64,000 bases of DNA from Aphrocallistes beatrix. Taxonomy: Eukaryota > Porifera > Hexactinellida > Sceptrulophora > Aphrocallistidae. The notes beneath the pieces are model-generated. The model saw only the letters and a program-made list of their open reading frames with translations, searched no databases and had not been told where the DNA came from. Within the stretch, counting starts at the first letter, position 1. Each line of letters opens with the position of its first letter. This document shows positions 1-64,000 of this stretch, one piece after another. Where the stretch lies: positions 434,001-498,000 of the forward strand of contig OY725494.1 of NCBI GenBank assembly GCA_963281255.1, given 5' to 3'. The translations under genes and the position numbers were made by a program.

Positions 1-54
1 GTTCTACTGTATACCTATCTTGAGCCAACAAGTTAGAATATTTCCCTCTAACAG

Positions 55-2082
55 GCACTCCAACTGCAGAATTACTAAAAGTACCCACAATGTTTGTTGG
101 TGCGGACGTTAACCATCCCAGTCCCGGGACTGACAAGTACACTCCCTCCATTGCAGCAGCAGTTGCAACCCTAGATAGGAGACTCGCGAAATATAGCAGT
201 GCTTGTAGGTTCCAGCAGCATGAAAGAGCGGAAGCTGACACCGCAACAGGTGCGAAAAAACGCTTTCGAAAGGAGATTATTGTTGAATTTAAAGAGATGA
301 TGATAGAGCTATTGAAAGCATTCATGAATTTCAATAAAGGAAGAAGACCTCAGAGAATAATATACTATCGGTGAGATATTATTTAGAGTTGTTTTACCTT
401 TAAATTTTAGGCGGGAAAGTCATATAAATGTAAATAGAAAATGCCCCAAGGACCTCTGGATATATTAAAATAGGATTTGAATATAATATTCTAATTAGGG
501 CATCCTTTTTTTGAGGATCGATATCGGATCGACGATCCTTTTTAAAAGTAGAATCGGGATCGAAACTTTTACTGAATTCGATCCGATCCTTTTTCTTTTT
601 AATCCCCAAGTTGGAGGTGAAAGTGTTGAAATTTATGTTAATTAAATATATTTTTTTAATGTGTTTTATGGTTTGAATACTAACTTAAGCACTAAGTACG
701 CCCCAGGCTGCTGCAGACGTACGGACATTGCACGCCGTCCATGCCATAAAACATCTCCTTCCAGGAGCTCTACTAAGAATGAAAGTCCTCTGACTATTAT
801 TGAAAGGATCTTTTTGGGGATCGTGATCGGATCGAAGATCCTTTTATAAGTTAGGATCTGGATCTAGATCCTTTTTTTGAGGATCGACTAATGCCCTAAT
901 TTTAATAATAGCGTTTTATACCACTCATTCATTATCTCCAGTTTGTTATTATTACATTTCTTACGCAAATGTTAATGTGTAATTGGAAAGTTCTCTTGTG
1001 CTTGTTAAATACGAGTAGTATTCAATATTCCATAGATTCGAATGGGATGTGATGTAATTTGGCGATTAAATTATGTTTTTTTGCTAACATTCTTCTGGCA
1101 ACTAATGGAATTAAATTTATTTGCCAAAATGATGTCTGTTTTTTTAATAAAATACAGCCGAAACCGTTTTTTTCTCACTCCGGTTTATCCTTACTTATCG
1201 TTTTTTTCTTACTGTTTGAACATGTAAAGAAATAGTAAGAAAAATTCGGTTTCGACTGTAACACAATTTCATTGCAAAAATTATGGTAGGTCCGATTTGA
1301 ATGAAGTATATTGACTATGTTATAATATTTTTAAATATTTTCGTAGTATATCCCAATTGTTATTACGGTCTAGGCACATTTTTATATATAGCTTATCACT
1401 TTATTCGTTTTGAGTCCATCAGTGACCATAATCAACCTTCAATTTAGTTTTTGTCGACTGAAATATTCCAATTTCTTCTTGAATACTTCTGTACCATATT
1501 TACATGTCCAATCCATCTTGTAGTGACGGAGTGTCAGAGAGTCAATTCATGTCAGTGCTAGAGCACGAACTGTTAGCTCTACGTGCTGCCTGTACTGAAA
1601 TAGATCCAGAATACAAACCAACAATGACCATCATAATTGTACAGAAACGCCATCACCTGAGAATGTTCCCAGCCAATCCTAAAGACGAGACAGGTAAAGC
1701 TAAGAACATTCCTCCCGGAACAGTTCTGGATCACACGATCACCCACCAAGTGGAATTCAATTTCTACCTAAATAGTCACTATGCATTGCAAGGCACTTCG
1801 AAATGTTCCCTCTACCACGTTCTCTGGGATGAGAATGATTTCAAAGCAGATGAGTTGCAGGCTATTACCTACCAATTGTGCCATACATATGCTCGATGTG
1901 CTAAATCGGTCTCATACCCAACTCCAGTGTACTACAGTCATTGGGTAGCGTTTCGTTACAGTCGTTCTGCTGGTTATTCAGAACCAGATCGTGATCGCAA
2001 CGCGCTAACACCTGCGAATGGCAATTGGAACCAGTTTAAACGAGATGTTAAAACAGAACTGGGAACAATGTATTGGGCGTGA
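55..2082 (+). CDS. AGO: Argonaute-clade slicer, PIWI domain, last two exons (5' part outside window)
   Basis: Small-RNA-guided endonuclease of the RNA-induced silencing complex. Two coding exons are visible: 55..370, after a TTTCCCTCTAACAG acceptor, and 1524..2082, joined across a 1,153-bp GT-AG intron that splits the Arg codon of the YRDG motif. The Asp of GADVNHP (codon 105-107), Glu of RKEII (273-275), Asp of YRDGVSE (1525-1527) and His of YYSHWVAF (1939-1941) correspond to the D-E-D-H slicer tetrad, so the enzyme looks catalytically competent. HYHVLWD-like (LYHVLWDE), YQLCHTYARC and a terminal MYWA (MYFA in human AGO2) place it in the AGO clade rather than PIWI. About 15 residues (ERAEADTATGAKKRF) are inserted between the conserved QQH and the helix with the catalytic Glu. 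The PAZ and upstream domains lie outside the window. Family call is secure; the first exon boundary is less so. Confidence 0.95.
491..901. repeat. Foldback/MITE-like element in the AGO intron
   Basis: A stretch of about 410 bp begins with AATTAGGGCAT and ends with ATGCCCTAATT, its inverse. Both arms hold several GGATC-rich blocks, such as GAGGATCGATATCGGATCG. This is a small non-autonomous DNA element or foldback in the intron. No clear target duplication was seen, so the superfamily is not assigned. Confidence 0.55.
1155..1258. mobile_element. 104-bp pogo/mariner-type MITE in the AGO intron
   Basis: Starts CAGCCGAAACCG and ends CGGTTTCGACTG, nearly perfect inverted repeats, flanked on both sides by TA. 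TA target sites and CAG ends match the pogo/Tc1-mariner pattern seen at other sites in this window. Confidence 0.7.
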
Positions 2083-2522
2083 AAATAAGCTTAACTTATT
2101 TGCTCTTTCAAAGAATTAGTTGTGCCAAGTCTCTGTTATGATCAGAGTTAAATGTACTATTAGTGTTCTAAAACATAGATTCAGTAGTTATTAAGCTTGT
2201 TAGAATCCTCATAGAGAGAGAGTACAAGTAGGATTGATAGATGTTATCTGTGTCCCAATACTCTCTTATTTATTCTTCTTCACTCTCATACTTAGTATCT
2301 GTTTAGGCTACTTCATATATGTATTTTGCAAGTTATATTTCAATAAAAGTGATATTCAGATAAAAAATACAATTTTATTGGGGTCAAATCGTACTAGACA
2401 TTTGTTAAAATTTATAGATTAACATTTAACTGGATCCAGCTAGTATGTTTTAATCCATTTAACCTAGATTCCTATTAAAATGTGTATTTCATTCAATTTA
2501 CTTATACAATTTCTACCATCAC
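2083..2522. other. AGO 3' flank, no gene seen
   Basis: AT-rich sequence after the AGO stop. A hydrophobic 62-codon frame at 2234..2422 has no homologue I recognise and is not called. Confidence 0.5.
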
Positions 2523-2716
2523 CATACATGCCAACTGTCCCGCTTTTTTCACTCTTCTATTGAGCTAATTTTCACGAGTGTTCCGCTTTTGCATGAAATT
2601 TTCCCATTACGTCCCGCTTTTTTTGATTCCATGTATAGTACTTTTCTATTGCAGGCCGCCATGTCCCGCGAAATTCAACGCTGCGTCCCGCTTTATCATG
2701 GCTCAAGTTGGCATAT
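2523..2716. mobile_element. MITE, CATAC-TIR family with GTCCCGC motifs (copy 1)
   Basis: Begins CATACATGCCAAC and ends near GTTGGCATATAT, with repeated TGTCCCGCTTTTTT-like blocks inside. The interior matches the copy at 15197..15412 in reverse orientation. Non-autonomous DNA transposon; ends are slightly decayed here. Confidence 0.65.
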
Positions 2717-2810
2717 ATATATCACCGTTTCGCTACCGCACATTATTACCCTATTTATTATTATTTTATCAATTAAAAATTAGTTTTAGTTCAATTAGCG
2801 TTTAGGGGAA

Positions 2811-3731
2811 ATGTCACAAGACAATCTCATTGCTTCTCTCTCCAGAGAACTCACTGTCCCAATCCCAGAGAATAACTGCAAAGATTTCTTCGAAATTCTC
2901 AAAGGATATATTTCTGAATTAGGAGAAATGTCATTATTGTCTGATAAAGATTTACCAACTCTTCCAAGCGAAATTACAGATATAATTTCTCAAATCTCAT
3001 CAAATTCGAAAGTTTTATTTCCTTGGAAATATTTGCGTCCTGCTTTAATAATAAAATTGAAAGAAGTTCTTTCTGAATTCGCACCTGTTACAGAAGATAA
3101 GCAAGATGAGGAAATGAATATTTATATAAATATAGATAACCTACTTCTTCAACGTTTCAAACATGCGCCTCCTTTCACAATACAGCGGATTTGCGATCTG
3201 TTATCAGAACCAAAGAAATATTATAAAACGAAACTCAAATACTTACGTGCTTTTGAGAAAGTATTGACTGTTATATCACATGCAAAAGTCCATTACCAAT
3301 CACCTCCATTATCTTCAAACAGTTCTGAACCTAAATTCTCTCCACCTCCTAAAAGATTGAAACAGGAAATCAGCAACGCCTCAACCATCATAATGAGTAG
3401 TGACTCCAGTTCTTCAACCGGTAAAACTACAAGCGGACAGCTAACTCATTCTTTCGGTGAGGAAAATTTGAAGTGTGAAAGTAAAGTCGAAAAGGAATGT
3501 GAAAAGAATGAAAATGAACAGTATTTAGAATGCTCTGTTAGTGAAGCTGACTCAACGACAGTGAACGAACTACGCTCAACTCAAGAATCGAATGAGAATA
3601 GAGAAGAGAACGAAGCCAAAAGCCAAGAGACGTGTAAACCTTCCAAAGATGCTGATGCAGCGCAAAGGAAGGAGGAGCAACCGCTTAAAACAACTGAAAC
3701 TGAAGAAAAGGTGGTAGAGGATTCTTGTTAA
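2811..3731 (+). CDS. PPP4R2: Serine/threonine-protein phosphatase 4 regulatory subunit 2 (PPP4R2) homologue
   Basis: Regulatory subunit of the PP4 phosphatase complex (PP4C-R2-R3), which acts in DNA-damage signalling and centrosome/spindle maturation in other animals. The 306-residue frame is intronless and complete. Residues ~20-165 form the conserved helical region. PFTIQRICDLLSEPKKYYKT followed by KYLRAFEKVLTVIS matches human [20 protein letters not shown] and FLRGVEKNVMVVS. The C-terminal half (~165-306) is Ser/Glu/Lys-rich and disordered, with a basic PPPKRLK patch that may be a nuclear localisation signal, as in vertebrate PPP4R2. The start is the first ATG of the frame and is followed at once by the conserved region. 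It lies about 730 bp downstream of AGO on the same strand. The assignment rests on recalled similarity and is strong in the core only. Confidence 0.88.
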   Translation: MSQDNLIASLSRELTVPIPENNCKDFFEILKGYISELGEMSLLSDKDLPTLPSEITDIISQISSNSKVLFPWKYLRPALIIKLKEVLSEFAPVTEDKQDEEMNIYINIDNLLLQRFKHAPPFTIQRICDLLSEPKKYYKTKLKYLRAFEKVLTVISHAKVHYQSPPLSSNSSEPKFSPPPKRLKQEISNASTIIMSSDSSSSTGKTTSGQLTHSFGEENLKCESKVEKECEKNENEQYLECSVSEADSTTVNELRSTQESNENREENEAKSQETCKPSKDADAAQRKEEQPLKTTETEEKVVEDSC

Positions 3732-4019
3732 CTTGATAGGTGTACTAGTACAATTATGAGATTAAGTTAAATCCAGATCCATTCTTCTTTGTATGAATCA
3801 TTACTTACAACACTTGTACAACGCAATTTGAAATATTTTGATTGGTTTCTTATGGACAGATTTGTTTAAAAATGCAATCAAAGCAGTTTAATTTAATTTA
3901 CCAAACATTTAATTCCCTCCTAAGGAAATAACAATTCCTGAAATACTAATTCTAATGCCAGATACTTTCATATGAAGATAAAGGCTTATGCTTACAGCTT
4001 AGCATTCTAGACACTATGG

Positions 4020-4162
4020 CAGGGCTGTCCAACTATATTTACTTCGGGCCGCAACTGCTTCATACCGTTTAGTGGCGGGCCGCAATACAGGGGCGTGCAC
4101 TCAGGATGGGTATGGATAGAGGCATTTTGGACGCAACGCGGGCCGCCTGTTGGACAGCGCTG
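4020..4162. mobile_element. 143-bp hAT-type MITE
   Basis: Terminal inverted repeats CAGGGCTGTCCAAC and GTTGGACAGCGCTG are flanked by 8-bp direct repeats CACTATGG and CACTAAGG (7 of 8 match). Eight-bp duplications and CAGGG ends are typical of hAT elements. No coding capacity. Confidence 0.75.
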
Positions 4163-5556
4163 CACTAAGGCAATGGTACTCACTAAATTTTTGGACCAGG
4201 GATTGGTTAGTATCTTCAGACTTATCCACATTACTCACGAAATTTCTTCTGTGCAAGATCATTGAAATTTATTACCGACATATATAAACAATATATACAA
4301 GTGCTTAAATCAGTAATCAAAATGAATGGCGGACACTTCGTCGCACGGACATTTCGTCGCGGATATTTCGTCACGCGGAATTTTGTCCCAAATGCCCAAT
4401 TTGCGCCTACTTATTTCTCAATAAAAAGCCCTCATTTTCACCCTTTTTTTCAAATATATTCCACTCCATCAGGTGGGCAAAAGTTGATTGAGGGTGGAAG
4501 GCTGCCCATCCTCGCCGACCTCTAAATCCGCCACTGACCATTGCCTTAGTGCATAGAATGCTATGGTTTATTGTCTGAATGGTAATTGATCAAAAGTGAA
4601 AGGGATTCACTTCCCAAGTGAATTTTTCTAGTCTCCGGGACAAAATGCAATTTTGAACCCTCTTGTGTTTGAAATGTATTTTGAAGCTCATCTTCTTAAG
4701 TCATAATATTATGTAAATTTCAAAATTATCAAATGTTCACTTAACCTTAGAGTGTATATTTTGAGTTTGATTATTTTGTCTTGCAAAAATAATTTAACAA
4801 TAATTAAGTAGTCTTATTATTTAGCTAAATTTGACAAAACATTATAACAGCTTAATACCAAAATAAGAGGAATGGAATTCTATTGACGTAGACACATGCA
4901 GTCTTCAAGATTTTTTGTTCATTTTCATGATATCTTTGCCAACCCATCAAGAGAACTGTTTATTCGCTTTGGTTCAATATCAAGCCCGAGGCCCCACTTT
5001 TCAAATCGTGTCTACACCCGTGAATTATAGACACAGGAGCGCTTTACTCGCAGCATTTATAGTAATTGCCCCAGTTTTATATCGCTTCCCTTCTATAATA
5101 CCTTAAACCGGAAACGACGTTACAACATTCCTCTGTGACTAAGGGTTTATGAAATTTAAGCAAATTTTTGCGAGCCTTAAACTATTTTGAAGATTTTGCG
5201 CCTCTCGGCTCGGTGCATGAAACCCTGCCTCTAGGATTCATAGTTAAAATTCGAAATAATTTAATCGTCAATAACCACGGCAATTGAGAGGTAACTCTAA
5301 AAGATAACTATTCCACTCAGAAATATCTTAAAATGTCTATCCTTGGATTTCGAATGTTTAAGTGGTGTTTTTCATAGACACGTTTAAACCTTTATAGTTT
5401 CGCCACATTCCATGATTCAACGTGACTAGCCTCTGATAATCACTGGCAAGTCTTAATCGTGAAGTTATGTGTTCAACGTTTTCTTAATAATATTAATAAG
5501 CAATAGACAATGTAATCCTATACTCTGATATTTAACTATATTCTCATTAGAATTTG
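4163..5556. other. Intergenic DNA upstream of the NHL array
   Basis: No gene seen. It contains a 16-bp inverted pair, GCACTAAGGCAATGGT at 4162 and its complement ending at 4554, and short iterated TTCGTCGC words near 4340-4380. From about 5140 it becomes similar to the 5' flanks of the NHL copies at 8325 and 18910 (shared words CTCTAGGATTCATAG and CCTTGGATT), so the duplicated unit starts here. Confidence 0.5.
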
Positions 5557-5567
5557 TATATAAATAG
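5557..5567 (+). promoter_or_regulatory. TATA-box candidate for NHL copy 1
   Basis: TATATAAATAG lies 49 bp upstream of the ATG at 5606. The same sequence lies 49 bp upstream of the ATG of the intact copy at 22988, inside a conserved block (ACTATACTCTGATATCTAAC). The conserved spacing suggests a core promoter and a very short 5' UTR. The TTTTCAG just before the ATG could instead be a splice acceptor. Confidence 0.5.
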
Positions 5568-5605
5568 ATTGAATTACGATTTCACAGAATTTTCAGGTAG
5601 AATCA

Positions 5606-6871
5606 ATGGCTACAGCTAATCCTACTTCACCAGATCACGGAGAAGATAACTTTGTTCTAGAACTGAAGAGAATTCGAGAACAAATCAAGCAGAAATTCGT
5701 CGAAGTGATTGATTTTGCCAAAGCTAGGGAATGTAAACTGTTGAAAGAGTTGGATACCATTCTAGCATCTTATCACTCTTATCGAAATGAAATCGAAAAA
5801 CAGAAATTGAAAAAACGAGATCTTGAAGAAACAAGAAATTTTATCAATTTAAAGACTACGAAGATATCTCTAAATGAAAATATGTTAACTTTTATCAATA
5901 ATGAACTTACTTCAATCGTGTCTCCAACAGAACCTAAAATGGTTCACTTTGTGTGTGATAACAACAAAATGTTTGCAGAATTGAATAAGTTGGGGGAGTT
6001 AGTAGAGAAAGTAATCGTTGAACTTGATTATAGAAGCAAGGCACATCCTGTAGTGAGTGTTTGTGAGAAAGGAAAACTGATAGAACAACTAGGCAATTCA
6101 TATGGGGTAACATCTGATCCTAAAACAGGAAATATTTATGTAGCAGATCAATGTAATAACTGTGTGAAAGTATTTGATGTTTCTGGGAGGATTTTGTTCA
6201 AATTTGGAGATAGAGATGGTAATAGAGAGATGATACGACCTAAAGGTTTAGTTATTAATGGAGATAGAATTCTGATTTCTAATAGCAAATTTCTTAGTAA
6301 AGTGAATCACTCAATTCTTGTCTATCAAATGGATGGATGTTTTGTGTCCAAAATTGGGGAATATGGCAATGGGAAAATTGAATTTAATGATCCACTTGGT
6401 CTTGCTTGTGATGAATCGAATGGGGATATTTACGTTTGTGATTGTAATAACAATCGTATTCAAATACTTTCTAAAGAATTTCAATTCAAATCTCAGTTTG
6501 GTGCTGATATACTCAAATATCCGCTTGATGTTAAACTGTCGAAAGAATACATTTTTATTCTGGATGTGTCTAATCCTTGTATACATTTGTTTGACTACAA
6601 TTTCAATCTACAGAAGAGTGTTGTTTCTAGAGGAGAAGGAATGCAAGTTGTTAAGCCATTCTCTTTCTTTATTGATGATATTGGCAATATTATAATTTCT
6701 GACAATGGTTCTAATTCTATTCATATCTACAATTCTCAGTTCGAATCGATTTGCAGTATAAACACTTCTGCACATCCTATGGGAGTTGTTGTGGATAATC
6801 AAGGAAGAGTGATAGTAGTCTGTCAATCCAACAAAGATTGTCTTCAGATATTTCAGAATTATTTGATCTGA
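5606..6871 (+). CDS. Coiled-coil/NHL-repeat protein, TRIM-like without RING or B-box (copy 1, intact)
   Basis: 421 residues in one exon. Residues 1-150 are highly charged and helical (ELKRIREQIKQKF, ARECKLLKELDTIL), like the coiled coil after the B-box of TRIM proteins. Residues ~155-421 form about six NHL repeats, for example YGVTSDPKTGNIYVADQCNN, LGLACDESNGDIYVCDCNNN and MGVVVDNQGRVIVVC, which should fold as a six-bladed beta-propeller for protein or RNA binding. No RING or B-box is present, so it is probably not itself an E3 ligase, and no signal peptide or membrane segment is visible. Similar to TRIM2/3/71-type C-terminal halves. Cellular role unknown. The MATANPT start is shared by all full-length paralogues here, which supports the chosen ATG. 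Confidence 0.85.
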   Translation: MATANPTSPDHGEDNFVLELKRIREQIKQKFVEVIDFAKARECKLLKELDTILASYHSYRNEIEKQKLKKRDLEETRNFINLKTTKISLNENMLTFINNELTSIVSPTEPKMVHFVCDNNKMFAELNKLGELVEKVIVELDYRSKAHPVVSVCEKGKLIEQLGNSYGVTSDPKTGNIYVADQCNNCVKVFDVSGRILFKFGDRDGNREMIRPKGLVINGDRILISNSKFLSKVNHSILVYQMDGCFVSKIGEYGNGKIEFNDPLGLACDESNGDIYVCDCNNNRIQILSKEFQFKSQFGADILKYPLDVKLSKEYIFILDVSNPCIHLFDYNFNLQKSVVSRGEGMQVVKPFSFFIDDIGNIIISDNGSNSIHIYNSQFESICSINTSAHPMGVVVDNQGRVIVVCQSNKDCLQIFQNYLI

Positions 6872-7089
6872 GATGTTTACTATAGTTATTTCTTTAATTG
6901 ATTCGGCTCCTGATGACTTTTTTTCTATATTATTTTAATTTCCACATTACTCTAGCGTTTCTGTCTATGTCAATCCTGGTAAACCTCTTGATTATTTGAA
7001 TTCTTTATTCCTTTTATACTCACAATTTCTTATATTTTAATATTTGGTGGTCTTAAATATTTATGAAGAATGTGGTGAATAGGTTTGTA
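6872..7089. other. 3' flank of NHL copy 1
   Basis: AT-rich sequence with several TTTATTT words. Clearly similar to the 3' flanks of the copies ending at 16911, 19965 and 30375, so it was duplicated with the gene. No other feature seen. Confidence 0.5.
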
Positions 7090-7570
7090 TTATTGGATTA
7101 AGTCTACATCACTCAAATTCTGTACTCTAATGAAATTGTGTTAGTTAGCACTAGTGTGTGAGATCTGACGTAGTTGTGGCCCATGAGTGGTTTTCTTTCA
7201 CTCTCAGACTGTCCTTTAAATACATTGTGAGTTAATATTGAATGTGTCAAACCTTCCTCGCCTTCAGTCACAGCAAAAAGTCTAAGCTATACAGCACAGC
7301 AAACCCGAATGAAGAACTACTTCAAAGACGAATCAATCAAGTCAGATTCCTTAATCTTAAAAATTTTAAGTTTCCCCACTGTCTACTTCTAGATTAGCAT
7401 CGTTGTAATTGTGAAGCACCGGTTGTTTTCTTTTTTTTATTTTATGGTTGAGATATTCAATAATGCGAGATTTATATGATGTAAGCATTACGTCATGGCA
7501 AGGCACGGAGAAATCATGGAGATACCAGGGAACTCTGGTAGGGCGCATGTTTAAGCCAATGTGGTTATTA
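7090..7570. repeat. Duplicated flank unit Y, copy 1
   Basis: Similar to 30590..31690. Shared words include CACTCTCAGACTGTCCTT, TTCAGTCACAGCAA and ATGGCAAGGCACGGAGAAA. This copy lacks the open, coding-like middle of the other. It shows that whole gene-plus-flank blocks were duplicated in the array. Confidence 0.6.
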
Positions 7571-8175
7571 TTTAACCGCCGTCGATCTCGGTTAACGGTT
7601 AAGAAAATCTTAGATCGGCTAGCCGATCTGCTTTATTTTCTAAATATTTAGACTAATTTCATTGATTTTCGCCAGAGATTCATGAATATTACTTCTAAAA
7701 AATTAATAATATAATTTCTATTTATAATCGCATAGTATATTTCGAGACAACTGAAAATTATCAAATTAATCACTAGCAGTTTAAATATTAGTCTAAAAAT
7801 CCATATTTCAACCAATTAATATTGACATCGGTTAACCGGTTAACCGCCCAAGAGGAAACCAAAGTAACCGAGCCCTATAATCGGTTAACCAACCCCAGGC
7901 CTGTTTTGACTTAAACCTTCGCGGCTCTAGGCCGCTGCATACGCCTTAATGAAACCTGCCCTCTAGGATTCATAGATAAAATTGGGAAAAAAATTAATTT
8001 AAGCGTCAATACCCATGGCAATTGAGTGCTAACTCAAAAACATTCTAATCTAAAATGTTTATCCTTGGATTTCGAATGGTTAAGAGATCCTTTTCATTAA
8101 CACATGTAAACCTTTATAGTTTCGCGACATTCCATTTTTTGACGAGGCTAACCTCTGATAACGCTGGTAAGTCGG
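7560..8175. repeat. Duplicated 5' block shared with 18290..18905, including a CGGTTAACC-rich element
   Basis: Nearly identical to 18290..18905 over about 600 bp. The inner part (7572..7917) is bounded by CGGTTAACC repeats and ends CAGGCCTG. At the other copy it starts at about 18284 (CAAGGCTGAAATCGG), with TTTTGAC-like flanks. This suggests a degenerate hAT-like MITE carried along by a segmental duplication. Confidence 0.65.
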
Positions 8176-8278
8176 TAACCATAAAGTTGCGTATTCAAGG
8201 TTTGCCTAATACTATTAATAAGCAGTAGATATGTAATACTATACTCTGATATCTAACTATATTCTCATTTAGAATTTG

Positions 8279-8289
8279 TATGTAAATAG
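8279..8289 (+). promoter_or_regulatory. Decayed TATA box of NHL copy 2
   Basis: TATGTAAATAG in the same conserved block as copies 1 and 5, 46 bp upstream of the ATG at 8325. It has one change from TATATAAATAG. Confidence 0.35.
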
Positions 8290-8324
8290 ATTACAATTTC
8301 ATTAGAATATTTCAGGTAGAATAA

Positions 8325-9054
8325 ATGGCTACAGCTAATCCTACTCCTCCAGATCATGGAGAAGATAATTTTGTTCTAGAACTGAAGAGAATTCGAGAAC
8401 AAATCAAGCAAAAATTCGTTGAAGTGATTAATTTTGTGAAAGCGAGAGAATGTAAACTGTTGAAAGAGTTGGATACTATTCTAGAATCTTATCACTCTTA
8501 TCGAGATGAAGTTGGAAAACTGAATTTGAAAAAACGAGATCTTGAGGAAACAAGAAATTTTCTCAATTCAAAGACTGCGAAGATACAGTGAAAATATGTT
8601 AACTCTAATCAATAATGAACTTACTTCAATCGTGTCTCCAACAGAACCTAAAATGGTTCACTTTGTGTGTGATAACAACAAAATGTTTGCAGAATTAAAC
8701 AAGTTGGGGGAGTTAGTAGAGAAAGTAATGGTTGAAGTTGATTATAAAAGTAAGGCAGTGAGTGTTTGTGAGAAAGGAAAACGAATAGAACAACTAAACA
8801 GCCCATATGGAGTGACATTTGATCCTAAAACAGGAAATATTTATGTTACTGATTGTGGTAATAACTGTGTGAAAGTATTTGATGATTCTGGGAGGATTTT
8901 GTTCAAATTTGGAGATAGCGATGGTGACGGAAAGATGATACAACCTAAAGGTTTAGTTATTAATGGAGATAGAATCCTGATTTCTAATGGTAAATATCTT
9001 AGTAAACAGAATCACTCAATTCTTGTCTATCAACTGAATGGAAGCTTTGTGTTT
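8325..9054 (+). pseudogene. Coiled-coil/NHL gene, copy 2: frameshifted and 3'-truncated
   Basis: Starts like copy 1 (MATANPTPPDHGEDN) and follows it for 88 codons. A 5-bp loss (the TCTCT found in the paralogues after AAGATA, near 8583) then shifts the frame into a stop at 8589. The coding similarity resumes in another frame and runs through about one and a half NHL repeats to residue ~250. It ends abruptly near 9054, where unit X sequence begins. Two independent lesions make this a clear pseudogene. A transcript could at most give an 88-residue coiled-coil fragment. Confidence 0.85.
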
Positions 9055-9061
9055 AATAAAT

Positions 9062-9560
9062 GTATTGAATAGATTTCGTATCATAAAATTAAGTTTCTTG
9101 CTTCAGTCTCAATCTGAACTCTGATAAGATTGTGTGATTTAGCACTAGTGTTACTTGTATAGAGTAAATGCGACTCGTGACTGGACGGATAATCAGAAAG
9201 CAGCGGACAAGAACTCTGTCCTTCCCAGCAACGCCGAGTTCACTGCTCCTGGAGATGTGGATCACCGAGAAAGAGAAGGCGTCGCAGCAGACGCAAACCA
9301 AGCTAGAGGTGCGCAAGGCGTCTCTGCTGCCTCTCCTCGACTCACAATGGTTCTGGGATCCGAGGAAGTCTCCATGTGTAAGTGGGATGTCTTCTTTTCT
9401 TGGTGGGAAAAGTCGACGATTTGAAAGGCACCCTGGACGTTATGCGCATCATCTTTTGCTCTCCATCCGTCGCATGCAAACCAAGAAACTCTCTGAGTTG
9501 ACTGTGTATCTACACTTCCAGCTATCCAATATAACACTGGAAGAACTCATCGAGGATTAG
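9062..9560. repeat. GC-rich repeat unit X, copy 1
   Basis: Much richer in GC than its surroundings and closely related to 17150..17480 and 26340..26650, sharing GTAAATGCGACTCGTGACTG and GGAGATGTGGAT. Several overlapping frames are open but none is kept across copies. It may be debris of an exon-bearing gene or a non-coding repeat; origin not recognised. Confidence 0.6.
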
Positions 9561-9725
9561 ATATGTCTTGTACGTAGAAGTTTCATACTTTCATACCGGT
9601 ACTCCTCGAAGAACGTTGTCTGTTCATGGTGTCGCCATAGGAATTCAAAGGCAACAAATCTGCGTAAAATTCCCGTTTCGATTCTTGACGAAAACAGACA
9701 AATTTTCGTATGGAAATTTCTCTCC

Positions 9726-10075
9726 ACTTCTTCTACTCCACCACAGTCAGCAAGCACTCTCCAATATAAGCCTACACAGCTCTCCGAGCGAGCGAGGAGA
9801 GAGACAGGTGCTCTGCACCTAGGCCACTTTCCCTCTCTTAATCTGGTGAGTAATTCTATTTTTTCTTTTCCTCTCCTTCCTCATTCTTATTCTCGTCATT
9901 CCTCTTTCCTCTTGCATAACACCATACGTTTTTCTTCGATTCGAAAATCCATCTAATCTTATGAACCATCAAACCGATTATATCTTCCCCGCGTGGTCAT
10001 TCCTATCTTTTATACGCTCGGAATCTTAGTACGAAATCGTCTCGTTTTCTTGACTGTGTATCTGACCCAGGTCCG
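9726..10075 (+). mobile_element. LINE 5'-end fragment, copy A (3'-truncated)
   Basis: Follows the 5' region of the LINE at 10757 (matching 11060..11405) from the CTACTCCACCACA block through ACAGGTGCTCTGCACCT, TTCCCCGCGTGGTCAT and CTCGTTTTCTTGACTGTGTA, then stops. Only the 5' part is present, the reverse of the usual LINE truncation. Confidence 0.7.
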
Positions 10076-10756
10076 GCGAGAGCAAAACATGGGCCCAGGA
10101 CTGGAATGTGTTCGGGCCCCCTTCCCTAAATTAATTTATGGTTTGACTCAAAAATACATACATATATTAAAAATGACTAGGTGTTTGCGTCTATACGTTT
10201 TGTTTTCTGTCTCCCAAATGATTTCATTATAATATAGTTTTTTGTGGAAATGTATATCTACTATCGTATTTTCCTTTTATAGATAAAGTGTAACGATGTA
10301 AAACGGATAGTCATATTTCGAACTCTCTCAGGTTGAGAATCCTTTGCATTGAATCTACTGAGAACTTTTATTGATATACGTAATCTTTAATCTCTTTCGT
10401 ATCCAAAATAGTCAGATTTTGTCAGATCCAAGGAAATTAGAGAACTTTAGATCGTATGTACAATTAAATGATCATAACATTTTACAAACGACTTGAGAAT
10501 TCATTTGACGCTCATATTTTTTACCCTCGCTGGCAGGGGCACCGAACTTTTCGAAATCTTTTGGCAATTTTGGAGTTCTAGGGGGACTCAGCCCTATAAT
10601 TTGTATTGCGTCTATGGGCCATCTTCGAATCCAGGGGGGCTCGAGTCCCCCACAGCCCCCGGGTTCGACGCCTATGCTCATTAGTCACTCTAGTTTTGAA
10701 TACAAACTGATCAGAAGAGTTGATTAACTACACGTAGCTACAAAACATATAAATTC
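10076..10756. other. Intergenic, possible decayed element
   Basis: No gene. The 10520-10680 part contains GGGGGCTC and GTTCGACGCCTATG blocks reminiscent of a MITE end. A related AGGGGCACCGAACTTTTCG-like word recurs at 17116. Termini could not be defined. Confidence 0.3.
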
Positions 10757-11100
10757 CACCACAATCACCAACTATTCCTCACTATAGGCCTACACCTCTC
10801 CTCCCTCTTCCTTGGAGGCCTATCTCCTCACTCAGCTCGCACTCTCCTAGTATAAATAGGATCGAGTCAGCTGATCTTCCACTTCCGAATCCTAATTCTC
10901 CTCTTCTTCCTACTCCACCACAACCACCAACCATTCCTCACTATAGGCCTACACCTCTCCTCCCTCTTCCTTGGAGGCCTATCTCCTCACTCAGCTCGCA
11001 CTCTCCTAGTATAAATAGGATCGAGTCAGCTGATCTTCCACTTCCGAATCCTAATTCTCCTCTTCTTCCTACTCCACCACAACCACCAACCATTCCTCAA
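10757..11100 (+). repeat. Tandem 159-bp monomers at the LINE 5' end
   Basis: The word ACTATAGGCCTACACCTCTC begins at 10781 and 10940, and its diverged form at 11099, giving an exact 159-bp period. Each of the two full monomers contains a TATA-like AGTATAAATAGGATCGAG. Tandem 5' monomers acting as promoters are known from mouse L1. A promoter role here is inferred. Confidence 0.8.
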
Positions 11101-11239
11101 TATAGGCATATACCCCTCCTCCCCCTCGCTCGCTCGCTCACTCGGGGGAGACAGGTGCTCTGCACCTGAGCCACTTTCTTCTTCCTGTTCCTTCTCTACT
11201 TCATCCTCATTCTTATTCTCATCTTTCTCCTTCCCTCTT

Positions 11240-13078
11240 GCCTAACACCATGCGTATTTCTTGGCTCGAAATCCATCCAATCTTATTACTATCAAGCCGA
11301 TTAAATCTTCCCCGCGTGGTCATCCTCATCTCATATCCTTCCATCTTCTCAATGCTAGGAATCTTAGGACTAAATCCTCTCGTTTTCTTGACTATGTATC
11401 TGACCACCATCCTGACGTTGTTGCCGTACTGAGACCTGGTTCACGTCAAGGGATGCGGCAGTGGGAGCTGAATGCACTCCATCCGGCTACCAACTCCTTG
11501 ATCGTGCTAGGTCAGCACATCGTCAGGGTAGAGGCACTGCACTTCTCTGTCGTGATTCCTTCACGCTGAAGTGCAATGCATCTGGTGAAGTATCATCTTT
11601 TGAGTTCTCGGATTGGACTATCTCTTCTTCTGAAATTTCCCTTCGTATTTTCCTAATTTATCGGCCTCCATACTCAAGGAATCATCTTATTTCTATTTCT
11701 ACCTTCCTTGATCAGTTTTCTTCTCTCCTCGAACCCATCCTCTTATGCAAGGAGCCCCTAATAATAACTGGAGACTTCAATATCCATGTTGACATCCCAT
11801 CTGAGTCTTTACAGTTCTCCGAGCTCCTGCGTTCTCTATCTTTGATCCAGCATGTGAATCAGCCAACTCATGAGAAGGGCCACATTCTCGATCTAATAAT
11901 ATCCCGTTCTGCAGACAACATCATCCTCTCTGATCCCTCTCCTGTCCATCTATTCTCTGACCATTTCTCCATCTCTTGTAGTCTCTCGCTTTCCAAACCT
12001 TCTCTTTCCTCTCAGGAGGTTACCTATCGTTCCAAATCCATCAACCTCCCAATCTTTCTTGCTGATCTCGCTTCCTCTGATCTATGTGCTAGCCCACCTG
12101 ATCATCTTGAGGAACTTATTGTATCATATAACAGCACCCTATCCTCTATCTATGATCAGCATGCTCCTCCGCGATCCAAAACCATAGTCACCCGTCCCCG
12201 TGTCCCTTGGTTCACCAGTAGCATCAAGCAGGCCAAGCGAGCGAGAAGGAAAGCTGAACGGAAGTGGCGCCAGTCTAATGACCCTGACCATTTGGCTGAA
12301 TTCAAGCATCAGAGGTATCTTGTGACTGACCTGATGAACAGGGAACGTCGCAGTTTCTATTCTGATTGGATCAGTCAGTCCTGTCATGACCAGCGCTCAC
12401 TCTTCCGTAAGGCTAACTCACTTCTCGGCTTACGCCAGCAACAGGTCCTACCACCTCATGCTGATAAGGCTGCTCTTTCTCAGGAACTCGCCAACTTCTT
12501 TGTTCTTAAGGTAGATAACATCCGTTCCACCATTGATTCAAGTGCATCGTCGTCTTCCGTTACCCCCTCAGATAATTAAAACATCGAATTCCGACATACT
12601 TTCCACCAATTCAAAGAATTATCTGAGGAAGAAATCGTTTCCCTTGTTTCCTCTGCTCCTAATAAATCTTGCATCCTCGATCCTATCCCAGCATCCTTGG
12701 TCAAATCATCTCTACCCATCCTAGCACCCATCCTTACTAAAATCGTAAATGGTTCCCTCTCCAAAGGTCATTTTCCTTCTCCCTGGAAGCGCGCCATCAT
12801 CTTGCCCAAACTTAAAAGACCAAATCTTGATCCCATCTTCTCTAACTATCGTCCACTTAGCAATCTTTCTTTCATTTCTAAGATCACTGAGAGGGCCGCT
12901 TCCATCCAGGTCGTGAATCATCTTACATTACATCATCTCTTCCCCGGGACGCAGTCTGCCTATCGTAAACACCACAGTACGGAGACTGCACTCCTGGAGG
13001 TCACAAACGACATCCTCCTCAGCATGAATCGCCAACACGTATCCCTTCTGGTTCTTCTTGATCTTAGTTCAGCCATAG
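11240..13078 (+). pseudogene. LINE ORF2: AP endonuclease plus partial reverse transcriptase
   Basis: ORF2 normally nicks target DNA and reverse-transcribes the element RNA. The N-terminus (LNARNLRTKSSRFLDYV at ~11345-11400) is in another frame than the rest, so there is one frameshift near 11430. From about 11440 the frame continues with endonuclease motifs LIFLIYRPP-like (IFLIYRPPYS), IITGDFNIHVD and SDHFSISCSL. A single in-frame TAA at 12577 is followed, in the same frame, by reverse transcriptase sequence (FPSPWKRAIILPKLKR, SNYRPLSNLSFISKITER, AYRKHHSTETALLEV, LLVLLDLSSA). The match ends just before the expected AFDTVDH. Not functional. Confidence 0.88.
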
Positions 13079-13376
13079 CATTCTATATACTAAAGCAATG
13101 GCACTCTATTCAAAATCTGGACCATGGATGGCAATTACCATGGGCTTTCAAAATATCATGTATTGTTATACTGCCTTTCATTACTATTCTAAAGTACTCT
13201 AATGTAACATTTGATTGATTTTAATGATTTCGGACCACCCAACCCACTTAAAATGAACATATTATTATACACTTTAATGGTAAAATCACAATCAATACAC
13301 TGCTAAATATAAATAAATAATTAAATAAATAAAAGATAAAGTGTGACAATTCATTTATAACTAGACTAGATTCTTC

Positions 13377-13382
<6 letters not shown>

Positions 13383-13410
<28 letters not shown>
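13383..13410. repeat. (CT)n microsatellite
   Basis: About fourteen CT units in a row. Confidence 0.9.
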
Positions 13411-13436
13411 AAAACAAAAGAACATAGAAAAAAATA

Positions 13437-13624
13437 CAGTCAGGGCCGCTTATTGTGAACCACCAGGGGGCCAAGAATCTGTTCATAATAGAGATACTTC
13501 ATATTAATTAACCGAACTTGATTCAATACAAATCCTATCTAAAAAAAGGAATTCGGACCAGGAGGTTAGTTCATAATAAACGAATGTTCATATTAAGCGG
13601 GTTCATAGTAAGCGACCCTGACTG
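13437..13624. mobile_element. 188-bp pogo/Tigger-type MITE
   Basis: Ends CAGTCAGGGCCGCTTATTGT and, inverted, CAGTCAGGGTCGCTTACTAT, with TA on both sides. A second, decayed copy lies at 59660..59826. No coding sequence. Confidence 0.85.
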
Positions 13625-13767
13625 TAGTTATATTTTTAGCTTAGTGTTATCTCTATTTCATCACTACGAATGTAGACTTCAGAAGAATGACATGCTCTAG
13701 ATCGTTAAATTGGAAGCAACTTCTAGAATTTTAGTATACTCACTCTCTAAACCAATACTATTTTTAG

Positions 13768-13828
13768 TGTGCATCCTATAGTATTAGTATAGTAGCATAG
13801 CTACTATACTAATAGTATAGGATGCACA
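13768..13828. repeat. Perfect-type hairpin, 29-bp arms with a 3-bp loop
   Basis: Arms TGTGCATCCTATAGTATTAG.. and their complement differ at one position and are separated by ATA. Wider flanks (TTTTTAGT and ACTAAAA) extend the symmetry. May be a tiny MITE or simply a cruciform-prone palindrome. Confidence 0.7.
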
Positions 13829-15196
13829 GTACTAAAATGAGGATGTTCCGGCCGGCCGTCCGAAATTCGTGTCCTGACCAGAGTTTAAGAGATATCGTCT
13901 TGAAATTTTTACAGTAGGTGCAAAGTGATATGGAGATGTGCACCTCGGTGTTCACACCTCGCCGAGTTCACACCTCTTCGAGATAGGTGACAAAATGTGC
14001 TGGCCAATCAAATTCGATTATTTTATAGTGCAAATACATTGGAATAAAATAATATTGACTTATGCATACAATCAAAAGAACTATTTGTGATTGAAATTCA
14101 TTGGTTCATGTGACAACCAATCAATTATCAACCTTTTATAATGCCATTCACACGATTCTATTTCATATAAATGATTGAATACTGCTATTTTGAGTCTATA
14201 ATTTGACTGTTAACAACAATTAAAGTGTGTTATATGCTACGATCAATCAATTCGATCATAAAATAACCTTTAACGACATGGACTGGAATTGATTATTTAA
14301 GTATAATAAAGGTGACTTAAGGTGACTTATGAGATTTGGAAGCACACTTCCATCCCGTCTGTGGGGGGGTTTTGATCTTAGCATTAGTGATATTATGAAT
14401 GGCATTATTCACGTGTTGAATCGAATGGGTGGATGAGGAAATTACCTTCTCATTTTTAATAATTTCAAATAATTCGACTTCATTAATGATATTTTCCAAT
14501 GACATGGTATCGGTTAGTGAGTGGCAGGATAGTTAAATATTGTTTGTTTCCTTATAAAAAGCCTTGTAATATAAATTTTCATTAATAATTATTGAACGTT
14601 CGATTGTAGAAATTTCATTATGATATTGTATCTTAAGAAAAAAGATGACCGTTGAATTTGGTCAATAAAGAACCCACCGACAGGGAGTTCGACTAGATGC
14701 AATTTAGAATTAATACAATTAAGAGTAGAAATAGTAAACTTAGCTTCTGTTTCTTTGAATTCCGCAAGACTTTTCTGATATGTTTCTTATATCCTCCTTT
14801 ACTCCTTGCCATATAGAGATAGTCTTTGACAACTAACAATAGCGTCCGTCAGATAACTAGGACAGTTAGGAAAGATGCTAGGGACTGCACCCTTCTTGAG
14901 ACCCACTTTCTTCCTTTCCGTCTCAATCATCCTCAATCCATCTGAGAATTGAATGGTCATTTCGATGTCTTCTTCATGGAAATGGCGTATGCAGAGCTTG
15001 AAATAAAAAAAACAAATTACTATAGACTATTGTGATTAAAGTGTATTATCAAACATACCCTCAATCGTTTGTTCATCTCGTAGTCTTCTCTCCGCCGAGG
15101 TATAGCTCGGAATCATTTTTCTCGAGTTACATTGTCAGCAGGATAAGAGAAAACAGGTTGGATTCATCTTATCACAATAGTTTGACTTACAACCAG
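13829..15196. other. Intergenic, no gene seen
   Basis: Short iterated TCACACCTC words occur at 13945-13980. A 62-codon minus-strand frame at 14317 has no recognised similarity. Nothing else supported. Confidence 0.5.
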
Positions 15197-15412
15197 CATA
15201 CATGCCAACCTGAGTCATGATAAAAGCGGGACGCAGCGTTGAATTTCGCGGGACATGGCGAGACACAATAGATAAGTATTATACACAGAGTAAAAAAAGC
15301 GGGACATAATGGGGAAATTTCATTTAAAAGCGGGACACTCGATAAAATGAGGTCAAGAGGAGGGTGAAAAAAGCGGGACGTCCCGCCAAAAACGGGACAG
15401 TTGGCAAGTATG
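15197..15412. mobile_element. MITE, CATAC-TIR family (copy 2), 6-bp target duplication
   Basis: Ends CATACATGCCAAC and GTTGGCAAGTATG, with AACCAG repeated directly on both sides. Interior has AAGCGGGACGCAGCGTTGAA and similar blocks shared with 2523..2716 in inverse orientation. Confidence 0.8.
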
Positions 15413-15661
15413 AACCAGGTACCAGACGAGCCATGTTGAAAAGTATGCTGTGAATCGAGTAATAGTGAGAATAGGGTAGATAAAAGATCAGTGCACGAAG
15501 TGTCCTAATAAAGCAAGCCACCTGTATTAGCATAGTAAGGTGATACCTTTATGATAAATTAAGATAAAAAGTATAGATATATACTGTACTATCTGAATAG
15601 GAGCATATCGTCTTAATACATTTTCCTTAAGTTATTTCATTGAGTGATTATATTAAAACTA

Positions 15662-16911
15662 ATGGCTACAGAGAATCCTACTCCAGCAAATCATGGAGGA
15701 GATTACTTTGTGTTCGAACTGAAGAGAGTTCGAGAACAAATCACACAGAAATTCGCCGGAGTGATTGATTGTGTGAAAGCGAGAGAATCTAAACTGTTGA
15801 AAGAGTTGGATACCATTCTAGCATCTTATCACTCTTATCGAGATGAATTTGAAAAACAGAAATTGAAAAGACGAGATCTTGAAGAAACGAGAAATTTTCT
15901 CAATTCGAAGACTACGAAGATATCTCTAAATGAAAATATATTAGCTCAAATCAATAATGAACTTGCTTCAATCGTGTCTCCAGCAGAACCGAAAATGGTT
16001 CACTTAGTGTCTGATAACAACAAAATATTCGCAGATTTGGATGAGTTTGGTGAGTTAATTGAAAAAGTAATAGTTAGAGTTGACTATAAGAGTAAAGTAC
16101 ATCCTGTAGTGAGCTGTTGTAATAAAGGCAAGGAAATTGAACAGCTTTACAATCCATATGGAGTAACATTTGATCCTAAAACAGGAAATATTTATGTTGC
16201 AGATCAAGGTAATGACTGTGTGAAAGTATTTGATGATTCTGGAAGGATTTTGTTCAAATTTGGAGATATTGATGGTGACGGAAAGATGATAGAACCTAAA
16301 GGTTTAGTTATTAATGGAGATAGAATCCTGATATCTAATGGCAAATTTCTTAGTAAATTAATTCACTATATTCTTGTCTATCAACTAAACGGATGCTTTA
16401 TGTCTAAAATTGGGAAATATGGGAATGGGGAAATTGAATTTAATGATCTACGTGGTCTTGCTTGTAATGAATCGAATGGAGATATTTACATTTGTGATTC
16501 TGGTAATAATCGTATTAAATACTTTCTAAAGAACTTCAATTTAAGTCTCAGTTTGGTGCTGATCGTCTCAAATGTCCTGTTGATGTGAAACTATCAGAAG
16601 TATTTATTTTTATTCTGGATACGTCTAATCCTTGTATACATTCGTATGGCTACGATCTCATTATACAGAAGAGTGTCGTTTCTAGAGGAATAGGAATGCA
16701 AGTTGTTAGTCCTTTTTATTTCTTTATTGATGATTCTAACACGATTCTCATTTCTGACCATCGGTCTAACTCTATTAAAATCTACAATTCTCAGTTCGAA
16801 TCGATCTGCGGGGTAAACACTTCTACATATCCTAATGGAGTTGTTGTGGATAATCGAGGAAGAGTTATCGTGGTTTGTCAAGCTGACAGAGATTGTCTTC
16901 AGATATTTTAG
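15662..16911 (+). pseudogene. Coiled-coil/NHL gene, copy 3: single frameshift
   Basis: Full-length relative of copy 1. Residues 1-~286 read from MATENPTPANHGGDYF through four NHL signatures (for example YGVTFDPKTGNIYVADQGND). One base is missing near 16515 (ATTAAATAC where paralogues have ATTCAAATAC), so the frame is lost at NNRIKYFLK. The remaining two NHL blades continue in the next frame to a normal end at 16911. All other segments align without gaps, so this could be a young pseudogene, a sequencing error or a segregating null allele. Its upstream flank does not contain the conserved TATA block of copies 1, 2 and 5. Confidence 0.8.
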
Positions 16912-17115
16912 AATTATTCGATCTAAGATTTTTACTTTAATTTATTCTTTTTTGAATAAATTTGAACTCCAAATGATGTTTTCTATTTTTTCTATTTTAT
17001 GTTAATTTTTCTATAATATCTCTACAATGTCTATGTTTGTCAATTCTTGTAAACCTATATTTTACTCGATTTCTTTATTTTATTTCTCCTCACTGTTTGC
17101 CATACCTTTATTAGG

Positions 17116-17480
17116 GGGCGCAGAACCTTTCGAAATCTATTGGAAATTTTATTTCGTATCGTAAAATTAATTTTCTTCCTTCAGTCTCAATGTGAACTCT
17201 GATAAGATTGTGTGATTTAGCACTAGTGTTACATGTATAGAGTAAATGCGACTCGTGACTGGACGGATAATCCGAAAGCAGCGAACAAGAACCCTGTCCT
17301 TCCCAGCAACGCCGAGTTCACTGTTCCTGGAGATGTGGATCTCCGAGAAAGAGAAGACGTCGCAGCAGACGCAAACCAAGCTAGAGGTGCGCAAGGCGTC
17401 TGCTGCCTCTCCTCGACTCACAATGATTCTGGGAACCGAGGAAGTCTCCATGTGTAAGTGGGAGGCTTTCTTTGCTTCTT
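17116..17480. repeat. Unit X, copy 2
   Basis: Same GC-rich sequence as 9062..9430, again placed directly after an NHL gene. Small substitutions change the open frames between copies, which argues against a conserved protein. Confidence 0.6.
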
Positions 17481-17629
17481 TGACCTGAATGGCGTTGCCT
17501 CTACAAACAATTCGAAGACGTCGAAGAATTAAAACTGGACCTTACTGCTGGATGTGAAGAGGCAGGCACTGATGGAGCGTGTGCGTTGTCTATAGTACGG
17601 CGTAACCATAGACGAGCAGAAAAACTTCT

Positions 17630-17960
17630 CTCGACTACTTCCCACTCCACTACAGCCAGCAAGCACTCTCCAATATAGATCTACACAGCTCTCCGAGCGA
17701 GCGAGGAGGGAAACAGGTGTTCTGCACCTAGGCCACTTTCCTTCTCTTAATTTGGTGAGTCATCCTATTTTTCCTTTTCCACTCTTTCCTCATTCTTATT
17801 CTCATCATTCTCTTTCCCTCTTGCATAACACCATGCGTATTTCTTCTCCTCGAATCTATCTAATATTATTACCATTAAGCCGATTAAATCTTCCCCGCGT
17901 GTTCATCCACATCTTTTCAACGCTCGGAATTTTATGACGAAATCGTCTCGTTTTCTCAAC
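17630..17960 (+). mobile_element. LINE 5'-end fragment, copy B (3'-truncated)
   Basis: Matches 9726..10075 and the LINE leader (ACAGGTGTTCTGCACCT, ATTAAATCTTCCCCGCGTG), ending near 17960. Same order NHL gene, unit X, LINE 5' piece as around 9 kb, so the whole block was duplicated. Confidence 0.7.
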
Positions 17961-18283
17961 TTTTACTGAAAGATATTTTCTAAATAAGTAATTGTGTTTG
18001 CATTGATTATATAAATTCAACCTTTTTACAGGACCAAATTCATCAACGACTTAAGTATATTAACCATGATTTATTGTACCTCGCTAACATCCTAAATACC
18101 AGCAGAGCTTCTGGGTAAAAATTGGTAGATATGTCAATCCCGGGTGGCCGGACCAATAAAAGTTGAATTCTACCTGGCCTGACATCCAATTTATAGTAAC
18201 TACCCCGGTTTTATATATAGAATTGCTTAAACCGGAAGTGTGAAATTTAAGCAAATTTTCGCACTCCTTTAACTATTTTGACC

Positions 18284-18905
18284 AAGGCTGAAATCGGTTA
18301 ACCGGCTAACCGCCGTCGATCTCGGTTAACGGTTAAGAAAATCTTAGATCGGCTAGCCGATCTGCTTTATTTTCTAAATATTTAGACTAATTTCATTGAT
18401 TTTCGCCAGAGATTCATGAATATTACTTCTAAAAAATTAATAATATATTTTCTATTTATAATCGCATAGTATATTTCGAGACAACTGAAAATTATCAAAT
18501 TAATCACTAGCAGGTTAAATATTAGTCTAAAAATCCATATTTCAACCAATTAATATTGACATCGGTTAACCGGTTAATCGCCCAAGAGGAAACCAAAGTA
18601 ACCGAGCCCTATAATCGGTTAACCAACCCCAGGCCTGATTTGACTTGAACCTTCGCGGCTCTAGGCCGCTACATACGCCTTAATGAAACCTTCCCTCTAG
18701 GATTCATAGATAAAATTGGGGAAAAAATAACTTAAGCGTCAATAACCATGGCAATTGAGTGCTAACTCAAAAATTTAACCATTCTAATCTAAAATGTTTA
18801 TCCTTGGATTCCGAATGGTTAAGTGATCCTTTTCATTAACACATGTAAACCTTTATAGTTTCGCGACATTCCATTTTTTGACGAGGCTAACCTCGAATAA
18901 CGCTG
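18284..18905. repeat. Duplicated 5' block, second copy of 7560..8175
   Basis: Almost the same sequence as 7560..8175, including the CGGTTAACC-bounded element and the ATCTTAGATCGGCTAGCCGA palindrome-like word. Ends at GCTGGTAAGT, where the NHL copy 4 deletion begins. Confidence 0.7.
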
Positions 18906-18909
18906 GTAA

Positions 18910-19965
18910 GTTGGAAAACTGAATTTGAAAAAACGAGATCTTGAGGAAACAAGAAATTTTCTCAATTCAAAGACTGCGAAGATATCTCTCAATGAAAATA
19001 TGTTAAATCAAATCAATAATGAACTTGCTTCAATCGTGTCTCCAACAGAACCTAAAATGGTTCACTTTGTTTGTGATAATAACAAAATGTTTGTAGAATT
19101 GAACAAGTTGGGTGAGTTAGTAGAAAAAGTAATAGTTGAAGTTGACTATAGAAGTAAGGTACATCCTGTAGTGAGTGTTTGTGAGAAAGGAAAACGAATA
19201 GAACAACTAAACAATCCATGTGGAGTGACATTTGATGGTAAAACAGGAAATATTTATGTTGCAGATCAAGGTAATAACTGTGTGAAAGTATTTGATGATT
19301 CTGGGAGGATTTTGTTCAAATTTGGAGATAGTGATGGTGACGGGAAGATGATACAACCTAAAGGTTTAGTTATTAATGGAGATAGAATCCTGATTTCTAA
19401 TTGTATATTATTTAGTGAATTGAATCACTATATTCTTGTCTATCAACTGAATGGATGCTTTGTGTCTAAAATTGGGGAAGGTGAGATAAAATTTAATAAT
19501 CCACGTGGTCTTGCCTGTAATGAATCGAATGGAGATATTTACATTTGTGATTCTGGTAACAAGCGTATTCAAATACTTTCTAAAGAATTTCAATTCAAAT
19601 CTCAGTTTGGTGCTGATAAACTCAAATATCCTCGTGATGTCAGATTATCAAAAGAATATATTTTTATTCTGGATAAGTCTAATCCTTGTATACATATGTA
19701 TGACTACAATCTCATTTTTCAGAAGAGTGTCATTTCCAGAGAAATAGGATTACAAGTTGTTAATCCTTTATATTTCTTTATCGATGATTTTAATAATATT
19801 TTCATTTCTGACAGTGGTTCTAATTCTATTCAAATCTTCAATTCTCAATCCGAATCTATTCACAAGATAAACACATCTACAAGTCCTATGGGAGTTGTTG
19901 TAGACAATCAAAGAAGAGTTATAGTAGTCTGTCAAGCTGTCAGAGATTGTCTTCAGATATTTTAG
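18910..19965 (+). pseudogene. Coiled-coil/NHL gene, copy 4: 5' end deleted
   Basis: Coding similarity starts in mid-gene at GLEKLNLKKRDLEE-like codons (residue ~66 of the paralogues) and is then open through all six NHL repeats to the usual end at 19965. The promoter block, ATG and first ~65 residues are missing. The junction GGTAAGTTGGAAAACTG joins upstream flank to coding sequence at a shared AAGT. The first in-frame ATG is near 19000 (MLNQINNELASIV), so a shortened propeller protein is possible but would lack most of the coiled coil. Closest relative by eye is copy 2. Called a pseudogene; expression data could change this. Confidence 0.75.
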
Positions 19966-20248
19966 AATTATTTGATCTAAGATGTTTACTCTGATTATTG
20001 CTACATTTAATTTGAGCTCCAAATGACTTTTTACTATTCTATTTGAATTTACACATAACTCTATACTATTTTACGTTGGCCAATCATTGTGATTTTTTTA
20101 TTTCTTTGAATTCTTATTTCGTTTTCTACTCACAATTTGCTATATTTTTATCTATCTCAATTTAGTTGTACTTAAGTAATGATGAGAAATGTATAGAATT
20201 GATTTCGTATTATTGAATCATCCACTCTCAATCTGAACTCTGATATCT

Positions 20249-20490
20249 ATTGTAAACAATAGTAAACAAATAATTTATCGTATAAATCTGAAAATAAGTT
20301 ATTCGAAATCTACACCCCTGAAAACTCCATATCAACCGTTGGAAGCTAGTCTCTAGCAGAATTGAAGGCTGAAATTTTAATAGAATCTGTATATATACAT
20401 ACTTCACATATGATGCAACTATCATCAAAAGATTATGACTCATCACTTTGTTATGAGGTCATCATTGCTCATCAAAATTTTAAAAATTTC
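20249..20490. repeat. R-family repeat, partial, with associated 140-bp sequence
   Basis: 20369..20488 (GGCTGAAATTTTAATAGAAT ... GACTCATCACTTTGTTATGA) matches the R family. The preceding 120 bp is the inverse of the tandem unit at 57533..57810. Confidence 0.6.
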
Positions 20491-20495
20491 TTCCC

Positions 20496-20578
20496 AGCAA
20501 CGCCAAGTTCACTGCTCCTGGAGATGTGGATCGCAGAGAAAAAGAAGGCGTCGCAGCAGACGCAAACCAAGCTAGAGT
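20496..20578. repeat. Unit X fragment
   Basis: CCAGCAACGCCAAGTTCACT and GGAGATGTGGATCGCAGAGA correspond to 9224..9305. Sharply bounded on both sides. Confidence 0.6.
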
Positions 20579-21165
20579 ACTGAATTTTGTTCTATTCAAT
20601 TTACATTCCTCAATCCTTATAACCCTTTTTATTTATTTGAATTCTCTTTATCTTTCCTACTAATATTTTGCTATATATTTTCTTTCTGAATTTGGTGGCC
20701 TTAATTATTGATGTAACATTTAGTGAATAGTTGTACGTGGGTGGGCCGTCCAGGAACGACTCTTCGCTATGATCTAAACTTTTGTAACTTTCACGAGTTA
20801 CCAATTAGGGAATGCTTAAAAGTAAATGAATAAGTTTTCACTGACATCAGTATACAGAAACTCAGTTTCATACTACACAAATAATTCGCTTCTTGATGTG
20901 TAATTAATTACAAACATATTAGAATTATATGCTGCAAGCCATGTTCTAGTTAATACACGGTACTGTATGTTACCGAGATTGCATGAAAATTAGAAGGCCA
21001 GTTTTAACACAGTTCAAAGTTTAATTAGACCGATAAATCAAAATCCATATACGATAGAACTTAGAAATGTATTTTTACCATATACAAACATTATCTCAGG
21101 GTATGGTATTCAGCTGTTAAGAATCTGATATGTCATCATATAATTGCGCAATAGATTCATTTTAG
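20579..21165. repeat. Orphan NHL 3' flank (duplicate of 24275..24860)
   Basis: Matches the sequence downstream of NHL copy 5 over almost 590 bp (for example GTACGTGGGTGGGCCGTCCA). No NHL coding sequence precedes it: unit X debris sits where the gene should be. Confidence 0.7.
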
Positions 21166-21184
21166 AGTTGTTAGCTACCTTATA

Positions 21185-21265
21185 ATTAATCAGTGTGATC
21201 CTAGGCTCCAAAAGGACACCTCTAGCGGACACAAAGTACCTTCCAGCCCCGCAGCGCAAGCATTT
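21185..21265. repeat. R-family terminus, fragment
   Basis: GGACACAAAGT and CGCAGCGCAAGC match the GC-rich end of the R family; diverged. Confidence 0.45.
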
Positions 21266-21589
21266 TCTCAAAAATGTCAATTTTTCACACTTTTTGAGGT
21301 GTGAGAAGTTAAATAATTTGAAAACGAGAAGAGATTAGGTCGCATAAGAAGAATTGTCGATTAGACATCGCAGCACCTTTCTATGTAAAATGATCGTTAT
21401 CAGAAGAAAATGATTCGTCAATACATAATTCCGTCATGTCCAAAAATATCATAAATATACCCCAGTTTGCATCCACCTTTATCAAGCAGTCGACCAAGAC
21501 ATTCCTCATATGCTCTGAGATACCAAATGAGTATTGAATTGCACAATTATTTCCTAAATAAGCTCTATTGTGCAAGACGATACTCACTT

Positions 21590-22560
21590 GGATATGACTG
21601 GGAAACATCTGTGATATCGGGGATACTGTGGCGTCTGTGCTGCTTCTCATCGATATCTCAATTGTTCTGGGATCAGAGGAAGTCTCATACATGAGTCATT
21701 CCTTCCTTGCTTGGAACAGTCCTTTCTTGTTTGGAATAAAAAGTGTAACTGCAACAGTGTGACCTGTACGAGCATTAGTGTTAGAAGAATTACAACTACG
21801 TCTTCGCCACTGCTACCGTGTATGTTCGAAGGCAAGCGCTGAAGGACAGTGTGTGGGGTCTGAAGTATAGCATAACCATGGACAAGTTAACTGACTGCGT
21901 TGTTGCAGAGCAGTTGGTCCTCTACGTGAAGGTCCAGGGCACCGTTCTGTTCGCCGGAATGCTGGATATGTCTGTTGATTGTACCAGTGCTGGTTATCAA
22001 GAACGCTAGCGTCCAGCTGCTCACCAATCTCGGCATTTGCGCAAGAACCTTACTGCGGTAGCAGCTGCGATGAGATGCTGTAAGAACGGCGCTGCCAAAC
22101 TCCTGTATGACTGTGCGATCTTCACATGCCTCTGTGTTCTGTACAGAATCAATCTCACGGTTGTGGACGTGTTTGAAGAAAAGTCCAGCTGCTCTGATGT
22201 CGTTCTCGGTTTGACCGTGGAGCTTGAGACGTCGCTCCGATACGCGTACTCGTACTTCTACACTCAACTGTGAACCACAAAGAGCTTCAGACAGTTGGGC
22301 TTGCTCTCGGTGGCTGTGTGATCCCGCACTCCTTTTCTGAAACATAATAGTTCGACCCCCGCTGCCTCGCAATGACAGCGCTCTGGCAAGGTCGCGATGC
22401 TGTGGTTGTGTTCACCCGAGACAACTATCAGCTGAGGAGAGATGCTGATGAAACACCCCAAAGAATTGAAATGCATCCAGAACGTTATGCACGTCACCTC
22501 TTTGCTTTCCACCCGTCCCGCATGCAAATAAAGAACCTCTCCGGATGGACCTTATAATAC
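21590..22560. repeat. Unit X, long copy
   Basis: About 1 kb of roughly 50% GC. Related to 26570..27400 (GTTGCAGAGCAGTTGGTCCT, AAGAACGGCGCTGCCAA), partly in inverted order. Frames of up to 161 codons are open on both strands, but reading frames are not kept between copies. Probably degenerate exonic or retrocopied sequence; family not recognised. Confidence 0.5.
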
Positions 22561-22938
22561 AGATTTAATTACGGAGTACGATACAGTTCAGATTGATTTC
22601 TTAAATATTTTTATTTCCATTCAATATGAATAGTAAAGTACATATTTATTTGTTGCCGCCCTGTAAATCTCGAGATAATTTAGGCCTGTCCAAGTCCAAC
22701 CATAGTAAATTAGTTTGAATCTAAATCATAAACACTACACAAAAATATCCTAAAATTTTCTGTTTTAAGATTAGAGTAATTTATTCAGAAATTCTTATAA
22801 ACCTTCGACATTCCGTGAATTCCCAATATTAACAAAGCTAAACTCTGAGTCGGTACACCAAATAATATTACTACACATAAACAATAGGTAATGTAATACT
22901 ATACTCTGATATCTAACTTTTATCTGGTTTAGAAATTC

Positions 22939-22949
22939 TATATAAATAG
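22939..22949 (+). promoter_or_regulatory. TATA-box candidate for NHL copy 5
   Basis: TATATAAATAG, 49 bp upstream of the ATG at 22988, as in copy 1, within the conserved CTATACTCTGATATCTAAC block. Confidence 0.5.
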
Positions 22950-22987
22950 ATTGAATAACCATTTCATTCAAAATTCAGATAGAATCA

Positions 22988-24253
22988 ATGGCTACAGCTA
23001 ATCCTACTCCTCCAGATCATGGAGAAGATAATTTTGTATTAGAACTGAAAAGAGTTCGAGAACAAATCAAACAAAAATTCTTCGAAGTGATTGATTTTGT
23101 GAAAGCTAGAGAAAGTAAACTGTTGAAAGAGTTGGATACGATTCTAGCATCTTATCACTCTTATCGAGACGAATTTGAAAAACAGAATTTGAAAATACGA
23201 GAACTTGAAGAAACGAGGAATTTTCTCAATTCGAAAACTATGAATAAATCTCTAAATGAAAATATAATAACTCAAATCAGTGAAGAACTTGCTTCAATCA
23301 TGTCTCCAACAGAACCTAAAACGATTCGATTCGGGTGTGATAACAGCAAAATGTTTGCAGAATTGGACAAGTTGGGTGAGTTAGTAGAAAATGTAATCGT
23401 TAAAGTTGACTATAAGAGTAAGGTACGTCGTGTAGTGAGTGTTTGTAAGAAGGGAATAGCAATTGAACGGCTTAACTGTCCATGGGGAGTGACATTTGAT
23501 GGTAAGACAGGAAATATTTATGTTGCAGATCAAGGCAATAACTGTGTCAAAGTATTTGATAGTTTTGGGAGGATTCTGTTCAAATTTGGTGATAGTGATG
23601 ATGACGGGAAGATGATAAAACCTTCAAATTTAGTTATTAATGGAGATAGAATCCTTATTTCTAATGGAGTTATTTATGATAAATCGAGTAATTTTATTCT
23701 TATCTATCAACTGAATGGAAGCTTTGTGTCTAAAATTGGGAAATATGGGAAAGGTTATCTTGAATTTAATAATCCACTTGGTCTTGCTTGCAATGAATCG
23801 AATGGAGATATTTACATTTGTGATTATGGTAACAATCGTATTCAAATACTTTCTAAAGAATTTCAATTCAAATCTCAGTTTGGTGCTGATAAACTCGTAA
23901 ATCCTCGTGATTTGAAACTGTCAAAAGAATACATTTTTATTCTGGATGTTTCTTATCCTTGTATACATTTGTATGACTACAATCTCATTCTATACAATAG
24001 TGTTGTTTCTAGAGGAAAAGGAATGCAAATCATTCATTCTAATTGTTTCTACCTTGATGATTCTAATAATATTCTCATTTCTGACTATAATGCTCATTCC
24101 ATTCAGATCTTCAATTCTCAATTTGAATCAATTCACGAAATAAACACTTCTACACATCCTATGGGTGTTGTTGTAGATAATCAAGGAAGAGTTATAGTAG
24201 TCTGTCAAGCTAACAGAAATTGTCTTCAGATATTTTACAATTATTCGATTTAA
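22988..24253 (+). CDS. Coiled-coil/NHL-repeat protein (copy 5, intact)
   Basis: 421 residues, single exon, same architecture as copy 1: charged coiled coil to ~150, then six NHL repeats (WGVTFDGKTGNIYVADQGNN, LGLACNESNGDIYICDYGNN, MGVVVDNQGRVIVVCQANRN). It is more diverged than the others around residues 90-150 (RFGCDNSKM in place of HFVCDNNKM) and in blades 4-5. The N-terminal 75 residues are almost unchanged. Promoter block intact. The protein has no RING or B-box and no secretion signal. Scaffold or binding role inferred from the fold only. Confidence 0.85.
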   Translation: MATANPTPPDHGEDNFVLELKRVREQIKQKFFEVIDFVKARESKLLKELDTILASYHSYRDEFEKQNLKIRELEETRNFLNSKTMNKSLNENIITQISEELASIMSPTEPKTIRFGCDNSKMFAELDKLGELVENVIVKVDYKSKVRRVVSVCKKGIAIERLNCPWGVTFDGKTGNIYVADQGNNCVKVFDSFGRILFKFGDSDDDGKMIKPSNLVINGDRILISNGVIYDKSSNFILIYQLNGSFVSKIGKYGKGYLEFNNPLGLACNESNGDIYICDYGNNRIQILSKEFQFKSQFGADKLVNPRDLKLSKEYIFILDVSYPCIHLYDYNLILYNSVVSRGKGMQIIHSNCFYLDDSNNILISDYNAHSIQIFNSQFESIHEINTSTHPMGVVVDNQGRVIVVCQANRNCLQIFYNYSI

Positions 24254-24274
24254 GATATTTACTCCGATTATTTC

Positions 24275-24860
24275 TTCAATTGATACAAACTCCTACTGAA
24301 TTTTGATCTATTCAATTTCCATTCCTCAATATTTATAACCCTTTTGATTTATTTGAATTCTCTTTATCTTTCTTACTAATATTTTGCTATATTTTTTATT
24401 TCTGAATTTGGTGGCCTTAAATATTGATGTAACATATAGTGAATAGTTGTACGTGGGTGGGCCGTCCAGGAACGACTCTCCGCTATGATCTAAACTGTTT
24501 TAATTTTCATGAGTTACCAATTAGGGAATGCTTAAAAGTAAATGAATAAGTTTTCACTTACATTAGTTTCATACACGAATAATTCGCTTCTTGACCTGTA
24601 ATTAATTACAAACATATTAGAATTATATGCTACAATCCATGCTCTAGTTAATACACGACACTGTATGTCACCGAGATTGCATGAAAATAGAAGACCAGTT
24701 TTAACACCGTTCAAAGTTTAATTAGAGCGATAGATCAAAATCCATATACGATAGAACTTAGAAATGAATTTTTACCATATACAAACATTATCTCAGGGTA
24801 TGGTATTCAGCTGTCAAGAATCTGAAATGTCATCATGTAATTGCGCAATAGACTCATTTT
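24275..24860. repeat. 3' flank of NHL copy 5, duplicated at 20579..21165
   Basis: AT-rich flank that aligns to the orphan block upstream with small indels. No gene. Confidence 0.6.
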
Positions 24861-25341
24861 AGAACGAAAAATGCTGCTATTCTAGTCATTTTAAACATCG
24901 CTGTGCATTCTTCAGTTGCTTCACAAACATAAAATTGAATGTTTAAGCTATAACTCAAATAGAATAACTCGTAGACACTACAGAGTTACACCATTCTCCC
25001 GTTGCGACGTTAATTTCGGTGACTGGTAAATACTGCTGAATTTAGGTTGTGGCATTCGTTACGCATTAGAGTGCACCCACTTTTTAGTGTAGGTCTTTTA
25101 GGGAGATGCCCTTTGGCAAGTACGGAGTATCTCGTCCTTCCGAATGTATGTATGTCCTTACGCACGGTAATGCGAAATCTAAAAATCAGATTTCACCAAA
25201 TTTCGCATGTAGGAGCTGTTTATTTGTAGTTTTTTCGCAAAATCTCATTACATCCGGTTTTTATAAGTATACGAGTATATTCATATTTTACATAACACAA
25301 CCGCTTTGTTTAAAGATATAAGTAAGATCTAAATGACTAAT

Positions 25342-25367
25342 CCTTACTATTAAAACTCGATTAATGT
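25342..25367 (+). repeat. R-family terminal motif
   Basis: CCTTACTATTAAAACTCGAT followed by TAATGT. The same 26-bp word, in either orientation, borders R-family blocks at seven other places in the window. Confidence 0.6.
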
Positions 25368-25396
25368 GCGCGAGCGTATGTATATATATATATATA

Positions 25397-25822
25397 CAGT
25401 CGAACCTGCTATAACGGCCACTCTATATAACGATCAACTGTCTATAGCGGTCACCAATGAACAGTCCCGTCCGAAATTCCATAATATTGAACCTGTGTAT
25501 AGCGGTCACCTGCTCAACGCGGCCAGCGGCCACCCGTTTGTAGTCCCTGACTGACCCTAAAACTGTGTATAACGGCCACTACCTATCTATAACGGCCATC
25601 CCCTTTTTCACCTTTTTAAATGTTTATTACATGACCAGTTACGAACGATTGACAAATTTCATGTAATTACTTGAAGTAATGGATTTTTAAAAGCTTGATA
25701 TTTATTGCACTATTTAGATACCTTTTGGGGATAAAAACAATTACCTGTATATAACGGTCACCTGTGTATAACGGCCAATTTTGTCCAGTCCCTTGGGTGG
25801 CTGTTATATACAGGTTCCACTG
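25397..25822. mobile_element. 426-bp pogo/Tigger-type MITE (CAGTCGAACC family)
   Basis: Ends CAGTCGAACCTGCTATAACG and, inverted, CAGTGGAACCTGTATATAAC, with TA on each side. Interior repeats TATAACGGCCA-like words. Copies at 37368 and 56360. It has inserted in the TA-rich terminus of an R element: the R-type end GCGCGCTTGAGCAGCGCGGC follows at 25829. Confidence 0.85.
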
Positions 25823-26332
25823 TACATATAAGCGCGCTTGAGCAGCGCGGCTTGTGTAATTCTGAATGTACGTATGACCAATTTGCATCCACAAGGTTCA
25901 CATTACTAAATATTAATAGTATATTTTTAGAATGTCTCAAAATAATATCAGATCAGAACGCTAACAGGAAGTTAAAGTGAGTAATAGCATGTAATGATCA
26001 ATCAATTTGATCATAAAATAACTTTTTGTTATTTTTGATTAATTATAGTACTTGTACTAACAGTCGAATAGGTGGGTAAATTGAGATAAGATAGCTAACT
26101 TGGTGAATTGATATTTTCCAATTTACTCCCAAAGTCCATATCTTTGTCTCACAATTACACCTTATAAATTAAGCCTAACTGTAGAATGCCTACTCGAGCA
26201 TCGCACTTTTATGGCTTCGGTTTCATAGAAAATGACTGGGGGACATCCGCGATATCGGGGACATTGTGTCCCCTCTTGGCACTCTACGGTTAAACGAGAG
26301 TTTACATACCAGATAGCCAATGAATCTTGTAC

Positions 26333-27400
26333 GTATTGAATAGATTTCGTATCGTAAAATTAATTTTCTTCTTACAGTCTCAATCTGTGTAATTTAGCAC
26401 TAGTGTTACATGTATAGAGTAAATGCGACTCGTGACTGGACGGATAATCAGAAAACAGCTGACAAGGACCCTGTCCTTCCCAGCAATGCCAAGTTCACTG
26501 CTCCTGGAGATGTGAGTTGCCGAGAAAGAGAATGCATCGCAGCATGCGTAGGCCAAGCTAGAGTTGCTCAAAGCGTCTGTGCTGCCTTTCCTCGAATTTG
26601 CAATAGTCCTTGGATCCGCCGAAGTCTCCATGTGTAAGTGTGGGGCTTTCTTTGCTTTGGAGTGCATAACGGCGTGTCCTGCACGAGCAGTTGGCGTTCA
26701 AAGAAGTAGAACTGAACCCCCGCAAATGCTACTGCGGACGTTCAGAAGCAGGTACTGAAGGACCGTGTGTGGGTTCTGAAGTACTAAGTATGACTAATCA
26801 TCAACGACTCCATATCTGCGCTGTTGCAGAGCAGTTGGTCCTCTCTGAAGGTTCAGGCCGCTGTGCTGTTCGCTGGAAGCTGGATAAGCCGCTTGATGGT
26901 ATCGGTGAGGCCATCAAGAACGCTTGCGTCTAACTGCTCACCGATCTCTGCATGGAGCAAAGAAGATTGCCGTGGTAGCAACTGATGGTACAGATGTGCG
27001 AAAAAAAAAGCAGTAAGAACGGCGCTGCCAACTCCTGACTAACTGTGCCATGTGCCGACTCGTGAACGAACAAACTTCTTCGCGGCGGACCAGCATGAAC
27101 TTTACAGACCTCTGCACATGACTCATATCTAACGTCTCGATGAGTTCTTCGAGTGCTCTATCAGTAGCTGGAAGTGGAGATACATGGTCCACTCGGAGAG
27201 TTCCTTGTTTGCATGCGGGACGGATGGAGGGCAAGGAGATGACGAGCATAACGTTCAAGGTGCATTTGAATTATTCGGCGTGTTACATCAGCATCTCTCC
27301 TCATGTCTCAGCTTCTACTGTTAGTTGTCTTGGATGAACACAACCACAACATCGCAACTCTGCCAGAGCACTTTCATTGCGAGGTAGTGGGAGAGACATG
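26333..27400. repeat. Unit X, copy near 26-27 kb
   Basis: 26333..26650 repeats the 9062 and 17150 copies. 26700..27400 repeats parts of 21830..22560, some inverted (the segment around 27130-27250 is the complement of 9430-9560). A short poly-A run at 27001 interrupts it. No protein can be followed through. Confidence 0.55.
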
Positions 27401-27840
27401 TGTTTACAAAGGGAGTGGGGTATCACCCAGCGAAAGAATGCGGGCACAACTGCATGGTCTCGAATCCATTGCTAAGTCCAAGTCACACAACAGCTGTCCT
27501 CGCACCACTTCATCTCCTGTATGTGGATGTTGCTGTCGCCACTCCTGACAGAAATATGGTCTACGCACACTGGACCAATCCAAGATTCGACACGAGCGTC
27601 GTTTCCAACGGATATATGTACTTTGATACCATGTTTATATATGCTGGTAATACATTCTTAATACCTTTTCTGCATGGTTAACGATTTTAGGTTAATCGTG
27701 TATTAATGCATACGGCTACTACTTCATCCCTAGTCCATAATTTTCAGTCTACTGTGAGGCATTATTAGAGTAGGCAATGAATATATGTATTTTCACACCT
27801 TCGAAAAATAAAATCGAAAAATATTTTATTCTGATTTAAT

Positions 27841-27925
27841 AGCGAGTAATCCGATATTCACATTTTATATTCCTTCAAGTCACGTTCTGGAGCTGCACTA
27901 TCGGTCTATCGACCGACATTTTTTT
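27841..27925. repeat. Short repeat with TCGGTCTATCGACCGA
   Basis: GGAGCTGCACTATCGGTCTA and the adjoining GACCGACATTT recur at 59960..60065. Contains a 16-bp near-palindrome. Confidence 0.5.
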
Positions 27926-27932
27926 AATTAAT

Positions 27933-28421
27933 CATACTTACCAACCCCTTTTGAAAATTTCCCTGGATTTTAGGAGCGAAATTCCTGGATTTCAATGGTA
28001 AATCCCTGGATGTTATTATATTTATAATTTTAATAACTAAATTAGAATGAATCAATAGACTTTAATTTCAGAATTCTCGATCCAAGGAAAAATCCCTGGA
28101 TTTTAAATAAAGGCCGAATATATGTGACTAAAGATTTCGGAATTGATAAGTAAGCGATTTAGGGAAATGTACATCGTATATAATGTCATCTAACGCGTAA
28201 AATAATCACTTGATCAAAATTCTTGAACAATTTCAGAAATTCGTGATCCGAGAAATTTTCCTGGATTCCCGAACACTTGATAAATAATGAGGAACATAAA
28301 CTTATTCAATAAATTCTATAAACTATATTACAATCATGGAAACTATTATAGGTTAGTTAAAAGCTCAAAGTCCCTGGACTCCTGGATCATAAGTCATTTC
28401 CCTGGAGTGTTGGTGAGTATG
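27933..28421. mobile_element. MITE, CATAC-TIR family (489 bp), 6-bp target duplication
   Basis: Ends CATACTTACCAAC and GTTGGTGAGTATG, with ATTAAT directly repeated at both sides. Interior is made of CCCTGGATTT-like words on both strands and differs from the GTCCCGC type. Confidence 0.8.
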
Positions 28422-28502
28422 ATTAATGACATCTGATAATCACAGTTACTTCGGTGCTCATTGCGTTGTGTATTCAACATTTAACTATCTGTGATCAGTA
28501 TA

Positions 28503-29025
28503 CAGTAGAACCTCTATAAGTGGGGGAAGTTGGGCCGGCTAGCATGATGATACTCCCCCATTCCCCACTTATGATTCCAATTGTAATATTCCCATAAAAC
28601 AAGCTTGCCTTAGTATTACTATGAGAATTCTCTATTCTACTTTCCCTAAAATTTATTATTACTTTCTTACGATTTTTTAATGGTTTATTAAGGGTGTAAT
28701 GATATGAGAAAGGGTTGATTTGTGAGGCACGAAATTTCCAGCAAATGGTATAGCACAATCCCAAGTTCCGATTCATCTGTGAACGGTTGTTTTGATTAAT
28801 ATCCAATTTCGCATAGAAAAACTCCTATCATATTCCCCACATATAGAGGTTAATCTTAGTGTCGTGAGGTAATATTAGCCTAAAAGTCACCCCCATTCCC
28901 CGCATAATGGCACTTCCCCACTTATGGAGGTTTATCTGTGTGGAAATGAGCAAAGATGTCAAAAAATTGCCCCACTTATAGAGGTCCCCCCACATATAGA
29001 GACCCCACTTATAGAGGTTCTACTG
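28503..29025. mobile_element. 523-bp pogo/Tigger-type MITE (CAGTAGAACC family)
   Basis: Ends CAGTAGAACCTCTATAAGTG and, inverted, the same word (CTTATAGAGGTTCTACTG), with TA on each side. Interior CCCCACTTATAGAGG words on both arms. No transposase. Ends about 105 bp before the ATG of NHL copy 6, so it lies in that promoter. Confidence 0.88.
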
Positions 29026-29130
29026 TAGTTATATTCTAATTCTATTTCTAATGTTTCTAACAATTATCTAATTTAAAATTTGTATACAAATTGATTGAAT
29101 TACAATTCCATTTGAATTTTCAGATAGTCA

Positions 29131-30375
29131 ATGGCTACAGCTAATCTCACTCCTCCAGATCATGGAGAAGATAATTTTGTTCTAGAACTGAATAGAATTC
29201 GAGAACAAATCAAGCAGAAATTCGTCGAAGTGATTGATTGTGTAAAGGCGCGAGAATGTAAATTGTTGAAAGAGTTGGATACCATTCTAGCATCTTATCA
29301 CTCTTATCGAGATGAAGTTGAAAAACAGAAATTGAAAAAACGAGAACTTGAAGAAACGAGGAATTTTATCAATTCAAAAACTATGAATAGATCGCTAAAT
29401 GAAAATATGTTAACTCAAATCAATAATGAAATTGCTTCAATCGTGTCTCCAACAGAACCTAAAATGGTTCACTTTGTGTGTGATAGCAACAAAATGTTTG
29501 CAGAATTGAACAAATTGGGTGAGTTAGTAGAAAAAGTAATAGTTGAACTTGACTATAGAAGTAAGGTACATCCTGTAGTGAGTGTTTGTGAGAGAGGAAA
29601 ACGAATTGACCAGCTTAACTTTCCGTGGGGAGTGGCATTTGATCCTAAAACAGGAAATATTTATGTTGCAGATCAAGGTAATAACTGTGTGAAAGTATTT
29701 GATGATTCTGGGAAGATTTTGTACAAATTTGGAGATAGAAATGGTGAAGAAAAGATGATAGAACCTACAGGTTTAGTTATTGATAGAGATAGAATCCTGA
29801 TTTCTAATGGTAATTTTGATTCGGATCACTGTATTCTTATTTATCAACTGAATGGATGCTTTCTGTCTAAAATTGGGAAATATGGCAATAGGAAAATTGA
29901 ATTTAATGATCCACGTGGTCTTGCTTGTAATGAATTGAATGGAGATATTTACATTTGTGACTCTAGTAACAATCGTATTCAAATTCTTTCTGACGAACTT
30001 CAATTTAAGTCTCAGTTTGGTGCTGAAAATCTAAACTATCCTCTTGAGGTGAAACTGTCGAAAGAATACATTTATATTCTAGATATGTCTAATCCTTGTA
30101 TACATTTGTATGACTACAATTTCATTCTACAGAAGAGTGTCGTTTCTAGAGGAGAAGGAATGCAAGTTGTTAATCCTTTCTCTTTCTTTATTGATGATCC
30201 TTGCAATATTCTCATTTCTGACCATCGTTCTAATTCTATACAAATCTACAATTCTCAGTTCGAATCGATCTGCAGTGTGAACACTTCTTCACATCCTATC
30301 GGAGTTGTTGTGGATAATCAAGGAAGAGTGATAGTAGTCTGCGAATCTCACAGAGATTGTCTTCAGATATTTTAG
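29131..30375 (+). CDS. Coiled-coil/NHL-repeat protein (copy 6, intact)
   Basis: 414 residues, single exon, ends at DCLQIF without the extra NYLI/NYSI tail of copies 1 and 5. Coiled coil to ~150 and six NHL repeats (WGVAFDPKTGNIYVADQGNN, RGLACNELNGDIYICDSSNN, IGVVVDNQGRVIVVCESHRD). Very close to copy 1 in blades 4-6. The TATA block is changed (TATACAAATTG, 48 bp upstream), and the upstream region was replaced by the pogo-type MITE, so its expression may differ from copies 1 and 5. Confidence 0.85.
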   Translation: MATANLTPPDHGEDNFVLELNRIREQIKQKFVEVIDCVKARECKLLKELDTILASYHSYRDEVEKQKLKKRELEETRNFINSKTMNRSLNENMLTQINNEIASIVSPTEPKMVHFVCDSNKMFAELNKLGELVEKVIVELDYRSKVHPVVSVCERGKRIDQLNFPWGVAFDPKTGNIYVADQGNNCVKVFDDSGKILYKFGDRNGEEKMIEPTGLVIDRDRILISNGNFDSDHCILIYQLNGCFLSKIGKYGNRKIEFNDPRGLACNELNGDIYICDSSNNRIQILSDELQFKSQFGAENLNYPLEVKLSKEYIYILDMSNPCIHLYDYNFILQKSVVSRGEGMQVVNPFSFFIDDPCNILISDHRSNSIQIYNSQFESICSVNTSSHPIGVVVDNQGRVIVVCESHRDCLQIF

Positions 30376-30589
30376 AATTATTCGATCCTGGATGTTTATT
30401 ATAGTTTTTTCTTCAATTTATTCGCCTCCAAATGACTCTTTTCTATATTATTTTAATTTTTCCATTACTCTACTGTTTATATGTATCTCAATTTATTTAT
30501 TTAAATCTATCAAATTTCTTTTCTATTCATAATTTAATATATTTTCTATTTTTGTATTTGATGGCGCTTAAATAATTTTGAAAAACGTT

Positions 30590-31690
30590 GGAATTTTCAT
30601 GTTTTTTCATGCACTCAAAATCTGAGCTCTGATAAGATTGTGTTAGTTAGTACTAGTGTAACAGTTCTAGCGTAATTGTGACCCGTGACTGGTTCCCTTC
30701 CACTCTCAGACTGTCCTTGTTAATACATTGTGAGTTGATGTTGAATGTAAACCACTTCTTCGCCTTCAGTCACAGCAAGAGGTCGAAGCTGCAGAAACAG
30801 CACCAGCAAACCCTAATGAAGACCTGCATCAAGGACGGATCAAACCTGATTCCTCATTCTAGCCGCACCTACCTCTTGAATCTACTCATGAATCCGAACC
30901 TCAAACGCAGGATGACACTGACTACACCATAGATGCCGAAGTTCCAAAGGACGACTTGGACCTACTACTCCCGCAGGAAGTGTGTGACCACGTCAGCGGA
31001 TATCTGGACAACTTTACTGCCACTGGAGACTTCTAAGATAACATGGCACTTAGAACGCCAGGAAGGACGACTGTTAGTGGCTTCAACACGATAACGCTAG
31101 TCACGTGTGTTGTGTGAACGGTGCTCGTGGACGCTTGTTATAATGTAAATCGGTCTCAGAAATTTATCAATATTGAAGATATGAGGATGTTCACGTTCGC
31201 TGCTAGCGGATTCACCTGCTGGTTCAAAGTAAGGAATTCATCGAGAAACAACAACGTTTGCAAATGCACAAAAAGCAGAAGAATTATTCCTGACTCAGAA
31301 TTCACTTAGAACCTTCACGGCTACGCTAATGGGTAAGAGGGATGCAGAATTTGTTTCCACAGCGAGTCACTCAGATGTATCTTTGACACTGTTTTAATTT
31401 GTATGTTGGCAGGGCCCAGCCTTTCGCTTCCATCGGGTGGAGGCATCGTTTAGGACAACATTAAGCCACGTCTCCAATTACGATCGAAGAGATCTTGGAT
31501 TTCTGCATAACAGAGAGGTTATTTTAATTTAGTGGTTGAGGTAGTCAATAATGAGATATTTATATGATACATCGTAGTACAAGGGACACTCCCAGCATTA
31601 CGCCATGGCAAGGCACGGAGAAAAATCATGGAGGTATCAGGCAAGTCTGGCAATGCGCATGCTTAAGCAAATGATGCGGTTATTATTTTG
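30590..31690. repeat. Duplicated flank unit Y, copy 2, with a coding-like stretch
   Basis: Longer copy of 7090..7570. From 30755 to a TAA at 31034 one frame reads like protein (LLRLQSQQEVEAAETAPANP, later DDTDYTIDAEVPKDDLDLLL and CDHVSGYLDNFTATGDF) with one internal TAG at 30860. Acidic C-terminal tail; family not recognised. Probably a decayed last exon carried by the duplication. Confidence 0.45.
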
Positions 31691-31823
31691 TAAAACATCC
31701 AAATTGAATTAAAATAATCAAATCCTGATGAAAGATGATTATTTTATTTAAATAAGTGAGTTCAAAAGTGATGTGTTGGTTTGTGTCTTTTGATATATTG
31801 GTTGTCTCCTTTTGGAAAAAGAC

Positions 31824-32118
31824 GATAGAGGTAGAAGTAACTTGATGTTTGCGGAATTGAACAAATTAGGCAAGTTTGTAGAGAAAGTGAGAAGCAAATT
31901 AAGCAGTGTTGACAATAAGAGAAAGATATATCTTGTGGTGAGTGTCTGTGAGAAAGGAAATAGAATGGAACAGGCAGTAGAATGGAGCTGTACAATCCAT
32001 ATGGCGCCACAGTTGATAGTACAATTGGTAACATGTCGCGGATCAATATAATCATTGTGTGAAAGTATTTGATTATTCTGGGAATATCTTCAAATTTGGA
32101 TATAGTGAAGGTGAAGGC
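31824..32118 (+). pseudogene. NHL gene fragment
   Basis: NLMFAELNKLGKFVEKVRSK and LVVSVCEKGNRMEQ match residues ~115-185 of the array proteins. After an insertion and frame change, CACTGTGTGAAAGTATTTGA-like sequence matches the first NHL blade. Both ends are missing. A remnant of a further array member. Confidence 0.75.
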
Positions 32119-32136
32119 GAACCTTTTTGCCACCAT

Positions 32137-32688
32137 TGTGTAGAAGCATATGTCATTTGTCTAGATTTCATTGCAGTTCTTAACAATATAAGATATTCTT
32201 TATTGGAAGGGTTCTAGTCACTTGATGGAACTGACTAGCATTTTGATGATTGACATTTTTGAATATCTTATCTAACAAGCCTTGCGTTTAACGTAAATTT
32301 TATGTACTCAGATTTTTCAAATAATTGGGAAACAAAACGCACATCTATCTGGAGCAGTAGAAGTTCGTTAATACGAGCGAAGATGGTACCTACAAAAGTC
32401 ATCCATGTCTAAATCACTCTGGTTAGTATGAATTGCGGATACTACGAACAAATTTCGACCGTTCCATGAGGCATCAACGAGCCTCTACTATAATTCGATC
32501 ATATACCTATAATTGGAAAGAATATCGCTAGTACGTAGGTAATGAATAATCAGTTGAGGTCGTATAGTATCTATTTCAATTGTGGATATACGCATTTAAT
32601 TAATAGGCAGACTTAACTTCCTTTTTTAATAATGAATTCGATTTCCATTTAGCTTTATATTTTTATTAAATTTAGACATATTCGTTAA
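32137..32688. other. Intergenic, no gene seen
   Basis: AT-rich sequence between the NHL fragment and copy 7. Partly similar to 34590-34860 (ATTCGAACAAATTTCGACC-like words), so the flank of copy 7 looks duplicated on both sides. Confidence 0.4.
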
Positions 32689-32700
32689 GTGACAAAAAGA

Positions 32701-33960
32701 ATGGCTACAGCTAATCCTACTCCACCAGAACATGGAGAAGATAATTTTGTGTTAGAACTGGAGAGAATTCGAGGACAAATCAAACATAAATTTATCGAAT
32801 TGATTGGTTGTGTGAAAGCGAGAGAATATAAACTGTTGAAGGAGTTGGATACCATTCTAGCATCTTATAACTCTTATAGAGATGAAGTTAAGAAACAGAA
32901 AAATGAAAAGAAAACATTCGGAGAATCAAAAATATTGTTAGAAGAACAAATGAGAAAGTCTACAGTTAATGGATTCTATGAAAAGATGATAAAACAAATT
33001 GAAGACAAAAATAAATCCATCAAGTTTCCACTAGAACCTAAAATGGTCCATTTAGTCTGCGATAACAGCAAAATTCTGACAGATTTGAACAATTTGGGCA
33101 AATTGGTAGAAAAAGCAAGAAGTGGTCTTGGCTATAAGAGTAAGGTACATCCTATATTGAGTGTTTGTGAGAAAGGAAAAGGAATGGAACAGCTGTTGAG
33201 TCCATGGGGAGTGACAATTGATAATAAAGCAGGTAACATTTATGTTGCAGATAATAGTAATCACTGTGTGAAAGTATTTGATAGCTCTGGAAAGATCTTA
33301 TTCAAATTTGGAGATAGTGATGGCGAAGGTAAGATGTCATATCCTAGAAGTTTAGTTATTAGTGAAGATAGAATCCTGATCTCCAATAGCCAACTATCTG
33401 ATAAATCTACTCATAGCATTCTTATTTATCAATTGGATGGTACCTTTGTCTCAAGAATTGGGAAATATGGAAAAGGTAAGATTGAATTTAATTATCCATG
33501 TGGTCTTGCTTGTAATGAATCTAATGGGGATATTTACATTTGTGATTCTTATAACAATCGTATTCAAATACTTTCGGAAAAACTTCAATTCAAATCTCAG
33601 TTTGGTGTTCATAAACTCGAACGCCCTTTTGATGTGAAACTATCAAAAGAATACATTTTTATTCTGGATGAATGTAATCCTTGTTTACATTTGTATGACT
33701 ATAATCTCATTCTACAGAAGAGTGTAGTTTCTAGAGGAGAAGGAATGCAAGTTGTTGATCCTTGGTATTTCTTCATCAATGATTCTAACAATATTCTCAT
33801 TTCTGATGATGGTTCTCATTCTATTCACATTTTGAATCTTGAATTCAAACTAATTCACAAGATAAACACTTCTCCATATCCTATGGGAGTTGTTGTGGAT
33901 AATCAAGGAAGAGTTATAGTAGTCTGTCAAGCTAACCAAGAATGTCTTCAGATATTTTAG
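32701..33960 (+). CDS. Coiled-coil/NHL-repeat protein (copy 7, intact, divergent coil)
   Basis: 419 residues from the conserved MATANPTPPEHGEDN start; an in-frame upstream start at 32689 would add four residues. NHL repeats are well kept (WGVTIDNKAGNIYVADNSNH, CGLACNESNGDIYICDSYNN, MGVVVDNQGRVIVVCQANQE). Residues ~75-115 of the coil differ strongly from all other copies (KKTFGESKILLEEQMRKS), as if replaced by an unequal exchange or after long divergence. It lacks the TATA block of copies 1 and 5. Single exon, no RING or B-box. Confidence 0.85.
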   Translation: MATANPTPPEHGEDNFVLELERIRGQIKHKFIELIGCVKAREYKLLKELDTILASYNSYRDEVKKQKNEKKTFGESKILLEEQMRKSTVNGFYEKMIKQIEDKNKSIKFPLEPKMVHLVCDNSKILTDLNNLGKLVEKARSGLGYKSKVHPILSVCEKGKGMEQLLSPWGVTIDNKAGNIYVADNSNHCVKVFDSSGKILFKFGDSDGEGKMSYPRSLVISEDRILISNSQLSDKSTHSILIYQLDGTFVSRIGKYGKGKIEFNYPCGLACNESNGDIYICDSYNNRIQILSEKLQFKSQFGVHKLERPFDVKLSKEYIFILDECNPCLHLYDYNLILQKSVVSRGEGMQVVDPWYFFINDSNNILISDDGSHSIHILNLEFKLIHKINTSPYPMGVVVDNQGRVIVVCQANQECLQIF

Positions 33961-34910
33961 GTTTTCTTAACTGGCGGAGAAGAGGGTTAATTTTTGCTTC
34001 ATTCTTTATATTTCCTGCATTTAGTGTGGATCTTCTAAGGAAAATAACCTTATTTTTACTCTCTCATTCTGCTATTAACTCTCAGACTTGTTCATATAAT
34101 ATTATTCCTAGTCTTGCTTTCCCTTTTAGTTATTTCTTTGTGTTAGAATCTGATTGAATGACTAATTTTATAGATTTTTGTACTCTAACATAGCTTCTGG
34201 TTCGGATCAGATCATCATTCAACTCAGGTTCACAAGCATTCTGTGTTGATTGACATTTTAAGATGTTCGCTCCCACAAGCAACACGTTAGACGCAGTAGC
34301 GGCTCCACGCTGGTCCAGAGGTGCCATCCACCTCCAAACTAAGTCATAGAGTTGCTCTCTACTTTTGTCTTGATTTAATGCATCCAAATGAATGAATAAT
34401 AAAATATATTAGACAAAATTATTGTTCCATTAATGGTTAGAATATCTGTAGATCGATATTTCAGCGTCTAGGATTTCAAGTTTCCTGGCAAGCTCCACAG
34501 AACCCCTTATTCACTCGATTCGCTTTCTCATGATCCCCAAACAAAAATTCTGGCTACGCTCCAGTCACTGGTTAGACGTGAATAATACTAACAGATATTT
34601 AGCCCCTACGGATAAAATGTATTTAAATTATTCCCATTAGTACGAATTCCAGATAAATCGAACAAATTTCGACCATCACCTGACGTATTAACGAGCCTAT
34701 ATCGTAACTTGATTAATTAATGCATTAAGTTTACATAGTAGAACCAATCAGAAAAAATATATATTTAGAACGTAGGTATTGAATAATTTAGTCAATATGA
34801 TATTTCTTTTTTCATTTGAGGATGTATATATACGTATTTACTTAATAAGCAGTCAAACTTTCCAGTTCAAAATATTCTTTTCTATTTAGCTTCATGTTTT
34901 CTAACAAACT
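33961..34910. other. Intergenic, no gene seen
   Basis: Holds a short hydrophobic frame (33942..34157, overlapping the NHL end) that looks accidental and a segment repeated from 32140-32690. Nothing else supported. Confidence 0.45.
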
Positions 34911-35095
34911 AGCGCGCTACGCTTGCGCAGCGCGGCTGGCTAATGCTTTGTGTCCGTCGGAGGCGGCCTGCGGGCACCTGGGGTCACATTGATTAATTAT
35001 AAGGGAGATAACATCTCTAAACATGTCTGTCCTACTGTTATAAAATCGATGTCGTATGAAAAATAATCAAATTTCTCAATTTTTAGAATTTTGAT
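34911..35095 (-). repeat. R-family repeat, partial (minus orientation)
   Basis: GCGCAGCGCGGCTGGC and GGGGTCACATTGATTAATTA match the GC-rich end and neighbouring block of the family. Cut off at 35100 by the next MITE. Confidence 0.65.
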
Positions 35096-35103
35096 GCTAA
35101 GTA

Positions 35104-35359
35104 CAGTAGAACGTCAGTTATCCGAACTAAAATATAATAAATGTATAAATGATGCATCCTGAGTTGATAATTGAAATTATTACACTGCCATCATTTTATA
35201 TGCTATTGATGATACCTACATAAGCTAATAATATTTTATCCATATTCATCATTTTGACTACTTAGTACTACTAACCAACTTTTCTATAGAATCACATAAC
35301 AACTTCAGTTATCCGAACCCCCGCGGTCCCAACCCGTTCGGATAACTGACGTCCTACTG
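35104..35359. mobile_element. 256-bp pogo-type MITE (GTTATCCGAAC family)
   Basis: Ends CAGTAGAACGTCAGTTATCC and, inverted, CAGTAGGACGTCAGTTATCC, with TA on both sides. The interior is the complement of the copy at 37777..38084. Confidence 0.85.
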
Positions 35360-36868
35360 TATTTAAGAACTTATCAGAATTTTATATTTGGACTCTAGTC
35401 ATGTGTATTCCTTCAAATTTATGATTTCAAATATTGTATTAATTTATTTATTTACCGTGATAATATTTGTTGAACAAATAGGCTTTGAAGGTTTCTTAGA
35501 TCCTGAGCTAGAATGAATCTTATCGAGAACTCCATCATGTCGAACTAATTTTCAACACTAAGAGCAGGTGAAACCAATGGAAAACTTCACTCGTGTGGAT
35601 GGAATAATAATACTTCATCAATGCACCTGCTTTCGCTGCAAAAGCGGTATCACCATTTCGCGAAATACGCACACTTTGCATATGTTGTGAAATCAAAAGA
35701 ACTGCAGTATCTGTTTGAGCACCCTCACCCAACACATTCTTGAGCAGATTTCTAAACACAAGTTCAAACTCACAAGGGACAAATTAGAAACAATCAAATA
35801 TTCCAAGTTGTCAATCTGTGCATTGTCTTATCAGAGCTTCCACTCTCTGGAATGAGGTCTGTCCAAGTTGACACATGCATTTGTTAACTTTGGATGTAAG
35901 CGAGGTCGTTTTAAAGTATCGATTAAAGAAGGTACACTCCTTGGGCGAAATTCAGTGCAGGACCAGCAGTGCTTGTGGGAAGCTAAGAAGATGCAATCCC
36001 AACTCAGAGATACCTGTTTGAACCGATCTGTTCCTCTGCCGTTGCGCTCACCCCCGATATGTGGACGGGAAATTTCCGGAATTTGAGTTGCTTCGATGTG
36101 CATGCGTTTTGGGTCACCAATGAATTCAAACTTAAGTACTGTCTGTTGGTGGTAGAACACTTTGGGACGGATTCCACTCCGGCGATAGTATTTGAAACAT
36201 TACAGAAAGTACGGCATGATCAGCTTTTCCGCACTTGTTGTTATCTCATCTAACATGGTCTCCTTATTCCGCCATTCTCCCAGGCTTGACTGTACATATC
36301 ACCACCTGCACACAGTTTAACTGATGCTGACTCCGGTATGAATGGACCTCTGGTCATATTGGATCATGTCAAGTTCCCTAAATTCGTTGAGGTTGTGACA
36401 CTCACATTGGCTAATAGATCTAAGTGTTCAGGACAAGTGCTGAAAGTGAATGAGATCAAGGCCATCTTCCAGGTGAGGAGATGAGTCAGGTATTTTAACA
36501 CTTCTTTAGCTAGAGGAATCGATTTTCTCAAATGACCCCGTAAATGTGTACATTTACAGGATGTCTCCAATTTCGATAATTTTCCTAATTTCTCTGAGCA
36601 ATAAAATGTTGTCTTTACTTCATATTAAGCTATTGCAGAGGCCAGCAACATTTTGAATGAAGTGTGCCAGTTTACCTGTAATATTAATATATACAACTTT
36701 ATAGGCCAGTGGCACGCATGCCTATGGTTACTGATCCACTTATATTTTCAACTCCGTGTGTCGTCAATTTAGGCTCGCGTGTCAAATTTGGTACGCGTGC
36801 CATAGTTGCCGACCCCAGGGTTATTGATTATACTTTTGAATTTGTTTATTCAAGCAATTTCGTTCATT
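35360..36868. other. Intergenic with unassigned coding-like stretches on the minus strand
   Basis: Minus-strand frames at 35535..35759 (LLKNVLGEGAQTDTAVLLIS) and around 35990..36200 (CRTFCNVSNTIAGVESVPKC or, in another frame, PKRMHIEATQIPEISRP) have protein-like composition, and possible splice donors follow (AACAG then GTATCT). I do not recognise a family and cannot join them into a gene. Confidence 0.3.
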
Positions 36869-36869
36869 C

Positions 36870-37360
36870 CATGACGCTTCGCTTGCTTGCGCTGCGCGGC
36901 TGGCGGACACTTTGTGTCCGCCGGAGGAGCCTTTTGGGCGCCTGGGGTCACATTGATTAATTATAAGGGAAAAAACATCTCTAAATACGTCTGTCCTACT
37001 GTTATAATCGATATCGCACGAAAAGTCACCAAATTTATCAATTTTTAAAATTTTGATGAGTAATGATGACGTCATAACAAAGTGATGAGTCATCATTTTT
37101 TGATGATAGTTGCATCATATGTGAGTTGTGTTAGTATACAGATTCTATTAAAATTTTAGCATTCTATCTCCTATTATGGCTGAGTTATGCTCGAATAACT
37201 GTATTGCCTAACTTTTAAAAATGTGACAATGGCGTCATAATTCCAATATGAGTCGATATTTTCTTCTGAGCTCAGAACTTAGTGGCGCCATAGCCAAATG
37301 ACACCCACATGCCAAAAATCAGCTTTCTGCGCCCTGCAGTTTCTTTAATCAATTCGTTAC
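36870..37360 (-). repeat. R-family repeat, nearly full copy (minus orientation)
   Basis: GC-rich end at 36870 (GACGCTTCGCTTGCTTGCGC), then TCACATTGATTAATTATAAG, a CRE-type TGACGTCA at 37067, an AP-1-type TGAGTCA shortly after, and the CAATTCGTTACAGATATA end at 37351. The two pogo-type MITEs that follow sit in its TA-rich border. Confidence 0.75.
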
Positions 37361-37367
37361 AGATATA

Positions 37368-37770
37368 CAGTCGAACCTTCTATAACGGTCACCTGTCTAT
37401 AGCGGTCACCAATGAACAATCCCGTCCGAAATTCCATAATATTGAACCTGTGTGTAGCGGTCACCTGCTCAATGCGGCCAGCGGCCACCCGTTTGTAGTC
37501 CCTTACTGACCCTAAAACTGTGTATAACGGCCATCACCTGTCTATAACGGCCACTACCTGTCTATAACGGCCATCACCTTTTTTTATTGCAGGACCTGTT
37601 ACGAACGATAAACAAGTTTCATGTAATTACTTCAAGTAATGGAACTACATGTGGTAACTATGTTTCATTCTAGATAGAGTTAAGACCATCACCTGTATAT
37701 AACGGTAACCTGTGTATAACGGTCAATTTTGTCCAATCCCTTGGGTGGCCGTTATATACAGGTTCCACTG
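37368..37770. mobile_element. 403-bp pogo/Tigger-type MITE (CAGTCGAACC family)
   Basis: Same family as 25397..25822, with TA-flanked CAGTCGAACCTTCTATAACG and its inverted partner CAGTGGAACCTGTATATAAC. Confidence 0.85.
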
Positions 37771-37776
37771 TATATA

Positions 37777-38084
37777 CAGTAGGACGTCAGTTATCCGAAC
37801 GGGTTGGGACCGCGGGGGTTCGGATAACTGAAATGTTCGGATAACTGAAGTTGTTATGTGATTATATAGAAAGGTTGGTCAGTAGTACTAAGTAATCATA
37901 ATGATGAATATGGATAAAAAACTTATTAGCTTATGTAGGTATCATCAATAGTATATAAAATGATGGCAGTGTAATAATTTCAATTATCAACTCAGGATGC
38001 ATCATTTATACATTTATTATATTTTAGTTTGGTCAACCAAGGGGTTCGGATAACTGAAGTGTTCGGATAACTGACGTTCTACTG
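37777..38084. mobile_element. 308-bp pogo-type MITE (GTTATCCGAAC family)
   Basis: Ends CAGTAGGACGTCAGTTATCC and, inverted, CAGTAGAACGTCAGTTATCC; TA flanks. It lies only 6 bp after the previous MITE, within the same TATATA run. Confidence 0.85.
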
Positions 38085-38101
38085 TATATATGTAAATAAA
38101 T

Positions 38102-38126
38102 ATTAATCTAGTTTTAATAGTAAGGA
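38102..38126 (-). repeat. R-family terminal motif (inverse)
   Basis: ATTAATCTAGTTTTAATAGT followed by AAGGA, the complement of the motif at 25342 with one change. It closes the block that begins with the R copy at 36870. Confidence 0.55.
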
Positions 38127-38825
38127 TATTGATTAATAATTTGTAAATTATGTAATTTATCAGAATTTCGCATTGTTTTCTGAGAAATGGTCAGTGGTTA
38201 TTTGTAACAGTAGCTTCATTACGACGATCTCATAATGATCTGTCTATTGACTCTGTTGTTATTTAAAAATAGCTGGAAAAATCAGGTAATTTATTGGTTA
38301 CCAAGGTCAATCGTTTTTCATCCACAAAATGACATGGGGTAAAATTAAACATGTTTCTCCAAAGCACAGTATCAATTGATCATCTTAGTCAGGTCAAAAT
38401 AGGAAGCAAACAGTCCCAACCTCAAAAAAATTGCAAGAAATTGTTTTATTGCATTTTTCCGTAGTATCATGTCTTAGGAGTAACATACTAAAAGTTTACC
38501 GAAATCGGAGTATCAGAAAGTGGTTTGCCACGACCCCATCGTTGACCCCGGACTATAAAAATCGCCTGTTTTGAAAACTGAGTTTGACCCTTCAAATGAC
38601 TGCAAATCAGTTTTGTCATATTCGTGCTCAGTATCAAATTTCCTGCAATTTGATATATATACGGACTATATTTTTTTATATTGACTATATTTTATATTTT
38701 TTTATATTAACTATATTTTGAGCAAAGAATTTTGGGCCCTCCCTAGCAACAACCTGGAATGTAAAATTCCGATCTCCAAATTTGGTGTAAACCATATCGA
38801 GTGACCCCTTGTTTTCCTCGGCTAT

Positions 38826-39181
38826 CAGGGTTGCCGTGGGAATGGAATTTCAATACCCATCCCCATCCCATTCTCACGGGATATGTGTGGGAATACCCAC
38901 AAAAACCCACAGAACCCACAGGAAGCCCCACAAAAACCCACAGAAACCCACAGGAAAACCCACAGAAAACCCCACAAAATCCACAGAAAACCCACAGAAA
39001 ACCCCACAGACACCCATAGAAAAACCCACAGAAAATTCTACAGAATAACCCAGAAAATCCCACAGAAACCCACAGAACCCACATGTGGGAATACCCATAG
39101 GCTTAAAGTCATTCCCATTCCCATCCCATATGGGAATACCCATGGGAAAACCCACAGATTCCCATTCCCACGGCAACCCTG
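38826..39181. mobile_element. 356-bp hAT-type MITE
   Basis: CAGGGTTGCCGTGGGAATG at the left end is exactly complementary to the right end, and TCGGCTAT is repeated directly on both sides (38818..38825, 39182..39189). The interior is a degenerate ACCCACAGAAA tandem array. The other arm of the surrounding inverted duplication keeps the empty site at 40752..40759. Confidence 0.92.
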
Positions 39182-39919
39182 TCGGCTATGCTTGCTGAGT
39201 ACGAATTTCTTAATATAAATAGTCTAAACGTTAGTTTTAAAATATTATGGTTTGCGACTGGTGGTATTCATGTATTTTTAGCATAGATGGATTGATATGT
39301 TCACATTTCAATACCATCTTCGGTTTCATCATCCGATGCAATTCTTTCTTTCATATTGCCAATGTTGTCATCTTGGCATCATCCGCATGCTTGAGAACAG
39401 TTGAGTCCTTGTTTTCTGCAGCTACATCTGAGACTACTTCATCCTGTGGGACAGTTACAGTGGATCATTTTCAGGAGTGCTTCGGGTACAGGGTTACTGT
39501 CCAACATGACTGGGATTAGGCTGTTATCTTGGCAGTTCCATCCCCATTCGGTGACCTCCTTGCCATCAGTCGTGCCCATCCACATCATCACCTGGAAATA
39601 GCATCCCAAAGAGTGAAATTCGTGGTGGAGGCTGTAGGTGGCAGTCTTTCGGGTGTAGCGAAGCTTTTGGCTGCACTCACTTTCTTGCAGAGGATAGTGT
39701 ATCTCAAGTCGCGAAGACTGTCCCCAAGTTTTGCATTGAACAACGCGATCATGAATTTATAACCAGTACTTTCTATCACAACTGGGCCTTGGTTTGGTGC
39801 TGAAAACACCCTAGCATAGCTTTTTAACCCCGCCTATACCAGGAATGTGTTGCGTTATTTCCTGTTTAAGCCATTTTGGGCGGGGAAGCCATATAAATTT
39901 GGGGTCCAGAGTATAAATA

Positions 39920-40355
39920 GGAAAGACCCCAGGTAAAAGTGGCATTAAGATGGAATCCTCTTTGAACTTGTACAGAGCAGACTTCTTTCCGAGCCCGAAA
40001 ATGCTGGAAGTGGTGTCACACCCGGTGAATGCATGCAGAAAAACAGGCTGTGGCAGATTTCGCCCCCAAGCACCAGCTTTATCACCTTGATGTTATACAC
40101 TATGGTTGGTTTCCCTTTATTCGAGCGGAAGTATATCTTCTTTGCATTGTTGTTAGGAGTGTCTTGCAGCAACAGAACCGTATCCTCGCCTATGAGAGTT
40201 GTTGTCTTGGAGGAGGCCAATGATACTGCTGCCTTCACAATGTCAACATCGGCATCCTCCTCAGCCTGTATTACATGGCACCCTCTTTCTCTCATACGTT
40301 CAGAAATGAGACGGATGAGGGTTTTTTTGTTGGCTTGATTGGAAAGGGAATCCTC
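39920..40355 (-). pseudogene. PIN-like (GCDTTS-type) protein fragment, frameshifted
   Basis: Minus-strand reading NQANKKTLIRLISERMRERG, then HVIQAEEDADVDIVKAAVSL and LIGEDTVLLL, followed by IYFRSNKGK. After a one-base shift near 40030 comes HAFTGCDTTSSIFGLGKKSA. This order of acidic residues and the GCDTTS motif is common in repetitive, transposon-associated proteins of cnidarians and sponges, which I believe resemble PIN/XPG-type nucleases. Neither the start nor the end of the protein is present. It is the centre of the foldback-like structure. Confidence 0.6.
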
Positions 40356-41098
40356 CTTATTACTACAGTCTCCACCACGAAATTTCTGAGGTGTCTTTCT
40401 GAGGTGCTATTTCCAGATGATGATGTGGATGGGCATGGCTGATGGTATGGAGGTCACCCTGCACTCCTGAAAATGATCCACTGTAACTGTTCCATAGGCT
40501 ATAGTAGTCTCAGATGTAGCTGCAGAAAACAAGGACTCAACTGTTCTCAAGCATGCGGATGATGCCAAGATGACAACATTGGCAATATGAAAGAAGGAAT
40601 TGCATCGGATGATGAAACCGAAGATGGTATTGAAATGTGAACATATCAATCCATCTATGCTAAAAATACATGAATACCACCAGTCGCAAACCATAATATT
40701 TTAAAACTAACGTTTAGACTATTTATATTAAGAAATTCGTACTCAGCAAGCATAGCCGAGAAAAACAAGGGGTCACTCGATATGATTTACACCAAATTTG
40801 GAGATCGGAATTCTTTGTTCAAAATATAGTCAATATATATATATATCAAATTGCCGGAAATTTGATCCTGAGATGACAAAAAAACTGATTTGCAATCATT
40901 TGAAAGGTCAAACTCAGTTTTCAAAACCGGCGATTTTTATAGTCCGGGGGTCAACGACGGGTTCGTGGCAAATCACTTTCTGATACTCCGATTTCGGTAA
41001 ACTTTTAGTATGTTACTCCTAAGACATGATACTACGGAAAAATGCAATAAAACAATTTCTTGCATTTTTTTGGGGTCATGCATCATATTGACCTGACT

Positions 41099-41123
41099 AT
41101 TAATCGAGTTTTAATAGTGAGGA
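41099..41123 (-). repeat. R-family terminal motif (inverse)
   Basis: ATTAATCGAGTTTTAATAGT then GAGGA, directly abutting the right arm of the foldback-like element. Confidence 0.5.
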
Positions 41124-41713
41124 TACGCATTTGATGATACATACAATCGCCTTTTCTATCGTCTACGCTTAGCTAATCACCTCTAACTTTGTGTCATAAT
41201 ATCTTTGCCACACTTTCGTCGAACTCTTGATAAACATATTCTAATTAATAATATTTTTTAAAATTTGTTTAGGGTCCAACAGACTAAATACACTTGTATT
41301 CCAAAATTGTAGAATAGTCAACTACATAACTACAATATATTTCTTGCATTAATGTTTTACGTTCCTATCAAGTGTGGACATTATATTGAATAATGTAGAC
41401 ATATACCCAATGCTACCTCCTAGAATTGAAGTTAAAATTAGAATTTAATTATTACATAATTGATGATACTAAACAGTAACTATGAATCATTTTTATGTTG
41501 AATTGAAACTGAATCAAAAATTATGAAACTAAGTGAATAACAGAATTTGCAATGAATAACAGAAGAGATGCTTGTGAGTGGTGTAAACACTTTCAGTTCT
41601 ATACTTAGCTTCTACCACCAGATTGCCTATGCAGCGAATAATATAAATACGTTTGCAAGTTAAATACAACAGAATGAACAAACGAACAGCAACATAACAG
41701 TCGAATAACAGAA
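41124..41713. other. 5' flank of the divergent NHL gene
   Basis: AT-rich. AATATAAATACG at 41641 could serve as a TATA element about 70 bp before the ATG. No other feature recognised. Confidence 0.35.
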
Positions 41714-42982
41714 ATGGCAGCAAAATACCCAAAAGAAGCTGAATCACAAAATATCCGAAATGTGTCTATCACCGAGTTGGAGAAAGCGTTAGAACAGCTA
41801 ACTCAAGAAGTTGAGGAGAAGAAGCAAGAACTCAAATCCACTTTTCAACACCTCCATCAAATGTTGGTACTTAAAGAAGAGACACTCATGGTAGAGCTGG
41901 ATGCCATCCCAGCTGACATCTCAGCAAAGATAGAAGAGCGTAAAGAGAGCCTGGAACAGCTGGCTCAGCATAAAGAAGGGGCAGAGAAGAAGTTACAGTC
42001 GAACGTACTGAATGACTTTCTCAAACAGGAGTTATCCGGGATTCAGAATCAAATGGAGAAGATTCTCTCCCAGCAGATTTTCTTCCCACGAGTCTCTCTC
42101 AGCTGTCGCATAAATAATATACAGGAGGCATTAGAAGACAACTGCCACATAATCCAAACTCCTAATCACTACATCACCAGCACTCAACCTATCTGGAATG
42201 AGGGTAAAGGAGGCGATTTGGTAAGTAACTTCTCCGAGGCAATTTGCATCGACAGGAACAGTCAATTGATTTATGTAGGAGACACGGAAAATTTTCAGTC
42301 TTGTAAAATTCAGGTATTTAATATCGAAGGTGAACACCATTCAACTCTACTCAATAAAGAATTCAAGTTTATCAACTCTATGCAAACACACGGAAACTAT
42401 ATTTATGTATTATCAGGAAGTGATTTCTATAAACTGAACAAAAAAGGATCTACTGTCAAGAGTTTGCGAAATCAACAATTAACGACGTTTTCGCTATTTA
42501 TTCAAGATACAAAACTCTACACTTGTTCATTTGACTCGTTAACAGTAGAAATATATGATCTCAATCTAAAATTTAGCAAAGATTTTATACTCGAGCCTAT
42601 CTCCTTTGATAAAAACACAGTTCCCCGTGATATCATAGTGATTAAACAGCAAATATTTGTTCTATTCAGCTATTCCAATTTAAAAATACATCATCATCCA
42701 GATCCTATACAGATATTTCAGCTGGATGGAACTCACATACAGTCATTAGTTATAGGAAATAGTATCAAGAGTGCCAAATACTTTTGTCTGGATTCTTATG
42801 AAAACATATTGGTGAGTGACTATGGAGGTAATTGTATCAAGATATACTCGCCAGATGGAATACTGAGGCAGAGCATTGGAAGAGACGGAGAACTGAGGAA
42901 TCCAGGAGGAATTTCAATTGATCTCAAAGGGAGAATCATCATATTGAATAAAAAGGGGGGTGCAAAGCTTCAAGCCTTCTGA
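41714..42982 (+). CDS. Divergent coiled-coil/NHL-repeat protein, TRIM-like
   Basis: 422 residues, single exon. Residues ~15-105 form a strong coiled coil (LEKALEQLTQEVEEKKQELK, KIEERKESLEQLAQHKEG). The C-terminal half has weak NHL repeats, clearest in the last two (YFCLDSYENILVSDYGGNCI and PGGISIDLKGRIIILN). Same length and layout as the array proteins at 5.6-34 kb but little sequence identity, so it is an older paralogue outside the recent expansion. No RING or B-box. A cytosolic binding or scaffold role is inferred only from the fold. The ATG follows a stop-rich AT region and begins MAAKYPKEAES. Confidence 0.75.
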   Translation: MAAKYPKEAESQNIRNVSITELEKALEQLTQEVEEKKQELKSTFQHLHQMLVLKEETLMVELDAIPADISAKIEERKESLEQLAQHKEGAEKKLQSNVLNDFLKQELSGIQNQMEKILSQQIFFPRVSLSCRINNIQEALEDNCHIIQTPNHYITSTQPIWNEGKGGDLVSNFSEAICIDRNSQLIYVGDTENFQSCKIQVFNIEGEHHSTLLNKEFKFINSMQTHGNYIYVLSGSDFYKLNKKGSTVKSLRNQQLTTFSLFIQDTKLYTCSFDSLTVEIYDLNLKFSKDFILEPISFDKNTVPRDIIVIKQQIFVLFSYSNLKIHHHPDPIQIFQLDGTHIQSLVIGNSIKSAKYFCLDSYENILVSDYGGNCIKIYSPDGILRQSIGRDGELRNPGGISIDLKGRIIILNKKGGAKLQAF

Positions 42983-45111
42983 TTACAATTAGTGGAATAT
43001 ATCTAAATACTCACATTATGTATGTGAATAGGTTTCTATTGTTCTGGATTTAGAATCCGTTACCAAATGGAAGTGTGAGATTAGAGAATGTGAAATAGCT
43101 CAATTTTAATATTAAAGGGGTGCGTCAAATCCAGCACTGTCGTATCACTTCTGCTGGCCCGGGCCTACCAAATTCAATGACCAGGAAAGCCATTTGCTAC
43201 TCATTATGACCATTATACAATACTATATGATAATCAATTGGATCAAATAGGCAGGAGTGATAGTAGCTCCGTAAATCATTAGAAATAATTAATTTATTGA
43301 AAGCTTTACTCTGATTGTTCTATGTTAAGCCGGTGCCACTGGGGTGTCCTGGGTATCCGGACACCCACTGCCTCTTCTTGTATCTAATTGTACAGTATAT
43401 GCCCTATAAATGGACACCCACTGAAGAGTATGAAGTCAGCAGCGAGATGTGAGCACGACTTAGCGCTTAATTTCTCAGGCAATTCAGTATCAACCATGGT
43501 AAAATTTGTCATGTAGAATAATCTAGTATGAAGCTTTCTTCTATTCTGATAGTTAGTGTATATCACTCCTCCCCATCCCACAGTGACATTGCAATTTTCT
43601 AATACAAAATCCCATAGACAATTTCGAGCACCATTCTCACGCCTCCTCAAATTTCTTTTCTGACTCCCTGATTGCATACAACGTTGAGGTTGTTAATTGG
43701 AAAATGCCTAACAGTCCAGGACCACGAGGGTCAACCGAGAAATTTGAGAAGTATGTAGAGTGTTGATCTATGTTTATTTGAACTCATGGAATATAGGAGA
43801 GCAAAACAAGGGGTCACTCGATGGGGTTACTAGGAGGTTTGAGTTGGAATGTTGAACATTCCTGCGTCGTCCAGGAAAATATTCAGCACGAATATGGTCA
43901 TGTGACCCTTCAAATTTCTCTAAATTGAATGCTGAGTACGACTATCAACATTAAAACCTATTAAGTATGTCATGGCTGGTCCAACTGAGATTGGAAAGTG
44001 TTCGTTTTCACAGTATGTCTCAGAATTATTGGAAATGAACTTTAACCTCGTGTAATATTAAACATATGTTTAGGAAGAGTATTATAATTCCAGGATGACT
44101 CCATTTCCGAGTTTTCATCCGATATATACACACTATCTTGAGTCCCACTATCCATGGCCTCAGCATGATGTAGTAGGCTTTGAAAGTCAGAATTATGTGA
44201 ACAATTTACGTTAGCACAAAATGACAATTCAAAAATTGTAATTTCGCTCTTAATTTATACTGACCTTGTTTAAAGTAATAGTTCGACTAATAATTGGGAC
44301 TTTTAGTTAGAATTCAACTCAAGTACAATTAAATTATATTTTAAAAAATTTTCCTTGATAAATCTGACTATTTTTTCAGTGTCTAAATCTTGCTGAATTC
44401 TTTAACAAATACTCCAAAATTACACAACTAAAATAGAATATATAATTAATTATTATCTTGAACCCTGTCTATTTTTGTGAGACATTGGAGGTCCCCAAAT
44501 GGCCCTGTTGGCCCCTTAGTCCCTGCATATTCCTCTATGGTGTATCCACTGTACCGATTCTACGTAGTATTATTTATGGTGTAAAGCAATGTTGAGTCTT
44601 TTCCTTTAGCACGACTTTCTCATATTTCACTATATGTAAGGTGAATTATTAAGGATAAATTGAATATTACTTGCATAAGATATCCCACGTACATTCATCC
44701 TAGACAAGACATCTCCAAGTGCTCGGATGACAGACTCGATTACTCCATTTTCTGGAAAATGTTAGTTATTATCAAAGCAGTAGTGTTATTGGAGACATGC
44801 AACAAACTAGTGGTTATGACTTGTGGAGAATAAGGAGAATAATCAATTTTATCATCTTACATTTGCTTATGTTACATCCTTGTGATTACCTTTACTACAC
44901 TAAGTTAATTGGTTCATCTTGTGCAGTTTACAGACAATGGGAATGAGAATCTTATGAAAGCATAGATATACTTGTACGTATATTGTTTTTATATATAATA
45001 TATAATACATATATGTATATAGATATACAATTGTAATAAATCACAAGTGACATACGTATTTGCGATAATCTGCAATTTCATAGTATAATTCCGACAGCGA
45101 TTGGACAGGAT
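42983..45111. other. Intergenic, no gene supported
   Basis: CAAGGGGTCACTCGAT at 43807 and GCTGAGTACGA near 43932 echo the foldback arms (40769 and 40740), so a decayed third copy of that sequence may lie here. A 97-codon minus frame at 43384..43677 has no recognised homologue. Confidence 0.4.
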
Positions 45112-45307
45112 CATACTTGCCAACTGTCCCGTTTTTGGCGGGATGTCCCGCTTTTTCGGACATATGTTGAAAGTATTGTCCCGTGATAACGTCCTAAAAT
45201 GTAGAATTGTCCCGCTTTTCAATGTATAGGACTAATACAAATAAACTGTTTCCTGCTAAATTACTACTTATGTCCCGATTCTTTACTTGCAGAGGTTAGC
45301 AAGTATG
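45112..45307. mobile_element. MITE, CATAC-TIR family with GTCCCGC motifs (copy 3)
   Basis: Starts CATACTTGCCAACTGTCCCG and ends TTAGCAAGTATG, with TTGTCCCGCTTTTC blocks inside. Target duplication not clear. Confidence 0.65.
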
Positions 45308-45642
45308 CAAGTCTGAATTCCATGCATTCTAGGCACTCTACAAAGGATCTCAGACTTAAATTATTAAGTTTTCAACATGCCACGTCTCCCCAAAATGGAC
45401 AATATGGCTAAATATCATCTCATTAGATGGACACTCCAAATATGTACTCATGCGAATGAATGCTTAGTGAAGTATGGAGTATTTAATTTCAGTATTTTAC
45501 TATATTTACATAATTGTATGAAAAAACACATCCAACTCAAAAATGACTGATAAGCGATGTTATCTCAATTACTATTTTGCATATAATTATCTTATTTTAT
45601 CATCTACTAGATAGCTTAGTAATCCTAGACAGCTAGTAGATC

Positions 45643-45779
45643 TGTTGCGTGGAATTCTGAGACGCATAGAATTTTGAGACACTAGTGTTATCGAACCATG
45701 GATTGCGTAGAATTTTGAGACACATAGAATTCTGAGACACTAGTGTTATAGAACTATGGATTGCGTAGAATTTTGAGAC
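45643..45779. repeat. Left terminal inverted repeat of the Ginger-like element
   Basis: Built of two ~60-bp units and five copies of a core TAGAATTTTGAGAC (two with TTCTGAGAC). Complement at 50512..50648. The iterated core may be the integrase binding site. Confidence 0.9.
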
Positions 45780-46075
45780 ATTCTATTAGATTTATTATGC
45801 AAATAGCGAGCGTAGAATTTTGAGACATTCTATTAAATTTATTATGCAGATAGCGAGCGTAGAATTTTGAGACATTCTATTAAATTTATTATGCAGATAG
45901 CGAGCGTAGAATTTTGAGACATTCTATTAGATTTATTATGCAAATAGCGAGCGTAGAATTTTGAGACATTCTATTAGATTTATTATGCAAATAGCGAGCG
46001 TAGAATTTTGAGACATTCTATTAGATTTATTATGCAAATAGCGAGCGTAGAATTTTGAGACATTCTATTAGATTT
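45763..46075. repeat. 47-bp tandem array next to the left terminal repeat
   Basis: Seven units start with GCGTAGAATTTTGAGACATT at 45763, 45810, 45857, 45904, 45951, 45998 and 46045 (period 47; the last is incomplete). Each carries the same core as the terminal repeats. The opposite end has no such array. Confidence 0.9.
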
Positions 46076-46633
46076 AGTGTCAATTATTTTAATACAGGTT
46101 ATCCTAATAACTAAATCAAACCCTCCTCTAGAGTGTACTTTACAAGATAATTGGAAGAACGTGAACATGTTTAATAATAAATAAATAAAATACATACAAC
46201 ATAAAAATGTTTATTTTAACAAATAAATAAAATATAAAGATATTTACTACAAAGGAATTATATTGTTGGTTATTTAGTAGTTTAGCAATCGGTAGTACAT
46301 GATTTCATAACACTCATATATTGCAATAAATCAGATAATCGTGCTGTCGTTAAATTAACTTGTAAAGTGTCTACTGCGTTATAATTTTGAGACATCGAAA
46401 TACTTTTTGCGTCCATTAATTACAAATCAGACTGTTCTCCTCTTAGCTTGAAGATAGGTGTTGTGTTATTTGTTAAATTAATGCTATTATCATCAGAAAA
46501 ATACGGGCCTTTCGTCTATCTAAGACTCATCAGGCTGGCTAGTTGCCAACTAGGTCCATATGTAAACACGTAGTCCGTATAGTATTGTTTGTTTGTAAAC
46601 ACCGAGTCCGTACAGTAAATGTGAAGAAGCTAT

Positions 46634-49600
46634 TTAGTCAAGAGTCTGAACATCTCCGGGTATGTTTCCATAAGAAGGAGTGGTGCAGTTTATCATTGAG
46701 ATGACTGGTTCATAATGGAGATTAAAATTTTGGATGTAGATGGCTGCTTCAGGATTGTCAGTGGCTCTATGCAGGTTCCATCTAACAACTCGAATAAGCG
46801 AGCTTCCTTGATTGTTATTGGTCGCTACATATATATCCACATTGAAGATACAAGAGGCCGTCATTATTTCCACATCGCTTCCCCAAATTCCATTAAGATG
46901 ACAGGGATTCTCATCTAGAAGGTAGTTACATGGGGTTATTTGTTTTTGTTTGAAGTACCAGGCAAGTTTCGTTGTTCCTTCAGAGGCGATAAAATGAGAT
47001 ATAATTTTACGCATTTGAGGATAGTTATCTTCTTTGCCAGTAAATACTTTCGCTAGGCATCTGTACAAACAATTGCCATCACCTACTATGCTCTCGGTCT
47101 CCCATGGTTGATAACAGCTAAGTGGTTGGCCTGCGAGGTTACTGGGTTGCCGAATTAGAGAGTCGAATTTGAGTCCATATAAATCGCATTTCTCTCTTAG
47201 CCACCCTTCTGAAAGAACTTGGATTTTAGGACTGGAGCTAGGGATCTCCGGGCTTCTGGATTTCGATTTGTCAGGAAATGAATCCCAAAGAATGGAACTC
47301 AAATACTGGATAGCCTAAAGTATAAATATTATAATATAAATTTTAAAACGTAGTCATTCGAATGTTTCGAACTGCGCACTTATAAAATAGGAATTCATAG
47401 AATAGTTTGATATACATTAGACTATTTTTATGCATTTTATCTGGACACAATTTATTAAATATAACTCACAACTCCATAAAGTACTTTCTCAGCGTATTTA
47501 GCAGCCATAATATCTCCTAATTCTGGATATAAATCTGAAGTCCAGCTCAGAACAGTTTCCCTGATTTCTTTCTTCTAAAGTCAATATGTTATTTTAAATC
47601 ATAAGTTTTAGAATTGGCAATTACTAAATGATCAAAAAGTACCAACTGATCCGCGTTCGAGTCCTTAAGAAACTGAAAAATGAGGATATTGGGGACGTAA
47701 TGGTGGAATCTATTCAGTTTCCTATGTAGATCTTCATGTAAGGGTGTCATGAAAGTACCTCGCCTCAAGTTTTCATTGAGAATAATCTAGTGATTGAGAA
47801 AATGATTCTCATGAAAAGCTCACAACATACAGTTGCACAATTATTTGTCTAGTGATAATTTTAAAATAAACATGTACAAGAATTTCGATGAAAAAATAGT
47901 AGTATGGCGTCAGCATTCTTATGAAACAAATCATGGAAACAAATCATGAGATGATTACTTTACAATCAAATAACTATTCAAATCACCTTGAGGTTCGAGA
48001 GATGATTATGAATTGCTTCACTTGTAAACCCAAATTCAATGTGTGGGGTCTAGAGAAGAAGGGCAAATAAGCAAATCATATCATGATGCATTGAGTGAAA
48101 TATTATTGAACATACTTGTGAAAGCTTCATTCTTTTGGTCTCTCGGCTATCAGTTGTCAGATCAACTTTCCTCTTTTCCGTAGATTTCGTATTAGAGAGT
48201 CTACTATCAATTTCTTGACGCTCGTAATAGAGTTGTGTGATGTGGATGGGTACTTTCTTGTCTCTTTTGGAATTTAATTCTTCTTTTGAAATGATAGCAT
48301 GACTGTCAGTAATTCTAGACGCTGTAAAAGGTCCCAAAAATTTACCCTGACTTTTAGTGTTGGGCATCTGTTTTAATTTAGGCATGTTGGTGAATAGGAT
48401 TTTGTCCCCTTCCTTAAGTTTGCACCTACACACGTATTAAAAATAATAATCAATATGAACTATGTTCGTGTAAATAATAAAAGTAGCATACCTCTTTTCG
48501 TTGACTTTCTTATCATATTGCCTCTTCTGCTTTAGCTGCTCTGATCTAATCAAGACATTCGCACGTTTCCGGGTATTGTTCCTTGACTCATTCAGGAGGT
48601 CAATTGGTTCAAGGTGGTCTTCTGGAGGGGAAAAGGTATCTAGCATTTCGCACTCCTCCTGTGCTGGTAAGGTCTCGGATAAAATTTCCTCTTCTAGTTC
48701 ATAGTCTTCATCAGGAGCTATTTTGATCTTAGATATATCAGAGACTAAATTTTCGTATTTAGATTCTCGTCCCCACATGACCTGAAATGGAGTAGACGAG
48801 TGAGACTTCTTAAAAGTCGAGTTCATGCATAAGACTGCAGGCTTTAGTAGAGTAGACCAATGTTTCCCAGTCTGAAAGGTCATCCTGTTCAACTTGCTAG
48901 AATTTAATGCATCATTAAACAATGATAATTGATTAACTTATAAATGGATGAAATACTACCACATACGATTTTAAAATCTTGTTATGCGCCTCGACCAACC
49001 CATTTGCCATCGGGTGATAGGCACGAGTACTGCGGTTGTCAACTTCTAACTTCTGATGAAATTGCTGAAAAATCTAAAAGGAGGGGAAAACATTATGACT
49101 ATCCTATCTTCTACATATATGATTGCAAAATCATAGCTTACATTGCTAGTGAACTCTTTGCCTTGATCGTGTTGGATAATATCTGGAACACCAACATCGA
49201 GATATATATCTTTCAGATTTTCGGTCACTTCATCGGCGGTTTTGGTCTTGAGAGGTCGCACCACTACATACTTGCTCAAGTAGCACACGGTGACGAGAAT
49301 GTGTTTGTAACCATCTGGACTTGGAGAGAGATCACATACGAGATCAATCCCTATGTGCTTCCACGGCCTCTCTGGAGGAGGAGTCGGCTGTAACTTTTTC
49401 TGTGGCTGAGGTGGCAAAGCTTTATTTTGCTGGCAAGCATCACAAGTTTTTACCTAGTATACAATGGTTGATTAATTTTGTTTAATTAATTAATTAGTAA
49501 TGAAAGTGAAAGACTCGTCATTAATAATATGCCAAACTCACGTAGTTCACAATCTCTGTATACATCCCCATCCAGTAATAGCGCTGCTGAATTGATTGGG

Positions 49601-50156
49601 CAGTGGAATTCATTCCAGGATGTAAAAGATGGTCATGATATTTTTCCAATATACTCGGGACATCATCACGGGATGGAACCTGGAAGTCTCTCTCCTGTTC
49701 ATCTATTATCTCTCTCTGTAATTAATACAATTAAAAACGATATACAAATATGTTTCAATAAAATACTCCAAGACGAAAATTCGTTCGGAAATGTTTATAC
49801 ATGGAACAGGTCAATTTTTTTCAGAAATTAAAATAATTGAGTGATTAACTGACAATATCTTACTATGGTAATTTATTTATTTATTAAAATTAATTAATAA
49901 ATATAAAGGTCAGTAGCCGGTCAAGTAGCTATATTTTAGAATACTTTCTATTCGCTTTTAAAAAATCTTTGAATAAACCGTAAATACCAGAATTACAGTA
50001 TTAGATCGTACTCACCTTGTAGAGTATGTCCGACTCAGATACGAAAAATCTGGTCAACTTCCTCCTGAAGTTCCACTTCTGTTGACGGGAAAATCCATCT
50101 GGATATTTTCCATGCTTTAAGAATTCAAATGTTCGGACGTACTCCAAACGATCCAT
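46634..50156 (-). CDS. Ginger1-like transposase: gypsy-type integrase fused to an OTU cysteine protease
   Basis: Cut-and-integrate enzyme of the element. Ten exons on the minus strand: 50156-50016, 49715-49542, 49453-49142, 49073-48967, 48896-48492, 48425-48116, 48049-47987, 47786-47643, 47574-47470, 47314-46634. All introns are GT-AG, 66-300 bp, and phases agree, giving 813 residues without a stop. Zinc-binding HHCC: YHDHLLHP (~73-80) and CDAC (109-112). Catalytic triad D142 (HIGIDL), D202 (IIQHDQGKEF) and E237 (NGLVEAHNK). GPF at ~411-413 (KFLGPFTASRI). The last exon is an OTU domain with GDGNCLYR (Cys ~669), WGSDVEIM and LHYEPV (His ~787). Integrase plus OTU is known from Ginger1 elements. 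The start MDRLEYVRTFEF is the first ATG of exon 1. Domestication as a host gene is the alternative but less likely given intact termini. Confidence 0.88.
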
Positions 50157-50511
50157 TTATAATTCTAAGGCGAAAAGCACATAACATCAAATACATTTTT
50201 ATAAGGCCGCTGAAAACTTGTTTCAGCCTCACTGCCCGCATCAATAATTAGCTGCCACATATATTGTCATTATTTCAATCAGCATTTCAGGTGTAAGGGT
50301 ATTGATTACGAATGATTGGGATATATACATTCGACATAATTAGTTATGATGTAGAATATCACCGGACCACACCCCTCATTGATGTTTTTTTTGGAGCTGA
50401 ATCAAGTTTTATATTAATAACAGGGGCATAATGAAAGCAAAAAATCAGGTCAAGTGAAATCTTGGGTATGAATTAATAATATTGAGATTATATACGTAGC
50501 TAGTGAACTCC

Positions 50512-50648
50512 GTCTCAAAATTCTACGCAATACATGGTTCGATAACACTAGTGTCTCAAAATTCTATGCGTCTCAAAATTCTACGCAATCCATGGTTCGA
50601 TAACACTAGTGTCTCAAAATTCTATGCGTCTCAGAATTCCACGCAACA
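50512..50648. repeat. Right terminal inverted repeat of the Ginger-like element
   Basis: Complement of 45643..45779, with five copies of the GTCTCAAAATTCTA core. Lies about 355 bp upstream of the transposase ATG and may contain its promoter. Confidence 0.9.
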
Positions 50649-50652
50649 GATC

Positions 50653-52125
50653 TCTTCATATAGTAACTTAGTCTTACATTGCTTGCAGCTGGAGTGTTGG
50701 TATTATGCTACAAGAAGCAAGAGATATCTACTGTGGATCCTACGGGGTAGCTCTAAGTGTCCACAAATACCAATCCAACGTTTACATTCTTTTCATCTCA
50801 ATCACTTATAATTTCTGGAAATGTCACTGTACCCAAGTTTTTCTTTTCATATGATACACAAATTGTATTCATATTAGAACTGTATTGATTAATTCCAATA
50901 ACCTTGAACTGCTGACAAGATCTTACACTAAATGGAGATAACATAATAAAACCTGCATTGTGTATTATTTTATAGATGTGTAATGTGAAATACTGTCTCT
51001 TCATTTAAGATAAGACAGTATTCGAGAGACATATTGGTTTGTTGATACAATTCTTTACAGTGTTAACAAGTTTACAAATCGTTTGAGTTACAGGTCATAT
51101 TACAATCACTAACTACACACTATAATGACAAGTGAATAATAAGTAAAAAGATTACTTGATTCTTCGAGAAGTACCAGTGACAATTATTGGTTTGACTTTC
51201 TTGTATTTTGTTGTTATTACCACTGCCATCAGCACATTTTGAGACAGAACTACAATTAGAAGGTAATAACAGATCATTAAGCTGTTTAGGGTATAATAGA
51301 TTGGGGGTTGAATAAAAAAGGTTGGACTATAGACAACCAAAAAAGTTTCACAATCAACAAATACACACGTTTGTCATTGTGCTCTAATTTTAGTAAATAA
51401 TCGAAATCTTCGTAAATTTGAATGTTTCCGAGTGATGGAATTCCGACAGAATTCTAATGTTTCGGTGAACTCTTTTTACCCAAAGTATGGCTGAGAAGCA
51501 GCGGGATGAACATCTAATTTCTGCTTAGTTTCTATCAACACAATGAATTATTGTTAAGCATGACATTATCATATTTGGGATCCTACCGACTTAATTATAA
51601 CTTAGTATGGCGTGAAGAACTAAGGGAAGAACTAAAGACCTCCTAGAGTGATAGTAACCTTATCACATCATTTGAGGGGCGGCTTGCATTAATGTAAGGG
51701 ATTAGATGAGACAAAAAATTGCCCCGTGACCAATTTTGGCAGGCTAAAATTGGACTCCTCTACCAAATCTTTCGTGACGTTCCCAGTATCTTAATCTAAA
51801 AGATGCAAGGCATTTAGATATTTGAAATTCATTGTGCTCTATACAGTTCATGCACTGGAAATCAAAGTACAATCATTTCCAAATTATCCAATTAAAAATC
51901 TGCAGTGAAATCAATTAGAAACAAATTATGTTGATTAACTGAGATTTTTATTATAAACGAGACAAACAAATCCCATTGAATTTAGTTGGAATTCTTTAAT
52001 CTCGTCGTAAACTGTTTTGATGCTATTGAGTTTCACGAGCAATCAATAAAACAAATATACTTGTTGTTGTTGTATTTATTTGAAAATTAACAATTGATAA
52101 GGGATAATAAACAGATATATTAGCA
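50653..52125. other. Intergenic, no gene seen
   Basis: AT-rich. Only short, unconvincing frames on both strands. 51880-51990 resembles 53350-53460 (AATTAGAAACAAATTATGTTGA-like words), suggesting another old duplication. Confidence 0.4.
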
Positions 52126-52151
52126 TCCTTACTATTAAACTCGATTAATGT
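52126..52151 (+). repeat. R-family terminal motif
   Basis: TCCTTACTATTAAACTCGAT followed by TAATGT, one base shorter than the 25342 copy. Followed within 20 bp by a Tc1-like MITE. Confidence 0.55.
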
Positions 52152-52172
52152 ATATTTATATATAAATATACA

Positions 52173-52647
52173 CTAAGCGGACAAAAGTATTTCAACACTT
52201 GATTCTTTCCCATACAAATAATACTAAAATGGATCTATTCATGAAGAGGGTTACTTCTAAACGGTATGGGATACAGCTAATCGGATTCCAGATTCGAATA
52301 ATACGCATTCAAATTAGTCACAGGTTAATTTTTCTAATTAATCATTCATTCCTAACTTTTTTTAATTATCAATCAATGCCACCTTATGCCACATACACCC
52401 ATTTTAACCACTATACATGATGGCAATGAATTACCTATGGTGGCTCAGGCTGATAAGATTGTTCATTGAATTGGGTAATTTTTTGGTTATGTTCAACCAT
52501 AACTAATTCGAATGTGTAGATTTCGAATCTGAAATCAGATTTTTACTATCTTTTTGAATTTAAACATATTGCCCTTCATGAAATACTCCGATTTAGTATT
52601 ATTTGTATGCGAAAGAATCAAGTGTTGAAATACTTTTGTCCGCTTAG
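52173..52647. mobile_element. 475-bp Tc1/mariner-like MITE
   Basis: CTAAGCGGACAAAAGTATTT at the left end is the complement of the right end (AAATACTTTTGTCCGCTTAG) within a TATA setting. Next to it both arms continue with CAACACTTGATTCTTT. Interior without coding sequence. Confidence 0.8.
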
Positions 52648-52914
52648 TATATATAAATGCATAAAATCAGACGAAAATGTCGACTTATCATGAAATTGTG
52701 ACAATGTTGATTAGGAATTTATTAATCTACTGATAGAATAAATGCCAAGTGAACAAAGAGAGAAATACGTTAATAAGAAAGGACTAAATAGGAACCTAAA
52801 CTGATCTAATAAATACTGTGTACGATATCCGACTAGTTGGGTGGTCTAACAGAGTAAACTAAGTGCATCTAGTTTCTAGTAGTTCAACTCGGCAATTACT
52901 TTATTACAAAATGA

Positions 52915-53010
52915 TGACGTCATTGTCACCTTTTTTTATAATTGGAAATTCAGTTTTTGACCATAACTCAGCCATTTTTGATAGAAGGCTGAAATTTTAA
53001 TAGAATGTGT
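52915..53010 (+). repeat. R-family repeat, partial
   Basis: ATGATGACGTCATTGTCACC and GAAGGCTGAAATTTTAATAG match the left half of the R family. Confidence 0.6.
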
Positions 53011-53096
53011 ATATTAATATAAAATATTTTGTTTAATTTTGTATGAAATAGATACATAAAGTAAACAAATCTCAAAAAATAAGCAAAATACTATCT

Positions 53097-53155
53097 AGTA
53101 TAGGGAGTATAGGGAGTGTAGGGAGTATATGGGGTATAGGGGGTATACCCCAACG
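53097..53155. repeat. Short tandem repeat TATAGGGAG
   Basis: Five or six imperfect 9-10-bp units of the type TATAGGGAG or TATAGGGGG. Confidence 0.75.
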
Positions 53156-54387
53156 ACAACGCTGCTTACTATTATCATACTATTGTATGTCGAACATTTA
53201 TTTAGTACAAATCCCATATTAGGAGATAGTTTATAGAATGGATGACTGTACGTCTGTTCGTTCCTAGAAATTCTACGGAATATATTCACATACGCAGACA
53301 AACAAAGCTTGCTTGTATTAATTAAAATACTTTTCACATAGATTTGAATATCTAATTAAAAAATTGCAGAGAAATCAATTAAAAATTAATCAATGTTGAT
53401 TAAGTGCGAGATATCTATTTTAAACGAGATTAACAAATTCCATTGAGTTTAATTGAAATTATAAATTTCATCGCGTAAACAATGAGAATAATTGATTAAT
53501 ATTCTTACTAAACTCAATGAGATTTGATTGCTTGATTGTTCATGAAATCTTCACAACTTTTGTTTGACTAGTTAGGTCCTATTTTGATGATAGCATCAAA
53601 ATAGTACCTAATTTGTCAAACTGGCATAATTTGAGAAGAGCATGAATATACACTATTATCCATTACAAATATTCAAGGCGTATCCTACACTGTAACTTCA
53701 GTTCTGATACAACAATGATGGAGCAGTGCGCCAGTACGAGTTAGCTGTGTGCAGTCAAAAAGTCTGAACGTTCAGACAGCATGGTTACAGCAGTATTAGT
53801 TTGCTTAAACAGAATTAAGGAGATAGTCAGAGCTAATCCCAGATTTTGGAACAACACAAAACGAGCAGAGAAGACAATTACAGTATACTAGGGTGCTGCA
53901 AAAATTTGAAAGTTTGAATCTTTAGATGCACACTATTCAAATAGTTTGCCTTGATCACAAAATATTTACCATAAAATGTTCATACAATTTGGAGATGGTT
54001 TAGTGGTCGCGCAAGGTAGGCTCCCCCACATGTAGATTCATACTGGGATATGTCCGGTTAGGAGCTTTGAGTTGCAAAAGGCGTACTACTGATAGGCAAA
54101 GAAACTAGTAACTATATTTTGAGATATTTGGGGGTGGTTTTATGTCAGTTAATAATACATTTTAATGATCGAAAATCTACCGGTTCGGAGATGTTGATGA
54201 AAACAGTTGGGACCAGCCTTACAATTGTACTTACAATTATTAATGGTCCTTACTAGTTTATTCACCTATCAGAAGTATGCCTTTTGCAACTTAAATCCCA
54301 TATCCCATATCCCATTATAAATCTGCAAGAGGGAGAGCCTACCTTGCGCCACCACTAAACCATCTCCAAATTGCATGAACATTTTTC
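53156..54387. other. Intergenic, inverted pair, no gene seen
   Basis: 53940-54060 and 54230-54390 are inverted relatives (CAATTTGGAGATGGTTTAGT near 53987 and its complement near 54355), flanking about 250 bp. Likely a decayed element. No coding sequence. Confidence 0.45.
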
Positions 54388-54600
54388 CGGAGGCGCCATT
54401 TGGGCGCCTAGGGTCACATTGATTAATTATAAGGTAGATGACATATCTAAATACCTATGTCTAACTGTTTCAATCAACATCACTCGAAGATCAAAAATTG
54501 TTTTTCAATTTTTGATGCGGAATGGTGACGTTATAACAGAGTGATGAGTCATCATTTTTTGATGAGAGTTGTATCATATTTGAAATATATTAATATACAC
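54388..54600 (-). repeat. R-family repeat, partial (minus orientation)
   Basis: GGAGGCGCCATTTGGGCGCC, then GGGTCACATTGATTAATTAT and AGTGATGAGTCATCATTTTT. The GCGC end is missing. Confidence 0.65.
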
Positions 54601-54940
54601 ATTCTACTTACTCATATTTTAGAGCTTCAACTCAATTACTAACCCCCAAGTTTAAATAATCTACCTTTGTTACCTGAAGGCCATTAAATATGATAGCGAT
54701 TAGTGACATAAAGTGGCACAGGTTGATAATTTTTCTAATGTGAATGAGTATATATGTATAATGAACTAATCAAAAGTGAAAAATTCGAATGTGTAGTTTA
54801 CGAAATTTAAATTTTAAAAAAAATATTTCTTACAGTTCGAGTATATATTCCTTTATAAATAGATCCACTTTAAAACAATTTGTATTTGTATGGAGCTGCT
54901 CGTGGTAATCGGATACATTTGTCTGGGTAGTATATAGTAT
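54600..54940. mobile_element. Tc1-like MITE, decayed copy
   Basis: Resembles 58800..59145 (CTCAACTCAATTACTAA-like words) and ends ATACATTTGTCTGGGTAGTA, a decayed form of the ACTTTTGTCCGGGTACTG end. Left end not found. Confidence 0.5.
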
Positions 54941-54944
54941 ATAT

Positions 54945-55674
54945 CTGTAACGAATTGATTGAAGAAACTGCCTAGCACAGAAAGTCGATTTTTGGCATGT
55001 GGGAGTCTTTTGGCTATGGTTCCACTAAGTTCTGACCTCCTACGAAAATGTCAACTCATCATGAAATTATGACGTCATTGTCACTTTTTTAAAAATTAGA
55101 AATTTCAGCTTTTCGACTATAACTCTCTATTAATATATCTCAAACATGATACAACCAGTGGTGTTTTGAGGGGGGGCGCGGGGGGCGCTGCCCCCCACTT
55201 TTTTCGCTTGGGGGGCGCTCCTTACCTCATGCTGACTACCATTTTAATTTTAGCCTTAGAATGTATTACGTAGCATAACAAATTCGAATCAATTGTTGCC
55301 ATTTTAAACTAACCATATTCTTTTTCTCTTTCTTATTATCACCATTTCTATACCATCAGGGGATTAAAGTTTCACGAAAAACATATAACTTTTTTACGGG
55401 AAGGAAGCGCCCCCCCTTTCTATTTTTGGCAAAACACCGCTGGATACAACCCTCATCAAAAATGATAACTCATCACTCTGTTATGACGTCACCATTAAGC
55501 ATCAAAAAATTGGCGATTTTTTGAGTGATATCGATTATAACAGTAGACAGATGTATTTAGAAGTGTCATCTACCCTATAATTAATCAATGTGAGCATAGA
55601 CGCCCTTTGCGCGCCTCCAACAGACATAAAGAGTCCACCAGCCGCGCAGCGCAAGCAAGCGAAGCGCGCTTGTA
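54945..55674 (+). repeat. R-family repeat, full copy split by a hAT-type MITE
   Basis: Left part 54945..55155 (TGTAACGAATTGATTGAAGA onward) and right part 55443..55674 ending in GCAAGCGAAGCGCGCTTGTA. The CRE-type TGACGTCA is at 55484. Confidence 0.8.
55156..55442. mobile_element. 287-bp hAT-type MITE nested in an R repeat
   Basis: Ends CAGTGGTGTTTTG and CAAAACACCGCTG, with GATACAAC repeated directly on both sides (55148..55155 and 55443..55450). Contains GGGGGGCGC blocks near both ends. The host R sequence reads through when it is removed. Confidence 0.92.
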
Positions 55675-55814
55675 TGCATTACATTCCAATGTTAAATCTA
55701 TCATTATTACTCGAATTTGATGAGCAATAAATGTAGCAGTCATTGCGGCAAGTCTGAAGCACTCATACTTCAGTAGAAGCGGAACGTGCGGGATAACATT
55801 ATTGAATCGAGATA

Positions 55815-56078
55815 TCTTACAAGCGCGCTTCGCTTGCTTGCGTTGCGCGGCTGGTGGACACTGTATGTCCTCCGGAGGCGTCCTGTGGACGCCTAGGCTC
55901 ACATTGATTAATTATTTGGTAGATGGCATCTCTAAATACATCTGTCTTACTATTATAAATGATATCGCTCGAAAAATCACCAAATTTGTCAATTTTTCAA
56001 TTTTTGATGTGCAAAAAGATGTCATAACAGAGTGATGAGTCATCATGTGATGATAGTTGCATAATATTTGAGATTTCC
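55815..56078 (-). repeat. R-family repeat, partial (minus orientation)
   Basis: Starts at the GC-rich end (ACAAGCGCGCTTCGCTTGCT) and runs through GAGTGATGAGTCATCATGTG to about 56078. Confidence 0.75.
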
Positions 56079-56359
56079 AGTCGAAACGCATTCTGACTGC
56101 AGCATATATAAAGTTGTGAAAATATGCACATAATCTTTTTTATTGCCATACACTATAATACATTTAAGATATCAAACTAAGTTGTGACTTTGAAGTATTA
56201 GTAACAATGACGACATACGATTGTAATGTCGTACAATGATTTCTATTGTGATAGCGTAGTCATTTATTTTGTATAGAAAAGGTGTGAAAAATTTTTTTTT
56301 CTTCAATCAATTCGGACAAACACAAACAAAAAAAAAGTCCGAGCATTTTAATATATATA

Positions 56360-56632
56360 CAGTCGAACCTGCTATAACGGCCACTCTGTATGACGGTCAC
56401 CTGTCTATAGCGATCATCATTGAACAGTCCCGTCCTAAATTCCATAATATTGACCCTGTGTATAGCGGCCACCTGCTCAACGCGGCCAGCGGCCACCCGT
56501 TTGTAGTCCCTTACTGACCCTAAAACAGTGTATAACGGCCATCACCTTTTTCACCTTTTTATGTGCTTATTACAGGACCTGTTACGAACGATAAACAAGT
56601 TTCATGTAATTACAAGTAATGGATTTCTAAAA
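56360..56632. mobile_element. pogo-type MITE (CAGTCGAACC family), right end missing
   Basis: Starts CAGTCGAACCTGCTATAACG after TA and follows 25397.. for about 270 bp, to the TAATGGATTTCTAAA region. There it stops beside an R-family terminal motif. Confidence 0.75.
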
Positions 56633-56636
56633 AATT

Positions 56637-56662
56637 CCTGACTATTAAAACTCGATTAATGT
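56637..56662 (+). repeat. R-family terminal motif
   Basis: CCTGACTATTAAAACTCGAT then TAATGT, 18 bp or so ahead of the R copy that starts near 56680. Confidence 0.6.
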
Positions 56663-56679
56663 TTGTTTGTGTATACGTA

Positions 56680-57145
56680 TATATCTGTAACGGATTGACT
56701 GAAGAAACTGCCTGGCGTAGAAAGCTGATTTTTGACATGTGGCAGTCTTTTGACTTTCGCTCCACTAAGTTCTGAGCTCAGACGAAAATGTCGGCTCATC
56801 ATGTAATTATGACGTCATTGTCACATTTTTAAAAGTTAAGCAATACAGTTATTCGAGCATAACTCAGCCATTATAGGAGATAGAAGGCTGAAATTTTAAT
56901 AAAATGTGCATATTAATATACCTCACATATAATATAACTACCATCAAAAAATGATGACTCATCACTCTGTTATGACGTCATCATAACGCATCAAAAACTT
57001 TAAAATTGACATATTTGGTGATTTTTCGAGTGATATCGATTTTAACACTAAGATAGACATATTTAGAGATTTTATTTCCCTTATAACTAACCAAAGTGTC
57101 CGCCAGCCACGCATCGCAAGCAAGCGAAGCGCGCTTGTATATATA
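56680..57145 (+). repeat. R-family repeat, full copy
   Basis: Runs from TATATCTGTAACGGATTGAC through two CRE-type TGACGTCA sites (near 56810 and at 56973) to AAGCGAAGCGCGCTTGTATA. Confidence 0.8.
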
Positions 57146-57532
57146 AAAATGCTAGGACTTTTTTTGTTCGTGTTTGTCCGAATTGATTGAAGAATTGGTA
57201 AGTCATAGAGATATGAAAATTAGCATGTAGATGTCAAATGATATGACGACGATTAAGTTCTAAGATAAAAAGCGAAATTTCACACCTCTGCAAAAAAATG
57301 GAAGACAATTTTTCACACCTTTTCTTTGCAATATTTATAACTTCACTCTCACAATAGAAATAATTGTACGACACTACAATAGATTGTCATTGTTTTTAAT
57401 ACCTTCAAAGCCACAACTTATGTTTGATGTCTAAATTTATTCAAGGGTATACCAATGTAAAAGGTTATGTGCATATATTTTCACAACTTTATATGCATAT
57501 TTTCACAGCATTTGACGGATTTTGAAACATAT
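57146..57532. other. Spacer between repeats
   Basis: Similar to 56060-56300 in inverted order (TTTCACACCTTTTC and TTGTAATGTCGTAC-type words). No gene. Confidence 0.4.
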
Positions 57533-57810
57533 GCTAGAGACTAGCTTCTAATGGTTGATTAAGCTTTTTAGGGGTGCAGGTTCAGAAAATCGTATTTTCG
57601 AATCTATGTGATCAATTATTTGTTTACTTTTGTTTACAATAGATACATAAAGTAAACAAATTACAAAAATTGGCTAGAGACTAGGTTCCAAAGGTTGACA
57701 CGGGGTTTTCAGGGGTGTAAATTTAGAATATTATATTTTCGGATCTATATGAGAAATTATTTGTTAATTTATGTTTACATTATTTAAACAAATTCTCACA
57801 ATACGCTAGA
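57533..57810. repeat. Two tandem copies of a 140-bp unit
   Basis: GCTAGAGACTAG begins at 57533 and 57673, followed in both by an AGGGGTGNA block and TATTTGTTNA. A third copy, inverted, is at 20249..20368. Confidence 0.7.
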
Positions 57811-57825
57811 TTGAGTAACCTCAGA

Positions 57826-57916
57826 CACCTACAGGGCGACTCTGCTGACACAAAGTGTCCGCAAGCCCCGCAGCGCTTGTATATAACTAAACACTAATCA
57901 ACTTTTAATAGTAAGC
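57826..57916 (+). repeat. R-family GC-rich end plus terminal motif
   Basis: GACACAAAGTGTCCGCAAGC and CGCAGCGCTTGTATATA, followed at 57891 by the inverse terminal motif ACTAATCAACTTTTAATAGT. Confidence 0.6.
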
Positions 57917-58227
57917 ATACTTGTTTTACTTTCAACTCAGAAATATTAAGACCTAGAAGTATCTTGTAACAGTTTAGACAAATCAATTTATGTCGCACCA
58001 CATAATGTACCACTAACTGCTTTTTCAGAATTTTAAGAAAGTGCTATTTCTATAAAACAAAAATTCAAAAATGATAAATATTTCTAAACTGAAAATATAA
58101 TGGAAAAATACAGAATAATAGGTTTAGAATGTTAGAATATCTGAAGGCAATTCTTATCAGCTATTCAGAGTACTAAACCCTTTCTTGATTGTTTGCAAAA
58201 ACTCCCATAAGATATGCAGAAGTGTAT

Positions 58228-58372
58228 ATCTAATGAATCAATTCGAATTCAGGAGAGAAGATTTGAATAAAATTAGAACTATTGTCAGAAATGAGAATAT
58301 TGTTAGAATTATATCTCCATTCGATTCATTGCATGTAAGACCACTTGAAAAATTAAATTAAATCTCACCATA
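58228..58372 (-). pseudogene. NHL gene remnant with an internal deletion
   Basis: On the minus strand GGTCTTACATGCAATGAATC then GAATGGAGATAT matches the third NHL blade of the array genes. It passes directly into AATTCTAACAATATTCTCAT, which belongs to the fifth blade, so about 250 bp in between are gone. It lies 24 kb from the array, in the opposite orientation. Confidence 0.7.
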
Positions 58373-58374
58373 AT

Positions 58375-58655
58375 CAGTATACTAACATACCTCACATATG
58401 ATGCAACTGTCATCAAAAAATGATGACTCATCACTTTGTTATGACATCATCATTACTCATCAAAATTTTTAAAATTGACTAATTTGGTGATTTTTCGTGC
58501 AATATCGATTATAACAGTAGGACAGAAGTATTTAGAGATGCTATCTGCCTTAGAATTAAGTAACCAATGTGATTCCAGGCGACCGAAGGGAGCCTCCGGC
58601 GGACACAAAGTGTCCGTCAGCCGCGCAGCGCAAGCAAGCGAGGCGCGCTTGTATA
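58375..58655 (+). repeat. R-family repeat, right half
   Basis: From ATACTAACATACCTCACATA to AGCGAGGCGCGCTTGTATAT. The CRE position is mutated to TGACATCA. Confidence 0.7.
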
Positions 58656-58667
58656 TATATATATATA

Positions 58668-59145
58668 CACTACCCAGACAAAAGTATTCAAACACCACGA
58701 AAACTTCCGTACAAATAGTATTAAATTGGAACTATTCAAAGAAGGAACATGTCCTCAAACAGTATAAAATACTCTATTTTTATTTCAAATTCATAAGCTA
58801 CACATTCTAATTACTCGTAATTCAGAGTCTCAACTCAAATATTTATTCTTATGTAGAAAATTATCAACCTTTGCCACTTGTGTCACTAATAGCCATCATA
58901 TATAATGGCTGTGACTTGGGACAAGTAGTATCAAGTATCAAATATTGATATATTTATTAACTTGGGAGTTAGTAATTGAGTTAAGGCTATCAATTATGAG
59001 TAATTAGAAAATGTAGTTTACGAATTTGAAATAAAAATAGAGTATTCTTCACGGTTTGAGTACATATTCATTTATGAATATACCCACTTTAATACTATTT
59101 GTACGGAGGTTTCTGTGGTGGTCGAATACTTTTGTCCGGGTACTG
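58668..59145. mobile_element. 478-bp Tc1/mariner-like MITE
   Basis: CACTACCCAGACAAAAGTAT at the left is matched by the inverted right end CAGTACCCGGACAAAAGTAT, with TA flanks. Next to the ends CACCACGAAAACTTCCGTAC and GTACGGAGGTTTCTGTGGTG are also inverted partners. Confidence 0.8.
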
Positions 59146-59655
59146 TATATATGTAACGAATTGATTGAAGAAACTGTCAGGCCCAGAAAACTGATTTTTG
59201 GCATGCAGGAGTCTTTTGTCTATGGCTCCACTAAGTTCTGAGTTCAGCCCCGAAAATGTCAACTAATCATGGAATTATGACGTCATTGTAACCTTTTATA
59301 ATTATAAATTTTAGTTTTTGATTATAACTCAGCCATTTTAGGTGATAGAAGGCTGAAATTTTAATAAAATGTGCATATTAATATATCTCACATGTGATAC
59401 AACTATCATGAAAAAATGATGACTCATCACCTTGTTATGACGTCATCATTACGCTTCAAAAATTTAGAAATTGACCTATTTGATGATTTTTCGTGCAATA
59501 TCGACTATAACAGTAGGATAGACATATTTGGAGATGTTATCTCACTTATAATTAATCAATGTAACACCAGGCACCCCAGGGAGCCTCCGGCGGGCGCAAA
59601 GTGTCCGCTAGCCGCGCAGCGCATTCAAGCGAAGCGTGATTATATATATATATAT
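59146..59655 (+). repeat. R-family repeat, full copy
   Basis: TGTAACGAATTGATTGAAGA to CAAGCGAAGCGTGATTATAT. CRE-type TGACGTCA sites near 59278 and at 59438. Confidence 0.8.
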
Positions 59656-59659
59656 ATAG

Positions 59660-59826
59660 TCAGGGTCTCTTATTATGAACTCGCTTAATTTGAACATTCG
59701 TTTACTAATCTCATGGTCCCGATTTCATTTTTGAGATTGGATTATATTGAATCAAGTTCGCTTAATATGAAGTATCTCTATTATGAACAGATTTTTTGCT
59801 CCCCTGGTGATTCACAAAAAGCGACC
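59660..59826. mobile_element. pogo-type MITE (CAGTCAGGG family), decayed copy
   Basis: AGTCAGGGTCTCTTATTATG at the left and CAAAAAGCGACCCATACA at the right correspond to the ends of 13437..13624. Inner words such as TCGCTTAATATGAAGTATCT are also shared. Confidence 0.7.
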
Positions 59827-59959
59827 CATACATTAATCAAAGTTTTAATTGTAAAGATATATACATACCTTTTGAAAATTCTTATTTTGAGCTAAAAGCG
59901 AGTTCTTAACGGCTAATATAGGATATTTTAATTTGTAGATTCCGACTTTCACACTTAAA

Positions 59960-60065
59960 ATTGTCTAAAATGAGTATTTCCCGATGTATTCCGATATTAA
60001 TATTTCATGTTCCTTCGAGTCAGTTCCTGGAGCTGCACTATCGGTCTATCGACCGACATTTATTT
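59960..60065. repeat. Second copy of the TCGGTCTATCGACCGA repeat
   Basis: Matches 27841..27925 (GGAGCTGCACTATCGGTCTA). Confidence 0.5.
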
Positions 60066-60219
60066 TGAATGCTCGAAACTCCTAAATTGTTTAAATAGTT
60101 TCATTTTAAAATACGTAGATCTAAAGTCGACTAAAAAATAAATGAAAGCCAGATCAATCCAATTTGCAATAATTTTCTACACATTACAGAACTCGAGGAT
60201 ATGCGAAATAATTTCAGTA

Positions 60220-60787
60220 TTAACAAGCGCGCTTCGCTTGCTTGCGCTGCCACGCTGGCGGACACTTTGTGTCCGCCGGAGGCGCCCTTTGGGGACCTGG
60301 GGTCACATTGATTAATTATATGGGAAAAAACATCTCTAAATACGTCTGTCCTACTGTTATAATCGATATCGCACAAATATCACAAAATCTATCAATTTTT
60401 AAAATTTTTGATGAGTAATGATGACGTCATAACAAAGTGATGAGTCATCATTTTTTGATGATAGTTGCATCATATGTGAGATATATTAATATACACATTC
60501 TATTAAAATTTCAGCCTTTTATCTCCTATAATGGCTGAGTTATGCTCGAATAACTGTATTGCTTAACTTTTAAAAATGTGACAATGACGTCATAATTCCA
60601 TGATGAGTCGACATTTTGCTTTGAGCTCAGAACTTAGTGGAGCCATAGCCAAAAGACTCCCACATGCCAAAAATCAGCTTTCTGTGCCTGGCAGTTTCTT
60701 CAATCAATTCGATACATATATATATATATATACGTACTACATATGTACACAAACAAACAAACATTAATCGAGTTTTTAATAGTAAGT
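60220..60787 (-). repeat. R-family repeat, full copy with terminal motif (minus orientation)
   Basis: GC-rich end at 60224 (AAGCGCGCTTCGCTTGCTTG), CRE-type TGACGTCA at 60422 and 60585, AP-1-type TGAGTCA at 60441, left end TCAATCAATTCGATACATAT, a TA run, and the terminal motif ACATTAATCGAGTTTTTAAT at 60761. Confidence 0.82.
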
Positions 60788-61015
60788 ATAACTCAAATGT
60801 GAAGATAAAGAAATTTGATAATTGAAGTGAATCCCATTTGATAAACGATTAATATAAATGGAGAGATCACAAAAAGCTACACCATAATACAAAAAAATAT
60901 ACAACAATATACTCGTAGATAGGTGCGATAAACAAACTAATCAAACTGAAGTGTCTAAAAGTAAATTATAAATTTGACAACTCAACTAAATCAAGTAACA
61001 TACTATATCAAGTTA
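60788..61015. other. 3' flank of the NLR gene
   Basis: AT-rich, 228 bp; no feature recognised. Confidence 0.4.
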
Positions 61016-64000
61016 TCAATCATTACATCTAAGAGTTAGAGAATAAAGTTTCGCAGTCTGCTTTAGAACCTTCATATGATGTGGATTTAGTTTAGAGAGT
61101 TTATTATAACTAATGTCAAGTTTTTTCAGGAGTGTTACAGTAGGTATGAGTTGTGTGAGGATTTTACAGGCGTTGGCATTCAGCTTACAGTTACGTAGTA
61201 GTATACATCTGATAGAACGATGATGTATAAGTCCTCCACTTAGAGATAACAGAGCAGGATCAGATAATGGTATACTCGATATGTATAAATAAACTAAGCA
61301 TCTGCACGTAGTCATCATTCTGCCCCAGAGAGTGGAGTCATCATCTCGTAGACTGATAAAACTTAGCTTAATATCTACTAAGTTCGTACAGGATAGTAAA
61401 GGAAACAGAAATTCACTCCAATTGTTTAGTCCGATATTTTCAAAATAAGATAGTTCCAAACCTTTAAGAGAGTAAGCGTTTGTATTAAGAATTCTTTGAA
61501 AATACTTGTAATAGCTTTTGCCAGTATATCGGGGAAGTAGACCTAGGAATTTGAGATTGGAGAGTGTGCTTATATGCGGTAGTAATAATTCACAAGGAAC
61601 ACCTCCATATCCATACAATACTATTTCCTCAAGATTGGAAAGTAGATGTGATTGGGAATGTAACTGCTCAATGCATTTTCTAGGAACACGATAGAGATAC
61701 AAACTATTCAGCTGTGTTGCTGTGCTGAGATTGTTCAATAGTGTAACTTGGTTAGCGAAATTAAATGCAAAATGAGGGTAATAATACAAGTTATGTGTCG
61801 CAATAAACTGAGTACTCAGCTGCTGTATGAATTGAGCTGATAATTTTGTTTGATACAAACAAATATTCTTGAAGGCTCGGAAACCATTATTAGGGTACAA
61901 ATATGTTTCACTGTCTGTAAGTTCGCATCTGATAAGTTCTAAGCTAATTTTAGTATTAGATCGTAGCCTATTAGCTATAATCGCATCACTATACGGCTTG
62001 ATAGTAGAATAACAATCAGTCACATAATTCAACGTTATAGCTAATAAGTCAAGTGAGCAAAAATTTAATTGCTTCAGTAGATAACTGAATTGATACACAT
62101 CGATGTACTTAGTGTCGAATTGGATGAGTTGAATGGAATTGAGCAGTGGAAGACATTGTAGGAAGCATTTCCACTCGTTTGGCGATATGGTGCTACTCAG
62201 ATATAAATATATTTTTTTTGGAAGAAATTGGCGCAGGATTGAATATAATTCATTCTTTGAATTGGAGTTACTTTCAGAAAAAATTTCGGAGATGACAATG
62301 AATGTTTTCGTAAATTGAATCCAACCCGTATACTCAGTCATCGGTATTTCGTACATACCTGAATATTCATATTTCAATTGACACTTCATTGTCATATTTT
62401 CCATCGGTATTGGTGATGTTGGAAGACATCGGTAGAGTATGGACAGTACATCTCCAGCTGAATTAGATAGTAGGCCGCATAGAAATCGGAAATTCATTTT
62501 GAACGTCACAAATGTTTCATCAGTGTTTACTATGTAGCGAGTGCTTAAACACTGATCACGCCATGAACAAGAATAGAGCCAGAATGCACCGATGTACTCT
62601 TGGATAGTTAAATGTGCGAAGGACCAGACACAAGTTAATTGACCGAGTTCGTCTTTTTTTATGTGCTCTTCTGCTAATCCTAAGCATTGGCACGATTTCT
62701 CTGCCTTGTCTACTGTAATTCGGATGTCTTTAGTACATATTAGTTCACGACTGTATATTCCAAGGTAGGCTAGTTCTCCGATATTAAATAAACAGTCTTG
62801 AACATTGGGATTTAGATTGAAGATGGATTTTGAAGTCATGTGTTCCAGCCCCATTCTGTTCAGTTGTCGCCGAATCAAATATGCGACTAACTCTGAATAG
62901 ATATTCGTTAGAGTATGTGCAGTTATATCATCAGATCCGCGGACGAGAGCTGCAAATAGTGACGCATTAACGGGAATTAAGCTCAGCTGGTTTATCTCAT
63001 CGTGGAGATGGAGAAGTTCTTTTAAATGTTTTTGTTTTTCAATTTGAGGTAGTTGTATTTCAAAGTATATGTCTCTGTTTTCTGGTGAAAATCCTAAAAT
63101 TTGAAAGAACCTATCTATAATTAGTGTATGCTCTTGTGAAATTTTCGTATAGACTCCTGGTCGACTCGTTATTATGATGGTAGATTGAGTTAGAGCCTTA
63201 CGAGTTAGGAGCAAGAAAAGGAGAGTGTTTTGGAAGGGAACCTCTTTTACGAATTCATCCAAGCCGTCGATTATTATAAGGAGGCCATCTCCATCTGACT
63301 CAACCAGATGCTTAGACAAGTCGACAGTCCAGTTAGGACCTACTGGCATGGATAAGCGCAACCATCTTTGTATGAACTCTCCCTCGATAACATTGCCGGT
63401 TTTATCTCTCGATTTTTCCATTTCGTGCCAATCGGGGTTTCTGCATGGATTTGATACGGAAAAAGAAAATTGTGGAAGTTCGCCTTTACCAAATCGTAAC
63501 GCTGTCATGTGGCAAAGAAAGCTTTTCCCACATCCCGGGTTTCCTATAAGACACCATATTTTTGGTTCATTCCATGTCATCCACTTAGAAAATTCCCAAG
63601 ACCATTCTTTCTTCTTAGGACTGTATCTTTTTATTTCTTTGGTGAAATCCACTGGATATATTCTCATCTCTCCATTTGAAATTTTGCGAAGGTATGCAAT
63701 TTCATTATATGTGGTTTCATCTTCGGGATTGACTGATCTCGGTCTTTCTTCTATTATTGTTAAATCCACGTAAATTGATTCGATATTGATTAGTTGATCG
63801 TCGTCCAGCATTTGTTTCACTTGTTTATTCTGTAATTCCATGAATATTCTTAAAGATTCTTCCCACATCGTAATTTCTTTTTCAAGTGATGCTATTTCCT
63901 TTCGAAATTTTGATTTGAAAACTTGTTCTGTAATATTACTGAAAACAGCATTATATTGTTTTAATTTTAATCCAACGTCATTTCGATTAATCTGTGACAT
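61016..64000 (-). CDS. NACHT-LRR (NLR-type) protein
   Basis: Intracellular STAND-type NTPase of the NLR class, usually a sensor in innate immunity. 994 codons are open, and the first ATG falls on the last base of the window, so upstream exons may exist. Residues ~25-70 are a coiled coil. The NACHT domain spans ~145-400: Walker A GNPGCGKS (153-160), Walker B LLIIIDGLDEF (240-250) and sensor TIIITSRPG (274-282). A helical region follows to ~600, including AHLTIQEYIGAFWLY, typical of the helical domain after NACHT. About 630-994 contain leucine-rich repeats (LSNLEEIVLYG, LSNLKFLGLL, LLKKLDISYNKLSKL). No CARD, Death or Pyrin domain is visible. It ends with a normal stop and no later exon is needed. 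Confidence 0.88.
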   Translation of the reverse strand: MSQINRNDVGLKLKQYNAVFSNITEQVFKSKFRKEIASLEKEITMWEESLRIFMELQNKQVKQMLDDDQLINIESIYVDLTIIEERPRSVNPEDETTYNEIAYLRKISNGEMRIYPVDFTKEIKRYSPKKKEWSWEFSKWMTWNEPKIWCLIGNPGCGKSFLCHMTALRFGKGELPQFSFSVSNPCRNPDWHEMEKSRDKTGNVIEGEFIQRWLRLSMPVGPNWTVDLSKHLVESDGDGLLIIIDGLDEFVKEVPFQNTLLFLLLTRKALTQSTIIITSRPGVYTKISQEHTLIIDRFFQILGFSPENRDIYFEIQLPQIEKQKHLKELLHLHDEINQLSLIPVNASLFAALVRGSDDITAHTLTNIYSELVAYLIRRQLNRMGLEHMTSKSIFNLNPNVQDCLFNIGELAYLGIYSRELICTKDIRITVDKAEKSCQCLGLAEEHIKKDELGQLTCVWSFAHLTIQEYIGAFWLYSCSWRDQCLSTRYIVNTDETFVTFKMNFRFLCGLLSNSAGDVLSILYRCLPTSPIPMENMTMKCQLKYEYSGMYEIPMTEYTGWIQFTKTFIVISEIFSESNSNSKNELYSILRQFLPKKIYLYLSSTISPNEWKCFLQCLPLLNSIQLIQFDTKYIDVYQFSYLLKQLNFCSLDLLAITLNYVTDCYSTIKPYSDAIIANRLRSNTKISLELIRCELTDSETYLYPNNGFRAFKNICLYQTKLSAQFIQQLSTQFIATHNLYYYPHFAFNFANQVTLLNNLSTATQLNSLYLYRVPRKCIEQLHSQSHLLSNLEEIVLYGYGGVPCELLLPHISTLSNLKFLGLLPRYTGKSYYKYFQRILNTNAYSLKGLELSYFENIGLNNWSEFLFPLLSCTNLVDIKLSFISLRDDDSTLWGRMMTTCRCLVYLYISSIPLSDPALLSLSGGLIHHRSIRCILLRNCKLNANACKILTQLIPTVTLLKKLDISYNKLSKLNPHHMKVLKQTAKLYSLTLRCND

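Follow-up and report, generated by a model that had tools for sequence, protein, structure and literature searches.

Transposons joining an integrase-type transposase to an OTU domain were published in 2010. PMC2836005 describes OTU-type Ginger1 elements from Hydra (Ginger1-1, -2, -3 and -11_HM), Aplysia and aphids. These have a single transposase gene, with introns, encoding an H2C2 zinc finger, a DDE core, a GP(Y/F) motif and a C-terminal OTU domain. Their terminal inverted repeats (TIRs) measure 40–270 bp, have TGTNR tips and are flanked by 4-bp duplications. The published target is CCGG (75%) or CCGT/ACGG (24%). A role for deubiquitinase-like domains in transposases was also proposed in 2010 (PMC2836005). 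The element described here shares this integrase-OTU architecture, which is already known because such Ginger1 elements have been published. It is the target pattern that looks new.

Other systems share some of these features. Helitrons use a rolling-circle RepHel protein with no integrase and lack TIRs, and the integrases of Ty3/gypsy and PFV belong to LTR elements with a reverse transcriptase. The latter have a zinc finger and a D,D-35-E core, and clearly match our protein, but carry no OTU domain. Some Helitrons encode an OTU domain (PMC2836005 and PMC9741609). Ginger2/Tdd elements have an integrase-type transposase, TIRs, TGTNR tips and 4- or 5-bp duplications. However, according to the available part of PMC2836005, they target RTATAY and lack GPY/F and YPYY; OTU is unmentioned for them there.

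We examined one element in the window, the whole 64,000-nucleotide stretch of DNA that was analysed. A sequence-only reading had proposed a complete Ginger1-like transposon with 137-bp inverted repeats and GATC at both ends. Direct reading of the sequence confirmed these ends:

45643–50648, gene on minus strand: Ginger1-like element, 5,006 bp
45639–45642, unstranded: left copy of the target duplication, GATC (context AGTA-GATC)
45643–45779, plus strand: left TIR, 137 bp, on the 3' side of the gene, starting TGTTG
45763–46076, plus strand: array, 6.7 copies of a 47-bp unit with the GCGTAGAATTTTGAGACA motif
50512–50648, minus strand: right TIR, 137 bp, on the 5' side of the gene
50649–50652, unstranded: right copy of the target duplication, GATC

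The two TIRs are 96% alike, and their length and TGTTG tip lie within the Ginger1 range (approximately 40–270 bp, TGTNR). Briefly, the left TIR is built from about 2.3 units of 58 bp and the right TIR holds four near-copies of the 18-bp motif GCGTAGAATTTTGAGACA. This motif, common to the array and the TIR, occurs 13 times in the window with at most one mismatch. All 13 occurrences are inside the element, while shuffled sequences are expected to yield 0.00. The array is longer in the C19 copy than in the window copy, and its repeated motifs are candidate transposase binding sites. A long one-sided array of an end motif sets the element apart from the Ginger1 elements in the available part of PMC2836005, where none is described.

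The gene comprises ten exons:

50016–50156, minus strand: exon 1, start codon and candidate YPYY region (Y18-P19)
49542–49715, minus strand: exon 2, zinc-finger histidines H74/H79
49142–49453, minus strand: exon 3, zinc-finger C109/C112 and catalytic D142 and D201
48967–49073, minus strand: exon 4, third catalytic residue E237
48492–48896, minus strand: exon 5
48116–48425, minus strand: exon 6, GPF (GPY/F-like) motif, residues 411–413
47987–48049, minus strand: exon 7, 63 nt
47643–47786, minus strand: exon 8
47470–47574, minus strand: exon 9
46634–47314, minus strand: exon 10, OTU-like cysteine protease domain, residues 588–813 (D666, C669, H787, E789), and stop

As first read, the exons join in phase to give 813 codons and a stop, with no internal stop or frameshift, and 9/9 introns are GT-AG. 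Nine introns are more than the 0–4 that the table in PMC2836005 gives for Ginger1, an intron count being hardly a defining trait. The profile search suggested earlier recovered both domains of the spliced protein in Pfam (Integrase_H2C2, 2.1e-18; rve, 7.7e-11; OTU, 6.3e-7). Hence, the protein has the H2C2 zinc finger and DDE core of Ginger1 and, where Ginger1 proteins end in OTU or Ulp1, an OTU domain. The motifs named from the sequence were largely confirmed, with these residues: H74, H79, C109 and C112 (HHCC), D142, E237, G411-P412-F413 and the OTU pair C669/H787. The exception was the second catalytic aspartate, which is D201 rather than D202. Among aligned loci, D142 is kept in 14/15 and D201 in 15/16. 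Position 237 is E in 9/12 and L in three, perhaps from the alignment running past the exon end. The GPY/F-like motif, judged on the motif letters and not by a profile, has G411 and P412 each in 29/30 loci and F or Y at 413 in 20/30. In the candidate YPYY region, Y18 and P19 are present in 15/15 loci.

The genome was searched with the 137-bp ends, as had been suggested, and copies were found at different sites. There were 42 matches in the element's own 100.5-Mb genome, nine of them full-length at at least 96% identity, including the window copy's own two ends. Since the end recurs 42 times, the element is not a chance arrangement. A second TIR search gave 46 matches. Sister families have the same gene layout as the window element, and OTU exons are 51–76% identical. 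The window copy had been called recent. The stronger signs of recent movement come from a sister family, where copies up to 99.9% identical lie at different places with different duplications; the relatives compared with the window copy are 96–97% identical to it. Paralogous empty sites run through the junction at C1:12393758, C1:12266217 (82%) and C2:7048557 (77%); there, the junction reads GATA, not GATC, with a one-base indel. Many matches gave a first impression of OTU-only modules in other elements. This was rejected: nearly all sufficiently long loci have integrase-part exons upstream. In some loci the integrase part is visible only from residue 257, 307 or 380, where the stretch ends, and L033 and L040 show the last exons only.

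Two host features were also recorded. TGF-beta domains occur at five places in the genome and in 0/14 control genomes. Wnt had no match in the genome, in a weak search whose control also matched nowhere. The glass sponge Oopsacas minuta is reported to show this combination, with TGF-beta present and Wnt absent (PMC10280926). The pattern is suggestive of the sponge-like genome proposed earlier.

We compared target sites at 55 insertion events, with a part of the 42 and 46 TIR matches examined. GNNC lies beside the tip in 54/55 (45/45 in a first set, 9/10 in a further set), mostly as A-GNNC-T; the lone exception is the single-ended copy C3:1393440, with GGGT. The published Ginger1 duplications, CCGG or CCGT/ACGG, occur in 0/55. 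Hence, the near-constant A-GNNC-T landing of the element and its same-genome relatives is unlike the published Ginger1 target and looks new. Nor does the element, with its GATC duplication and GPF motif, resemble Ginger2/Tdd in target or in lacking GPY/F. Two ends were assigned to one event solely from where they lie and how they are oriented, at distances of up to 12.9 kb (C10). Identical direct 4-mers flank 20/23 two-ended events and 6/9 of those with non-palindromic 4-mers. The three unmatched events are C18 (GGCC/GACC), C1:12351772 (GTCC/GGAC) and C12:242579 (GTAC/GCCC). C15:2671606 is a possible further pair (GTAC; second tip GGAC) and was left unpaired. Stretches with no recognizable tip (L085, L105, L117, L019, L020 and L024) were excluded from the target tally, and the L118 and L119 tips were identified by visual inspection. 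With a flank in common, L021 and L022 were scored as a single event in the target tally and as two ends in the repeat tally. Eleven of the insertions share a single position within a palindromic dispersed repeat some 1.07 kb long. A multicopy small-RNA gene was considered as the identity of this shared target and rejected: Rfam, run on six end loci plus four loci of the target repeat, returned only microRNA matches below its own cut-offs, and an ARAGORN scan of the latter four detected no tRNA.

Close sequence matches to PFV integrase (2.1e-24) and Ty3 integrase (3.1e-21) would also suit a Ty3/gypsy fragment, or integrase-only remnant, flanked by inverted repeats by chance. We consider this exceedingly improbable. 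At E up to 1, Pfam matched the 813-aa protein to neither a reverse transcriptase nor an aspartic protease nor a Gag domain. LTRs, named earlier as possible contrary evidence, were sought across the window copy and its surroundings (43500–52800); no LTR-like direct repeats were found, the sole long direct repeat being the 47-bp array. Furthermore, the unit enclosed by the TIRs is found repeatedly, flanked by direct 4-bp duplications. Marginally less improbable is a host gene of the Gin-1 or Imagin type, domesticated from Ginger1 and no longer mobile. Such genes are known (PMC2836005 and PMC12863088), and the gene here is open. In the same family as the window element, the C19 copy is likewise open over all ten exons, and protein changes between the two are suppressed (whole gene dN/dS 0.26, Fisher p 7e-6). 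Exon 5, compared with close copies of the family, gives 0.51–1.57. Against domestication, TIRs and target duplications are intact, catalytic residues are kept, and there are copies at different sites and related empty sites. We are highly confident that the window holds a complete DNA transposon, apparently autonomous and with introns in its gene, of the Ginger1-like type that carries an OTU domain.

Active deubiquitinase is the most likely identity of the OTU domain, which is predicted to cleave ubiquitin. It is unlikely, by comparison, to be an inactive or self-processing protease fold retained for binding. Glu follows His-Tyr here, where many OTUs carry Asp or Asn. As of 2022 the activity of transposon OTU domains had not yet been tested (PMC9741609). 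However, in an alignment of eight OTU exons from the same genome, the DGNC motif and the Cys and His show no variation. Pfam OTU is found in 8/8 of these, and their profile matches OTU domain-containing protein 1 (7.2e-8). In the wider set, counting overlapping loci, C669 is present in 40/40 and H787 in 37/37. The exon's dN/dS is also low against three sister copies (0.12–0.15, dS about 1.2); at the sequence level, it is conserved between families. Compared with close copies from the same family, the exon has a dN/dS of 0.26–1.63, with few changes, and for window against C19 it is 0.44, which is not significant (Fisher p 0.12). An AlphaFold model of the single OTU exon sequence had pLDDT 33 and was set aside.

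From the observed features we infer the mode of excision, the motif binding and the OTU role. The integrase-type transposase would bind the inverted ends, probably via the repeated GCGTAGAATTTTGAGACA motifs. It would then join the TG...CA ends to the target with a 4-bp stagger inside A-GNNC-T, giving the GNNC duplications. The OTU deubiquitinase may counter ubiquitin-driven removal of the transposase, or of the repair factors acting where the element inserts. Only tentatively do we suggest that the sponge-like animal harbours a Ginger lineage of its own that was active recently. In this lineage, the integrase would have switched from CpG-containing CCGG to A-GNNC-T and would land again and again at the same position, close to the end of a palindromic dispersed repeat; the spread of the lineage would require an active OTU deubiquitinase.

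Gypsy and retroviral integrases find targets mostly via weak sequence preference or tethering. Here, a related integrase, present in many copies of which some are intact and others almost identical, reads a sharp palindromic pattern, and published Hydra Ginger1 elements read another. Comparing the two could reveal the integrase residues responsible for target choice. Because it is conserved between families, the OTU active site offers a concrete case for why transposases carry deubiquitinase-like domains.

The element, a Ginger1-like transposon with an integrase-OTU gene on the minus strand, occupies 45643-50648 of the window and is 5,006 bp long. An inverted-repeat search identified arms at 45638-45779 and 50512-50653 that are 96% complementary. 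The tips (TGTTGCG...CGCAACA) fall at 45643 and 50648, and GATC adjoins each. On the minus strand, ten exons, from 50156 down to 46634, join in phase into a frame of 813 codons closed by a stop. Each of the nine introns has GT...AG borders. The inverted repeats, tips and exon joining thus bear out the sequence-only reading, which had placed a complete element with a GATC duplication and 813 codons at 45639-50652. LTRs would argue against a Ginger1 assignment. Between 43500 and 52800, an array carrying an 18-bp motif, GCGTAGAATTTTGAGACA, is the only direct repeat at least 60 bases long; hence, this interval contains no LTR pair. With up to one mismatch, the motif is present in nine copies of one orientation at the 3' end of the gene and in four of the opposite orientation at the 5' end. 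The one-sided array is longer in the C19 copy, a second open copy of the same family. The repeated end motifs are plausible candidates for transposase binding sites.

Pfam searches of the 813-codon protein, at E values up to 1, matched Integrase_H2C2 (2.1e-18), rve (7.7e-11) and OTU (6.3e-7), with zf-H2C2 (0.0022) under its cut-off and no further family. Compared with solved structures, residues 1-483 matched PFV integrase (2.1e-24) and Ty3 (3.1e-21). The D,D-35-E spacing fits D142, D201 and E237; the second catalytic residue had previously been misassigned to D202. Across aligned loci, some of which overlap, these residues are kept in 14/15, 15/16 and 9/12 cases, respectively. A profile built from eight OTU exons of this genome, all of which match Pfam OTU, identified OTU domain-containing protein 1 (7.2e-8). 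D666-G-N-C669, H787 and E789 are unchanged throughout the eight-member alignment. In the wider set of partly overlapping loci, C669 is kept in 40/40 and H787 in 37/37.

We searched the 100.5-Mb host assembly (28 contigs; the window is C8:434001-498000). The 137-bp end, proposed earlier as a probe, had 42 matches, and the protein had at least 109 exon matches. Copy counts are lower bounds because 55 of 1,847 candidates were scored. Sister families, related elements in the same genome, share 51-76% OTU exon identity with the window copy. Where loci are long enough, integrase-part exons lie upstream, and exon boundaries fall close to the same residues. Two groups of four copies, each spread over four contigs, show identities of 99.1-99.9% (L044, L045, L046 and L047) and 99.0-99.9% (L048, L049, L051 and L054). 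The C10 and C14 copies (L044 and L045), of a sister family, are 99.87% identical with different duplications, GAGC and GGAC; the sequence-only reading had proposed counting near-identical copies of the window element.

The five relatives compared with the window copy share 96-97% identity with it. The C19 copy (5,393 bp) is 96.4% identical to it over 4.86 kb, with all ten exons open and GT-AG at every intron. Between these two copies, dS is 0.050, dN is 0.013 and introns differ by 3.1% (33/1,062). The dN/dS ratio is 0.21 for residues 1-587 (p 1e-5) and 0.44 for the OTU exon (p 0.12). At larger distance, against three sister copies (one with a stop codon, skipped), the OTU exon ratio is 0.12-0.15 at dS of about 1.2, similar to exons 5 and 6 (0.15 and 0.17). 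Own-family OTU ratios scatter from 0.26 to 1.63 on few changes, and synonymous sites are saturated against more distant families.

Once joined, the two flanks of the window copy match three uninterrupted places, of which C1 carries two (82%) and C2 one (77%). The alignment continues across the junction, where GAT stands once, with an indel of one base. Hence, the host sequence of the element exists elsewhere without it. In 45/45 insertion events, from several families, GNNC adjoins the tip, preceded by A in 31/32 and followed by T in 33/36. Both ends were present in 23 events; the 4-mers were identical in 20, six of them non-palindromic. These six identify the 4-mer as a direct duplication and not part of an inverted tip. 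Ten further events (two read by eye) gave nine GNNC and one GGGT. Within this set, T (L116) and G (L055) also precede the 4-mer, which makes the outer A a preference. Sister-family ends also bound short units, 0.39-0.56 kb in length, at C7:2912232, C2:1474344, C8:3763701, C1:4231455, C13:1126128 and C3:5146591, with duplications GTAC, GTGC or GCAC. Judged from their ends, these six are probably non-autonomous derivatives.

Copies of different families have similar flanks. The sequence TATATAAGGCCTAAGAGTAACTTAACCAGGGATGC occurs at 219 genome places with up to three mismatches (94 exact; reversed control 0), none within the window. It makes up the terminal portion of a palindromic repeat roughly 1.07 kb long. 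This repeat is dispersed and hosts insertions of several Ginger families; one example is L106 484-1551 (C1 near 4765198). By string test, 14/67 ends, representing 10 events, lie at the TATATAAGGCCTAAGAGTAACTTAACCAGGGATGC site, including C8:1133282, where the site is a variant and the 4-mer is GGAC. One more event, the eleventh, was spotted by eye on C4. The sequence TAAGGCCTAA has 315 genome places, including the 94 exact TATATAAGGCCTAAGAGTAACTTAACCAGGGATGC places (reversed control 238). Sequence preference and repeat abundance may explain the clustering. Outside these 11, a sister-family tip with GGCC on C12 near 3547820 (L057 1166) has a flank resembling a variant of this palindromic repeat.

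Other features of the window are as follows.
1483-2082: Piwi-domain ORF (Pfam 3e-52)
2799-3731: PPP4R2-matching ORF (Pfam 1.4e-17)
5573-33960 and 41678-42982: series of similar ORFs for coiled-coil proteins with NHL repeats, TRIM-NHL-like in layout
10755-11123: 159-bp tandem repeat with TAGGCCTA inside the unit
11416-13218: non-LTR retroelement remnant, endonuclease and partial reverse transcriptase (the latter under the Pfam cut-off)
NHL was matched in all three ORFs scanned with Pfam; the remaining members were judged alike by eye. TAGGCCTA recurs at identical 159-bp spacing on C1:3238229-3239031, and the two arrays are perhaps one satellite family. TGF-beta domains were found at five places in the genome (0/14 controls). 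Wnt gave no genome match in a weak search whose control matched nowhere. For the glass sponge Oopsacas, TGF-beta is reported present and Wnt absent (PMC10280926). Two glass sponge assemblies measure 61 and 80 Mb (PMC10282587). An animal host is likely, and a glass sponge no more than plausible.

Bao, Kapitonov and Jurka (2010; PMC2836005) describe Ginger1 elements as having this protein layout, with TIRs of 40-270 bp, tips that read TGTNR and duplications of 4 bp. They list OTU domains for Hydra, Aplysia and aphid elements, and suggest repair factors as possible targets of OTU or Ulp1. Measured against this description, the earlier Ginger1-like assignment is correct in protein layout, TIRs, tips and 4-bp duplications. 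Y18-P19 mark a candidate YPYY region; in the other tested features the window element agrees, except target sequence and intron number. Hence, we classify it as a Ginger1-like element of the OTU type whose target differs. The Ginger1 target, based on 112 Hydra elements, is CCGG (75%) or CCGT/ACGG (24%); here, none of the three was the duplication in any of 55 events. Among the open-licence PMC papers listed, titles and abstract openings yielded no Ginger elements with GNNC duplications. We conclude that the integrase-OTU transposon is of a kind already known, and that one well-supported property, its A-GNNC-T target, looks new.
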